This document shows positions 1 to 64,000 of a stretch of DNA of 64,000 bases, piece by piece; within the stretch, counting starts at the first letter, position 1, and the number at the start of each line of letters is the position of its first letter. Below the pieces are notes generated by a model. That model was not told the DNA's origin, did no database searches, and saw nothing but the letters and a program-made list of their open reading frames with translations. The DNA is from Caenorhabditis elegans (Eukaryota; Nematoda; Chromadorea; Rhabditida; Rhabditidae): positions 5,142,501 through 5,206,500 of the forward strand of contig NC_003280.10 in NCBI RefSeq assembly GCF_000002985.6, in the 5' to 3' direction. Made by a program: the position numbers and the translations under genes.

Positions 1-427
1 CATTTGATCAACTTTGAGTTCCCATTTAAAGTGAGAGTAAAATTTTTTCAACAGACACTATAAATCCATATGATTTTTTAATTTCTCTGTTTTTTTAAAG
101 TTGTAATTTCAATTACCGGAGTGTAAATTCCTATTTCTTAAAATGGAGCACTCTGAAACTCGAAAAAACCACGAGTTCGCATAAATATCCGGTATCGGTG
201 AGTGTATTTAGAGTAAAATAAACATTTTCGTGGGAGCCGGTAAGACAAAAATTATGTCTCCAACTCGAATGCTGACTTTTCAAAAATTCAATAAAAATTA
301 AATGTGTCTATAAAGAAATGGCTCATGTTTTTTTTAAAAGAGTTTACTTTGGAACGTTTGTTTCAAAACATCTACTTCAAATCATTTCCAACCATGTATC
401 ACCATAATCTCTTTTCAGAATCCAAAG
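1..427. other. upstream flank of the isomerase gene, no gene seen
   Basis: AT-rich DNA 5' of the isomerase. The plus-strand frame at 304-492 is open by chance: the true start lies inside it in another frame. I see no RNA gene or repeat. Confidence 0.5.
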
Positions 428-1450
428 ATGTCTTCAAAATACAACTCCTTGAAACTGGTAAAAGTGAAGAATGTTGGAGATTTTGTGTATAAAGTATCAC
501 TGAACCGCCCATCTAAGTTTAATGCTTTAAATATGGTGATTTGGAAGTAAGCATTTTTTTGGAAAAATATTTTCATTGAATTTTGAATTTTCAGAGAAAT
601 TGGAGACTGCTTCCAGTTGATTGATGAAGATCCAGAATGTCGAGTGGTAATTTTGCAAGGAGAGGGAAAACATTTTTGCTCGGGACTTGATTTGAGTGGT
701 AGGGCAATCTCTTTGTAACTTCAGGAACCATAAAAAATCTTCAGAAGTCACATTTCTCAATGGAGAAGAAGCTGATGATTCTGCAAGAAGAGGAAGATCA
801 ATTTTAAGAACAATCAAGTTCATGCAAAAACAGTTTACATATATTGATGAATGCTCAAAACCAGTTATTCTCGCAATGCATGGTTATTGTCTTGGTGCAG
901 CATTGGATATTGCAACTGCTTGTGATGTTCGTGTTGCTACAAAAGACGCTGTGCTCTCTGTAAAGGAAGTAGATATTGGAATGGCTGCAGATGTCGGAAC
1001 ACTCAATCGTTTGCCTAAAATTGTTGGAAATCACAGTTGGATCAAGGATATTTCCCTTTCCGCTCGTCATTTCTCAGCTGGAGAAGCACTTCAATTCGGT
1101 AAGTTGCATTAACTTTTTTTTGGATCAATCATCATTTAAACATTCAGGTCTTCTTAGTCGCGTCTACGATACCCGTGAGGAAATGATAAATGAGGTGTTA
1201 AAAATGGCGAAACTGATTGCTTTGAAAAGTCCGGTTGGAGTACAGGGAACTAAGAATGCTTTGAATTACGCAAGAGATCATACTGTGGAGAATAGCTTGA
1301 ATTATGTGGTATGGTTTTTTGAAAGCGTTGATATTGAAGAAATGGTTTCAGGCCACTTGGAATATGTCCCAATTATTCACAGATGACATTATGAAAGCAA
1401 GTATGGCATCTTTGAGCAAGCAACCAACTCCACCATTTTCCAAATTATAA
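428..1450 (+). CDS. peroxisomal ECH1-type delta(3,5)-delta(2,4)-dienoyl-CoA isomerase
   Basis: Crotonase-fold enzyme that moves conjugated double bonds of unsaturated fatty acyl-CoAs during beta-oxidation. I join five exons: 428-546, about 595-697, 743-1099, about 1149-1308 and about 1355-1450. The start is ATG 428 (MSSKYNSLKLVKVKN). Visible motifs are NRPSKFNALN near the N-terminus, the oxyanion-hole stretch HGYCLGAALDIATACD, and KEVDIGMAADVGTLNRLPK. That last motif is diagnostic of ECH1: by alignment from memory, the Asp of AALD, the Glu of KEVD and the Asp of AADVG match the three acidic catalytic residues of rat ECH1. The protein ends in Ser-Lys-Leu, a canonical type 1 peroxisomal signal, and I see no mitochondrial presequence. 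Family and localisation are strong; the exact substrate is inferred. Confidence 0.9.
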
Positions 1451-1579
1451 TTTGTATTCGATATTAACTTGTAGAAATTAGATACAAACATTTTTTAAAA
1501 CACAAAAAATAATTTTATCTGAAAAGTGTGAAAAATGCATTCTGCTTTAAAACTCACTTTTTCTGCTTGAACTCGGCGG

Positions 1580-1695
1580 TTATGGAAGCTTTTGGGATAT
1601 CGTTTTTGAATTCTAAAAGAACACAAAATTTGAAACACAATGGCTACGGGAATTCTTGAAAAATTTAGTTTGAAGCCAGATATAAATTTCAAAAG
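1580..1695. repeat. left copy of a repeat flanking the minisatellite
   Basis: About 110 bp containing GAAGCCAGATATAAATTT and GGAAAATCTACTAAT recurs at 4306-4400 on the far side of the tandem array. A shorter shared element, CTTTTTCTGCTTGAACTCGG, occurs at about 1557 and again at about 1768. These look like dispersed-repeat pieces within which the array expanded. Confidence 0.7.
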
Positions 1696-1805
1696 TTTGG
1701 AAAATCTACTAATTCGGCATATAGGTATATTCCATTTGCTCTAACAGGTATGACTGAAAATTCACTTTTTCTGCTTGAACTCGGCGGTGAAGGATGCTTT
1801 TGGAA

Positions 1806-4277
1806 GGAAGCCAAAGAGTAAAATATAGTGGGAAGTCAGAGAGTAAAATAATTGGTGAAGCCAGAGAATAAAATATGGTGGGAAGCCACAGAGAGTAAAA
1901 TATAGTGGGAAAGCCAGAGAGTAAAATATTTGGGAAAGCCACAGAGTAAAATAATTGGGAAAGCCAGAGAGTAAAATAATTGGGAAAGCCAGAGAGTAAA
2001 ATAATTGGGAAAGCCAGAGAGTAAAATATTTGGGAAAGCCACAGAGCAAATAATTGGTGAAGCCAGAGAGTAAAATATCCTGTGAAGCCAGAGAGTTACA
2101 CGAAAAATAGATTGTTACACGAAAAATAGATTGTTACACGAAAAATAGATTGTTACACGAAAAATAGATTGTTACACGAGAAATGGATTGTTACAAGAAA
2201 AATAGATTGTTACACGAAAAATAGATTGTTACACGAAAAATAGATTGTTACACGAAAAATAGATTGTTACACGAAAAATAGATTGTTACACGAAAAATAG
2301 ATTGTTACACGAAAAATAGATTGTTACACGAAAAATAGATTGTTACACGAAAAATAGATTGTTACACGAGAAATGGATTGTTACACGAAAAATAGATTGT
2401 TACACGAAAAATAGATTGTTACACGAAAAATAGATTGTTACACGAAAAATAGTAAAATATTTGGAAAAGCCACAGAGTAAAATAATTGGTGAAACCAGAG
2501 AGTAAAATAATTGGTGAAGCCAGAGAGTAAAATAATTGGTGAAGCCAGAGAGTAAAATAATTGGTGAAGCCAGAGAGTAAAATAATTGGTGAAGCCAGAG
2601 AGTAAAATAATTGGTGAAGCCAGAGAGTGAAATATTGGGTGAAGCCAGAGAGTAAAATATCCTGTGAAGCCAGAGAGTAAAATAATTGGTGAAGCCAGAG
2701 AGTGAAATATTTGGTGAAGCCAGAGAGTAAAATATCCTGTGAAGCCAGAGAGTAAAATAATTGATGAAACCAGAGAGTAAAATATCCTGTGAAGCCAGAG
2801 AGTAAAATAATTGGTGAAGCCAGAGAGTGAAATATTTGGTGAAGCCAGAGAGTAAAATATCCTGTGAAGCCAGAGAGTAAAATAATTGGTGAAGCCAGAG
2901 AGTAAAATAATTGGTGAAGCCAGAGAGTAAAATAATTGGTGAAGCCAGAGAGTAAAATAATTGGTGAAGCCAGAGAGTAAAATAATTGGTGAAGCCAGAG
3001 AGTAAAATATTTGGTGAAGCCAGAGAGTAAAATAATTGGTGAAGCCAGAGAGTAAAATAATTGGTGAAGCCAGAGAGTGAAATATTTGGTGAAGCCAGAG
3101 AGTAAAATATTTGGTGAAGCCAGAGAGTAAAATATTTGGTGAAGCCAGAGAGTAAAACAATTGGTGAAGCCAGAGAGTAAAACAATTGGTGAAGCCAGAG
3201 AGTAAAATATTTGGTGAAGCCAGAGAGTAAAATATTTGGTGAAGCCAGAGAGTAAAACAATTGGTGAAGCCAGAGAGTAAAACAATTGGTGAAGCCAGAG
3301 AGTAAAACAATTGGTGAAGCCAGAGAGTAAAATATTTGGTGAAGCCAGAGAGTAAAACAATTGGTGAAGCCAGAGAGTAAAACAATTGGTGAAGCCAGAG
3401 AGTAAAATATTTGGTGAAGCCAGAGAGTAAAACAATTGGTGTAGCCAGAGAGTAAAATAATTGGTGAAGCCAGAGAGTAAAATAATTGGTGAAGCCAGAG
3501 AGTAAAATATTTGGTGAAGCCAGAGAGTAAAATAATTGGTGAAGCCAGAGAGTAAAATAATTGGTGAAGCCAGAGAGTGAAATATTTGGTGAAGCCAGAG
3601 AGTAAAATAATTGGTGAAGCCAGAGAGTAAAATATTTGGTGAAGCCAGAGAGTAAAATATTTGGTGAAGCCAGAGAGTAAAATATTTGGTGAAGCCAGAG
3701 AGTAAAATATTTGGTGAAGCCAGAGAGTAAAATATTTGGTGAAGCCAGAGAGTAAAATATTTGGTGAAGCCAGAGAGTAAAATATTTGGTGAAGCCAGAG
3801 AGTAAAATATTTGGTGAAGCCAGAGAGTAAAACAATTGGTGAAGCCAGAGAGTAAAATATTTGGTGAAGCCAGAGAGTAAAACAATTGGTGAAGCCAGAG
3901 AGTAAAATATTTGGTGAAGCCAGAGAGTAAAACAATTGGTGAAGCCAGAGAGTGAAATATTTGGTGAAGCCAGAGAGTAAAATAATTGGTGAAGCCAGAG
4001 AGTAAAATATTTGGTGAAGCCAGAGAGTAAAATATTTGGTGAAGCCAGAGAGTAAAACAATTGGTGAAGCCAGAGAGTAAAATATTTGGTGAAGCCAGAG
4101 AGTAAAACAATTGGTGAAGCCAGAGAGTGAAATATTTGGTGAAGCCAGAGAGTAAAATAATTGGTGAAGCCAGAGAGTAAAATATTTGGTGAAGCCAGAG
4201 AGTAAAATATTTGGTGAAGCCAGAGAGTAAAATAATCGGTGTAGCCAGAGAGTAAAATAATTAGTGAAGCCAGAGAG
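1806..4277. repeat. 25-bp minisatellite, about 84 copies
   Basis: A 25-bp unit built on GAAGCCAGAGAGTAAAATA plus six variable bases (ATTGGT, TTTGGT, CCTGTG and others) repeats from 1806 to 2093 (about 11 units, with GGGAAAGCC variants) and from 2449 to 4277 (about 73 units). The inner monomers differ mostly at the ATAATT/ATATTT/ACAATT position. The unit has no stop in any minus-strand frame, so all three minus frames stay open for 1.6-1.9 kb. None of this looks like a real protein gene. Confidence 0.95.
2094..2448. repeat. 19-bp tandem array nested in one 25-bp unit
   Basis: About 18-19 nearly identical copies of GTTACACGAAAAATAGATT. The left edge follows GCCAGAGAGT and the right edge runs into TAAAATATTTGG, so the array sits inside a single 25-bp monomer. 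It is a direct tandem repeat without spacers, so it is not CRISPR-like. Confidence 0.95.
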
Positions 4278-4305
4278 TTTGGTGAAGTTGGTTTTCAAAT
4301 TCTGA

Positions 4306-4400
4306 AAGAATGCAGACAAAATGGCTACAGGGATTTTCAAAAAAGTTATTTTGAAGCCAGATATAAATTTTCAAAGGTTGGAAAATCTACTAATTTTGCA
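4306..4400. repeat. right copy of the repeat flanking the minisatellite
   Basis: Matches 1580-1695, sharing GAAGCCAGATATAAATTT and GGAAAATCTACTAAT in the same orientation. The shared GAAGCCAGA core resembles the start of the satellite monomer. Confidence 0.7.
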
Positions 4401-4496
4401 TAGTACACCCATACCCGAAGGTGTGGCGGGCCGCCCGCTAGTTGTAGAAAAGTTAGAAACAATAATATTGTCAAAGCGATTTATTAGGTCAATAGT

Positions 4497-5915
4497 TCAT
4501 GTATCAGTTCCAAATTCCATGAGAGCAAACATTTTGACACCAGAAACGAGAAATACGTATTGCATAGCCAAGTGCATCATATCATAGTCAGTCTGAGTCC
4601 GAAAAGCAATAGAATATTGAATTAAAGCCACGGCAAGAACAGTATACATGACAGCCATCATCAAAAAAGGTCCATTGATTCCAGAAAAGATGAGTCCGAT
4701 GAACAAATGACAAAAAATCGATAATCCAGCAACAGAACCAAGGATTTTCTGTCTGTTGTCAGTATGAATCAATACCATTGGATACACAAATGATGCAATC
4801 TGAAATTCTTAAACGTTTTATCAATTGACAACTTAGAAAACTCACCATTTGTGTAAAAACTGTAAACGGAGCAGATTCAACCCAATCATCCTGATTTATG
4901 AACCCAATTAGTACTGACTGAACAAAAATGAATGCACAGCTTGCAATTCGTTTTTCTGCCAATGATCGGACTCTCAAGTTGTAATACACATAACTGGCAA
5001 TGAGAGGGATTACAATAGTGATGACGAGAATTGCTCCAAGGTTAAGGAAAATGATTCCAAAGACTGGAGCAGTGATATATGAACCAATGAATGATGAGAT
5101 GGAGGCAACAATTAGAAGAAATGTGGCGTTTGCGAAAGTCTGAAAGAATTCTTTGAAATTGAATTATTGAAAACTTGAATAATACCTTCGAGATGTTAAA
5201 CCCAGACGATTTTTCTGGAGGAGACATGTTCATCATCAAGTTTCCGAACCAGTTGACATCTTCCTTGAAAGTTTGCTGAAAATATTCGATGAAAGTTTCT
5301 CGTACATTCTCAAACTTTTGAAGAGATTCAAAGATCCTGAGATCATCATTTTGAATAACTGTAGCTACACGTTGCCCACCTACATCAACGCTACGGCAAA
5401 GTAGGTAAAAATTCCATTCAGTTCAAAAAAATTCTTGCTTTCAAAACACATTATGCATTCTTGAAAACATTCTATGATTCTCACGAAACCCAGAAATGGT
5501 CGGGCTCGGTGAACTGTGACACCACCGGGCGTTAGGTAGGTATGCGGAAGGTTTGAGGAAGCGTGCCTACCTACCACGAATTCAATTTTTGATTAGATCA
5601 TACATAGACATGAATTTTTGGCGATTCATGACAACAATGTGTATGTTTGAATTTCAAACTAGGATCCCATGATTTCCACTTCTTTCCGATTTACATCTAA
5701 CTTACAGCGAAATGGTACACGTCATTTGCGGTACGCTCGACAGTTTCCGGAAACTTTCTCAGATTTTTGTCGTAATATTCTTGCAAATCATGTCCCAAAT
5801 CCGAATAGTTTCTGATGACGTCACGTAGTACATGAGTGACCTCTGTTCCTTCGTTCTTTACTGCATTTGTAATATCCTCAAGTCGTTCATATCCGTTGTC
5901 AGCATCTTCAGGCAT
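4497..5915 (-). CDS. multipass membrane protein, nematode family not recognised
   Basis: Four exons join in phase: 5706-5915, 5186-5275, 4846-5139 and 4497-4799, giving 298 residues. Start ATG is 5915 (MPEDADNGYERLED). The first 100 residues are hydrophilic and acidic/helical. The remainder is strongly hydrophobic, with about six to seven membrane segments (for example FLLIVASISSFIGSYI, GAILVITIVIPLIASYVYY, FLMMAVMYTVLAVALI). The topology recalls Bax-inhibitor-like proteins, but I cannot see a signature motif and do not claim the family. The gene is convergent with the isomerase across the minisatellite. Intron 1 (430 bp) holds a short foldback repeat. Confidence 0.8.
5531..5576. repeat. short foldback repeat of the TAGGTAGG type
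   Basis: GTTAGGTAGGTATGCG and its inverse GCGTGCCTACCTACC sit about 15 bases apart in intron 1 of the membrane-protein gene. Similar GGCAGG/CCTGCC foldbacks recur elsewhere in this window. Confidence 0.6.
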
Positions 5916-6074
5916 TATTGATCAATTTGTGACGAGAAAATAAATCGATATATCGAGAAATAAGTGGTTTTGGGTCTGACGGGGGGAAAACCACAATTTT
6001 AATTAAATAAAAAAAGGCCGCCACGAGTTAATAGAAAAACAATTTATTTCATACATATCTGATATTAAAAAAAA

Positions 6075-8316
6075 TCACTTAAGAAAATGTTGAGTCCATT
6101 GATCATGAAGCAATTGATTATATGCATCAGAACCTTCTCTTCCTTTTGTTTTAATTGCCATTAAATGTTCTCTTCGTTTCACTCGACGTTCACGCATTTT
6201 TGAAAGATGATAACTTGATATAAGTGGCATTAGGAAGGAAAACAACGGGTGCAGCTGAAAAATTAAAATTAAATTGATTTTTTTGATTTGTTTTATGCCC
6301 AGTGAAGACACTTTTTATCCATGCGAGATACGCCTGCCTTGCGCCAAGTTACTAGGATTTTACGCCAAAAAAGAGACTATTTGGCATGCAGGAACAATTA
6401 CTGAAAAATCCGAATTTTTAATACTTTTTTTTGAAAGTTTTTGATTGTTAAAATAAATTGACTAGCTTTAACAATTTTTTTATCCAGATTTTCAATTCCT
6501 GCCAATACAACAAAATAATGTATTTGCGTCTTTTCAGAGTAAACTTTTCAAAGCAACTTCTCAAGAAGCACAATTTAATTTCCAAAAATGTTTGTCTGTC
6601 TGCCTTCATGCCTACGCCTGAATTTATGCTCGTCTACAGTGGAAGCGTTTAATTGACGATTTTTGCACAAAAAACCCCTCCAAACTCACATAAAATATAG
6701 TTTTGACAGTAGCCAATGCTGGCTGATTATTGATAAAAGCATCAAATTGAAAGTTTCTGAGCGTAAATGTTCCCACAATGTAGATCACAGACATTATCAT
6801 ATTTATTATCAAAATTGATGAGATAAATGTGGTTGTGTCAATGTTTTCAACAATTTGAAATCTTCCCGATAAACTTATTTCTATTCTGAAACATCTTTTT
6901 TTGAGAACTCCTTGAGTTTTAAGCCAACCTGCTCTCTCTCCGTTTATTTACAAATCGAACAACCTGAAGCAAAATAAGTGCTAGAATAGCCAAGAAAAAA
7001 CAGAAAATGTAGAGAATGTTGAGCTGAAACTTTAAAAATTAATTAATTTTAATTCTTCCTGGAAAACTAACTCTAATTTCCACACCTTTTGGCGGACTGA
7101 TTGCAGTGATAACTGGCGAGTTATAATCAGCGTCTTGGTAAGCCCAAACAAGTAGAGAGAGGGGTAATACAATACACTGAAACTTTAAAAGTTAATAAGT
7201 CACAAAATTAAAATGTATAACTCACGAAAAATAAGTAAGCAAGAATATGCCAAAATGAAGTGTTGTGCTCGTAACTTTCAATTTTGATAGTTGCCAATAA
7301 TCGTTCAATTACCATGAATACCTAAAAATTAGTTGGTTTAGAAAATATTTGTTATGATTTTTTATTCGTTTTTTTTTCTAAATGTTCTCACTCAATTACT
7401 TCGGCCAATCATCTGAACTTTCAATCTTGATATATCTGCAGCAGAAACCTGATATTTCTATTCAACCGTGTAAAATGAACAAATTATCAGCATCATCTTG
7501 TAAGATTGAAGATTATCAAAATCATTTTTTAAACACTGTGAAATAGAAGGTGGTTGCACAAATTATACATTTTTGCTTGATGTTTGAACGTGGGAAAAAC
7601 AGATTGAATTCATGTTTGAACTAAATGGTCCAGACATTTTCTGTTTTTAGTATTTTAACAACCTAACCTGTGTTAACATTCCACAAAATAAACAACATGC
7701 AATTGAGCTGTGCACAATAGCATACGGGACCATTGAAACATGAATATCACAATCTGTTTGATAATCCAAAAATCGTTCAATCATCATGAGATATGAAGCT
7801 GTGAATAGGAATGAGTGAAATATCGCAGCGAAAAAGTACATTGTCAAAAGAAGCTGGAAATTAAACATTGGGTTTCTAGAACGTTCCAGGAATATAATCT
7901 TACCTTGAAGTTTGGGTGGAACGTAGAGTTCCAAATGAATGTTTTGATAAAGTATGAACATGTAAAAATGGAGGTAACGGATAGGACAACATATATAAGA
8001 TATACAATTTGATATCCAACTGAGAAAGCCGTAGCGCTGTTCTGAAAAATTGTTTAAAATTTATTTTAAAAATTATTAAAGAAAGCCGTTTATAAAAAGT
8101 ACTTGAAATTCTCAAATATTTTATCCGGTTTCTGGATCTTTTTCAAATTCAATTAAAAATGCATGGTACGTCTACTGAATTTGATTTTCAGTGTGCAAAA
8201 CTTTGTTTAAAATTAAATTAGATATGACTTTAAAAAATTTTCAGAAAAATTTTTTTGTCTGAACGGTGTGGAAAAAAACTCACTTCTTTACAAATTTCAA
8301 TCAATTCTCGATCCAT
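6075..8316 (-). CDS. seven-transmembrane chemoreceptor, Sra superfamily (SRAB/SRE-like)
   Basis: Eight exons join in phase: 8284-8316, 7904-8041, 7668-7853, 7226-7321, 7072-7176, 6929-7023, 6690-6885 and 6075-6254, giving 342 residues. Start ATG is 8316 (MDRELIEICKEN). Seven hydrophobic segments are visible, together with VIERLLATIKIESYE after TM3 (the E-R plus YE pattern of this superfamily), LSGRFQIVENI before TM6, and a basic tail carrying GREGSDAYNQLLHDQW. These point to the Sra superfamily, with SRAB or SRE the closest classes as I remember them; SRB is less likely. It is presumably a plasma-membrane receptor of chemosensory neurons. The donor of exon 3 is GTTAGG rather than GTAAG. No breaks are visible. 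Confidence 0.8.
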
Positions 8317-10095
8317 ATTTTCACATTGGCAAGTTGATCAGTGATAAGACAAGGTCAATACACACACAGAAACTCGGAAGGAAAGATGAGGGGTGTTTAG
8401 TGATGATCCTAAATAAATAGAGTATTTTTGTTTCTAAGCAAGCAAAGAAAGTTTCCCAAGGAAGAGAGAGAGAGAGAGTTAGAGGTAAAAAGAAAAAGAA
8501 GACACATTTTTGTGATTTTTCTAATATTTCCCAACCTAAAAAAACATGTGATTTTTTTGTGATTCGCCCTCATTTAGCTCATCTGGCTGAGTGAATTCGT
8601 TCAAAATTACATTGAGATTCATTCGAGTTTCAGGTTGAACAAGAGATATGTGGGAAAAACGAGAAATGTGAGCAAATGTGCAAATGTGCAAAACGTCAGA
8701 AACAAAAAAGAGAAGCTCATCTCATTGTTGTCCTTGATGTGCGCCATGACGTATTTGCATTTTTATTTTATTTTTTCTAGATAATTGGGATGGAGGTTCA
8801 TTTTTCAATATGGGAACCTAATTCAAGAAAAACCTGAAATGTGTTTTTTTTTTGGTATTTGAAATAAGATTGTTTTTCAACAAAATTGAAATATTTCAGA
8901 TTAAATTTGAGTGTCCGAAAAAGAAGAGGAAAAACTACCATAATTTTAGTGTACTTCTAGACACCCTCAAAAATATCCAAAACCTGCAAATTCAATTTTT
9001 GAGCAATTTACTGCAGTGGGGAAAAGATGCACTCTGAAAATTTTCAGATCGAATTTTATTAGTTTTTCCAAAAATGAGCTGAAAAAAATCCTGCATGCCT
9101 TTTATCCGAAACAAAACCAAAAATTTAAAGCTCAAAAAAAACAGTAACACTATTATATCTTTGCAAAAAATTGCCAAAGCGATTTATATACACTTGCGGG
9201 AAAACAAGGTGAAAAATTGTGGAGCCAGAGAATTTGTTTTTTGTTTTCTGTTGCCGGAGATATATTTGAACAGCCTATAGTGTAGCCTTTGCATCAGAAG
9301 AATGATTTAATTTTGTTTAATCCGTTATTTGTTTTACTTTTGCATTTTTTTTCTACCAAATAAGTACGGATCTATTGAAAGATGAGTTTATAACTTGGTT
9401 TTTTTCTAATTTTTCCCAGGATTCTTAGAAATTTAACAAAATCTGATTGTTTTCTTCATCTTCAAAACACAGCTGATTAGATAAAATAGGACACAATTTC
9501 GACGCTGCTGATGTTTTCAATCGGTCAAGTGACAAATCCATGAAAACGGATAGCGTGGGAGAAGGGAAAGTAGGGGAGTTTAATTCAAGGATAGTTATTT
9601 AAACTTTATCCTGTGAATACCTTATCCAAATCAAACTGAGGTTTGGTGATGGAGGAATACTTTAACAAAAAAGAAAATGGAATAGAAGTTTTGCAGAATC
9701 TCGGAGTATTTTGAAAATTATAAATTTATATTTGATGCTTAAGAACCATTCTTAAAATCTGGAAAAAAATTGATTTCAAAAAATTTCAGTCATTTTTTCA
9801 AGTTAGCTCTAAAAGTTTTACAAAGTTTTTACTCCAATATTAACTTTTCGCATGCCAAGATTTTTTTCTGAAAATTAAAAAAAAGTGAAACAAAAAAGAT
9901 CATAGACAAATAGTTGTGAATTGAAAATTGAACTACAAAAAGTTCTTCTCTCACTTTTTCTCTCACTTTCAGGATTTCGATTTCAAGTGTGGTTTTCAAG
10001 TACTCACATGAACTGCATACAAAATTTACTTTGTCTACATACTCTTTTCTACCTTTTTAGAAAGTAATTTTGAAAAAACGTCGTGGGAAAAGTAG
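8317..10095. other. intergenic, no gene seen
   Basis: About 1.8 kb of AT-rich DNA upstream of the receptor. A GAGAGAGAGAGAG run lies near 8462. Scattered frames of about 60 residues on both strands lack splice context or composition suggesting coding. I see no tRNA or other RNA gene. Confidence 0.5.
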
Positions 10096-10266
10096 ATGAA
10101 AAGTGGAATGACAGGAACTAAACGATGGGAGGAAAGGCGTAAAAAGAGTGCAATATTTGAGCTTGATTCGGATTTCACATCTTCTAAAATTTCACTCCTC
10201 ACTGCTACGTCGTTTGCTTGTTTCATCTTCATCATTGCAAAATTGGCTGCAATTCAATGCCGATGA
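10096..10266 (+). CDS. possible 56-residue membrane peptide
   Basis: A short frame from ATG 10096 (MKSGMTGTKRWEERRKK...) to TGA 10264-10266. It has a highly basic N-terminal third, then acidic/polar residues, then the hydrophobic stretch LLTATSFACFIFIIAKLAA near the C-terminus. A TTTTTAG acceptor lies just upstream at about 10060, so it may be the last exon of a longer gene. The opposite strand is also open here. I do not recognise it. Confidence is low and rests on composition only. Confidence 0.25.
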   Translation: MKSGMTGTKRWEERRKKSAIFELDSDFTSSKISLLTATSFACFIFIIAKLAAIQCR

Positions 10267-10618
10267 ATGCGTCAAAAAGCAACAAAGTTCATTTTTCAAA
10301 AAAAATCTTTTTCATATTTCATAAATTGAAGAAAAACAGCATTCAAAAATAGTTGAAATTTTGTATAAATAAAAATCTTAAAGCACAAATTTTCAAAGTT
10401 AAAAATCGAAATTATTTGTGCCTGTAGGACGTAATTGGGCAAGTTAAGAAAAAACCTGAAAAAATTGAGCTTGTGTTTCAAGAGGAATGAAGAACCAATT
10501 TTCAAATTAGTTTCAGATTCCCATGCCTTTTGAATAACTATTTTGATATTTGGTTCTATATTTTTCCATCAATTATTTTTTGTTTTGTGATCAGCATTAT
10601 TATTATTAATTATTATTA

Positions 10619-12138
10619 TTAAAGTTTTGATTTATTCATTGTATAAACCGAATCCCAATAATTTGAAATAGCATTATCATAATTCTCAGCTCCTTCCTGA
10701 CCAGTCGATTTAATTTGAATTGTTGATTGAACTTTGTTGTTCCGTTTGAAATTCAAATGATTCAAAGCTTTGAATCCAATAAATACAATTACTAAATTAT
10801 AGGTAGGTGTTGCACAATAAACACCTCTCATGACTGTGTAATTAATAAATCCACGAAAGAAATCAGGGCCAACAGTTCGAATGAGGAGAATTGTTGATAC
10901 ATACCAGCCAAAAAATAATAAATGAGTGAATGTGACAATTAATGTAAATCTTGAAGATTGGGATATTTCCTGCATTTCATATTTTACTGATAATGATACA
11001 TTCTTGCGGCGGTACCTGGAACTTAAAACATTTTTTGAAAATGTTCAACTTTTAAAATTGAGTAATCTTCCTAGAAGGAAACAACTGTTAAGTTTTATTT
11101 CTATTTTAAATTTTATTTCACAATATTTCCTAACCATTTCAAGTTATGAAAGAATCTAGTTAGAAACATGTTGTGTTTTGTCCGAAAGATTAACAATCAG
11201 GTCACACTTTTCAGATATGTTGCACCTTTATTCAATTTTGTTTACTTTAGCTTTCTCAGAAAATGGAAAAGAAATCACTTTGGCATTATAGCTCACTTTT
11301 CAATATGATACTTTTTGGGAGACCCAAGTTGAACTTTTGAAAATATCATAAAGTTCTCACAACTTTATTTCTTCTCCTTACCTTTGATGTAATATTTTAT
11401 GAATAAAAAGAAGAATAAGGTTGCATATGAAGTTTGTAATTTTCAAATACAGCATATACCATAAAAATGAGTTGAATTGAAGAGCAGAAGTTGCAGGAAC
11501 AAGGATAAAATTTATGAACGGCTTGTCAAACTTCTCTTGTCCATAAATATCGTACAAAAACATACTGTCAATTGCTATCTGAATTTTAGTTATTCTTCAA
11601 ACTAATGAGACATTTGATTAGCTCACCACAACAAGAACCAAAACAGGACCTAATAGAGTTCGTACATGCTCATAGCTGTGAGCCATTTTTAATGCTACAA
11701 ATCGTTCAACTGTAAATGCAGTCGGTAGAATCATTGGAATTGTCATAAAAATGAGAGCAATCATGTGACCGTATTTAAATAAAGTTGCATTAATAATTAA
11801 GTCACAATTTGAAGTTACAAAGAAGGGAACGAAGAAGTGATAGCCCTGCAAATTATGTTGGTAATTGAAATTTGTTGGGCAATTATTCCAATATTTAAAC
11901 TCACAAATGTAAAACATATAATTGATGCAAAAAGAAATGTTCCAATGAAATATGATACTAATAAAAACTTTAAATTTCCATGAAATGGAAGCTTGAATAC
12001 TTTTTCAACCATAAAAAAAATTAACGATGGCATCGCAAGAAGTGAAACAAAAAACGACCAGAATTGAGCAATCATATAAAATGGATGATATGTGAGTTGA
12101 TATGCCAACTCACATTCTGTTAGGTTTGCTTCCGACAT
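10619..12138 (-). CDS. SRB-class chemoreceptor (locus A)
   Basis: Four exons in the layout shared by this cluster: 11905-12138, 11627-11845, 11382-11578 and 10619-11015, giving 348 residues. The protein opens MSEANLTECELAYQLTYHP and shows the SRB hallmarks: CELAYQ-YHP-Y-AQFW at the N-terminus, LPFHGNLKFLL after TM1, SNCDLII in loop 1, FTVERFVALKMAHSYE after TM3, and a C-terminal tail with STGQEGAENYDNAISNYWDSV. SRB proteins are nematode G-protein-coupled receptors; some have reported sensory or sperm-guidance roles, but no ligand can be inferred here. All phases close and there are no internal stops. Like the other receptors here it is on the minus strand, which points to tandem duplication. 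Confidence 0.9.
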
Positions 12139-12935
12139 TACGGAAAAAGTAGTTGGTAAGAAACAACTAAGTATTTTTATATTACAACATTAGCGTCAAC
12201 AGCAAGAAATGCAATCTAATATGTATCAGATTTGTGATTGCTTGTTGCCGTGTTTCATTGTTTTTGGTAAATACGGAAATTAAACCAAATTTGGAATAAT
12301 ATAATACGCCTGGTAGATATACAAATTTTTGAGCATTCCACAAAGAATAACAATTGCTGGAGCGGAATTGAATAAATTCTAGAACATGAAAAAATGTGGG
12401 AAGGCAGTTTTGCCCTGCATAAGCTATATTTATAACTTAATTTCAGTGAATGCTTCAAAATGTCAAGTGGTTGCTGAGAGTTCGAAAAAAATTGTACCGA
12501 GAAAGTGATGTTTCGTATAATTCTGGCAACCCGGATGTCTGGCGCATAATATTAATAATAAAAATTTATTACGTTCTTGAAGAATTTTTCTAAAAATTAG
12601 TGCAAATAAAAATTCTATCAGAGTCTGTGGCTGGTCTGGGTTAATAAGTAGGTCTTTTCTAAAACTTTCAAACCGTCATACAAAATTGAGATGTTTTTGA
12701 CATTATGAAACTGTTTTTGGGCTATTTGGTGTCTTGTAGAGCAAAATCCTAAATTCTCCAATAAGGGAGAAGAAAACCCGACAACATCCTACAAATTTTG
12801 GCAAATGACGGCAGAAGGCTGGAAACTTTATCGAACATTGGTGCTAGCATTTTTTCCTGATATAAAACTCAGATTTTTTGAAACAATTGTTTATTTTAAA
12901 AAAGCATTAAAAAACCCCCAATCAGTATTAATTAA
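12139..12935. other. intergenic between SRB loci A and B
   Basis: Upstream DNA of locus A and downstream DNA of locus B. Only short random frames; no RNA gene or repeat recognised. Confidence 0.5.
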
Positions 12936-15125
12936 TTAGAATCCTATCTGAGTAATTGTAGCCCATTGATTAGCAGTAATATTATCATAGTTCCTTGCTC
13001 CTTCTTTTCCAGTTGTCTTCAATTGAACAGTTGTCTGCACCTCCTGTTGCCTTCTCGAATTTAGTTTACTTAAGGAGACAAATCCCACAACAACAATAAC
13101 CAAATTATAGGTTGGAACCGCGCAATTGACTCCTCTAGCGACTGAATGATTGATGAAAGAGCCGAAAAATGGTTCTCCTAGTACTCGAACGAGAATACTG
13201 CAGATTGTGTTGCACCCGAAAAATAGCAAATGAGTAAATGTGATGATGAGTGTGAACTTTGAAGATTGCGATATCTCCTCAATTGCGTACCGAGTAGACA
13301 ATGAAGTTTTATGAAGCAATAACCTAAAAATCATCTGATGTTATACATTATTCAATTTATTTTTTTCTCACAAACCTCCTTTTAAATTTCCGATGCACCA
13401 ACAAAAGTAAAACGTTTAATGCGAGATTTCCAATGTTGAGATATAACAGAAACCAAAGATAAGTATTGAAATTAACTGCAGTTGTATTAGGAAGCATGAG
13501 GAATGATATGAATGTATCATCATAGGTTTCGTGTTGGAATAAAAAGTAGAATATAATACAATTGGGAATTATCTGAAAAGTGTGAAAAAACGCAAAAATG
13601 GTAACCGGTTTCTAAAATTCTTTTACCAAAAAGATAACTAAAACGGGTCCAATCAAAGTTCGAATATTTTCATATCGAGAAGCCATAGCCATTGCAGTGA
13701 ACCTCTCTATGGAGAATCCCAATGGAAACATCATTGGGGTAGTCAATAAAAATATTACAGAAGTATGAATGTATTTAAATAGAGTTTTGTTAATTATCAA
13801 ATCACAGTTGGATTTGATGAAGAAAGGAACAAAGAATTGGTATCCCTGCAAAAAAGGTTTAATTTATTTTTGGAAGCTTTTGATAATCTGAGGACTGAAG
13901 GTCTATTATGAAAGCCAAATTTTTTCAAGTCAAAATTGAACTTTGACAGCACGGATTGAACATTAATGAAAATCTTTCAAATTTGGCTGATGGGACTCAA
14001 AGCAGTGGTGCAAAAGTAAATCAAGTGCAAAGTTCAATCAAGCATGTGGGTGTACCGAAATTGTGCTTCTCCAGGCATTCAAAATCAGAAAAGTTGAACT
14101 AAGGCCTTCTTACTCTCAAGGCAAACATTTTTTTTCAAATTGATGAACAAAAACACATAATCAGAGAACGATTTATTAGAGGATTCAGAGGAGATGGTCT
14201 TATGGGTTGTACTCAATTGGGAGGTTCTTGCGACGAACCATACCGTCTCCTTGGAACCATTCACGGCGGAATTGCTTGGCAGCTCCATCCGGGGTATTGG
14301 TCCACTCAACGGTGATACGGTCGTTGTTTGTATCCTCCTGACCGAAGGCAAAGGCATCACAGGAAACTGCCAGAAGAACTGCCTCCTTTGGGTCCAAAAC
14401 TCCACATGGTGGATCAACTCCAAGTCTCTTCATATTGGTGGTCTTGATACCGTATCCAATACGGCGAGCCGAGGAGTTAATCACTTTGATGTGATACGTG
14501 TGCTTGTCGTCGTATGGTGCATTGAAGACGATCTTCGTACCCGGCTGGGTCTGGATGTCTCCTGGTGGGACGGATTGGGCCATGGCGACTTCTTTGTAGA
14601 GTGTGAAAACTCACAGTGAAGATTATGGCAAAACCTGCTCAATTTATAGCAAATTTCTCTCTTATCTCTGTCCTAGATCTATAGCAAACAACGTGAGGTC
14701 ATTTCACGTACAAATAGCTAGGGCTTCAATCAGTATTGATTTCTCAATTATTTTTTTGTGGAAAATTATAGCAGTTTTACAGTATGCTGGGCCGAGTTGA
14801 AAATGAATATTGATGGTGATGATAAAAAATTTTTAAAGTAGTTTCAGGATCTTTCGTTCAAAATGAGTAACTTTCAAGCAATGCAACTTACAAAAGCGAA
14901 ACATAACATGACAGCATATAATAAAATACTAATAAAATAGGCAATTAGAAGAGTCTTCAAATTTCCATGAAAATAAAGTTGAAATAGTCTTTTAAACATG
15001 AAATAAATCAATCCTGGAACGGCAAAACTTGAAACAGAAAATGTATAAAATTGAGAAAACCGATAAACTGTGTTGAAAGTTATTTGAAAGCCGAGATCGC
15101 ATTTTGTTTGATTAATTCCCGCCAT
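12936..15125 (-). CDS. SRB-class chemoreceptor with an MSP gene in intron 1 (locus B)
   Basis: Exons 14892-15125, 13627-13845, 13376-13572 and 12936-13323 have lengths 234/219/197/388, identical to locus C, and give 345 residues without stops. The start is [14 protein letters not shown], almost the same as locus C ([14 protein letters not shown]), and the tail has [21 protein letters not shown]. The SRB motifs [16 protein letters not shown] and [15 protein letters not shown] are present. Intron 1 is 1,046 bp and contains a complete MSP gene on the same strand, including its promoter and AATAAA. That could cause premature polyadenylation of the receptor transcript. The exon 1 AQFW motif is altered to SQFY, so some drift has occurred. 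Confidence 0.8.
14200..14583 (-). CDS. major sperm protein (copy A), nested in SRB locus B
   Basis: Intronless 127-residue frame beginning [17 protein letters not shown] and ending KNLPIEYNP, the full length and ends of canonical MSP. The single Ig-like MSP domain carries the expected [32 protein letters not shown] and [11 protein letters not shown] blocks. MSP polymerises to drive amoeboid sperm crawling and also signals oocyte maturation. A TATA box (14643-14648) lies 65 bp from the ATG and an AGATAAG GATA site at 14661-14667, as in the other copies. The likely polyA signal is the inverse of TTTATT at 14172-14177. The 3' flank differs from copies C and D. MSP paralogs are near-identical, so no paralog name is given. 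Confidence 0.95.
14643..14690 (-). promoter_or_regulatory. MSP promoter, copy A: TATA box plus GATA site
   Basis: On the minus strand, TATAAA (14643-14648) sits 65 bp before the ATG and AGATAAG (14661-14667) a little upstream. The block AGATCTAGGACAGAGATAAG is shared with copy D. GATA sites of this kind are known to mediate ELT-1-driven sperm expression of msp genes. Confidence 0.75.
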
Positions 15126-15595
15126 TTCAGAAATAGTAAACGTATGCAAGTATAAAAAATATGATTATTTCAAAGTTTCTAGTCGAGTGAGCACCTCTTT
15201 CTGGGTGAAAACTAATATGCTGCTTATAGAAAAATCAAAAGAGGATAAATTTGGAGTTTTATGAGAATCAATCAGAACACATTTTCATTTCAGAAAGTTG
15301 ACTAGATTACTTATATTTCTAGGTGTGAAAGTTTCTTGCGTGAGAATTTGGTTATGTCTGAAATTTTGCGCTGAAATAAACGCCGTTTCGAAAAGTTTGC
15401 ATTCCAAAGACAATTAAAGCTCAAGCCAGAGATCTGCCGGAATTATTTAAAAGTAACTTTTTTCAAAAGTCGAAACGGTCGAAAATATAATTTCAAGACT
15501 CCCGCTGCAAATGTTCAATATGTTCTAAGACAATGGAGGAATTCTTTTTTGCTTTTTTTGTGGGATTTGAAGTTATTGATGAGTATTGTTCTTGA

Positions 15596-16019
15596 AAAAA
15601 AAAATTGCTCAACTGAAACTACTGTATAGACTGTTAACAGGTATCTCTCATTTTTCTAACCTTAGACAATTTGTTACTTTCTCTAGTTCTAATAGGCACC
15701 CAATGATTTTAGTTAGGAAGGACAAATGCTCCACGCATTTCTTTGCTCTTATCATCCCTGTCTGGAACAATTTATTCAAAAATGTTACGGTTTTTATGTC
15801 CCCATATCAATTCTGTGAATTTATTGATCTCAACATCCCCCGGTTATAACTACACTTTTATCTCCATTCTCGTTTTTCTCCCCGTTTCACCTGTTCCCTA
15901 TTATCTTTTCTTTCTTTTTTTATGTAACTTTTACTCGAGTTGAACTCTTTTAGGGTTCGTCTCGTTTTATTTGTTTATTTCTCTTCTTTTAGTTAAATAA
16001 ACTCAAATTCAAATTCAAA
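15596..16019 (+). mobile_element. 5'-truncated non-LTR (LINE-like) retrotransposon fragment
   Basis: About 424 bp interrupts a sequence that is continuous at 21140-21170 (GTATTGTTCTTGAAA runs straight into TTTTTTGATGTAGATC there). The insert reads in one frame as a reverse-transcriptase C-terminus: LLYRLLTGISHFSNLRQFV followed by CSTHFFALIIPVWNNLFKNV, resembling the FF-R-I-WN-LP motif near the end of LINE ORF2 proteins. It stops at about 15849, then comes roughly 170 bp of 3' UTR ending in the simple tail AAATTCAAATTCAAAT. The 5' truncation and short-repeat tail fit target-primed insertion. The element family is not identified, and any target-site duplication is obscured by A/T runs. Confidence 0.7.
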
Positions 16020-16140
16020 TTTTTTGATGTAGATCTATTAATTAAAAACCACTTTCATTTTTTTTGTGTCACAGAATTACAACAAAACGAGCTATAAATG
16101 AAACTTTATTGAAGTCCGGGGAAAGTTCTAGATCTATTTC

Positions 16141-16463
16141 CTATGGGTTGTACTCAATTGGGAGGTTCTTACGGCGGACCATGCCATCTCCTTGGAACCA
16201 TTCCCGACGGAATTGCTTAGCAGCACCATCAGGGGTGTTGGTCCACTCAACAGTGATACGGTCGTTGTTTGTATCCTCCTGACCGAAGGCAAAGGCATCG
16301 CACGAAACTGCCAGAAGAACTGCCTCCTTTGGGTCCAAAACTCCACATGGTGGATCAACTCCAAGTCTCTTCATATTGGTGGTCTTGATACCGTATCCAA
16401 TACGGCGAGCCGAGGAGTTAATCACTTTGATGTGATACGTGTGCTTGTCGTCGTACGGGGCGT
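16141..16463 (-). pseudogene. N-terminally deleted MSP copy (copy B)
   Basis: From [18 protein letters not shown] to the terminal NLPIEYNP the sequence is a good MSP. The first twenty or so codons and the ATG are missing: the coding sequence joins directly to the leader TGTGAGTTTTCACA at about 16463, so one deletion removed leader, ATG and N-terminus. The promoter survives (TATAAA at 16511-16516, AGATAAG at 16529-16535). The first in-frame ATG is far downstream, at MKRLG, so a normal MSP cannot be made. It belongs to the decayed duplicate of the copy A/SRB locus B segment. Confidence 0.9.
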
Positions 16464-16675
16464 TGAATGTGAAAACTCACAGTGTTTTATTTATGACAAA
16501 ACCTGCTCAATTTATAGCAAATTTCTCTCTTATCTCTGTCCTAGATCTTTGCTCAAAAAACGTGGATTTCATCACGTTTTTGACAGTGAATATTTAAGTT
16601 GTTTAAGTACATAAAGGCAGAGCGATATAATTTTATTCTAATTGATTGCAATTTATTTCTAATTTTTAATTTTCT

Positions 16676-17010
16676 CAAAATTTAAAAGAGTCTTCAAACT
16701 TCCATAAAAATGAAGTGGAAATAGTCGTTCAAACATGAAATAAATCAATCCGAACTGCAAAACTTGTTTCAAAGTTTCTAGTCGAGTGAGCATCTCTTTC
16801 TGGGTAAAAACTAATATGCTCCTTATTGAAAAATCAGTCAACACAGGATAAATTTGGAGTTTTATAAGATTCTTTCAGAACACATTATTTCGGAAAGTTG
16901 ACCAGATTACTTAAATTTTTAAATTTGAAAGTTTCTTGCGTGAGAATTTGGCTATGTCGCTTGATTTGAAAGTCCATTTTAAAAAGGTTACATTCCAAAG
17001 AAAATGAAGG
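16676..17010 (-). pseudogene. remnant of SRB exon 1 and its upstream DNA
   Basis: Minus-strand 16676-16760 encodes GLIYFMFERLFPLHFYG, matching the second half of exon 1 of locus B ([17 protein letters not shown]). The first half, with the start codon, is deleted. From about 16768 to 17010 the DNA matches the upstream region of locus B at 15170-15415 (shared AAGTTTCTAGTCGAGTGAGC and GTTTCTTGCGTGAGAATTTG). No further SRB exons follow, so it is a relic. Confidence 0.85.
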
Positions 17011-17282
17011 TACAGGGGTACCGTACTGAACAATTGGAAACTGAACGGTTCAAGCATTTAAGAGCAACAACAGCATAAGTACTATACCGATAAGAATGTT
17101 TAGATATATTGTATTACTGTAATCCAGAAACCGATTACAAATCAGATCTACTGTTCTATGTATGTTCAACTCATCAATGTCTCAATCCGTCTGATTGGCT
17201 CACAACTGTTGTGGCTATGGATTTTGTAATTTATTTCAATCAAAAATCACTCTTTCAAATCTAGTTCATAAAATGGGCCTTC

Positions 17283-18630
17283 TTATGCATGTTGTCTCTT
17301 GCTATCCTTCGGCTTCTGTGGTCCAGTTGGTGTGGTGGTGGCTGTGGAAGGAGTCGGAAGCTTCGGGTGCTCATCCGGTTTCATGTAGTACGGTTGACTC
17401 TTCAGCCATTCCGATTCACAAATTGCCTTGTAGGTTGGACGATTTGGAGCATGAGGCTGGAGAATCTCGAGGATCAGAGCCTTGGATTGAACGGAGGCAG
17501 TACAGAGTTTTGGGAATCTGAAAAAAAAAATTCAAATTTAAAACTGCTTTTAGTACACTTGGCTTACTTAATCTTATGGGCCAACTGTCTCTCAATCATT
17601 TTTGTCGGATTGCGGTCATCAAACGGCATGGACCCAACCAACATAATGTACAAAATGACTCCAGTACTCCAGACATCAACCGCATTTCCCGAATATTCTC
17701 TTCCGCGCAGAATCTCCGGGGCAACATACGCACGAGATCCGCAGAATGTTCCAGACTTTTCTCCAGGTTTCAGGATTCGAGAGAAGCCAAAATCTCCGAG
17801 TTTGACGTTCTCGTGTTTGTCAAGAAAGATGTTTTCACACTTGAGGTCACGGTGCACAATGTTGTATGATTGGAGGTGCTGAAAATGTAAAGTTATTATG
17901 TGTTGAAATCGCAGAAAACTAACCATGAGCGCTGCGATGAACTGACGGAAAGTGAACTTCGCGTCATCTTCATTCATTGTTTTGATGTCCTTCATTTTTC
18001 GAAGCAAGTCTCCTCCAGCACAAAACTCGGTGACAAAAATGATATGATCGGGGAAGGATATCATTTCGTACAAGCGACAGATGTTGTCATGTTTCAGAAG
18101 CTTCACAATCTCCTTCTCACGTGGCAAGAACTTCTTGATGTAGTCATCTTTTTCACGGGTCGAAGTGATGTTTATTACCTTCGCCGCCACTTCAAGCTTC
18201 TTATCACCCCACGTGGCACGGGCCACACGAGAATACGATCCGCTGCCTGCAAATTTGAAGATTTAGTTAAACATGTAATTGTTGTGCATTTTGAACGAAG
18301 TATCCAGCTAACCTTTGAAGGAAGTTGTGAGCATTGGAAATTAAGTTTGATGAAAACAGTGTGGAGAAATCACACCAGTAACTTCAGACGCTATAACTTC
18401 TTTCAGAATAAAGCTAGAGACTTCGTTCGAAAGCCATTTTTGAGCTAATAAACTCACCGAGAATCTTATCAAATTTTAGCTTGTGCTCCTTCTCAAGAGT
18501 CGGCGCAAATGCCTTAGTCTTCGGGCTCAACTCTTCAGGTTCTTCCTGATTTTCAGACACATATGGAAATAGTTTATTTTAGTGCTGAACGTAACCTCGA
18601 ATATCTACCAGTGCTTTCTTCTTTTACCAT
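17283..18630 (-). CDS. testis-specific serine/threonine kinase (TSSK)-like protein kinase
   Basis: Five exons: 18609-18630, 18458-18541, 17924-18246, 17568-17878 and 17283-17517, giving 324 residues. Exon 1 and its join are the least certain; the phase requires a weak AAG acceptor after TCAG. The single kinase domain has the Gly loop LGSGSYSRVA, VAAKVI with the ATP-binding Lys, IVHRDLKCENIF, LGDFGFSR, TFCGSRAYVAPEIL and GVILYIMLVGSMPFDD. The FGFSR, FCG-AY-APE and GSMP-DD wording is typical of TSSK kinases of the CAMK group. All catalytic residues are present. A Pro/Thr-rich tail (PKLPTPSTATTTPTGPQ) follows. An AATAAA lies after the stop. Nematode TSSK-like kinases are usually sperm-expressed; here that is inferred from family and MSP neighbours. 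Confidence 0.88.
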
Positions 18631-19494
18631 TTTCAACGACTCGCAAGAGAGAAATAGAAGCCAATATCAACGGTAACCGCAAAATCAAATCAAAATAATT
18701 ATTGATTTTTTTCAAAAACTGGAGGGGGTGGAACTGTTTTTGTTTCAATTTTTAATGTCACGTTTTTTAAAAATTAATTTAAAAATTTTTTAAATAGTAA
18801 CTTCATTGTATAAAAATTAATAATTGTATTTTTCAAAAAAGTTTTAAGCGCGTTCACCTCCGTGTCGTTATCTTTGCTCCACATCTAAGCTCCGCCCAAA
18901 AATCACCCCAGGGTAAAATCAGAAATTCAAAACTAACAATTCAATACTTCCAATTTTGAAGTTTCATTGAAAAACCAAACGGCTTATCAAAGTGCTACAA
19001 AAGTTAACATTTAAAAGATAAAGTACAAAAAAACTGGATAATTTGAATTCTGCACGTCAGCTTAGACAGAAATTTCTTGTTTGAAATTTCGTTCAAGCTT
19101 CGGCAAACAGGCTGATTTTTTGATCATTCAAATTCTATGTTGAAAAAAATGCCTAAAAATGTTGAAAATTAATTATTTTTTCGCCACCTCTAGATATTTT
19201 TTTGTATTTAAAACTTAAAAATAATAAGTTGTTTTCTTAGATTTTTAGAAGCCCTGGTGTGGCATTTTTTCTGAAAATCCTGTCGGGGAGAAACTCTACT
19301 TATTATACTCAAGACTGCAGAAAAGCGAGGAGGGTCTCGCAAAATATTTTAAGATGAAATCTGAAAACATGGGAAAACATTGGAGAACAAAAATTAGTTT
19401 CGAACAGTTTCATTAATTTTTTTAAAAATAATTATTAAAAAATATTATAAAAAAAAAAAAATAAAAAATAAAAAATAAAAAATAAAAAATATTA
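18631..19494. other. intergenic between TSSK and SRB locus C
   Basis: AT-rich, with an AAAAATAAAAAATA run near 19450-19490. No gene or RNA recognised. Confidence 0.5.
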
Positions 19495-20883
19495 TTAACG
19501 AGTTCTGTTGGAGACAGTATTCCACTGCTGCATAATAATATCATCATAATTCCTAGCACCTTCCTGCCCTGTCACTCTTATTAAAACTTTTGTCAAGATT
19601 TTTGCATGTCTTCTTGAATTCAACTGTCGAAGAGATATTAATCCAACAAAAGCGATCAATAAATTATATGTCGGAACTGCACAATTTACACCTCTTGCAA
19701 CATAGAAATTGAGAAAGTTTCCGAAAAAAGATTCACCAAGAGTTCGAACTAGAATACTTCCAATAGTGTATGCTCCAAAGAAAACAAGATGGGTGAATGT
19801 GAGAATTAATGTGAATTTCGATGAATTTGATATTTCTTCCAATGCATATCTAACTGATAATGAAGTTTTCTTTTTCAAGTATCTGAAATTGAATTTTGCG
19901 TCGTAAATATTTAAAAGTTCCTTACGTATTTTTAAATCTTTTGTGAAATATCAAGAGCACACAATTGCAACAAAAATTTCCAATTTTTGCATAAAGCAAG
20001 AACCAAAGATAGTTATTAAATTGAACCGCTGGTGTATTTGGGAGAACTAAAAACGAGATGAAAGAATCCGTGAATTGTTCATCTCGAAACAAAAAATAAA
20101 ATACGACAAAGTTTGGAGCAACCTGAAAACGGAAAGATTTTTAATAAATCTAAATCTGAACACCATACAAGAATAAAGCACAGAATAGGCCCCAATAGTG
20201 TTCTCATTTTCTCATATTTATAAGCCATTCCAACTGCTACAAATCTTTCAATCGAAAAGCCAAAAGGAAGTAACATAGGTGTTGTCAAAAAGAATAATGA
20301 CGTCATGTGACCGCATTTGTACAGAGTTTGGTCAATAATCAAGCTGCATTTTGTTGTGACAATGAATGGAATCAAACACTGATAGCTCTGAAAAGCGTAA
20401 TTAGTTTTAGGATAAAGGTGAATGTAAAATAAGAAAATCAATTTTTATTTAATTGGCCAACGTATTCGAGAAGGGATGATTTGAAGCAAAATTTGTAGTT
20501 TCTGTAAATTTGTTGGCGAGGCTTGATAAGTTCTTTCAGCAGTTGCTAGGAAGTTGCCAAAGTCTTGGCAGAATGTTTCAAATGTTTAGCGGAAATTGCA
20601 AACTTTGGCATGAAGCATGTAGGCATTGAAATTCGAAAAAAAAACTTACAAAATCAAAGCATAAAACCAAAGCGTATAGAAAAATGCTTGAAAAATATGT
20701 AATTAATAAGCATTTCAGATTTCCATGAAATGGGAGCAATAATACCCGTTTTAACAAAAAATACAACAAAGAAGGAACGGCTAATAATGAAACAGAAAGT
20801 GTCCAAAACTGTGCTAAACGATAAATCGGATGATAAGATATTTGAAAAGCCAAATCACATTTTGTTTGATTAATCTCCGCCAT
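19495..20883 (-). CDS. SRB-class chemoreceptor (locus C)
   Basis: Exons 20650-20883, 20169-20387, 19926-20122 and 19495-19882, in phase, 345 residues. Begins [22 protein letters not shown] motifs include RLAQFW, LPFHGNLKCLL, TTKCSLII, SIERFVAVGMAYKYE and TGQEGARNYDDIIMQQWNTV. Exon 2 must end at CTT before GTATGG to keep the 219-nt length seen in its paralogs. It is the closest relative of locus B within the window and lacks the nested MSP, so its 262-bp intron 1 shows the likely ancestral state. Confidence 0.9.
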
Positions 20884-21109
20884 TTTCTTTTTCTCGAATA
20901 AATTATTTTCTTAAATATTTATATCATTTTATACTCTTACATACGAGTAATAACGAATCATTTGGTTCGTTAGCATAGCGGCCACAAAAATTATTACCTG
21001 GTTGACTGAACTTAGAGGTTTTATTCATAATGGTTAAGTTTAAAAGTCAAAATTCAAAGCACAGGAAAACATGCCATGATAGAAAATCGGAAAATTCTTT
21101 TTGCCTTTA

Positions 21110-21388
21110 TTTTTCGTGGAATTTAAAGTTATTGATGAGTATTGTTCTTGAAATTTTTTGATGTAGATCTGTGATGAAGTAAAAAAAACCACTGAAGCTT
21201 GACTTCCATTTTTTGTGTCACGGAATACTTCGTGAAAAGTAAAGCTGACAAAAAAGCAATTCGCATTTTAAAAGAATGAGACCGTTGAACAGATGAGTTA
21301 CTTTTGCGAATTCTAATGGAGCACGGACTGGAAAAAAATAGAAAATGAATGAGCTATCAATGAAACTTTATTGAAGACTGGGAAAGTT
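21110..21388. other. orphan piece of MSP 3' flank
   Basis: On the minus strand 21310-21388 reads CCCAGTCTTCAATAAAGTTTC and then TGATAGCTCATTCATTTT, matching the 3' UTR and downstream DNA of MSP copy D (57698-57740). Further out, 21120-21220 matches the region downstream of MSP copy B, split there by the LINE-like insert. No MSP coding sequence remains. Confidence 0.8.
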
Positions 21389-22520
21389 GAAGAATGACTC
21401 TCCAAGTTTTCTTGTGAGCAGGGCACAAATAACATACCAACCAGCAAACAACGCATGCGTGAAACTCACTATCAAGGTGAATTTTGAAGATTGAGATATT
21501 TCTTCCATTTCATACCGTAATGATAGTGAGCAATCACGACGGAGGTACCTGATTAGATGTTATTATACCAATAATCATTTAAAAAAAATACAAATACCTC
21601 AAGTTTAATCGTCGTTGAATTTTCAAAAGAAAGCAATTGCAGATTAGATTGAATATTTGTACAGCTAGTAAAAAAACGAAGAAAATGTTAAATTGAGTAG
21701 CTGAAGTTGAAGGAACGAGTATAAATGATAAATAAGGTCCAGAAAACGTTTCGTTTTCTAAATCAGCTTAACAGCTAAAAAATCGATCCCTACCTGAAGA
21801 AAAAAAAATTATAATTGATGCTGAAGAGTTTTTTATTCATAAAATCAAAATAAGGAAATAATTGTTTCTTGTGCCTAGACTAGCACCAAATGTAAATGAA
21901 TAAGTGGGTCAAAGTACAGACATGTAGGCTGAGTAGGCATAAAGATGAGTAGGCATAAATACCTTCCTGTCTATCATGATGGAAATCGTAATTCAAAACC
22001 GACAAGATAAATACAGTAAAACGTACCAATATGAACACTAAAATTGGTCCGAGAAATGTCCGAACATGCTCATATTTTTTGGCCATTCTTAATGCAATAC
22101 TTCTTTCAATTGAAAAACCAATTGGTAGAAGCAGTGAACATGTTAACATGAATAGTAATGGAATGTGTGAAAGTTTAAATATTTTTGATTCTAATAGAAG
22201 ACCGCACTTTGAATTTGAGGCTTGTGAACTAGTGATTTGATATATCTGTAAAACGAAGTTTTTGATAAAATACAATTTTTGGCAATTTATAAACCTACAT
22301 ATCCTAAAAAAGTCACTGTGGAAAGTAGTAGAAGGCTCGAGAAATACGCCATAAGTAAAACTTTCAAATTTCCATGGAATCTCATAAGCATAACTTTTCG
22401 AGTTAAAAAGTAAATTAGTGATGGAATGGCAAAAAGTGAAACTAGGCATGACCATAGTTCCGAAATTGTGTAAATTGGATGATTATTAAGCTGATAAGCG
22501 AGCTCACACTGTTCAATCAT
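21388..22520 (-). pseudogene. SRB-class receptor pseudogene with MSP-derived 3' end (locus D)
   Basis: Exon 1 (22299-22520, MIEQCELAYQLNNHP) and exon 2 (22027-22245) look intact. Exon 3 (about 21600-21794) starts VGIDFLAVKLI, then meets a stop; the expected frame resumes one base out of register (NETFSGPYLSFILVPSTSA), indicating a one-base deletion. Exon 4 starts at 21548 (YLRRDCSLSLRYEMEEISQSS) but is cut after KLGESFF: at about 21388 receptor sequence gives way to MSP 3' UTR sequence. The last 80 or so residues, with the seventh membrane segment and the GREG-like tail, are absent. It is clearly non-functional as a full receptor. Confidence 0.88.
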
Positions 22521-22814
22521 CCTTTTTTTCTGAAACAAAAAACATTTGGAAAAATTTGAGATTTTTATAGTAACAAAGTATATTCAGTCCGGATCTTTAG
22601 AAAACAAAATGGTCACAATCATCGTATTAAAAAAACAACTGCAGTACTGAGAAACATTTTTTGAAGAAAAATTGTAATTTATGAATCTAATTTTCAGAAG
22701 AGTTCATATTGTCTATTTGATTAATTTTGAGTTTGAAGGAACACAACATTCCTTTTTTGTTGGACAGTAAAAACCTGAAGTTATTGCAAAATCAATTTAA
22801 AATAAAAAGATAAT

Positions 22815-24338
22815 TTATGGAGTTCTACTTGACACAGAATCCCAATAATTAGTAATTATATCTTCATAATTCTTTGATCCTTCTTTCCCTGTTGATTTGA
22901 TCTGAACTGTTGATTGAACTTTGTTGAGTCGTTGCAAATTTAAGTGTCGTAGTGATTTGATACCAATAATAACTATAATTAAATTATAAGTAGGAACAGT
23001 GCAGAATACTCCACGTGCAACTGAATAGTTTAAAGTTCCATTGAAAAATGATTCCCCCATTATTCTCACAAAGAGTATTACTACAACGTAGAATCCAAAA
23101 AATAGTAAATGAGTAAACCTAATTATAAAAGTAAACTTGGACGATTGTAGAATTTCTTCCATTTCGTAGCGAACTGATAATGAATAATATTTGATTCTGA
23201 TCTTCTTATGAATTCTTAATAATATACAATTAAGAAGTAAGTTGAATATTTTCACAAATAACAAAACAAAGAAATACATATTGATTTGACTTGCCGTAGT
23301 CGATGGAACTAGAATAAATGAATAAAAACCCTCAGTAAAAGGCTCATTTTTGTAGACGGAAAAAATAATGGAAAAGTCAACTGCAATCTGAAAATTATTG
23401 TTTATTTTTAAAAGTTATTTTTAGATTAAAAACTGTAAAACATACAATTATAAATATAATAACAGGTCCAAGAAACGTTCGAGAACTTTCATACTTTTGT
23501 GCATTTCCCAATGCAACAAATCGTTCTATTGAGAATCCAATAGGGAGAAGCATTGAACTAGTTAATAGTAAAAATGAGCAAATCTGACCCCATTTGAATA
23601 ATGTAGTGTTGATTAATAACTGGCACTTGGAAGTTACAAAGAATGGAATAAGAAATTGGTAAAACTGAAAATTTTAATGAAAAAGACGTAGAAGAAGAAT
23701 TTCGAGAATCTCTCACTATTCAATTAGAAGCAAAAATCGATTTTATTGGTTTTTGATTTTTGTCATTTTCAGTCTCAATATTCCAGTAAAAAACTGTCAA
23801 ATTTTTGAAAAACTTGATTTTTAAAAATCAATTCAGAGCTTGGTTGAATTTTCGGTTTTCGAAGCCTTGCTGTTTAAATTTGTCATTTTAAAATATAATT
23901 TTTCGGTTTCAGTTAAAAAATTATCATATTAAAAATCCTCACTTTTTAGCTATTAATAAGAACATTGTTTTTCTGAAGTTTCTGACAACTTTTACTATGA
24001 TATTTGGTCAATAAGGCACCAACCTGCGTTTTTCTTCAATGTTTTGTTAAGAAATTCCAATGTTATTATCAGAAAACAACTAACTAAAGCAACAAAAAAC
24101 TCACGAATGCAAAACACAATGCCATGGAAAATAACAGATTACATATAAAATAAACAATTAGCAAACACTTCAAGTTCCCATGGAAATGAAGAAAAAATAT
24201 TTTTCTCGTGATAAAATAAATTAACGCTGGTATAGAAAGCGATGACACAAGCATTGACCAAAATTGAGAACTTCGATAAACTGGGTGATAGGCGAGTTGA
24301 TAGGCAAGTTCACATACGGAATCATTTGTTTCTAGCAT
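22815..24338 (-). CDS. SRB-class chemoreceptor, exons 3 and 4 fused (locus E)
   Basis: Exons 24105-24338, 23446-23664 and 22815-23387, 341 residues. Starts MLETNDSVCELAYQLAYHP. SRB motifs: SSQFWSMLVSSLS, HFHGNLKCLL, SKCQLLI, SIERFVALGNAQKYE and STGKEGSKNYEDIITNYWDSV. The exon that is split in every other locus here is continuous (RIHKKIRIKYYSLSVRYEMEEI), consistent with precise loss of the last intron. No stops. Intron 1 (440 bp) shows nothing notable. Confidence 0.9.
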
Positions 24339-25648
24339 TTGATGAACTCTTAAACTTTTTTAATTTTTAGATCACTTGCACTTTTGTCAGATAAAAGATT
24401 CAAAGATAATTGTAATGCGATAAAAATATTGAGTTGTATTTTTTCAATTATTTTTTTCATTTTTCGAATTTTCTATATCAATTCAGAATATGGAAAATTG
24501 GTCATATATATTTTGATCAGTTCAATTTTTGAAATAATTGGATGAGAAAATTAATGTTGAAAATGCAAATTATCTATATGTATTTTTAATTCTAACCGGA
24601 AATTACTAAACAAAACATTGCCACGTAATTTGAAAAAGAAGATTTGATGAAAAAAATTAATGAGAAAAAATACGTTATAATTTTCAACCAAAAAACATAA
24701 CGGTTGCATGTTCATTATGAAAACATGGTTTCGTAGAAAAAGTTATAACGTCTTAAAAGGTATTAACGAATAATAAGGAATCGTTAATGAAAAATCGGCA
24801 CTGTTTTTATGTAAATTTTCTGAAAATCGAAAAAAAAAACCCAAAGAAGAGGCGCTAAAAATAAAAACAAAAAGTGTGAATCTAATCAGTCAGAAAATTT
24901 TTCAAAAATCTCACATCACAAACTTTTAGAGCAGGAACTAATATACTCTTTAGAAATATTTTCAAACGTTTCATTAAATTCTTTCTCACGAGTTTTTATC
25001 CGATGATGATGTGTGTGCTATTTCAGCTTTCAAGAATTTATTTGAACAATTCTTTCTAAAAATAAATTTAAAAACACTTGTTTTTATGGGTCCAAAGTTA
25101 TGTTGTTTTTTTTTTTAATTCGTACACCCGATTTTTGAAAAATTGAAAACAAAGATACCTAAGAAAATCAAATTGAAAAATTAGACAAAATTCTTGGTAT
25201 GCCTGAAATTGAACTGATAATGCTTTACAGATAGGTCTGAGCAAAAGATTAACAGAATGTCTGGAAACTGATTTCTGACTTAATAAAAAATTCACCTAAT
25301 TGGTTTCTCAACTAGTAAACAGAAAAAAGAACTCAACTGAAAATAGTATTAGCGAAGATCTAATCAATCATGAAATCATTCAAAAATTCAAGCAGGAACT
25401 AATAAGTTACTTTCCAAGCATTGTGATGATTTATTTTTAACAAAATGTTATAACTATAATCTAATAAAATGTTATGTGCGATTTCAGTTCTCACACTTTT
25501 ATGACGCAGGACAACTAAATTTTCATGAACGATTATAAAGTGAAATTAAAAAAAAATTTCCTGACTACAAAAATCGCTTAGAGATTATTTCCAAACATAT
25601 ATTTTTTTTTTGCAAAATATGAATTAGTAATTTACAATTCAAATCCTT
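24339..25648. other. intergenic between SRB loci E and F
   Basis: 1.3 kb of AT-rich DNA. GCAGGAACTAATA occurs at about 24932 and 25394 with some flanking similarity, perhaps an old internal duplication. No gene recognised. Confidence 0.5.
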
Positions 25649-26824
25649 TTAGGTCCGCGACACAAAATTCCAATAATTTGCGATCGCATCCTCATAATTT
25701 CTAGCTCCTTCCGCTCCAGTTGATCGTATTTGAACTTTGCTTTGAACATTATTTTGTCTTCTCAGATTCATAAAACTTAATGCCTTGATTCCAACAAAAA
25801 CTATTGTAAGATTATATGTTGGCACAGTAATATGAACGCCTCTTGCCACTGTATAATGAATATATCCTCCGAAAAAGTCTTCACCAATAGTTCTCACAAA
25901 AATTGTTGCAATAAGGTACCATCCAACAAATAGAAGATGTGTGAAGCTAACAATCAATGTGAATTTTGAAGTTTGGGATATTTCTTCCAATAAATATCTT
26001 ACTGATAAGGATCGTTGTTGATGGAGAAATCTAAATTGGAAGGTTCAATTTTTCAATAAAATTTTTTCCTACCTTGCTTTAAATTTGCTGTGAACCAATA
26101 GAAATATGCAATTGCAAATGAAATTTCCAATTTCTGCATATAAAAGCTCCCAAAAATAGCTATTGAATGGTATGGCTGAGGTCTCAGGGACAAGGGCAAA
26201 TGATATGAAACTATCTTCAAACTTTTCATCTCGAAATACATGGTAAAGTAAAGCCAAGTCAATTCCAATCTGGAAATTATTGATATAAAAAATACAAATC
26301 TGAAAAAATCTAACCAATGTGAAAACTAGGAGCGGTCCCAAAAATGTCCGAACATTTTCATAGCTTTTTGTCATGCTCAAGGCAATAAATCGTTCGATGG
26401 AAAAACCCAAAGGCATTATCATTTGAATAGTCATAAACAAAGTTAAGGATAAATTACCAACTTTATAGAGCGATGGCCGAATTATAAGGTCGCACATTGA
26501 GGTAATGAACAGTGGAGCTACCACGTGATAGCTTTAAAATAATGAAACTATAGGTGCATGCTCTTGAAAAAAACTTACAAAAAGGAATGCTAATAAAACT
26601 GCAAACACAAATGATGCGGAAAAATAGCAAACCAATAGAAACTTAATATTTCCATGAAATGGAAGAGGCAGGATGCGTTTCATTAGGAAAATATAAAGTG
26701 CAGGAATAGCGAGAATTGAAACAACAAAAGTCCAAAGTTGAGCAATCCGATAAACCGGATGGTATGTTACTTCGTTGGCAAGCTGACACTCGTTTTCATA
26801 CTCCAAAATTTGAATATGATTCAT
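25649..26824 (-). pseudogene. SRB-class receptor with a lost splice acceptor (locus F)
   Basis: Coding quality is high: exon 1 26579-26824 (MNHIQILEYENECQLANEVTYHP), exon 2 to 26315, exon 3 26073-26269 and exon 4 25649-26030, with all SRB motifs (AQLWTFVVS, LPFHGNIKFLL, SMCDLII, SIERFIALSMTKSYE, TGAEGARNYEDAIANYW). However, the acceptor of exon 2, CAG in the paralogs, reads TTTTAAAG here. The only AG falls two bases inside the exon and puts exon 2 out of frame after exon 1. A recent pseudogene, non-canonical splicing or an allele-specific defect are all possible. If spliced as in its sisters it would encode 347 residues. Confidence 0.6.
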
Positions 26825-27330
26825 TTTTATGCAAAATTTCTAAATCCGACTTTTAAAAAGAGAAAATTTCAGAATGCGCTGGTAATGCCCAATCTGTCAA
26901 CTCTCATATATTACTTTGAATACTTGAAAAATGAGCTTGGTCGTTCTTGGAATTGTGGCACTGTTGATTTATGCCAATTATTTCCATATCGCAAAAAGAT
27001 AAAACATTCTGATTCAGAGAATTGAACTATATTACCTTATAAATCAAAGTCGGCTACAACTTCAAAACCCGTCTAGGTGTAGCTCAAATTTGAATGTTTC
27101 AACTCTTGGCCTCAACTCTCTGGATCATTTCCGGAATACCATTATTTTTCTTCAAATTATGACAAAAACTTCAAATTATGACAATATGCCTTAACAAAAA
27201 CAATTTTAGGAGAAGATTATGCATATATTGAAACATTTTATTGGTAAAACTAATACGTAGTACATATTTCAAAAAATATTTGCAATTTAATTGAAAGTTT
27301 GAACAAAAAAATTGAAACAGTTGAACACAT

Positions 27331-28532
27331 CTAAGCTTTCGACACAGAATTCCAATAACTTGCGATTGCATTTTCATAATTTCGAGCTCCTTCTGATCCT
27401 GTCGATTTGATTTGAACTTTACTTTGAACATTATTTTGCCTTTTCAGATTCATAAAACTTAATGCCTTGATTCCAACAAAAACTATAGTTAGATTATATG
27501 TTGGTACACTGATGTAAACACCTCTGGCCACTGTGTAGTTGATATAACTACCAAAAAATGTTTCCCCAACAGTTCTTATGAAAATTGTTACACCAAGATA
27601 CCATCCAATAAATAGAATATGTGTGAAACTAACAATAAGCGTGAATTTTGAAGTTTGGGATATTTCTTCTAGTTCATATCGTACAGACAAAGATCGTTGT
27701 TGATGGAGAAATCTTAATATAAAATTTCGAACACCTATTTTAGAATGAACTCACTTTGTTTTGAATTTGCTGTGAACCAGAAGAATTATGCAATTACAAA
27801 GTAAATTTCCAAGTTCCGCATATAGAAGAATCCAGCAATAACTATTAAACGTCTGTGCAGTAGTTGCAGGAATGAGAATAAATGAAATGAAACTATCATT
27901 AAAACTTTCGTCTCGAAAAACCGTAAAAAGTAATATCAGATCAATTCCAATCTGACAAATTTGTGTTATAACAAAAGTAAGATTTAAAACGTAACTTACC
28001 AATACAAAAATCAAAAGTGGTCCTAATACTGTACGAACATTTTCATAACTTTTAGCCATGCGTAACGCAATTATTCTTTCAATTGAAAATCCAAACGGCA
28101 TTATCATTTGAAGAGTAATAAACAAAGTTAAGGATAATTGACCAACTTTAAATAAATATGGCTGAATTATTAAATCACATTTTGAGGTGATGAATAGTGG
28201 AACCAGTATGTGATAGCCCTGAAAAATTTAGAAAAACTTCACAAGAACTTGTGTTACTGTTGAGCCTCTTATTTGTTAAAACTATGGAACTATCATCAAC
28301 TTACAAACGTTAGAGCCAGAACAACTGCGAACAAAAAAGCGGACAAAAAATAAGAAATTAACATAAATTTTATATTCCCATGAAATGGAAGTGGAAAAAT
28401 TTGCTTCAATAGAAAAATAAAAAGTGCAGGAACTGCTAGAGTTGAAAAAATAAAAGTCCAGAATTGAGCAGCCCGATATAATGGATGATAGGTGACTTCG
28501 AAGGCCAAATCACATTTGTTTTCGATATTCAT
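27331..28532 (-). CDS. SRB-class chemoreceptor (locus G)
   Basis: Exons 28305-28532, 28000-28218, 27755-27951 and 27331-27712, 341 residues, all in phase. Start ATG 28532 (MNIENKCDLAFEVTYHP). Motifs: RAAQFWTFIFSTLAVPAL, LPFHGNIKFML, SIERIIALRMAKSYE, STGSEGARNYENAIASYWNSV. Nearly identical to locus F in exons 3 and 4 (for example QTSKFTLIVSFTH and KALSFMNL), so F and G are recent tandem duplicates and G shows the intact splice site that F lost. Confidence 0.9.
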
Positions 28533-29362
28533 TTTCAATTTTTCAATGAAACGAAGAACAACAATAGCAACAATAAATATACAAATGCTTTGCTTTGAGC
28601 TGTTTTTAAACCAAAAATGTTTGCCAACTTCCGATTTAGAGCAAATTAATCAAAACGTATTGTACGGGAATAAGTATAAATTCTATTTCCAAAAATTCAT
28701 ACTATTTATTTTAGGAAATCTCAATAAATCAAAGTCAGCTGTTGATATTGAGCTAGAAGATTTTTTCAAGTCTGGGAGCTGCAGCTCACGTTCATGTCAT
28801 ATCTTAATTTAGTGATTTCTGTCATTCATTGCAAATTGAAAAAGAACAATATGAGTTCTTGGTAAATAATAAACACTGTAAAAAACTGCTGCAATAAAAA
28901 ATGTAATTTTACAGACATCCCAATTGAAAACCTTGATTGTGGGAGATCTTTCTTCGGAATTCTTATGAAAAAAACAATATTGAAGTCGGATTCAGCATGT
29001 ATTTATATCATGATAAAAAATAAGCAAAAAAGGGTGAAATCTCTCAGCTCAGTTATTTCGCAATGTGCGCTTTTGATATGCTAAAGCCAATTACAATAGT
29101 AGTTTTTCATTTTTTTAATGTCTGAAACTATAAAAATTAGGCGGGATACTCAGGCATTATTTCATATATGAAAAATCCGAAAAATTCAATTCAAATTTTT
29201 TCCTGAAATGTCGTGAGATTTTTTTGTATTAGAATAATAGTTTTTATACCCATTGTCCACAGTTTTTTACGGAATATTTTATTGAACCGTTGGAACAATA
29301 AAATAGCTATAGCTATCACATACATCGTTTTCGCTGCCATTTAACATTTAAAAATAAGAGTA
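28533..29362. other. intergenic before the small secreted-protein gene
   Basis: Divergent spacer between SRB locus G (-) and a plus-strand gene. No RNA gene or repeat recognised. Confidence 0.5.
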
Positions 29363-30002
29363 ATGTTGAATATTAGAAGGTTCATCTTCACTTATATTTT
29401 TATTCAAACATGTTTTCCCCTAGCAAATTCAGAAAACAAGTTAACGAGAGTGAATCGGTTTCAGTGAGCTTAAATTTGAGGAAATTAACTTTTCAGTAGT
29501 TTCAAAATTTTCAGAATTGTGAATCTACAACTTCAAACTCTCGCAGAATACTTGACCAACATGCGGGTTTACCAATTTCGTCAGCTTTTCGAACAGAAGC
29601 AAGTGATATTGGACACCATTTTTCAACCAAAATGTATTTTAAAAGTTATAGTTTATTGATTCATAAATAATGATTCATGTTTTTAGTTCTGTCACCGAAC
29701 AATGTTTTTGCTTTAATGGGTGATAATGAGTTTAAAACCAGCTTCAAGGTGAGTGCTTTTTGGACATTCCAGATTTGATTCTTTTTTAGATATTCACAAT
29801 TTTCGAGCCAACATCTACACCAAATGGAAAGATTCAATCATTGATTACAATCAGCTATAAGATCAATAATGTGCTATTTAAAATGGAAAAAGAAATTTTT
29901 ATTGAAAAAGTAAACATATTTTCCTTGGAACTTCACATATTTAATTTCCAGAGCACAAACAGTTCGACTGGATTTGTATTTACAGGATTTAAATCTATAT
30001 AA
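29363..30002 (+). CDS. small secreted protein, possibly NTF2-like fold
   Basis: Five short exons close in phase: 29363-29463, 29515-29633, 29687-29748, 29790-29909 and 29952-30002, giving 150 residues. The start MLNIRRFIFTYIFIQTCF followed by PLANSENK is a convincing signal peptide. The mature part alternates helix (QTLAEYLTNMRVYQFRQLFE) and beta-like stretches (SFKIFTIFEPTSTPNGKIQ, LITISYKINNVLFKMEKEI), similar to nematode NTF2-like secreted proteins. That fold call is inference. Individual exons are too short to be noticed as frames. No catalytic motif is visible and the function is unknown. Confidence 0.65.
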
Positions 30003-30250
30003 TTTTCACATGAACCCTAATTGTCAAGTTTCAACAACTTTATAAAGTTAATATTCTACAAACCCCACTTCCTGTTCACTTACTTATGCAAATTCTCCTT
30101 CATTTCACCAGTTTCCTCTCGTTCGCACCCAATTACCAGCTGGCTCATTGCACAGGCAAATTGTGAGGTGTCCTCGACATCTTTTAAACTTAATTTCATA
30201 TTCTCCAACTACTTGTCTTTAAGTTTAGGAATAAAACACTACTTTGAATT

Positions 30251-33200
30251 ATGGAAGAGGTTAAAGCTGCTGTTAATGCTGTCGAAGAAGATCATGAAGA
30301 AATTGGTAATTCAGAAGTTGGGAAATTGTATCATTTTAACCATATTTAGGATCAAATCCCGCTTCGGAATCAATCCATCAATTAGATTTATCATCAGAAG
30401 CTCTGGTCACATCTACATTGAACATTCGTGGCAATAAAATAACAACAGTGAGTGAAAAAGATAGGGTTTCTGCAATTTTTTAAATTTTCGTTACAGACTC
30501 TACGTCCTCGAACTTCACCATATAAACGAGCGGGTGATGCTTCTATGTCGCGTGAGGATCTTCGGTCACCTGATTCAGTGAGCACATTTACAACGGTTTT
30601 ACACGTATTCCATAAAGTTTTTCAGGTAGCCGCTACCTATACCATCCGTGAAAACCGCTCAGAGCGACAAACAAAAGTGAAGTTGGAAAGTTTGGAACGA
30701 CGGCTCAAGGCGAATGAAAAAGCTCGGAAAGAGATTGAAGCTGAAGCTGAAAAATGGAAAGATCGGGCGACACGAAACTCGAAACGGCTCCCAGAATTAG
30801 AACTTGAACTGGCAGAAACTGTGCAAGCAAAAGAAGAATGGCAGGTTAAAAGTCAGGAAATGGAAATTCAAAATAAACAACTCGTTGAAGAACTGAATGA
30901 AGTTCAGAAAAAGCTAGAAGAAATTGAGAATTCACAAAAAACGTTTCATCAAAAGGTTGTCTCAACTCTCAATTTGGATGAAGAATACTTCCAAAACCCG
31001 GATGAAGAACAAGATGGAAGTCTAAGTCAATTCAACATGGACGTTTTGGAGCAAGAAATTGTGAAGTATCAAGAGAAATGCATAAGTTTGAAGCAGGAAA
31101 ATGAGATTTTAAAAGAGAAATTGCAACAGGTTAGTTGAAATAATTAAATATTTTCTCTGATTGAGTATTTACTCAATAATAGCAATAAATAAATAAAACA
31201 CCGGGCTTTATAAATGAATTTATTGTGCTTAAAATGTGCACCAAAAAAGTAAGCCGACTTGTCTCTTGCGCCATTTCTCTGTCCTGATCCAATCAGAATA
31301 GTGGGGCCATGTATCTGTTGAACTGTCCTCCAGTTTGACTTGAAGTGATTATTCCGTAGATAATGATGACGAACAGCATAATCATAGCAACGACTGAAAG
31401 TTTGAATTGATAAATTTTTAACTTTTTCTTGAAAACTAACTAATTCCCGCACAGAACATGGCTCCTTCCACTCGAAACAGAAAGTTTTGAGACTCGTACT
31501 TGTCTGCTTTTCGAACCTTCTTGGTCTTTCCCTTCTTCGCCTTCTTCTTGCTCTTCTTGTTCTTCTTTCCTTTCTTCTTTGTCTCCTTCTTTTCCAACTG
31601 TCCGAGCATGTCAAGCATTGCAGAAGATCCTCCTTTCTTCTTCTCATCTCCGACAGCAGTCCCTTGATCCGTGAATGAAACATTGTCGTCCGCCATTTCT
31701 CAATGTTTTTTGTTTCTCTGAAAATACAAGGATTAGTTTTTCTTTACTTCGGAGCACGAGTTAGCATCAAAGCCGGCCGCCATTGCACAGTGACAGCGCA
31801 ACCCGCGAAACGACAGGAAGCAATAGGCAAAAGGCACGGCAGGCGACTTTCCTCCATGCCTTTACTCCAAAGACGCCATAATTGAAATAAATAACTCACC
31901 TTATAGGCTTCTCAGAGAAACCAGTTCCCAACGAAACTGTTGTTAAGGAATAAATTATGTTTGATTTTTTTTTATTGTATGATTTGTGAACAAAATAATT
32001 CAAAAAAAAACAAGGTTACGATTATAAGTGTTTCCACGTTTTAAAATTGACCTTTTCTGACTTTGAAGAAATTAATATTTTTCAATTTTTATTAAAATAA
32101 TATATTCGTGAATTTTAAATTTTTATAAGATCAGGGTATATATTCTTTGAAATCTTGCAAATTCAATCAGTCTTCCTAGAAGCACCTTCCACCGTAGCGA
32201 CAACATGTCTCGGCTTGAGCATCAGTGGCATTGGCTGGAGATATGGGAAAGTGAATGACAAGCTTGTCATCTTTTGGAGCACCAGCAGTACAAGTGATGA
32301 CGACATCCGTGGTTCCAGATGGATCAATGAAACCGAACACCGGATGTGATACGGTGTTCAAAGACTACCAATCCACCAGCATGCACAGTGCCTGCCGCCG
32401 GAGGTACATCAACCCACAAGCTCGTCAATGGTGGAGCTGACAAGCTCATATTCATGAGCAAATCTGGTGCTCTAAAAGAGGACAAGCTTGTCATTCACTT
32501 TGCCAATGCACAAGCCGCCTTCGCAGCTGTTCAGCCGGCTGGAACTGTCACCATCCCAATACTTCTTGAACCTTTTGCTGAACAGAATAAAATAATGAAT
32601 CCTTTTGAAAATGCATTCAATAAACTATTTGAAAAATTGTCTTAACAACTTAAGTTACAACTTAAGAATTTTACTTTTTGGGAATCATTAGGATAGGACC
32701 GGACAAAGTCGGACGTCCGGTGCCTGAATTTGCAATATTTTCCCAATAATTTTCAACGTACTTCCGGCTTATCAATCATATATTAGACCCTCAATCATAT
32801 TTTCAATAGCTTCCAGAATCCAGATTGTGGAGAGTTTAGAACATTTATTTTTATGCTTTCTGCCAAGTGGCAATAAGCTAAGTCGAAAGTAAAAATGTTT
32901 CTTGCGATGCCTCCTCGAGTTTTCCTTGCTTGAGTATTCGGTATTTGGAGAATATAAGCCCGCTTCACCTCTTTCAGTGCTCCTCATCAGTTGCACAAGC
33001 CTGCTAGTGGAGGACAGATGATGCCAGGTTGTCCCATCACAAAAAAAAAACATTTTTCGAGATTTGTTTTTTCGAGATCCGCTACGTTTCTGTAGTGAGA
33101 AATTATTGTGTGAACATCTGAAAAATTACGAAATTCCAGATATGTGATCCATCAATTAAATATTTTCAGTTATCATCTTCATTGACTGTTAATCAGAACC

Positions 33201-34781
33201 ATGTTTCCACCTTGATGGATCACTTGGAAATTAACAAAGAGCAGAGTAGAGAAATTCAAGGAATCTGCAAAAAAGTAAGTTGCTCAACTTAAGTAATTAT
33301 TTCTATAACTAAATTTTAATTTTTCTAGGAAATAGCAATCCGCCAAGACCATGAAAATCGTATAAACCATGATGTCACTCTACTAAACTCTTTAATAAAC
33401 GAGCAGAAAATGGAACTTGAAATGCTTAAAGCTGAAATTCGCTGCCTTCGTTCCTATTCTCAGGAAATGTCTCAATCTAATAAAAATAATATAATTCTTT
33501 TGAAATCTGCTGAAACCGAGCGAAAAAGTCTATTGGAAACTCTCACAGTTTTGTTGAATTCCGAAGAAGAGGCAACCGAAAATAATGTGAAAAGAACTAT
33601 CCGAGATCTTGTCCGTGAACGAGATACTGAACAGACAAAACGATTTGAGGCTGAAAAGGCAGCATCAAATGCTGAAGGAGTTCTCTTGGAGCAGGCAAAA
33701 CAACAAAGAAATGCTCTTTTTAGAGCAAGAGTTTCAGAAGAAGAATACTCAAAATCGATGGAGAAAATTGAGGAGCTTGAGCAAGAATTGTTGGCAAGTG
33801 ATCTAGAACGGAAGAATTTGGAGCATAAAATTGCATCTCTAGAAAACTGTATTTCCAAAGTAAAATCTAGTTTTTTAGAAATATTTTCAATTGTTTAATT
33901 TCCAGGTATCTCAACTGTTAAATGTTAATGTTGGAGGCGTATTCGATGCAATTTTTGATCGAATTGAAGAACTTATTGCTCAAGAGTCTGTCTATCGAGT
34001 TGTAGTCAATGAGAATAGATTGATTGTGAGTTCTCCTTAAAACCAGTTAGCAATCTCTGGAAATTGTTACAATTTTCAGTCTGAAAACATTTTCCGTGGA
34101 CTTCAAAGTGTGAGAAAAGATTTTCAATCAGGGAAAAGCGGTGGCGGTTCCGACAAAAAACAGCCAGCTTCGCCAGTGGCAGCTGCAGCAAAGATTATTC
34201 AAGTAGAAGTTTGATTTGGAAAAATATTAACTTATTGTTTTACAGGAGCGACATACTCTGAAAACAATTGATAAAATGGATAAATTGAATAAGGATCTTT
34301 TGGCAACAATGACCATTGAGACACTGAAAGCAGCGGATATTGAGAAGACCAATCTAAAGGTATGAAAAAAAGTGTTTTAACTTTTGCAAAACACAACAAT
34401 TAGGAAAATTGTATTTCTCTGATTTGATTTTTTTTTAAATGAGCCGCAAATCACTGGGTGCGATCTTGTGTTTTTTTATTTGGCAAGTTGCCAAGTTTCT
34501 AAAACACTCTAGGATTTCCCTGTATCTAGTCAAAACATTTTTTTCTAGAATCCACTGTAAACCTCTAATTTCAGAAGCGAATGAACGAACAAGACGCTCG
34601 AATTCGTCAACTGGAACGAGAAAAGAAAGAAGGAGAACGAATCCGATCGATAATTGCGAAATGGGAAAAAAGAAACATCCCGAAAACCGAAAAATCGTCG
34701 CCCATGAAAAAAGTTCCACCGATTGAGAATTTTCGCGCCAAATCTCAAACTTCCATAACAGGATTGAGTCCTGTTTTGTAA
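30251..34781 (+). CDS. large coiled-coil protein, unrecognised
   Basis: Ten exons join in phase: 30251-30305, 30350-30447, 30497-30577, 30626-31129, 33170-33274, 33329-33859, 33906-34025, 34080-34202, 34246-34359 and 34575-34781, giving 645 residues. The N-terminal 80 residues are acidic then Ser/Thr/Pro-rich (RPRTSPYKRAGD). Nearly all the rest is predicted coiled coil rich in E, K, Q and L (for example VKLESLERRLKANEKARKE and EKIEELEQELLASDLERK), interrupted by SGKSGGGSDKKQPASPVAAA, and ends in a basic Pro-containing tail. It resembles centrosomal, rootlet or cytoskeletal scaffold proteins in general character only. Intron 4 (2.04 kb) contains an antisense gene and an SSP relic. Confidence 0.85.
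31293..31696 (-). CDS. small Lys-rich tail-anchored membrane protein nested in an intron
   Basis: Two exons, 31441-31696 and 31293-31393, give 118 residues. It starts MADDNVSFTDQGTAVGDEKK, has about 35 residues that are mostly Lys (KKGKKNKKSKKKAKKGKTKK), then ESQNFLFRVEGAMFCAG leading into a single hydrophobic segment IIVAMIMLFVIIIYGII and a short tail ending MAPLF. This fits a tail-anchored or type II protein with a cationic cytosolic domain that could bind membrane or nucleic acid; the function is unknown. It lies antisense inside intron 4 of the coiled-coil gene. Splice sites are GTTAGT and TTTCAG. Confidence 0.7.
32176..32575. pseudogene. rearranged SSP (sperm-specific MSP-domain) pseudogene
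   Basis: Two pieces of the same small MSP-domain family lie in opposite orientation. Minus strand 32176-32350: HPVFGFIDPSGTTDVVITC then TAGAPKDDKLVIHFP and ANATDAQAE. Plus strand from about 32362: TTNPPACTVPAAGGTSTHK, LVNGGADKLIF, then a jump to GALKEDKLVIHFANAQAAF and QPAGTVTIPI. The plus copy lacks the central NEYRI-to-VITRTAG section, and part of that section is present inverted beside it. Neither strand encodes a whole SSP domain. The N-terminal block and the GAPKEDKLVIHFA block are recognisable from the C. elegans ssp family. Confidence 0.8.
32646..33169. other. remainder of coiled-coil intron 4, no gene seen
   Basis: Contains the imperfect palindrome GACCGGACAAAGTCGGACGTCCGGT at about 32698-32721 and otherwise unremarkable intronic DNA; the minus-strand frame at 32772-33053 has no supporting features. 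Confidence 0.4.
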
Positions 34782-34877
34782 TTTTGCATTCAATTAATTT
34801 TTAACTTAACATTCATTTCTTCCAATATTAAATATTACAAAAGTAATTGCATAAATGAGAAGTTCAGTTGTATTTGT

Positions 34878-35492
34878 CTACTTTCCAAGCTTTGATTTGA
34901 TCCAATCCATCACTCCTCCTGTAAATAAAACTTTAAAATCAATACAAATGTATTTGAATCTTTATTTTGCAATTTACAGTCACATATAGCACATTTTTAG
35001 GCGCACGTGCCTGCTTGATTTAAAAATTTTTCAGCTTTTGCAGTAGGCACGATTTTAGGCAGCAGGCATCTACGTGGAGGTACCATATTTTCTCTTAACT
35101 TTGACAGCTTATATCTCAATTGCAGTTTGTTCTAGTCAAAAACTGTCAACTGATAAAATATCTATTATTTATTTTTTATCGTTTTGCTGTTATTTCTAAA
35201 ATGACATATTTGAAATGAACCGAGATTACCTTGCAAAGTTATATAGTGTGTCATATTACTGATAGAAGAAAAACGGTATGTAAAATAAAACCTTATACTT
35301 ACCAGTCTTGTTTCCATTCTCTTGAACAACAGTTCCATTCATACCATCCATTGGTGGTCCCCCAGCTCGTGCTTCTAGCATTGTATCATTTCCCATATCT
35401 GTTCCATTTGGTGGAGGAGCTCCATGTTCTGGCTCGCCTGCATTCACAATGGTGAGGATAGCGACAATTAATAAAAAGAATCGGAAAAGCAT
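34878..35492 (-). CDS. small secreted Gly/Pro/Asn-rich peptide
   Basis: Two exons, 35303-35492 and 34878-34918, give 76 residues. MLFRFFLLIVAILTIVNAG is a clear signal peptide. The mature chain is rich in Gly, Pro, Met and Asn with several N-x-T/S glycosylation sequons (NGT, NDT, NGT, NKT) and ends GGVMDWIKSKLGK, an amphipathic stretch. No cysteines, so it is not a disulfide-stabilised peptide. Secreted peptide, function unknown. The 384-bp intron contains a GGCAGG foldback. It is convergent with the coiled-coil gene, 97 bp apart. Confidence 0.65.
35000..35095. repeat. foldback repeat (GTGCCTGC ... GCAGGCA)
   Basis: GCGCACGTGCCTGCTTGATT is followed about 30 bases later by AGTAGGCACGATTTTAGGCAGC and GCATCTACGTGG. 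Same family as the foldbacks at 5.5, 48.3 and 61.3 kb. Confidence 0.5.
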
Positions 35493-37177
35493 TTCTTGTT
35501 GGATAATCTGAAATTTATCATTCAAAAAATGTGTTAAATCAAAGAAAAATGAATTTGAATCAGAAAAAAAAGAGAAAATTTAAACTAGAAAAGAGTCATG
35601 AATACTGTCGGCAAAATATTGTGAGGATGATCCGACTAGTTTCGATTTTATATCCGTGTCATTTACTCATTGGGGCGGAGGCCGAGGGGTTAACATTTTT
35701 TTCGTTAAAAACACAAATTTATATATGGGATCGACCAGAGTACAAGGACTGCGCACAATCATCGGGATATTCGGATTAAAATAATATGCGATACCAAACA
35801 GACTGAATCACTAAAATACGAATATACTGGAATGTTTTAAGAGATTTTCGAATTATTCATTTTCATTATGACTCTGAAAATGTCTTTCAAATATTTCAAA
35901 TATATATAAATATTACATTGTCGTCTAAAAATGGAACTCTTCGCACTATCTTACGCGCAAAGGTCTCACCACAAAGACAATAAATTACTGTAATCGGTAT
36001 TGAAGATTTTCGGAAAAGTATAATATATGATTTTGTATCGAAAATACGGTATCCGGTCTCGATACGACAATTTTTTTCAAACAAAAAAGGTCTGGGCCTT
36101 TAAAGGGTACTGTACTTTCAAAATTTCGTTGCTGCGAAATTTTCATCGATTTTCAACAATTGTTCGATACAATTGTTTTGAACCTAAAACAAAACAAGGA
36201 ACGTTGACAAATCGTGCGAAGAACTAAGCAAAATCTATGAAAATTCCTTAGAAACGAAATTTCGAAACTACAGTACTGTTTAAAGGCGCACACCTTTTTG
36301 CATTATACAATACATTTGTCGTGTCGAGACCGGCGACCGTATTTTTGGTATATGGTATTCGTATTTGCATGCTACGAGTTTTTAAAAGACAACTTATAAC
36401 CATTCCTGTTCCTAGGTTTTAACTGTTCATAATCAGCTCGTAGTTTTAGTTTAATTTCTCTAGTCGTGTTTAATGAAATACATTGCTCTCTGTAAATTTC
36501 TGGAATGTACAAGAAACCTCAGAAAAAAAATTTAAAATCAATAATTTATATCTATAACATTTGAGGGAGCAGAATGTGATGGAGTGGGTGGTTGTATTTT
36601 CATGAAAATTACATAAAAAGGAAGCATATAGATGGGTAATTATGCAAGGAGGTAGAATCAGTGTCCCAAGAAAGAGTAAAATCAACAAGAAGAAATTAAT
36701 AGAAACCGATCAGTTGGAAAATTGAGTGAAAATGTTTTCTTTTGAAGAAATCATGTTCTACTCTTATAATTAATACCCAGGCTATGATTTACAGAAAAAG
36801 GAGATGTTACAAGAATCATTCAATGTAACATGAGTGATGAAAAGCGGTTAAAACTGGAACAATTCAAAACTGAAGGCCTTTTGAGGGAGAGGCGGAGGAC
36901 ACAATGAAATATCACAGAAAATACACGAAAGGGGGAGAAAATGGTTTACCCTAGGGAGAAAATGGTTTACCTATTGATCGTAGAAAAACAATTTTTTGCG
37001 TGGCAATTATACTGCATTCCCTGATAACATACGATTAACGTTTGAAAAAATTGTATATAAAAATTATCTAATTCACTGGACTTATTAAAGGGGTGCAATA
37101 TCAAGGGAATGGGAGAAAATACTCGTGTTTTTGAAGAGAATGGAGCGAGATAAAAATATGAGGGACATTGGGAGAAA
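35493..37177. other. intergenic between secreted peptide and crh-2
   Basis: Holds a palindromic dispersed repeat at 36041-36347 and otherwise AT-rich DNA, presumably partly crh-2 3' UTR. A hydrophobic minus-strand frame at 36470-36688 is discussed under rejected items. Confidence 0.5.
36041..36347. repeat. palindromic (MITE-like) repeat, about 307 bp
   Basis: The left arm (ATACGG.ATCCGGTCTCGATACGACAA, then GGGCCTTTAAAGGGTACTGTA) is matched in inverse by the right arm (TTGTCGTGTCGAGACCGG, then TACAGTACTGTTTAAAGGCGC). Arms are roughly 110-130 bp at high identity around a loop near 36190. The GGTCTCGACACGACAA wording is a common dispersed C. elegans palindrome. Confidence 0.85.
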
Positions 37178-40100
37178 CTACATTTTTTCTTTACTTTCGT
37201 ATTGATGCAGCTTCTGCTGAAGATCACGATTTGATGCTTCCAATTGGTGAACTTGCTCTGAAAATTATGATAATTAAATTATGGAAATTTTAATCTATAT
37301 TTATTACTTACTTTTAAGGGATTTGTTCTCCTCACTAAAACAGTGCAATCGACCCTCAAGGGCATCAATGTACTCCTTTCTTTTTCGGCGAGATTCTTGT
37401 GCAGAAAGCTGAAATTTGAAATTTTTAAGATTATATATAAATATTAAAAGTTTGAAAAGTTTGAAACTGTTTATTTTATTACGGGAACACTAAATCATGG
37501 GAATGCGTATTGCGCGAGGTATTTGACTCGCAAAATATCTCGTAGTGAAAACTACAGTAACTTTTTAAATGACTACTGTAGCGCTGGTGTCGATTTACGA
37601 AAAACATTTATCAATCAATAAAATTTTTTAACACAGAAAAATAAAATTGAATATCGCTGTCACAATTCGAAAATAAATTCGTTTCGAAAATTGAGTCCGT
37701 AAATTGAAACCAGCGCTACAGTAGCTATTTAAAAAGTTACTGTAGTTTTCACTACGAGATATTTTGCATGTCAAATTGCTTTTTTTTAGAAAATTTTAAA
37801 AACTCACCTTGTTCTTGATTTTACGACGAACAATCTTCAAGGATTCCTCTTCACTTTTTGTCAGTGGGTATTTCTGTGGAATTGAATAGCCTTCTTGAAC
37901 AAGAGTTCGTCGCTCTTCTGCTGACAACACCAAGTCTCCATTGGCAGTTATATTCTGAAATGTTTCATTATTACTTTTAGAAAAATTATAGATCAGAGTT
38001 AAAAATTTAAAAAAAAAGTTTACTTACCTGATCAGTGATTAGATGTTGTCGAATAGCCATTTCGTGCATCTTGTTTCTCGCTTTCAACTGCTGCTGAGCG
38101 GCCGCCAAACCCATGCCACCTGAAGAAAAATAGCATTTTTTTTTATTTAAAAAAATCAATTCTAAATACAAAATGTGTTTTCGATGTTTAATAAATACAG
38201 TAAACAAACGCACAAAATCACACAGTTTTATGTGAACTTTTGTTTTTTCTTGCAGTTTTTTTTTGACTTTCACATTGGTTCGAGCTAGTTTTTTGAAACA
38301 TATATTCACGTACGCAATAAGAGGTCATCAACATCCATCACTTCTTGACTTCCTTCTGATCCGTCCAATCCGTCAGCTGAGGCTGCCGCTAAAAACATTT
38401 CACTATGAATTGTCATGTCGTGTTCTTCTTCGTCAGGACTCGAATCGTGTGAATTCGTTCCAGCACGAGAGTTCAGAAGGGCTGACAGGTCCATTTCGAT
38501 TCCATGATCTTCGAGTTGCTCCTCTTTGATTTCGTCTTTGATAAAGACGTTGGCGGTACAACGTGTCGCCATCGTCTTTTTTGGGTTTTCTACAGTAACA
38601 CGAATTTCAGTATGTTCAGAAAATTAGATAGAAACAAGGTAGGATGCTAAGATGATCAATAAGAAAACGACAGAAGGGACGAAACAGGTGCTGGAGGTGC
38701 CAGACACCACAAATGAACTGGAATGACAGGAGAAAAGGTGTGAAAGAGAGTGAGAAAGAGACTTGGAACTCAAAAAAGTACTCAACTTGTCCGGAACCTA
38801 CATTTACCACTAAAAATGTATGATTCCCACAACGAAATACATCCTGAGCCGTATCAAAACAATTGTTTATTCAACTTTCAGAAATCGTGTTGTATGTGTC
38901 AAAAAGTAGATTTATGGAAAATAGGCACTGGTCGGACTGTAAAGAATCCACTCATTATGATGAATATTATGACATGACGTGGCAAATAAGAATACGAACT
39001 AAAAAGGCCCCAAGGGTAAATGAATCTAGAGGACATAGGGGGCAAGAAGAGGAGAGAAGAGGGTTTTCGATCGACGACCCTCAGCGAAATAGTGTCAAAG
39101 ACAAAGAAACGCAGAGTTCGCAACGTGGCAGATGAGGGGACCGACCGATTAGAGGCATAGAGATGGGCTTTGGACACGCGATAACCTCGGAGACGCCGAC
39201 ACGTCACGCGTAGTGAAAATGGAAAAGGAAGAGACCCCGAGAGCGGTCTCTTTCCGTATATACACACTTTGCCACGTCAGAGAAGTCAGAGTATAGAAAA
39301 GAGACGGACGTGTCTCTCTTTCTTGCTTTCACATTCTCTCGTGGCTATTTCCCTATTTTTTCCCCCGTTGGCCATTAGGGTACCCAATGGCTCTGGGAAA
39401 CGACGCGGCGACGGAAGCCGTTGGTCACGGACTGGTAAAAATAGGAGCTCATGTAGAAACTCGATGACGTTCACAAAAAAATCGGAACGAAAACGGGTAG
39501 AACAATTTTTTGTCACATCTCATCTGCCACGTCATAATATTTACTCTTTCTAGGTATATTGCCAAACTTCTCTACTACCACTATTTTCCTATTGTTTGCA
39601 GAAAAATAAAGTGATGCGATAATAAAGTGGGAATTTGAGTGCCCTCGTGGGGTAAAGAATTTCTAGGTGTGATGAATAGCCACGCCACAAAAAATTATAT
39701 TTTTAATCTAGATTATTAAGAGATCTATGTTCCTTAAATAGAGACAAACATTTATTTGTTGTTTTAAAAACTTATGCTGCAAAATTGAGTCTAAGAAAAA
39801 CGCTAAGAAAACATGAAACTATCAACTACAGTAACCCAAACCTAGTAAAAATCAGAAAGTGGCAAACTCAAAAAATAATTGTTACAGCATCACTACCATC
39901 AACCAATGACGTGGAAAAGTGGTTGAAAAAAAAACAACAATATTGGGTCGATTTAAGGAAAAAACGACGTCGATGAAGTGGTGATGGTGATAGAAGTGGA
40001 CGAGGAGAAGAGGACGAAAGGAGTCTATGACTAGGGTGTAAGCAGCAGAATGCAGTCAGGAGTGTGTCAGAGACGATGCAGATGTAAGAGAAATAGAGAA

Positions 40101-43100
40101 TAGATAAGGGACAGACGCGTGTCACATGACGTGGCAAAACGCAAAGCATCAGCACTTCTTGAGTGAGTTTGTGTGCATGTGTGTGGCGCATGGACATCTC
40201 GTTTTCAGACTGACACACTTTCGAGATTTTCCTGCACACACACACACACATACTGACGTGGCAGACCAGCAAACTTTCTCTCGTATCTTCTTTTATTTTT
40301 GGTGTTTCACACAGTCGTAACTAAACATAGATGCAACTATGCAGAAGCGAAATGACGTGGCGTGCGAAAATGGGAACTGACACACAAGGTGCTCCTTCCG
40401 ATTGGCCATGACTTGAAAAATAAAACGAAGAATGCAATGGCACGTCGTCCAAAGTCTTGCAACAAACAGTATGCTTCTCTCAGAGAGCGCAGACAATGGG
40501 CGAGTGACGTGGCACTTCTTATTTTTATTTTCCTTGCGTATCGGAGAAACGTCCACAATTCTCGTTCCGAGGCAACGGCCAAAAGACACTGCCCGAAGCA
40601 TCAGTCATAAAATAAAACCAATTTTAAATTTGGCATTTAATTTTTTAAATATAAAGCTGGAAGACAATAACCCATTAGAAAAATCTTAAATTCTACAAAA
40701 AGTACATCTAATTCTATGTCATGTCACTTGACACTCATCTGGTAGGAGAACCTCAATGTTTTTGAAAATCTTATGACGTGGAATTTTCAAAAGTATAATT
40801 TAAACGAGTTTTTCACTAGTCACATTGCATGTGTTTCTCTCAAATGAATAAAAACTGCTGGCTAGAGACATAGAAAATTATGACGTGGCAAACAGGATCA
40901 AGTGTGAAGAAGGACAACTTTGACGTCATCTGATCGTGACGGGGATAATGAACTAAATAATTGGCTTATTCTAGAGACGAGGAAGTACATTAATCCAGGT
41001 TCATTGAGGTGGGGAGTTATTTTTGGGAAGTAAAATTTCAGACGATAAAAGTCTATAAAAATCTGTGCGCACGGAAAGCTTCAGCTTCAAAAATCTAGCT
41101 CGAACCTATGTGAAAGCAATTTAAGCTCAAAAATACGAATTTTAATTGAAGTTTTTGGTTTGTTTTTTGAATATTCAAATGACGTACCCATTCCTTCATA
41201 AATTGTTGAATCCTTGAAGAGGAAAGTGTGCGGGACACTTGAAGAAGCGTATTGGTGACTGGGACCGGAGAATATTTGGTTCATGTTCATTTGCAGTGAA
41301 GCCTGAAAAAAGAATTTTCAAAAATGTTTCTAAATTTAATGTATGTATGTATAAATCATTTAAATTGAAAATAAATTAATTTTATAAAATTAAATAAAAT
41401 ATTTTACAAATAGTTTTTTGTCAAATTTAAAATCATTTCGCTGAATCTGATCTCACCTGAGATGGATGCTGAACCACATGATGCTGAAGATGGTGACTAT
41501 GGGAGAAATGAGCCACGGATGGTAAAGGAGACAGTTGTTGTTGGTGGAGCTGATGCGAAGCCATTGAGTGACTTCCGTGCATCATTCCGTAAGACGACGG
41601 GCTGCTGAAATATACTTACGAACGATTAGTCTGTCTCAATGTAGTTAAAGTAAATTATAATTTAAAATTCTGAGAGAAATTCAATTTTTGCAAAAAAAAA
41701 AAACGATTTTTCAACAAAGTTATTGTCAATTCCAAGAAGATAATTGCAAAATTTTTAATTAATTGACATAGAAAATTGATTTTTTAAAAATGAAAAAAAA
41801 AACGTATAGCCACATGCTTCCACGTGGATGGAACACCGAGAAATGGGAGGTCTTCAAATTGGGAGGTCTCTGTGACCCACTGACCTAGTTTCGAGTTTTT
41901 ACGTTTTTTTTTCTTTTTTTCACGCCGATAGTTTTCAACTTTTTGCTCCAAAACTCACTGCGACGATGTGGCCGACGGACTGAACGGAGCATTGAAAAGT
42001 GAATTTCCAAAATGAACATCGAGTCCGAGAGGCTCATCCTTGAATTCGTTCGGCGATGAAAGTGACGACGATGGGCTTCCCGATGATGATCCGTGATAGT
42101 CTGAAATAATATAAATTTAAAAAAGATCAAGTATTGGAGTTTCCAGGATCTGAAATTATAAAACCTCTTGTTCCATTTTCTAATTTTTTTTTCATATTTC
42201 AAAGCAAATTCGCCACCAATATGAAAAACTTCAACCTCGCCGGGTTGGCTCCTGACTCGTTTTGTTATCAGCGAAAAAAACCTTGTCCTTTCTTTAATTT
42301 TAATGGTTTTTCTCTGTCTTGAACCCTCCTAATTAACCGTGTTCTTTTCTTTCATCTCCTATCACTCTTTGTTCCACTTTTGAAACATTTAAGAGTTGTT
42401 TTACATGCTACCTTTCACTTTTTGTGATAACTTCCTAGCTCTTACATCCAACCCTTTTTTTGATAAGTAAACAAATGTTTCGAGAAGAAAGATAGAGAGA
42501 CGAAATATACTGGGTCATAAATTGTGCATTTACGTCAATGACCTGCAACACGAGACACTCTTTTCTTCATGACGATTATTCCTCTTGGTTCCGGGAAACG
42601 CCATACTTAATTGGATGACAAAGTGGCAACTGTACTACAAATTTCAGGCCAATATACGTTCAGCGACAAGGTAGGATTAGGTAATTTCTCCGAGAGACCA
42701 GTACGTCATCAGTGGAACATGTGGCAGAGGAACGACAAAAAGTTGTAGCAACTTTCCAAAGCTTATCAGTAAAACAGTGCGTGATAATTCCAATGTACGG
42801 GAATAGTCAGTAGCAAGTCACAGTTATCGTGTTTTGTGCACATGCTCTTCCAAAGGCAACTTTAAAGCATAATAAAAGTATAATCTTTAAATGATAAAGT
42901 TTCAATTTCATCATAAACACTGAAAAAGAAAGAGAGATGATTCTAAAGTGATTCGGTTAAAATGTGAACTTTTGAGCTGATGGTTCACTGATAACACTCT
43001 CAAGTCATCATTAAAAGAAAAAAATGGAAGTAAAAAAATGATGAAGGAAGTGAGAAAATTAGGAATTAAAAAATATTTTTCAATATTCTAATTATTAGGA

Positions 43101-45059
43101 ATTTAGCTTCATGAATAAGTTGGGAAATCGGAGAGTTAAAATGTGGCCTACCTTCCCCAGTGCTACTGTGACGTGACTGATTGAAAATTCCAGATAGTGG
43201 AGGAAATAGCATAGAAGGATGAGGCTTTTCGTCAGGTGGAGTACATGGTTCCCATTTCATAGGGAAATTTGGGATCGGATGCATCATTTGGTTCATTTCA
43301 CAGTTATTGTTCATTCCCATATGCATCTGTGGCATATCCATTGGCATTGGCATTGACATTGATGAACGAGATGACGAAGAGTTCATAGTTACAGTTGTTG
43401 GTGGTACAATATTTACAGTAATCTGACGGAGATGTGAGGGAAAAGTTAGAGCCAGAATAATGTGATACTGTTCTTATTCTTGTTTCTTTTTCCTCCCCAC
43501 TGACAGGTGGGGCAGGCGGCAGCAACTCAACAAGGGGAGAAAGATACAAAGATGGGGGGACGCTAATTTGATAAACGAGATAGTCAGAGAGTGCATGAGA
43601 AGCCAGTAGAATAGAGCACAAGTTTCGGAGAGAAAAACTGATAACAGTTTAACACAGTGCTCCAAAGGGGAGAGCACACATGTTAGTCACTTTTGCTGAA
43701 TTCTTATTTAATTATTATTCTAAAAAGTGATGCAGATTTAAGTAAACAAACATGGCGATATGAATTTCTCAATTAAAGTCACACCTTTTTGGTCACATAT
43801 AATAATAACATGACACTGAAAAGGTACTTAATCGATATTTGATGGCGGTCGTAAAACGGTCGAAGAGCTGATAACGAGATGTTGTCGTTGACGATTATGG
43901 ATTGAAATCATGAATATACGCTGTTGATGTTTGATATGTGACTATGATTAGCTCACGTATTCAACTGTTGTGGACTGGGAAATAAGGAATATGACATCGG
44001 AAACCTAATAAAAGGCTTCAAATGAGATGATTGTAGCCAGTCGGCTGGTAGGGATTTTATGTTCGACTCTACAAAATGGCCTGTTGCACCATGTTGTTCC
44101 AACATTCTTCATTGAACACTGTTGTCAAAGTCTAGAAAATCACTTGATTTATCTGAAAATAACATTTACTCTAGCTGAATTATCTGATAAGGCACACAAA
44201 CGGCCTGAAAGTTGCCGATTGTCAAAAAAACAAAGCTAGATTTTTTAGCTGAAAATAATGTTATTTCCAGATAAATCAAGTATTTCTTTAGATTTTGACA
44301 CAATTTTTTGATTAAAAATTTTGGTCAAGTTTAGTTTCACACCATTTTGATTTTTGATGCTCATCAACGATATCACACTTTCATCAGATCACTGTCCTTT
44401 CTTCGCTCGTGCTCCTTTTTTTGCTGCCGTTTTTATTTTCCAGTGACCGATGACGTTATCACTTTATATCAACATCAGCACCAAGAGACATTGTTACGAA
44501 AAACGCTAGTACGGAGAGTGAAATTGCTGTTTTATCTCCCAGCCTTTCTTCTTCCCAAGTGCAAAGATTAATGCGTGTTTATTTGCGTTTCAGTTCCATT
44601 TTTAATTTCATTCTCTGTAAGCCTTGATTTTGAAACTTCCGAAAAACGGAACTCAACTTGACTGTAGCTTGATGTTATAAATGTTAAAAGCACTGAGTTA
44701 TCAGTAATATTTCAAAATTAGTTGAAAGATAACTTTTCAAAATGTGACCATAAATCAGAAGAAAATTCTTTGAATGTTTGGAAAGGGCATATTTAAAGAA
44801 AGAGGTCTTACCAGAAGTTTCATCGTTCGGTTCCATTTTAATTCGGAAATTGTCGTCGGAGAATCCATCGATATCATTGTCGAAGAGCTTTAATATCTGA
44901 AATAAAGCTGATTTAAATTAGAAACTTGAATTTAAAAATAAAATAATTTTTGAAAACGTTGATACTCACATCAAGAGTGTCCTTCTCATCATGAACAGAT
45001 GAAATAAATACATCTTTTTCGAGAACTCCACTCGTCGCCCAGTCGTCGTCCATCATCAT
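37178..45059 (-). CDS. crh-2: CREB3/OASIS-family bZIP transcription factor, crh-2-like, multiple start exons
   Basis: Exons 44970-45059, 44812-44896, 41959-42100, 41457-41604, 41188-41302, 38028-38119, 37808-37954, 37312-37408 and 37178-37257 join in phase (331 residues from ATG 45059). Two other in-phase start exons exist: ATG 43386 (exon 43152-43386, [16 protein letters not shown]; 351 residues) and ATG 38572 (exon 38314-38572, [14 protein letters not shown]; 224 residues). The C-terminal part carries [18 protein letters not shown], then [19 protein letters not shown] and a leucine zipper; the [17 protein letters not shown] wording defines the CREB3 group. The N-terminus ([28 protein letters not shown]) is acidic, suiting an activation domain. 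Vertebrate relatives are ER-membrane anchored; I see no transmembrane segment before the stop that follows the zipper. The gene name is from memory and not checked. Confidence 0.85.
37519..37778. repeat. palindromic (MITE-like) repeat in a crh-2 intron
   Basis: The left arm contains GCAAAATATCTCGTAGTGAA, CTACAGTAACTTTTTAAATG and CTGTAGCGCTGGTGTCGATT. The right arm is its inverse (GAAACCAGCGCTACAGTAGC, then AAAAAGTTACTGTAG and ACTACGAGATATTTTGC). Arms about 85 bp, loop about 90 bp. A very common C. elegans dispersed palindrome. Confidence 0.9.
38975..40928. promoter_or_regulatory. cluster of ten TGACGTGG elements upstream of the short crh-2 start
   Basis: Plus-strand TGACGTGG at 38975, 39907, 40127, 40254, 40353, 40505, 40774 and 40881; minus-strand at 39270-39279 and 39525-39534. 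Seven of the ten are extended to GGCA, one to GGCG and two to GGAA. A full CRE, TGACGTCA, lies at 40921-40928, and a weaker TGACGTGT on the minus strand at about 39199. Surrounding sequences differ, so this is not a tandem repeat. TGACGTGG(C/A) is the classical unfolded-protein-response element bound by ATF6/XBP-1 and CREB3-family factors. The cluster lies 0.4-2.4 kb upstream of ATG 38572, inside the intron before exon 38314-38572. Confidence 0.75.
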
Positions 45060-48000
45060 CGCTTCCAGACTGCAAATTTCAATATATTATTGAATCGATA
45101 ATCCTTTTTCGGAAAACGGACGGTGCTCATGATCACAGCTAAGCTAACGGACGGCTCATAACGTTTCGGGTGTGTCAATATCGGTGGTGCGGATTTTTCA
45201 AAGAATTTTGACCGAAAATTGTGACAAAAGGGAATTTAATTTTATAATAAATTATTTACAAGAAAAACACTTTCGAAAATATTAATTTTTCTCAAAAAAT
45301 CTTAAATTTTTTACAATATCAAGCTTGTAAGCAGATTAGGAAAATAAACTTTCTTTTAAAAATTGATTTTAAGAAGCGAAAAGTATACGTGAGGACACAA
45401 AGAATAAATTTGAATGGAAAATTGGGAGCAAATCGGATAAAAACAAAATCCCGATCAAGGAAGCAACATAAAAGTAACAAAAAGTAGGAAAATTGAAAAC
45501 ATTGATTTTTTTCAAATTGAAATATCAAAAAATACAACAGTTTTTCTGAGTTTTTGTGTTTTAAAAGTGAGAAAATGATGATAAAATCTGTGAAGACAGT
45601 TGAAAACGAGCAAAGTTTTAGGAGACTAAAATAATGCAAATGCGCTCCAGCGGACTTGCAATTTTAAATTTGAATTAGGATTACTGTATTCGCTTCAAAA
45701 CTGCCATTTAAATAAAATTCTAGGCTCGTTTTCGATGTTTAAAATTGTTATTTAAATTAAAAAAATTAATTTTAAAATTATCTGAAATTCCCTAAAGTAG
45801 CCGTGCGTATGCTTTTCAATTTGTGACAGTGCTCTTCTCGTTTTGTTTTGCAGCTAAACAAATAGGTCATGGAGGACGGCATCTTTCCGGAGAAGAGAAA
45901 AAGACAGAAAAGGGGACTGTTTGTAATATGAATACAATAGTATTGTACATACGTGTGCTCTATTCATTGATATCGAATAGAAGAAGAAGAAGAAGAACGA
46001 ATGGACGAAATAAGTTCTATATGTTTTCGATATTTGGGTGATTGCACTGCGTATGAAACGTCAACTTTAACGTCGAGTATTTCAAATCTGAATAATAAAT
46101 AGGTTATAGTTAAGTCAGATTTATATAAAGTTCAAGTTAACCGTTTATTCTCTGAAAGAATATCTCGTAATTGAATTTTCGTTCTTATCAGTTAGAACTG
46201 ACTGATTTTTTGAAAAAAAGTGCAAAAAATTTTCAGCAATCAAAAGAAACAAATACTACTGAAAAATTCTAGGACATAAAAAATAAATTAAAATAAAACA
46301 ATTCGATAAGTCCTATATCTTGCCACTTTTTTTGCATCGGTTTTTTCATAATTATTCTTCCTGCCATGTCACTTTCGGTAGTTAAATACTCAAAGGCACA
46401 TAGATTTGTTCGAATGGGTCTCGTTACGAAAAAAATTATGGTATCACTTTTCAGTACTTTCAGTGCTCATTTTTCCCTTAATTTGGAATTTCGTAAGAAA
46501 ATTATTTTAAAAAAATATTTTTCTTGCAAAATAGAAACAACAAAAATTCAAAAAAAGAATCGAGAGTCCAAAATTTAAGCGAAAGCAAAAAATTCTAAAT
46601 ATCATAAAAGTTTTTCGGGGTGAGACCCATCCGAATAAAATTGTTCGTCTTCGAGAAAATTGCAAAATTACGACCATCATCGTACAACATAAATTCAAAG
46701 ACCTACTAAAGAAAATAGTTCCGTAAAAGTATACAAAATCGAATCGAAATCGTCCGTTTGAATGGCTCAACGTTTTCCAGCAACAGCTGCAAAACTAAAA
46801 AAGGCAGCTGCCTGTCTCGTCCTTGTATCCTCACACTTTTTTCTGTGTATTTTGTTTTTTGCAGAAAGCGTAGAAAGATAGTGAAAAGGAGAGGTCGATG
46901 AGAGGAGAACTCGAACAGGAAACGATCCCAGCTGCACAAAGACTGTCAATTTTGCAGCAACTCGAACATAAAGCAATCGAAAGGTCAAACTCGGTGAGCT
47001 TCAGCTTCAAGCTTCAGATTTAATTGCAAAAAAAGTTCGGACTGGCAATGAGAATGTCGGTCATCGCGCCAAATGGAAAAAGTGACTGGGAGTGAGATTA
47101 GATCAAAAATGTCCTTTACCCGAAAATGACCCTCGGGAAACTTTTTGAGGAATATCTATCTCCTCACTAATTAATGAGAACCGACAGTTTTTTTCGGTAT
47201 TTTTTCATCGTTAAAGAAAAGTAATTAGAACTCTGTGGGTTAGAAAAAGGATTTGTTACTGGTAAGGAGAAAGTGGGAACAATTATGGAAATGAAGACGA
47301 ACGGTTTTGTTATTTCCATGTCTGAAGGAAGGTTACTGGTTGAGTGAAGAAGTAGATGTACGTACACAATTTATCGCAAAAAAAGGACGGCCCAACTTTT
47401 GTAAATATAAATGACAGTGACCAAAAAATCTAAATTTTTAGGAACAAAGCTTTTTTTGCTCAAAACGCACTCATAGTGGCTATGCTCGGTGTTCAGTATA
47501 CCGTATTTGCACTGACAAATCTAATTTGAAAGTTGGAAAGTTATTTTTAAAAATTCAGTTTCAAATTCTGATTTTAGTTAAAGTAGGGGAGGGGGGGGAA
47601 TGTACAGAATTGTAGAAAATTCATAGAAGCTAGAACAAAAAGTATTCAAAAGAAGCAATGTTGTCTTTAATTTTCTGGTTAGACTTCCAGAGAAATAATA
47701 CGCAATTGGTGTTTTTTCTAAATAGATTCCAAAATTGAATTTTCTCAAATTTGATCAATAATTTTTGTTTTTTTTTGTTATGAATTGCCTATTGGAAATA
47801 TTCGAAACAATTCAAAAAAACTTTGGTAAAAAGTTGAGTAAGCAGTGTCCAAGAAGAATAGTAAATGGTCTGTGACACTTATAAAATAAACAAAAAAAAA
47901 AGAGAGAGGAGGACATTAATGTTTTGATTATTCTTCCGGGGTTGGAGCAGGAGGGGAAGTCCATTTTCTTCACTAAAATGTTTATAACAAAAGTCTAGGA

Positions 48001-48324
48001 GTTGGTGTTCTAAACATTAATAACCCAGAGAATATACTCTTTAAAAAAATGACTGTAACCTAAGCCATATGTAAGTATCCAAATTGAGGGAAACTTGGAA
48101 TTGGGTTTTGTGAGTGACCTACCAACGAGATGCCGATTTAGATGACAAAATAGATATGCACCCCGAAAAGAGAAAAGGAGGCGAACGAATAGGGGACACA
48201 AAACAACATTTTTGAGAATGAGGAGGAGAAAATGAAGGAGAAGAAGCAACATGAAGAAATATATCCGGGATGGCTAATTAAGCGGAAATATTTAGGCTGG
48301 AATTTCTAAGAGTTTTTAAAAAGT

Positions 48325-48435
48325 TTTACCTGCATGCCTTGTTGCCTACTACAAAAGTACGGTTATTATCTTATGAGTTAGTGCCAAGATGCATAAATGA
48401 ATGAAGGCAGGTAGCAGGTAGGCGTAGGTACATAG
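48325..48435. repeat. foldback repeat (TGCATGCCTTGTTGCCTACTAC ... inverse)
   Basis: CCTGCATGCCTTGTTGCCTA is opposed by GGCAGGTAGCAGGTAGGCGT about 60 bases later, forming an imperfect hairpin of the same class as others in the window. Confidence 0.6.
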
Positions 48436-50490
48436 TTATGAACATGTCTTTTACCATACACGATTTGTTTCTAGTCTTAGCTCTCAAAGATATCTAGCGG
48501 TACAAATACAAAGAAACGTCAAAAGATCGTCTATTGATATGGACATTAGTATAATATTCAGACTGTTAAACGCCCCAAAAAGAAAATATATTCAATATAC
48601 CTCAGAGAAACAACATAAAGATCGTGAGCAAAAATGAAGTTTCATGAAAGCTGTCTGGGGAAAAATACGACATTTTTGAGATCAATACAAAATTTAAAAA
48701 AAAACTACTAGACAGACGCCAGGATAGCTCAAAAAGATTTGAAAAATTGAATTTATTACTTGAAACGTCTTAGAACTTCTAAAACAGCTAGACTAAAAAG
48801 GTAGAGTAGTACAAGTTTTCTAAAAATAAATCATTATTGAGCCGACCGAAAAGAAAATAAATTTTTTGTTTTCACTAATTTTGAGCATTTATTACAGATT
48901 TTTTTACAACATTACTTCAAATTTCAATAAAATTTGAAACGTTTAACATTTTTACTTACCAAAATTTTAAAATTGCAAAAAATTTCAAATTCTAGAGAAC
49001 GCCGAACCTCTTTACTTTTGGAAAATCGATTGTTTTAAGAAAAACTACCCAACAATTTTAAATATTATAAGTAATATTTGAAATTTTGGAAAGTCTTATA
49101 GTTACGAATGGGCTCGTCTTTGAAAAAAAAAACTGTGGCCATTAAACACTAAAAATTCACACGAAGACATTGAAAAAAATCGAACAATGTATACAGCTTT
49201 TTGTCGTCTTTCACCTAGTCAATTGACCATGCTTTTTCACTTTTTTCCCCAATATTGGATCTGAATAAAAATGGGGAAAGATCATCAACTATTCCAAAAA
49301 AGGGTTTTCAAACAAAAAATTTATTTTAGAGAATATAGAAATAGAGAAAGAAAGAGGAAGAAATGATAAAAGAAATGATGAAACCGAACGTCTCATCGAG
49401 TGCAAATATGGGAAATAAAAGGGCTGAAATGTAGGCCGATTGGGCGCGGCCAGTGTTATCAGTGATTATGAAGTGATGCTCTACTTGCATGTATTACAAT
49501 TTAAATATGATGTGTTGCACTTGATTATGTTACTTTCATAGTTCGAAACCTTTTTTTCCCTTTTTTTTAAATATTCTCTTATCAGCTCATTTATAAACTC
49601 CTGACTGTTTTACCAGGCAAAATAAAAAGCCAAAGGTGCCGATGTTTGAATCGAAAAATCACGAACAAAATTTTTGGCGAGACGAAAAAGTTGTTTAGAA
49701 AATAAAATTTGGTACGAGAAAAGTTTTTCAATAATCAAACTAGAAATTGAGGCGTCAGCCTTTCAAATTCAAATTTTGACAGGCAGTATTAGGAATCATA
49801 GACCGGATATATAAAAAGTTTTGTCGGAATATCCAAAAAATATCAAATGATTGAAAAACTATATAAAACAGTGATCAAATATTTATCAGCAGTTCCATAA
49901 AAAACGTAATTTGTAGGTACTACTCTCCATTTTCTTGAATCATAAACGGAATAAATTGTCTACAAGTTAAAACTAGAAGCTGAACCAAATTTCAATTTAA
50001 AGATGTTCAACCCCAACTTTGGTACCGTACTTCTTCTATTAATTTGCACCAGTCACTTTCTGTCATTGCTCTATATCTTGGTTCACTTCAAAAATATCAA
50101 AAATTGTTCAACAAAATCATTGTACATAGAAAAACAGTTAATGAATAAAGTAGCTTCTGACTAGTATACCGTATATTATGTGTTTAATTTAAACCTAACA
50201 AACTTAATAATAGTACAAAATGTTTGCACTTTCAAGTATAAAAAATATTATATACGAATAGAAAAAAGAACTAGAAAATCAAATAACAAAGCGAAACTTA
50301 TTTCTTTTTCACTTTTTTCATTTTATGCAATATAACACAAAAAGCGGCGCGTACTACCCCCGCAAAATGGGCATTTTCTGGTGAAGGAAACGTCATATAA
50401 TTTTTATTTCGATGGTTCGAAGCTCTGCAAAATCGAGTTTTGCGCTCGTTAGTTTATCGATCTTCGATTAAACTCTTTGTTTGAACTTAC

Positions 50491-50509
50491 CTTTGAGGAA
50501 TCCTGCCTT
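50491..50509 (-). other. possible 19-nt 5' microexon of crh-2
   Basis: On the minus strand TTTTCAG, 19 bases (AAGGCAGGATTCCTCAAAG) and GTAAG give consensus splice sites on both sides. Joined to the exon at 45069 it stays open ([16 protein letters not shown]), so it could be coding or 5' UTR. Its acceptor implies a further exon upstream of 50.5 kb, which I could not find. Confidence 0.35.
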
Positions 50510-51414
50510 CTGAAAAGAAACGATGTGTTAAAATGGGAGATCGTACAAATAAAAGAATGAACTAATGGAACAAGTCGATGAAAAAGTATCACACATACAA
50601 ATTAGTTGATTATCATTTTTTAGTATTGCAAAATGGGAACAATTGAAAAGACTTCGATCTTTTTGGCCAATTGTTATGTTAATTTGATATACAGTACACA
50701 CTTCACTAGAAATTCCAGTAGTCAGGAAAACCGAAATTTGAAATATTCAATATATTGAAAAAAAAGCAATATTATAAAATTCAATTGAGAAATGATCATC
50801 CCAAACAATTTAATAAAATCTGAAAAAATCCAGAAGATACCAAAATAGTTTGGGGCAAGAATGTGCAGAAAATCTTTTTAAAAATTTTCAGTTATTCGAG
50901 TGACGCTTGTACATAAATAAAAGGTATATTCAAACGATAAAATGAAGATGAACAAAATTTTTGAAATCGAAAATTTTTTGTCTCAATCTCTTCACAATTT
51001 TCCAAATCGAAAAACGATTAAACAAATCAGTTAGACATAACTAAAACTTTGTCCGACGGATTACTGCCAGATCTAGTCGTTTACTCGTTTTTGCTATTTT
51101 ATTCAGTAGGCGGAATCGAGAAGAAGGGCAACGGAAAAAGGGAATTTTTTCTGCGAGAAGCATGGTGCTATGGGCAACCGTATCTAGGCCATCTTGGTGA
51201 AAGTTGCTCCGTTTTGTTCATGCAAATGTGGGGTTGGAAATTATTTGAGAAAATTGAGAGAGGTTTCTTTATTCTTAAAAGATCTTGCACAAAATTTACC
51301 AAAATGAGAAAAAAGAGGATTAAATTTATTCGAAGGATTGTTCATAGTGTGTTGTATGTCGTATCCTTCTCATTTTCCTTCTCGAGATTTCAATCTTTTC
51401 CATGGAAACAGGCC

Positions 51415-51560
51415 ATCGATCCGTCATCGCGATTCTCGAACGCACGAAGAAGGGAGAAAATTTGTGGAATCTTTGCCCAATATCTGAAGAAATACCTGTT
51501 TGGAGCGCGATGTTAACAAAAGGACGTTTGGCAACGTGCCAGCAAAAAATGTTTGAAAGC
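51415..51560. repeat. duplicated unexplained segment, left copy
   Basis: About 130 bp shared with 52764-52910 at high identity (GATTCTCGAACGCACGA, GGAGAAAATTTGTGGAATCT, TTGCCCAATATCTGAAGAA). Open on both strands in both copies (plus: LWNLCPISEEIPV; minus: TGISSDIGQRFHKFSPF). It lies 300 bp upstream of MSP copy C. Confidence 0.75.
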
Positions 51561-51781
51561 GTTGAAAATGCAATATTGGATGAAATTTCTAAAGTTTCAA
51601 GTGATTGCAATATTTGTATACATTGAAAAAAAATATTTCGACTAAAAACAGCTATCATTTCATGAGAAAGAAAAAATAAATAAAGTAAAGTTGAGTAAAA
51701 AGTTAGGAATAAAATAAAGTTTAATCCTGGTTACTTTCTTCGTGAAATGACCCCACGTTTCTTTGCTATAGATCAGGACAG

Positions 51782-51807
51782 AGATAAGAGAGGAATTTGC
51801 TATAAAA
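51782..51807 (+). promoter_or_regulatory. MSP promoter, copy C: GATA site plus TATA box
   Basis: AGATAAG at 51782-51788 and TATAAAA at 51801-51807, 65 bp from the ATG. Sequence back to about 51690 (GTTAGGAATAAAATAAAG) matches copy D, so promoter and upstream DNA were duplicated together. Confidence 0.8.
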
Positions 51808-51865
51808 TGAGCAGGTTTTGCCATAATCTTCACTGTGAGTTTTCGCATTCTACAAAGAAGTCGCC

Positions 51866-52249
51866 ATGGCCCAATCTGTTCCACCAGGAGACATCCAAAC
51901 CCAGCCGGGTACGAAGATCGTCTTTAATGCCCCGTACGACGACAAGCACACCTACCACATCAAGGTGATTAACTCCTCGGCTCGCCGTATTGGATACGGT
52001 ATCAAGACCATCAATATGAAGAGACTTGGAGTTGATCCACCATGTGGAGTCCTCGACCCAAAGGAAGCTGTACTTCTGGCAGTTTCCTGTGATGCCTTTG
52101 CATTCGGACAGGAGGACACTAACAATGACCGTATCACTGTTGAGTGGACCAACACCCCGGATGGAGCTGCCAAGCAATTCCGTCGGGAATGGTTCCAAGG
52201 AGATGGTATGGTCCGCCGTAAGAACCTCCCAATCGAGTACAACCCATAG
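51866..52249 (+). CDS. major sperm protein (copy C)
   Basis: Intronless 127-residue [20 protein letters not shown] to KNLPIEYNP. Compared with copies A and D it has one visible substitution, Ile for Thr in [13 protein letters not shown]. The leader ACAAAGAAGTCGCCATGG matches other msp genes. An AATAAA follows at 52276-52281. The protein forms the sperm motility filament network and is released as an oocyte-maturation signal. Confidence 0.95.
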
Positions 52250-52763
52250 GGATTCTTGAACTTTTCCAAAACTTCAATAAAGTTTCACTGATAGCTCGTT
52301 TATTTTGTTTTACTTGTTTCCAGATTTTATGATTTTATGATATTCTTGTTTTTTTTTCGGAAGACAAGCGAGAGTATACTTTGGATTCGTCCATAGAAAA
52401 TGAATTGAACTTTTCCCAAACTTTAATAAAGTCTTTCAAAATTCTTGTGGTGCATTTTCTTCACTTCTTTTATATTTTCCGAGTTTGGAAAGTTATGCAG
52501 TTGAGATATTTTCGAAATTGTAGTGAGAATGGTGTCTATCGTTTATTTTGCACAAAGAAGATGTTGTTTTCGTTCCAGTGGTTTTACCTTTTATTAAATT
52601 AGAAACTGCAGGATGTCGAGTTCCATCAAAACTCGTTTTGAAACTTTTTAAAATTTTTGAAATTTCAATTGTCATAATTGTATCAAACTATTAGGCTCAA
52701 ACATACCCCACACCACATACACATACCCCGAAAATTAGTTATATTACTTACATTTTTCTTGAA

Positions 52764-52910
52764 AACGGTCCATCGATCCATTATCGCAATTCTCGAACGC
52801 ACGAGGAAAGGAGAAAATTTGTGGAATCTTTGCCCAATATCTGAAGAAATACCTGTTCGGAGCGGGACTTTTCCAAAAGGGCTTTTGGCAGTGTGCCAAC
52901 AAAAAAATCG
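52764..52910. repeat. duplicated unexplained segment, right copy
   Basis: Partner of 51415-51560 in the same orientation, 500 bp downstream of MSP copy C. Differences between the copies hit all codon positions, which argues against protein constraint. Confidence 0.75.
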
Positions 52911-53404
52911 AAAATTAATTGAGGAAAACGGTTGATTTTTAGATCGATGAGATAAAGGCAAATTTGGAAAACGTGACGTCACAACATGCATTCTTAAAAA
53001 CAGTGAACTGTTTAAAAGTTCGGAAAATGGAAATGCAGGAATTTTTATCAATACATGATCTTCTTGCTATAATTAATTGTCACCATGCAATTTTCAAAAG
53101 TTTTTCGAAACAGTATTTCAAGAATCTCACACGATTTTTATGAGAACTTTTTCAAAATTGAGCCTTCTCATAAAAAAATATACTAGATTAAAAACTGACC
53201 CGTGGCCAAAAAATAATTCTGAAATTCCATGTAAACAACACGTGCAATAAAACTCCGAAAAAATTTTAATTTGCAAAAACAAAAAATTACGTGACAAAAT
53301 TTTGAATTGTTTTATTTCCTGAAAGGTCAGATCGTTATCTTTTTCCGATCCCACCCTCATTAGAATTTTCTGAGAAATTATTTCTCTATTTCTGCATTAA
53401 CAAA

Positions 53405-56400
53405 ATGCCAAAATTTTCGAAAGAAGATCGAAAAAAACACAAGAAAACGCGAAAGAAGAAAGAAGCAAAAGGCAACAATCCCCATCCGAGAACGATTGCA
53501 TTGAAGGATGCGGCAAGAAAACGAAAGACGAAGACACTGATCAGAGCAGAGCCACTGGAAACATCCTATGGATCATCGAAGAGACGTCGACCAAATGATT
53601 GGAAGAAAAAGATGAGGAAGAAGGAAAGAAAGAGAAGATACTTCAGACAGGATTGGTTCTGGGGAATGATAACACAGACTGAAGCTGAGGTTAGTTTATA
53701 AGCGAAGTATTCGGAATTTCGGGCGAAATAAAGTCACTATGCATACCACCTGAACCGGTGTGAGGCAGGCATGCATGCAAGAAATATTTCGAAAGGCTTG
53801 AATATTCATTTCACCGTTCTAATTTTTTTCAACCAAATAAATTCCAGGGACATCTCAAAGATTGCCGCCACGGAGAGTTTCTCGTTCGAAGTATGCTCTT
53901 CCAAGATAATCCTATAGTTGTCATCGATGTCGTCGTAGTCTCTGACAAGTCTAGAACGGTAATTTTTAAGAAACAATGTATAAATTAAACCAACTTTCGT
54001 TTCAGTTCCAACAATTTCAAGCTTCTCCAGTTGTATCGAAATGGCAGTTGGATTCGTACCCATCTCGACACAAGACATTGGTTGACCTGGTCGCTTACTA
54101 CAACAGACACTTCATTGGGATGACTGGATTGAAGTTGAAAACAGCTGCAAAACAACCGGATTGGTTTCTCAAAAGCTACAATATCATGTCAGTTCTGAAA
54201 AGAATTCTGGATATTATCATTTCTGTTGAATTTTGAAAATTATCTGTGTTCAAACCGCCAATCCGTAATTGAATGAAACTCAATTTTCAGGTGCCCGAAG
54301 AACGCGGTGAACCTAGGGAGTGGTCAGTATGGATGTGTGGCAATTGGTGCATACCGACGACGTCTAGTGGCTATAAAAAAACTGACAAGTAGTGGAGAAC
54401 GGTTGCTGTTGGACAGAGAAGCACTTCTGAAAGAGGCAATGTTCATGCAAAAACTACAACATCCTTACATCACAAAGATTATTGGAATTTCGATTGACAA
54501 AACGCCTCCGATGTTGCTGATCGAGTTGATGGCGTGTCCTTTGCTCGATCATCTTCAAAAATATGTAAGCCACCATGTGCTTTATTTCAATATAAAGTTT
54601 TTTCTCAGGGAAAGTACACTACAATCGGGGAGAAACTTCTCTACCTGTGGCAACTTGCAAGAGGATTAAGCTTCATGGCCAAAGAGTACGCAAATTCGAA
54701 TAAAATTTAATTAGTAATTTATTTTTTAAGAAACGTTGTTCATCGAGATATCGCAGCAAGAAACGTCCTGTTCAGCCGTCATGGGATTGTAAAAGTCTCC
54801 GATCTTGGTTTGTCAGATTACGAATCGAAGCTTCAAGCGGTGAACACAAGTAAAGAACGCTTGCCCCGAGCATGGCTACCTCCAGAGAGTGTTTCAAAAA
54901 CTGGCGGTAATAAATTCAACGAGAAAACCGATGTTTGGATGTTTGGAGCCACTTCTGTCGAGGTATATTCAAATTTAAACTTTCTTTAAATTTAGAAGAG
55001 CAAAGTCTTTCTCAATCTTTTCTAATTTTCTGCCGACTTCTGAGCCAAAATTGCATTTTTGGTCTGATCCTCGAATGAAAGAGTACTATTGATAAGATAT
55101 TAATTTTAATATAATATTGACTTGAAAATAAATATGAATTTTTATCGGTTAAACTTTCAGGTATTCCAAAATGGACAACCACCATACCACGAACTTAAGT
55201 GGAAGGAAGCCCTACCAAGACTACAAAACTTCAAAGACGGAGACAATCTTCTGGTTTTTCCCAAATATGCTTCTTCTGAGATTCATGCGTTCTACTCTAC
55301 CAAAGTGTTCAAACGTGTGAATGAGGATCGTGTGAACTTTGAAGAGATAACCAGTGTGCTCGACAACTGGTTGAATATCAAATTCCCACCACCGTCATTG
55401 GAGAAGCGTACCGTCAATATGATCCCGAATTGTCATCCACTGACCAACGCGGAGTATGAGATTTTGTACCAGAATAACATGGATTGGTTGCCAGCCGTGC
55501 GAAAAGTTAAAAGGAAGAGGGAAGAAAGGGAGAAGAGCAAGACAATAAAGAGCAGCACGAAGAAGAAGAAGAAGGCTCAAGAGGTTTTGAAAATGTTGAA
55601 GAGGAAGCTGATAAGGAAGAGAAAACGACGTCGGATTCAAATAAAGTTGCAGATGTACAGAGAGCAACGCCGGGAGCACAAGAGAAAGTTTAAGGTTGGT
55701 TTGAAACATGAATACTTTTAAAGATAATAATTGTTATTTCAGGCTCTGATTGCTTTCTATCTGATGTATCCTCAACGAGAAGTTCCGCGTCGCAAGAAAA
55801 TTCGAGCTAAACATGAATATCTTGTGGATATTTACTCGAGGATTCTCATGGCAAAATGGAGAAAACAAGCACCAACCCGCAGAACACGGCTTCGTCTTCG
55901 GAGACATCGTCTGATTAACAAGAAGTCAAAGCATAAGGCATCGCGAAATGGGAAACTTGTGAGAATTAAAAAGAAGACAAAAAGAGTTAAGCGAGGCAAA
56001 TTTGTTCGACCCTTGATGCCCAGGATTCCAAAGTTCGTCGCCAAGAAGAAGAAGCTGAAGAAAGTTGATGGAAAGAAGGTGCTGAAGAGGAAGGAAATCG
56101 TGCTCACGTTGAAGGTTCGGAAGGCTTCCACTGCGAAGAAGACTAAGAAAGCCATGCAAGAAAAGAAACGAAAGAGACTGAGAGCAAAGAGACGATTGAG
56201 ACGGTTCATTATGCGGAAACGGTTAAAGAAGAAGTTGAGGAAGAGATATCGCGGAGCCAAACGACGTCGAAAGCGTCAAAAGTATCGCCTCCGATATCGC
56301 AAAAAGAAGTACCAGCTGAGAAAAGGAGCATTGAACATGGAGCAGAAGGAACGTATGAGGGAATTGAAAAAAAGGCGTCGAATGAAGAAACAGAAAATTG

Positions 56401-56732
56401 ATAGATTGCATCGAAATCGAAAGATTGGACAGATTCTTCGAGAATGGAGAGTTGTTCGAAAACTTTTGATGGTCAAAAGAGCTAGGCGGACGTTGAAGAA
56501 AAAAATGAGAAAGAAGGTGAAGCAACAGATGTTGAAAAAGATGGAAGAGGCGGCAGCAAAGGAAAATGAGAAGGAAATCAGGAAGACGAAGAAGAAAAGT
56601 AAGGATAAGAAGGAAGGAAGAAAGGAAGAAAGTAAGGAAAAAGCCCATAAGAAGTCGAAGCCCAAAAAGTCCAATCGCCGTGGTCATATGAATCAGAAGA
56701 AGGCCAAGAGGACCAAGAAGCATAAACTCTGA
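53405..56732 (+). CDS. SH2-tyrosine kinase with a giant Lys/Arg-rich tail
   Basis: Eight exons join in phase: 53405-53689, 53848-53958, 54006-54187, 54291-54564, 54609-54685, 54731-54962, 55161-55694 and 55743-56732, giving 894 residues. Residues 1-80 are very basic. SH2 domain about 82-190: YFRQDWFWGMITQTEAE, then EFLVRS with the phosphotyrosine-binding Arg. Kinase about 200-465: LGSGQYGCVA, VAIKKL, VVHRDIAARNVLF, then VSDLGLSDY (DLG replacing DFG), LPRAWLPPESV and NGQPPYHELKW. This is the Fer/Fps-like SH2-kinase type expanded in nematodes, many of whose members are sperm-expressed (family knowledge). From about 500 to the C-terminus the chain is Lys/Arg-rich with few acidic residues until the last 100, resembling histone H1 or protamine-like tails. 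The exon 3 donor GTCAGT is unusual. Flanked on both sides by MSP genes. Confidence 0.88.
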
Positions 56733-57212
56733 TTATTTACTCGTATAAATTTTATTGTCGAAAAATTTTTCATTCAATTTCAATGTGTTTTAGTCGGTTT
56801 CTTACATTCTCTGCACTTCTTGAAAAAATTGACTTTAACTTGTCGAATAGGTCTTGTCGCTGGCCTCGGATTTGGTTTGAGTTTTTCTGAAAAATGTTCG
56901 GTACCTGTGTATTATTTCCCCTCATTTTTAAATATAAATTTTTAAATAAAAACGTGTGGAGTTTTTGTATCTTTAGACTTAGAAAATAACCATTTATAAG
57001 CCAAAAAAAGGAAAAGGACTAACTTTTTCTAACTTTTTCATTTAACAAAACAAAACAAACAAAAAACAAAATTTTTAAAACAAAATACATTTTTTTTCGC
57101 TTGGCAAGAAACGGGAAAAAATTAGCAAAAAGTTAGGAATAAAATAAAGTTTAATCCTTGTTACTTTCTTCGTGAAATGACCCCACGTTTCTTTGCTATA
57201 GATCTAGGACAG

Positions 57213-57237
57213 AGATAAGAGAGGAATTTGCTATAAA
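57213..57237 (+). promoter_or_regulatory. MSP promoter, copy D: GATA site plus TATA box
   Basis: AGATAAG at 57213-57219 and TATAAA at 57232-57237, 65 bp from the ATG exactly as in copies A and C. Confidence 0.8.
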
Positions 57238-57296
57238 TTGAGCAGGTTTTGCCATAAACTTCACTGTGAGTTTTCACACTCTACAAAGAAGTCGAC

Positions 57297-57680
57297 ATGG
57301 CCCAATCCGTCCCACCAGGAGACATCCAGACCCAGCCGGGTACGAAGATCGTGTTTAATGCACCATACGATGACAAGCACACTTATCACATTAAAGTGAT
57401 CAACTCATCTGCTCGCCGTATTGGATACGGTATCAAGACCACCAACATGAAGAGACTTGGAGTTGATCCACCATGTGGAGTACTCGACCCAAAGGAAGCT
57501 GTTCTTCTGGCTGTTTCCTGTGATGCCTTTGCATTCGGACAGGAGGACACTAACAATGACCGTATCACTGTTGAGTGGACCAACACCCCGGATGGAGCTG
57601 CCAAGCAATTCCGTCGGGAATGGTTCCAAGGAGATGGTATGGTCCGCCGTAAGAACCTCCCCATCGAGTACAACCCATAG
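57297..57680 (+). CDS. major sperm protein (copy D)
   Basis: Intronless 127-residue MSP with the protein sequence of copy A. AATAAA at 57707-57712 is followed by TGATAGCTCGTTCATTTT. This 3' flank is the sequence found fused to the broken end of SRB locus D. Function as for the other MSP copies. Confidence 0.95.
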
Positions 57681-57811
57681 GAATTATCGAACTTTTCCCA
57701 GTCTTCAATAAAGTTTCATTGATAGCTCGTTCATTTTTTTTGAGTTTTTCCAGAATAAGATTTAATGATATTCTTGTATTCTTGGTTATCCACGCCGCAT
57801 GTATAGTGAGG

Positions 57812-57962
57812 TGCGTAACCGCGAACGTGTCGGCCGCTTCCGAACAACCACCTCTCCACACTACGTTGCACACACACCAAGCTACTCATTTCACGCTAAG
57901 CTGCGGAACCCCGAACGTGCCGGCCGCTTCAAATAACTACCTCTCGCACTTCATTTCACGCC
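57812..57962. repeat. two copies of a GC-rich 90-bp unit
   Basis: CGAACGTGTCGGCCGCTTC (about 57822) and CGAACGTGCCGGCCGCTTC (about 57912) are 90 bp apart, each followed by a C/A-rich stretch and, in the longer comparison, CATTTCACGC. Their GC content is far above the surroundings. Confidence 0.7.
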
Positions 57963-58033
57963 TCACTCAGCTGGGAGCCCTAGAGTATACTATACGAGTA
58001 TTTTATTGGCTCTTTTTTGCCCAGTGCAGTTGA

Positions 58034-60826
58034 TAATCGTATTCAAAAACGCGTTTAAAACGCAAAAGTTGTAATATTTATCTTTTTGCTGGAGCATCAC
58101 CGATTCCCCCGAAAGTTAGTTTATAAAATTTAACTTAAATGTATGCGTTGCAACACAACTTCAGAAGGACAACTTGGTGAACTTTTGCTGCTAACGATAA
58201 GGAATCCAGACTTAAGAAAAATTGAGATTAATTAAAAGTTCAAGAAAAAAGTTTATTCCATAGACCCCTAATAGTGAACCATTTCAGTTAAAGTTGAACT
58301 TCGCGCATCCAGAACGCGTTTTTTACAGAATTTTATTTTGATCTACAGTTGTAATGTTGTAATATTTATGTTAGAAAATATTCACTTCAACAGGCTGATC
58401 AAAAAATAATATACTGCCAAAATTTTTCTAAAATTTTTTCTTTTTTTCCTGGATTTCAGTGACCTGAAAACATAATTTTGAAACAGTAAATCAACTTTTA
58501 CTTGAACAAATAACTATTATTATTCCAAAATTCCAAAACTTCAACATTCAAATGGTCCTTGCCCCTTTTTTCTCTACAACCTCTCTGACATCTCCATATC
58601 TCTTGTCTGTGTCTGGTGACCACTCTCTCTCTCTCTCTCTCTCAACATTTCCCTTTTCTCTTCTTTTCATCGTCTCTTTTCAAATTCCGTGAAGCTGTTA
58701 TTTTCGTTCACTGTGTGCTTCTCTGTTTCTCTTCCATCTGATAGATTTCACATCAAATCGTGTTTGAAAATATGTTTGTAATATGTTTGCTTTTCGGAAA
58801 AAAAATTAGAAAAAAAATCGAAGGAAGAAGATCTATTTACTTTTTGAATCAAAAAATTGTAGAGCAATCGTGTGAGCTTAACATATTTTCCAAATAATTT
58901 TCGGGCCACCTGCTTCATGGTCACCTGATACTTTTTTGCTCTTTTTCATCTTTTTTCTAACAAACACTTTTTTGTTATTCATTTTCACACATTCTAACAA
59001 TTGTTTGCAACATTTTAATCAAATGTGTTTGCTGCAAATGATGATTTTATTATTTCTCTGCTATTTTTCCAATTCCACAGAGACATGACAAGGAAAAATT
59101 ATTTTCTAACTAAAAAAACAACGCATTTTCTTCGACAACGTCTTCTTGTCAAGAAGAAGATTTTTCAAAAAGATAAAGTAAATGAGAAAATCGGATAAAA
59201 TTGTTTTTGTTCTCATCACTTATCGCTTTCTCATACTATTCGTCGTTCTGCCGGGGATTGAGTCGGATTCAGTTGTCGCTATGAAAGTGTTTCCTTTTGA
59301 GTTTGAACATTTTTTATTTAGTTACTTATCGAATTTTCTAGAAATTTAGAACACCTTGCAAGATAATTCAAAAATGGTAGACACTTCTTGAACTTTTCAA
59401 ATTTTTGTAATCTCTCAATAAGTCTCTAGAATTTATTGAACTTATCTTAGTCGCCATCATTCTTCAGACTGATACATTTCCATCACATGTCCATCTCCCT
59501 TCCAATTAAACAACCATAAAAGCTGTGAAAATGGTAAAAGTATCATTGTGTCAACTGATAACAGTCTCTGCCGTTTTCATCGCTACCTATTATAATAGAT
59601 TGTCTTGTTTCAAAGTGTCTAGAACCTCCTCCCGTCCATAATCCCCATCCAAAATGCGCACGCGAGAATGCAATGTTGTTATCAGTTATCCATAAAAAAT
59701 TTATCAATTCTGAAAATGGGAGTGAAGAAGAGAGAGAGAGTGTGAGTGACAGGAGAAAGATAAATATAAGAAATGATGCGGCCGATGGGCTCACGCGAGC
59801 TGGATGCTAAAAGCCGATTAGGCGAGTGAGGCGTGCAGTAGACTTGGCTATTTTATCAATATCAGTTACTTCGTTTTTTTCTGAAGTTTTGGTTTTTTTA
59901 TCTGAAACTTAAAAGGCTTTGGTTTCACTTTTTTGCTACATTGTCTTTTGTGAAATTCCAGATTTAGGATGCTGCAAGCCTAAAAATGTCTGCCACTGTT
60001 TGCAAAATGACCTCCGCTCGCCTCGTGCCTACTCTTGTGCTTTTTTATTTTGAATTCATAACAGAACTTTCAACAAATCAATTGAAAGCGGTAGGCAGGT
60101 ACCTACGCCTAAAGAGGAACCCTATTTTATTTAATGGCACACAGTAGGAAGGACAACTGAAACTTTCAAGCAACTCGTTTAAAAATATTTAAACTTTAAA
60201 TTTTTTCAGAGAAACGTTCTCAAAATCACTTTTCAACTTTCCTCATTTTCCCTATAGACAAAATGTAGAAAAATGTGTTGGACGTATTTTGTCCGTTTAA
60301 ATTATTTTAATAAAATCAAAGAGAGCCGAGATATAAGCAGTCAAAGTGGGGCAAGGGAGGGGATGTATGTAAATACATATAATAGGTAAAATACTGTACT
60401 TTTTCATTGATTTTCGAATGAAAAAGTAACTATATCTGTTGAACAAACATTTTCTTTTTGGACAAAATCAAACGAAGATTGTAATAAATAACGGTGATAG
60501 CCAAAGATATTCGTAAACAAAAAGGCAGTCAATGCCCAATCATCATCTCCACTCTGTTTTCAGGAGCACGTGATCCATTGAACTTTTTGTTTTCGTTATT
60601 TTTCGAAAAAAAAAATATTTCGTAAGTAAGTCCGCCAGTCTGGTGCCAGTTTTCATTCTAATCTTTTATGTACATTTTTATGATCATTCTCCGTCTCTCT
60701 GGAGCTCCATATAGTTCATGATAACAGTTCAATCAGTTGGCTTTGTCTTCTCTTTATCATTCTGTGCACTTGCAACCTTAAACTTTTTTGTATAGTTTTA
60801 TTTTATTTTATTTTATTATAGGAAGA
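58034..60826. other. 2.8-kb region upstream of the last gene, no gene seen
   Basis: Contains a CTCTCTCTCTCTCTC run near 58624-58643 with pyrimidine-rich flanks, a GGCAGGTACCTACGCC foldback near 60093 and AT-rich DNA. The minus-strand frame at 59543-59794 begins with a hydrophobic stretch but has no supporting splice context. Confidence 0.5.
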
Positions 60827-63132
60827 ATGCCGAAGGACACTAACGGTGTCCACTTCTTCAATCCAGCAGCAGATAATAGTGACGAAGAGACTACGGCAGC
60901 TTCTCCAAGTTCTGATGTAAGCCTTCTAAAAATTGATGCTGTAAAAACCTTAAAATTTCTAGGTTGCCCGTCCAAATCCACTCGATAGTGCTCGCGAGTA
61001 TGGAATGAGTTAGTTTTTTATTTAATTTAAAATAATCAAAGTTTAAATTTTCGTCAACCGTGAACTTCCTGAGGAAACTTTTGAAACGTGGAAAAGTTTA
61101 TAAAAAAGGGATAATCGATAAAATTAAATTATTTTCGTATTGTGTCATCGTAGTGTCTACAATCTTCAAATAGTGGTTAAACTGAGGAAACATTATGGGA
61201 TCGAAACATTCAACGGTGAAAAAACAGGTTTAGTTTTACTAGGGCTTTCGTGTAGGCTCAAAATGCCTACCTGCCTGGTTGCCTGCTTATTCTACTACCA
61301 GGGTACACGAAGCTCTTTAGGCAGGCAGGCACGAGACAGGCCTCAGGAACTGAAGTTTTGTCTATTTCAGAATCAAAGTCCTGAAGCCCCTGTAAAAACT
61401 GTTTCTAAAAAGCCGGTAGTTAGCGAGCAACCAAAAAGTGTTAATGAAGCAAATGTTGAGCCAGGGAAAAGAGAGTTGGTAAGAGTTTGAGAATGTCAAC
61501 GTTCTTCATTGGCCAGCGATTTTAGAAACGAGTTTCAACGGATCCTCCGAACATTCAACCGACTATCATTAAATCTCCGGATGATGATCCAGTTTTTCAT
61601 GTTAATCTTTCAAAAGTTGGATCCACCGACACTATTGTCGGCCCAAACCAGGCGAGAAAAGCCCGATCATTTAACATGACAGAAATCGATTTCTCGATTA
61701 CTGGTGTGTCCAGCTCGTTTGCTCCAGTTCCTGGTTGGAATAATGAGAAAAACAATTCAAAGTGAGATTGGCTCTTAATAATTCTCGTTTTTGATATATT
61801 AATTAATTAGGGAGAAAATTGACGTTCCGCCAGACTGTAAGCATCCGCCAGATTCGCCGAGTCCAAAGAGAAAAGCAAAGAAACAAAAGTCTGATGAAGA
61901 TTCTGAGCCACCAAAAGGATATTATGAGGCGAAGAAACAAAAGTGAGAGTGAGAGACTGAACATCTAAGTTGAAATAAAATTTTAGTGAAGACGCAGAGA
62001 GGAAACGGTCCCGCATTTCAGCAAATATCAGTACGAAAGAAGATAAAAGCAATGGTTCAAAGAGTGAGATTTTTGAAGATTCGCATACTTTAGTCTATCG
62101 ATTATCCCGGTTTATAAACTACCACTTAAATATTTGAATAACTTTTCGTGCAATGAATCAAACGTTTAGATAACTTGCCACCTGATATTACTGAAGCTCA
62201 AATTGGTAAGGCAAATGTTGTTTTGTGATTTGTATTGTTTACTGGATTATACATCAACTTAACTTTTACATCGAACATTTATTTCAGAAACCGTCGACAG
62301 TGAACTATTCGACTCGGGACCATTCAAGAAAAACTTTGCGGTACATTCAACAATAAAACCAATAATTTTTTAATGTCTAAATTTAAGTTCGGAAATGCAG
62401 ACCACTCGACAGCTTCACCATTCGAAATCTCAACCACTCCGATTGAAGTTAACGAATCTCGTGCTCACAAAACTATTGAGATCTCGAACCGGTGAGTTTC
62501 ATAGATTTTTAAGAATAACAGTTCTGAAGTACAATTCAGTGAGAAGGGCGCAAAATCAAGACGATGGTCTTGCCTGTGAGTTTGAGAAAAAAGCGTCGTG
62601 AAACTGTTCAATGTTTCCTCGTATTCTATCATTTTCTACTAATATTTATTCTTCATAGAAATATTACTAATTTTTGTAATTATGTATTTTTATGTGTGTT
62701 TCTCAAGCCTTCTACGTAAAAAATACCTATCTCCTTGCCTGCAGGGATACGGGGCTAACGGGTCTCACGGACAGATAGGTAGTTTTGTTCAAGCAGGCTT
62801 ACAAAAACAGCATCATGAAAATATAGGAAGTTTATGGACATACGTTGACATGTATTTCCTTGTGTTTCCTGTGAAAGTTCTAACCCATAACTCTAATCAT
62901 TCCCCGTTGTGCATGTGTTAACATTGTGTGTTGTCTTTTGCAGTGATAAGCCCGCACCGACCACCGGAGAAAAACCTGCCAAAAAGAAAGTGGAAGTTGC
63001 AAAGGATCAGAAAAATCGACGAATGACCGTGGCTCATGTCAATATGGGAATAGCCAATAAAGGATCAACTGCAGTGGTTGGAGATGACTTTTGGTCGCCT
63101 CAAAATTCGGAGAAAAAAGCTTTAAAGCACAG
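60827..63132 (+). CDS. intrinsically disordered protein, gene probably runs off the window
   Basis: Start ATG 60827 (MPKDTNGVHFFNPAADNSDEE). Exons 60827-60916, 60963-61008, 61371-61478, 61526-61761, 61811-61942, 61987-62063, 62170-62205, 62288-62340, 62388-62491, 62540-62575 and 62944-63132. All joins close in phase except between the second and third exons, so an exon between 61009 and 61370 is missing from my model or exon 2 is skipped. The product is low-complexity and charged, with Ser/Pro clusters, a basic PKRKAKKQK that could be a nuclear signal, and SRRWSC, which fits a basophilic kinase site. No folded domain is visible. No convincing stop or polyA signal occurs in frame, so the C-terminus is probably beyond 64,000. 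Product unrecognised. Confidence 0.65.
61258..61345. repeat. foldback repeat (TGCCTACCTGCC ... GGCAGGCAGGCA)
   Basis: ATGCCTACCTGCCTGGTTGC is opposed by TTTAGGCAGGCAGGCACGAG about 50 bases later, in an intron of the last gene. Confidence 0.7.
62725..62790. repeat. foldback repeat in an intron of the last gene
   Basis: AATACCTATCTCCTTGCCTG and its partner near ACAGATAGGTAGTTTTG form an imperfect hairpin of the same class. Confidence 0.45.
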
Positions 63133-64000
63133 GTTAAGAGCTTTCCTTGCATGTTTTGCACTTTGTTGTTGCTCAGAGAGTACAATTAACATCTGTTTAC
63201 AGTAACCCAATATTTTTAAAATTCGTAGGGCAGCCGCATATTTTTTTTGTATTTTGAAAGAAGGGATTAACTGCTTCTAGCACACAAGCCACAATAGATC
63301 TCTTCTCCCCATTTTCACCTACCAGGAAATGAGGATGCTTCTCCCCATTCGTTTTTTTAACTGCTTATGGGAAAATGGTGAAGCAGAAAAAATGACGAGA
63401 CAAAATGTTCACTTGATTCAATGATACCAGAGTCCATTTGACGTTCGTTCTGGAAATCTGATTTTACGCTTGATTTATAATTGACTACGTGATATTTCCA
63501 CCCAAAAAAAATCAGTTGAGGCTCAGTAAATTTTTTGACATAAGTATATAAAAACAACTTTACGGTTTCAAAAGGCTTCCCATCCACTTGCTTTTTTCTT
63601 TCAATTTAAGTCATCCGACCAGGTGTCTCATTCAAGGCTTCTCCTTATCGATGACATATAATCCGCTCGCCCGGAAGAAGAAGGCGATAATATGGATATT
63701 TAACCGCTAAATTGCATTTATCTCTTTATCGCTGATGAGCCACGCACCGCGTAATGTAGTTGTTTGTTGCTCTGCGCTTTAACATTTGAGACCTCTATTT
63801 GTTTTCTTGAATTTTTAAGTACAAAAAATTTAAGTTAAAATATTACCAGGGGCAGACGATAAATGTCGTTTGATATTGATTTGCATGTAATATGGGCAAA
63901 AGTACAGTAAGTCGAAGCGATATATTGTACATTGTGTGTTCAGTTTTGTGTCGTAATGTCTATGATTACCCAGTTCAATAGCCTTGATGAATGGCATAAA
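63133..64000. other. terminal region, probably intron of the last gene
   Basis: No exon can be assigned with confidence. A TTTACAG acceptor at about 63202 could start a further short exon (SNPIFLKF before GTAGGG), which is speculative. Confidence 0.4.

What the first reader, a model, noticed from the sequence alone, without database searches (positions are those of the whole stretch)
38975..40928. Ten TGACGTGG elements packed upstream of the short start of a CREB3-type bZIP gene
Seen: ten exact TGACGTGG octamers (eight plus, two minus) in 1.9 kb, seven extended to TGACGTGGCA, plus a perfect CRE at 40921. At about 36% GC I expect a few hundredths of one octamer in that length, so enrichment is hundreds-fold (hand estimate). 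Known: TGACGTGG(C/A) is the UPR element bound by ATF6/XBP-1, and CREB3-family factors bind the same core. Inference: the gene autoregulates through its short-isoform promoter, or is a direct ER-stress target. Flanks differ, so the sites are not simple repeats, suggesting independent gain or selection.
Basis: partly seen in the sequence, partly recalled or inferred. Interest (0 to 1): 0.85.

Follow-up and report, generated by a model that had tools for sequence, protein, structure and literature searches.

The report
Dense bZIP-site cluster in crh-2 intron
A worm gene for a CREB3-like transcription factor carries, just upstream of one of its own start points, an unusually dense cluster of the DNA sites that this kind of factor binds, which suggests that the gene may control itself, though nothing found here shows that it does.

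Summary
Observation confirmed. All ten TGACGTGG sites lie where stated and are the only ones in the 64-kb window. Seven extend to TGACGTGGCA; a CRE sits at 40921. The genome holds 3,294 octamers and 1,069 decamers, so 0.064 and 0.021 are expected in 1,954 bp: an excess of 156-fold and 336-fold. Among the first 100 listed sites of either word, no 2-kb stretch holds more than two. Partial whole-genome pair scans found other groups: a 17-unit tandem array on X, five sites in 318 bp on V, and smaller ones. The genome rank is therefore high but not settled.

The gene is C. elegans crh-2, minus strand. The sites lie 0.4-2.3 kb upstream of the proximal start and inside a 3.5-kb intron of the two distal forms. 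A reporter for transcript a, which I take to be the proximal one, is broadly expressed (PMC3685541).

Best reading: a homotypic promoter/enhancer read by CREB3-type bZIPs, CRH-2 autoregulation being the likeliest single mechanism (inferred). The three modelled CRH-2 forms lack a transmembrane segment, so CRH-2 is not itself an ATF6-like ER sensor. XBP-1, LET-607 or ATF-6 input stays open. Conservation and occupancy could not be tested.

The parts
38975..38984 (+). bZIP site 1, TGACGTGGCA, 403 bp upstream of the proximal ATG
39270..39279 (-). site 2, TGACGTGGCA
39525..39534 (-). site 3, TGACGTGGCA
39907..39914 (+). site 4, TGACGTGG followed by AA
40127..40136 (+). site 5, TGACGTGGCA
40254..40263 (+). 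site 6, TGACGTGGCA
40353..40360 (+). site 7, TGACGTGG followed by CG
40505..40514 (+). site 8, TGACGTGGCA
40774..40781 (+). site 9, TGACGTGG followed by AA
40881..40890 (+). site 10, TGACGTGGCA, 2,309 bp upstream of the proximal ATG
40921..40928 (.). palindromic CRE, TGACGTCA
38573..41456 (-). 2,884-bp stretch between the proximal start ATG and the donor of the last distal-only exon; contains the whole cluster (the distal intron as modelled is 37955-41456)
38314..38572 (-). first coding exon of the proximal isoform ([10 protein letters not shown]...), taken here as transcript a
   Evidence: PMC3685541
38028..38119 (-). second coding exon of the proximal isoform (GMGLAAAQ...)
37808..37954 (-). 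first common exon (NITANGDL... to the start of the basic region)
37312..37408 (-). common exon with basic region and start of zipper
   Evidence: Pfam bZIP_1
37178..37257 (-). last coding exon, zipper end and stop codon; no transmembrane segment
41457..41604 (-). last exon shared by the two distal isoforms only
41959..42100 (-). exon shared by the two distal isoforms
43152..43386 (-). start exon of one distal isoform (MNSSSSRSS...), from its ATG
44812..44896 (-). second exon of the most distal isoform
44970..45059 (-). start exon of the most distal isoform ([10 protein letters not shown]...), from its ATG

Best explanation
The stretch 38.97-40.93 kb is a homotypic promoter/enhancer of the proximal crh-2 transcript. 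Ten TGACGTGG sites and one CRE are read by CREB3-type bZIP dimers. The likeliest single reader is CRH-2 itself, through the bZIP that its modelled isoforms share. CRH-2 made from any of its three promoters could then feed back on the proximal one and hold it on, or scale it up when the related factors XBP-1 or LET-607 are active. Shown here: the sites, their excess, their place, the shared bZIP and the absence of a transmembrane segment. Inferred: binding, sign of regulation, and autoregulation. My split: a real bZIP-bound regulatory cluster 0.8; CRH-2 among the binders that matter 0.5; LET-607, XBP-1 or ATF-6 the main input instead 0.3.
For: Density far above the genome norm. Within the window the sites occur only in the stretch upstream of the proximal start. 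They are dispersed and not copies of one repeat; the stretch is single-copy apart from a 79-bp match outside the cluster. The decamer is over-represented genome-wide (1,069 vs 45 backwards). Of 40 sites sampled (the first 43 listed, all on chromosome I, less 3 close neighbours), 35 have A or G before the word; the 10 in-register flank matches at E 0.01 or better span only 15-32 bp with the word included. This looks like a used binding site, not a transposon end. CRH-2 scores as bZIP_1; its closest PDB chain is 6iak_A, which I recall as a CREB3. CREB3-family factors are reported to recognise CRE and TGACGTGG (PMC3116243, passages); CrebA's motif TGCCACGT is the same word on the other strand (PMC5812652, passages). 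A reporter for transcript a is broad, while b and c are seam-only and intestine-only (PMC3685541, section 6 part 1). A crh-2 'a' promoter::gfp strain rises on P. aeruginosa PAO1 (PMC7512553, passages). XBP1s activating its own promoter is a precedent (PMC10164557, passages).
Against: I found no binding, expression or mutation data for these sites. No Caenorhabditis sister genome was available, so conservation is untested. Spacing shows no helical phasing. TGACGTGG is shared by several bZIPs and contains the hypoxia core ACGTG (recalled), so the binder cannot be told from sequence. The one CRH-2-dependent locus I could check, taken as mir-243, has no TGACGTGG in 3,022 bases (L057). Other multi-site groups exist in the genome. 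Of ten bZIP_1 loci looked at, two held one TGACGTGG each and eight none, though their upstream regions were mostly not covered. Broad expression of transcript a also fits ordinary constitutive elements.
Confidence: 0.5

Rival explanations
1. The cluster is an input for other bZIP factors of the secretory/UPR network (XBP-1, ATF-6 or LET-607), which switch on crh-2; CRH-2 does not act on itself.
For: TGACGTGG is the UPR element (PMC3116243, passages). LET-607 is a worm CREB3-type factor tied to protein folding and UPR (PMC12521169, passages). let-607 RNAi suppressed an atf-4 reporter in a lipid-bilayer-stress screen (PMC7642917, passage). The modelled CRH-2 forms have no membrane anchor, so CRH-2 would need some other input to respond to ER stress.
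Against: No report of crh-2 induction by ER stress was seen in the passages read. CRH-2's own basic region is of the CREB3 type, so self-binding cannot be excluded.
Confidence: 0.3
2. Regulatory but not bZIP-specific: the sites act through the hypoxia core (ACGTG) or other motifs in a general promoter region.
For: The octamer contains the hypoxia core (recalled). The stretch is locally G+C-rich (0.50 at 39,100-39,499), as active promoters can be.
Against: The excess lies in the full TGACGTGGCA word: 1,069 of 3,294 octamers genome-wide continue with CA, and 7 of 10 here. A bare ACGTG reading explains neither the TG start nor the CA end.
Confidence: 0.1
3. Chance or mutational clustering, or relics of local repeats, with no function.
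For: The word clusters more than random placement predicts, and at least one other dense group is a tandem array (X 290-292 kb); another on V looks locally repetitive by eye.
Against: Here the ten copies are 99-380 bp apart with largely unrelated flanks. In 2,000 Markov simulations of the same stretch the highest octamer count was 3. None of the tandem repeats found contains a site.
Confidence: 0.1

Closest known systems
XBP1 promoter autoregulated by XBP1s
   Same: A bZIP factor of the UPR network acting on its own promoter (PMC10164557, passages).
   Different: crh-2 has ten dispersed sites beside an internal alternative promoter; autoregulation is not shown; CRH-2 is CREB3-type by its basic region, and I know of no IRE1-spliced form (recalled).
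Drosophila CrebA (single CREB3-like factor)
   Same: Same recognition word (TGCCACGT), and CrebA is itself induced on bacterial infection (PMC5812652, passages), as a crh-2 promoter reporter is (PMC7512553, passages). The Drosophila orthologue is also said to lack a transmembrane domain (PMC8172019, passage).
   Different: No comparable site cluster at CrebA was looked for here.
Homotypic transcription-factor site clusters in enhancers (recalled class)
   Same: Many copies of one site in about 2 kb of non-coding DNA, no helical phase.
   Different: Located at the gene of a factor of the family that binds the site.
C. elegans let-607 (other CREB3-type gene)
   Same: A CREB3-like exon at contig 1, 6,582,289 (54% identical over 28 residues, E 0.04), which I take to be let-607, has a TGACGTGGCA about 1.2 kb before it (6,581,047).
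   Different: Only one decamer is listed there; the sequence around it could not be fetched.

Membership tests
CREB3-family transcription factor (the gene) | bZIP domain with CREB3-type basic region | tested here: met
   Pfam bZIP_1 1.6e-13; best of four PDB matches is 6iak_A, ahead of CREB1 chains; 6iak as a CREB3 is recalled.
CREB3-family transcription factor (the gene) | Transmembrane segment after the bZIP, cleaved by S1P/S2P | tested here: not met
   The proximal form ends 9 residues after the Pfam bZIP match, and all three modelled forms share that end; best 19-residue hydropathy is 0.53, 0.37 and 0.30. Unmodelled transcripts were not excluded. The Drosophila orthologue is also said to lack it.
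UPR element / CREB3 site array | Multiple TGACGTGG(C/A) words | tested here: met
   10 octamers, 7 decamers.
UPR element / CREB3 site array | Bound by XBP-1, ATF-6 or a CREB3 factor in vivo | not testable with these tools
   No peak data held; CRH-2 and LET-607 ChIP-seq data exist (PMC6231769, passage; PMC8172019, passage; PMC13347320, passage).
Autoregulatory promoter | Factor binds and changes transcription of its own gene | not testable with these tools
   No expression data for transcript a in crh-2 mutants were seen.
Functional cis-regulatory cluster | Conservation in sister species | not testable with these tools
   The window's genome has no relatives in the tool, and I know of no other nematode in the collections offered.

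The most novel reading that the evidence does not exclude
A CREB3-type factor that lacks the ER membrane anchor is instead held or scaled by a ten-site autoregulatory array at an internal promoter: feedback at the DNA replaces proteolytic activation, and isoforms from two tissue-restricted distal promoters prime the broad proximal one.
Probability: 0.2. Interest if true: 0.7.

Novelty: new member of a known kind. Interest (0 to 1): 0.5.

Why it matters
crh-2 is a little-studied worm CREB3-type gene (8 papers in the library hold the name with 'elegans'), needed for pathogen-induced dauer entry (PMC7512553, passages). A site array this dense at its own internal promoter makes a clear, cheap, testable prediction about its control. 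The genome-wide excess of TGACGTGGCA (about 24-fold over its backward control) also hints at a large CREB3/XBP-1-type regulon in C. elegans.

Tried and rejected
Repeat origin: rejected. A whole-genome DNA search with 38624-41440 returned itself plus one 79-bp, 78% match on contig 4 that falls outside the cluster. Repeat searches gave the word with short, weakly alike flanks and three short tandem repeats holding no site.

Transposon origin of the genome-wide decamer: not supported for the 40 sites sampled, all chromosome I. BLASTN among their 210-base flanks gave 14 rows at E 0.01 or better in 13 pairs of sites: 10 in register (15-32 bp, word included) and 4 off register, the longest 47 bp at 79% (L018/L028).

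Helical phasing of sites: none (Rayleigh p about 0.6).

Known RNA in 36,000-46,500: no Rfam match at gathering score.

bZIP link elsewhere: of 10 bZIP_1 loci of about 3.1 kb, 2 held one TGACGTGG (L046, L053) and 8 none, one of the eight being crh-2's own bZIP exon, L048. Upstream regions were mostly not covered, so this says little.

mir-243 as a target through the same word: no TGACGTGG in the 3,022 bases of L057; one TGCCACGT-type word lies about 0.76 kb downstream.

Claim dropped on checking: that crh-2 is the only multi-pair place spread over about 2 kb. A recount shows another on II, 1,369,974-1,371,873, with at least four same-strand sites in 1.9 kb.

Literature: TGACGTGG with elegans, 64 papers, 30 listed; TGACGTGGCA, 96 papers, 30 listed; GCCACGTCA with elegans, 14 papers, 13 listed; I opened none of these on the strength of those lists. 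C27D6.4, 2 papers. crh-2 with ChIP-seq, motif and XBP-1 terms, 30 papers, 25 listed. The 8 papers with crh-2 and elegans were opened at their crh-2 passages only; no passage shown describes the cluster.
Full report
What is there. The window is G000 contig 2, 5,142,501-5,206,500, of a 100,286,401-base genome in 7 contigs. Size, gene and published name point to C. elegans chromosome II and the gene crh-2 (C27D6.4); the chromosome names used here are recalled. All ten TGACGTGG octamers are at the stated places, 8 plus and 2 minus, and no other copy lies in 64 kb. Dinucleotide shuffles gave a mean of 0.68 and a maximum of 3 in 100. Seven read TGACGTGGCA and eight TGACGTGGC. A CRE is at 40921, one of four in the window. 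TGACGTGG is the commonest octamer of 38,600-41,440, strands pooled.

How unusual. Genome-wide there are 3,294 octamers (backward control 1,264) and 1,069 decamers (backward control 45). In 1,954 bp one expects 0.064 and 0.021; observed 10 and 7, i.e. 156-fold and 336-fold. Among the first 100 listed octamers (about 2.9 Mb) and the first 100 listed decamers (about 7.5 Mb) of contig 1, no 2-kb stretch holds more than 2.

Rival clusters. Whole-genome scans for same-strand octamer pairs with gaps 31-61, 62-92 and 93-123 gave 16, 9 and 26 hits, 51 in all; about 5 are expected if sites fell at random. The backward word gave 5, about 0.7 expected. Sixteen of the 51 belong to one 119-bp tandem array on X (290-292 kb, 17 copies). 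Recounting the distinct sites in these rows, the places with three or more in 2 kb are: the X array (17); crh-2 (5 of its 10 sites are caught by these scans, in 762 bp); V 20,532,682-20,532,999 (5 in 318 bp, locally repetitive by eye); II 1,369,974-1,371,873 (4 in 1.9 kb); V 19,174,825-19,174,909 (3 in 85 bp). A row on IV at 2,747,272 also holds a third site inside it, so 3 in 73 bp. All these numbers are lower bounds, since opposite-strand pairs and larger gaps were not scanned. So crh-2 is among the densest groups in the genome, but I cannot say that it is the first outside tandem repeats. The flanks of the II, IV and V groups could not be fetched.

Not repeats. Direct-repeat search finds the word with short, weakly alike flanks. 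None of three tandem repeats contains a site. The stretch is single-copy apart from one 79-bp match outside the cluster. Spacings of 99-380 bp show no 10.5-bp phase, and in 2,000 Markov simulations of the stretch the highest counts were 3 octamers and 1 decamer.

The word itself. The decamer is about 24 times commoner than its backward control. I fetched 40 of its sites (the first 43 listed, contig 1, less three close neighbours) with 3 kb on each side. A or G precedes the word in 35 of 40. Flank matches at E 0.01 or better were 10 in register (15-32 bp, word included) and 4 off register. The most octamers in any of these 6-kb pieces is 3. This is the pattern of a widely used binding site. It fits the CREB3 family: reported sites include CRE and TGACGTGG (PMC3116243, passages), and CrebA's motif is TGCCACGT (PMC5812652, passages).

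The gene. On the minus strand, joining exons at GT-AG sites gives three open forms: two distal starts at 45,059 and 43,386 that share exons 42,100-41,959 and 41,604-41,457, and a proximal start at 38,572. All end in the same bZIP and stop at 37,178. Putting the second proximal exon into a distal form breaks the frame; putting in the first proximal exon was not tested. The model agrees with the published statement that each crh-2 transcript has a unique start exon (PMC3685541, passages and section 6 part 1). That paper reports broad gfp for transcript a, and seam-only and intestine-only gfp for b and c from 'two more distally located promoters'; I therefore take transcript a as the proximal one (inference). 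The ten sites lie 403-2,309 bp upstream of its ATG and inside the 3,502-bp intron of the distal forms.

The protein. Pfam gives bZIP_1 (1.6e-13). The best PDB match is 6iak_A, ahead of CREB1; I recall it as a CREB3. The three forms end 9 residues after the bZIP match, and their best 19-residue hydropathy is 0.53, 0.37 and 0.30. So CRH-2 as modelled is CREB3-type by its DNA-binding part but lacks the defining membrane anchor, as stated for the Drosophila orthologue (PMC8172019, passage).

Mechanism. The best-supported reading is a homotypic promoter/enhancer for transcript a, read by CREB3-type bZIPs, with CRH-2 itself the likeliest single binder. A promoter 'a' gfp strain rises on P. aeruginosa PAO1 (PMC7512553, passages); what that fragment contains was not checked. 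CRH-2 binding data exist and are enriched at intestinal promoter clusters (PMC6231769, passage); whether crh-2 itself is bound was not seen. The main rival is input from XBP-1, ATF-6 or LET-607. Results against: the locus taken as mir-243 has no TGACGTGG in 3,022 bases, with one TGCCACGT about 0.76 kb downstream (L057), and nothing here shows binding. A lead: a TGACGTGGCA lies about 1.2 kb before a CREB3-like exon that I take to be let-607. At the genome rate, one decamer within 2 kb has a chance of about 2 percent.

What could not be done: sister-species alignment, peak overlay, and a full genome ranking.

Noticed in passing
genome-wide (G000): TGACGTGGCA occurs 1,069 times against 45 for the backward word, and about a third of all TGACGTGG continue with CA; it looks like a large CREB3/XBP-1-type regulon.
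   Followed up: partly
G000 contig 6 (X), 290,007-291,918: A 119-bp tandem array with TGACGTGGAG in each listed unit, 17 copies; the densest raw TGACGTGG cluster seen.
   Followed up: no
G000 contig 5 (V), 20,532,682-20,532,999: At least five TGACGTGG in 318 bp; by eye a degenerate local repeat.
   Followed up: no
G000 contig 2 (II), 1,369,974-1,371,873: At least four same-strand TGACGTGG in 1.9 kb; a further possible cluster, not fetched.
   Followed up: no
G000 contig 1, 6,581,047: TGACGTGGCA about 1.2 kb before the CREB3-like exon taken as let-607.
   Followed up: partly
L056 position 1501 (contig 1, 12,095,672): A second exact copy of the 22-base mir-243 word, without the strong hairpin seen at L057 on contig 4 (-17 and -25 against -62 kcal/mol in 120-base folds).
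   Followed up: no
window, about 37,520-37,772: By eye, a long inverted repeat in the intron before the basic-region exon (gtagtgaaaactacagtaac and its complement), a possible MITE; no repeat search was run on it.
   Followed up: no
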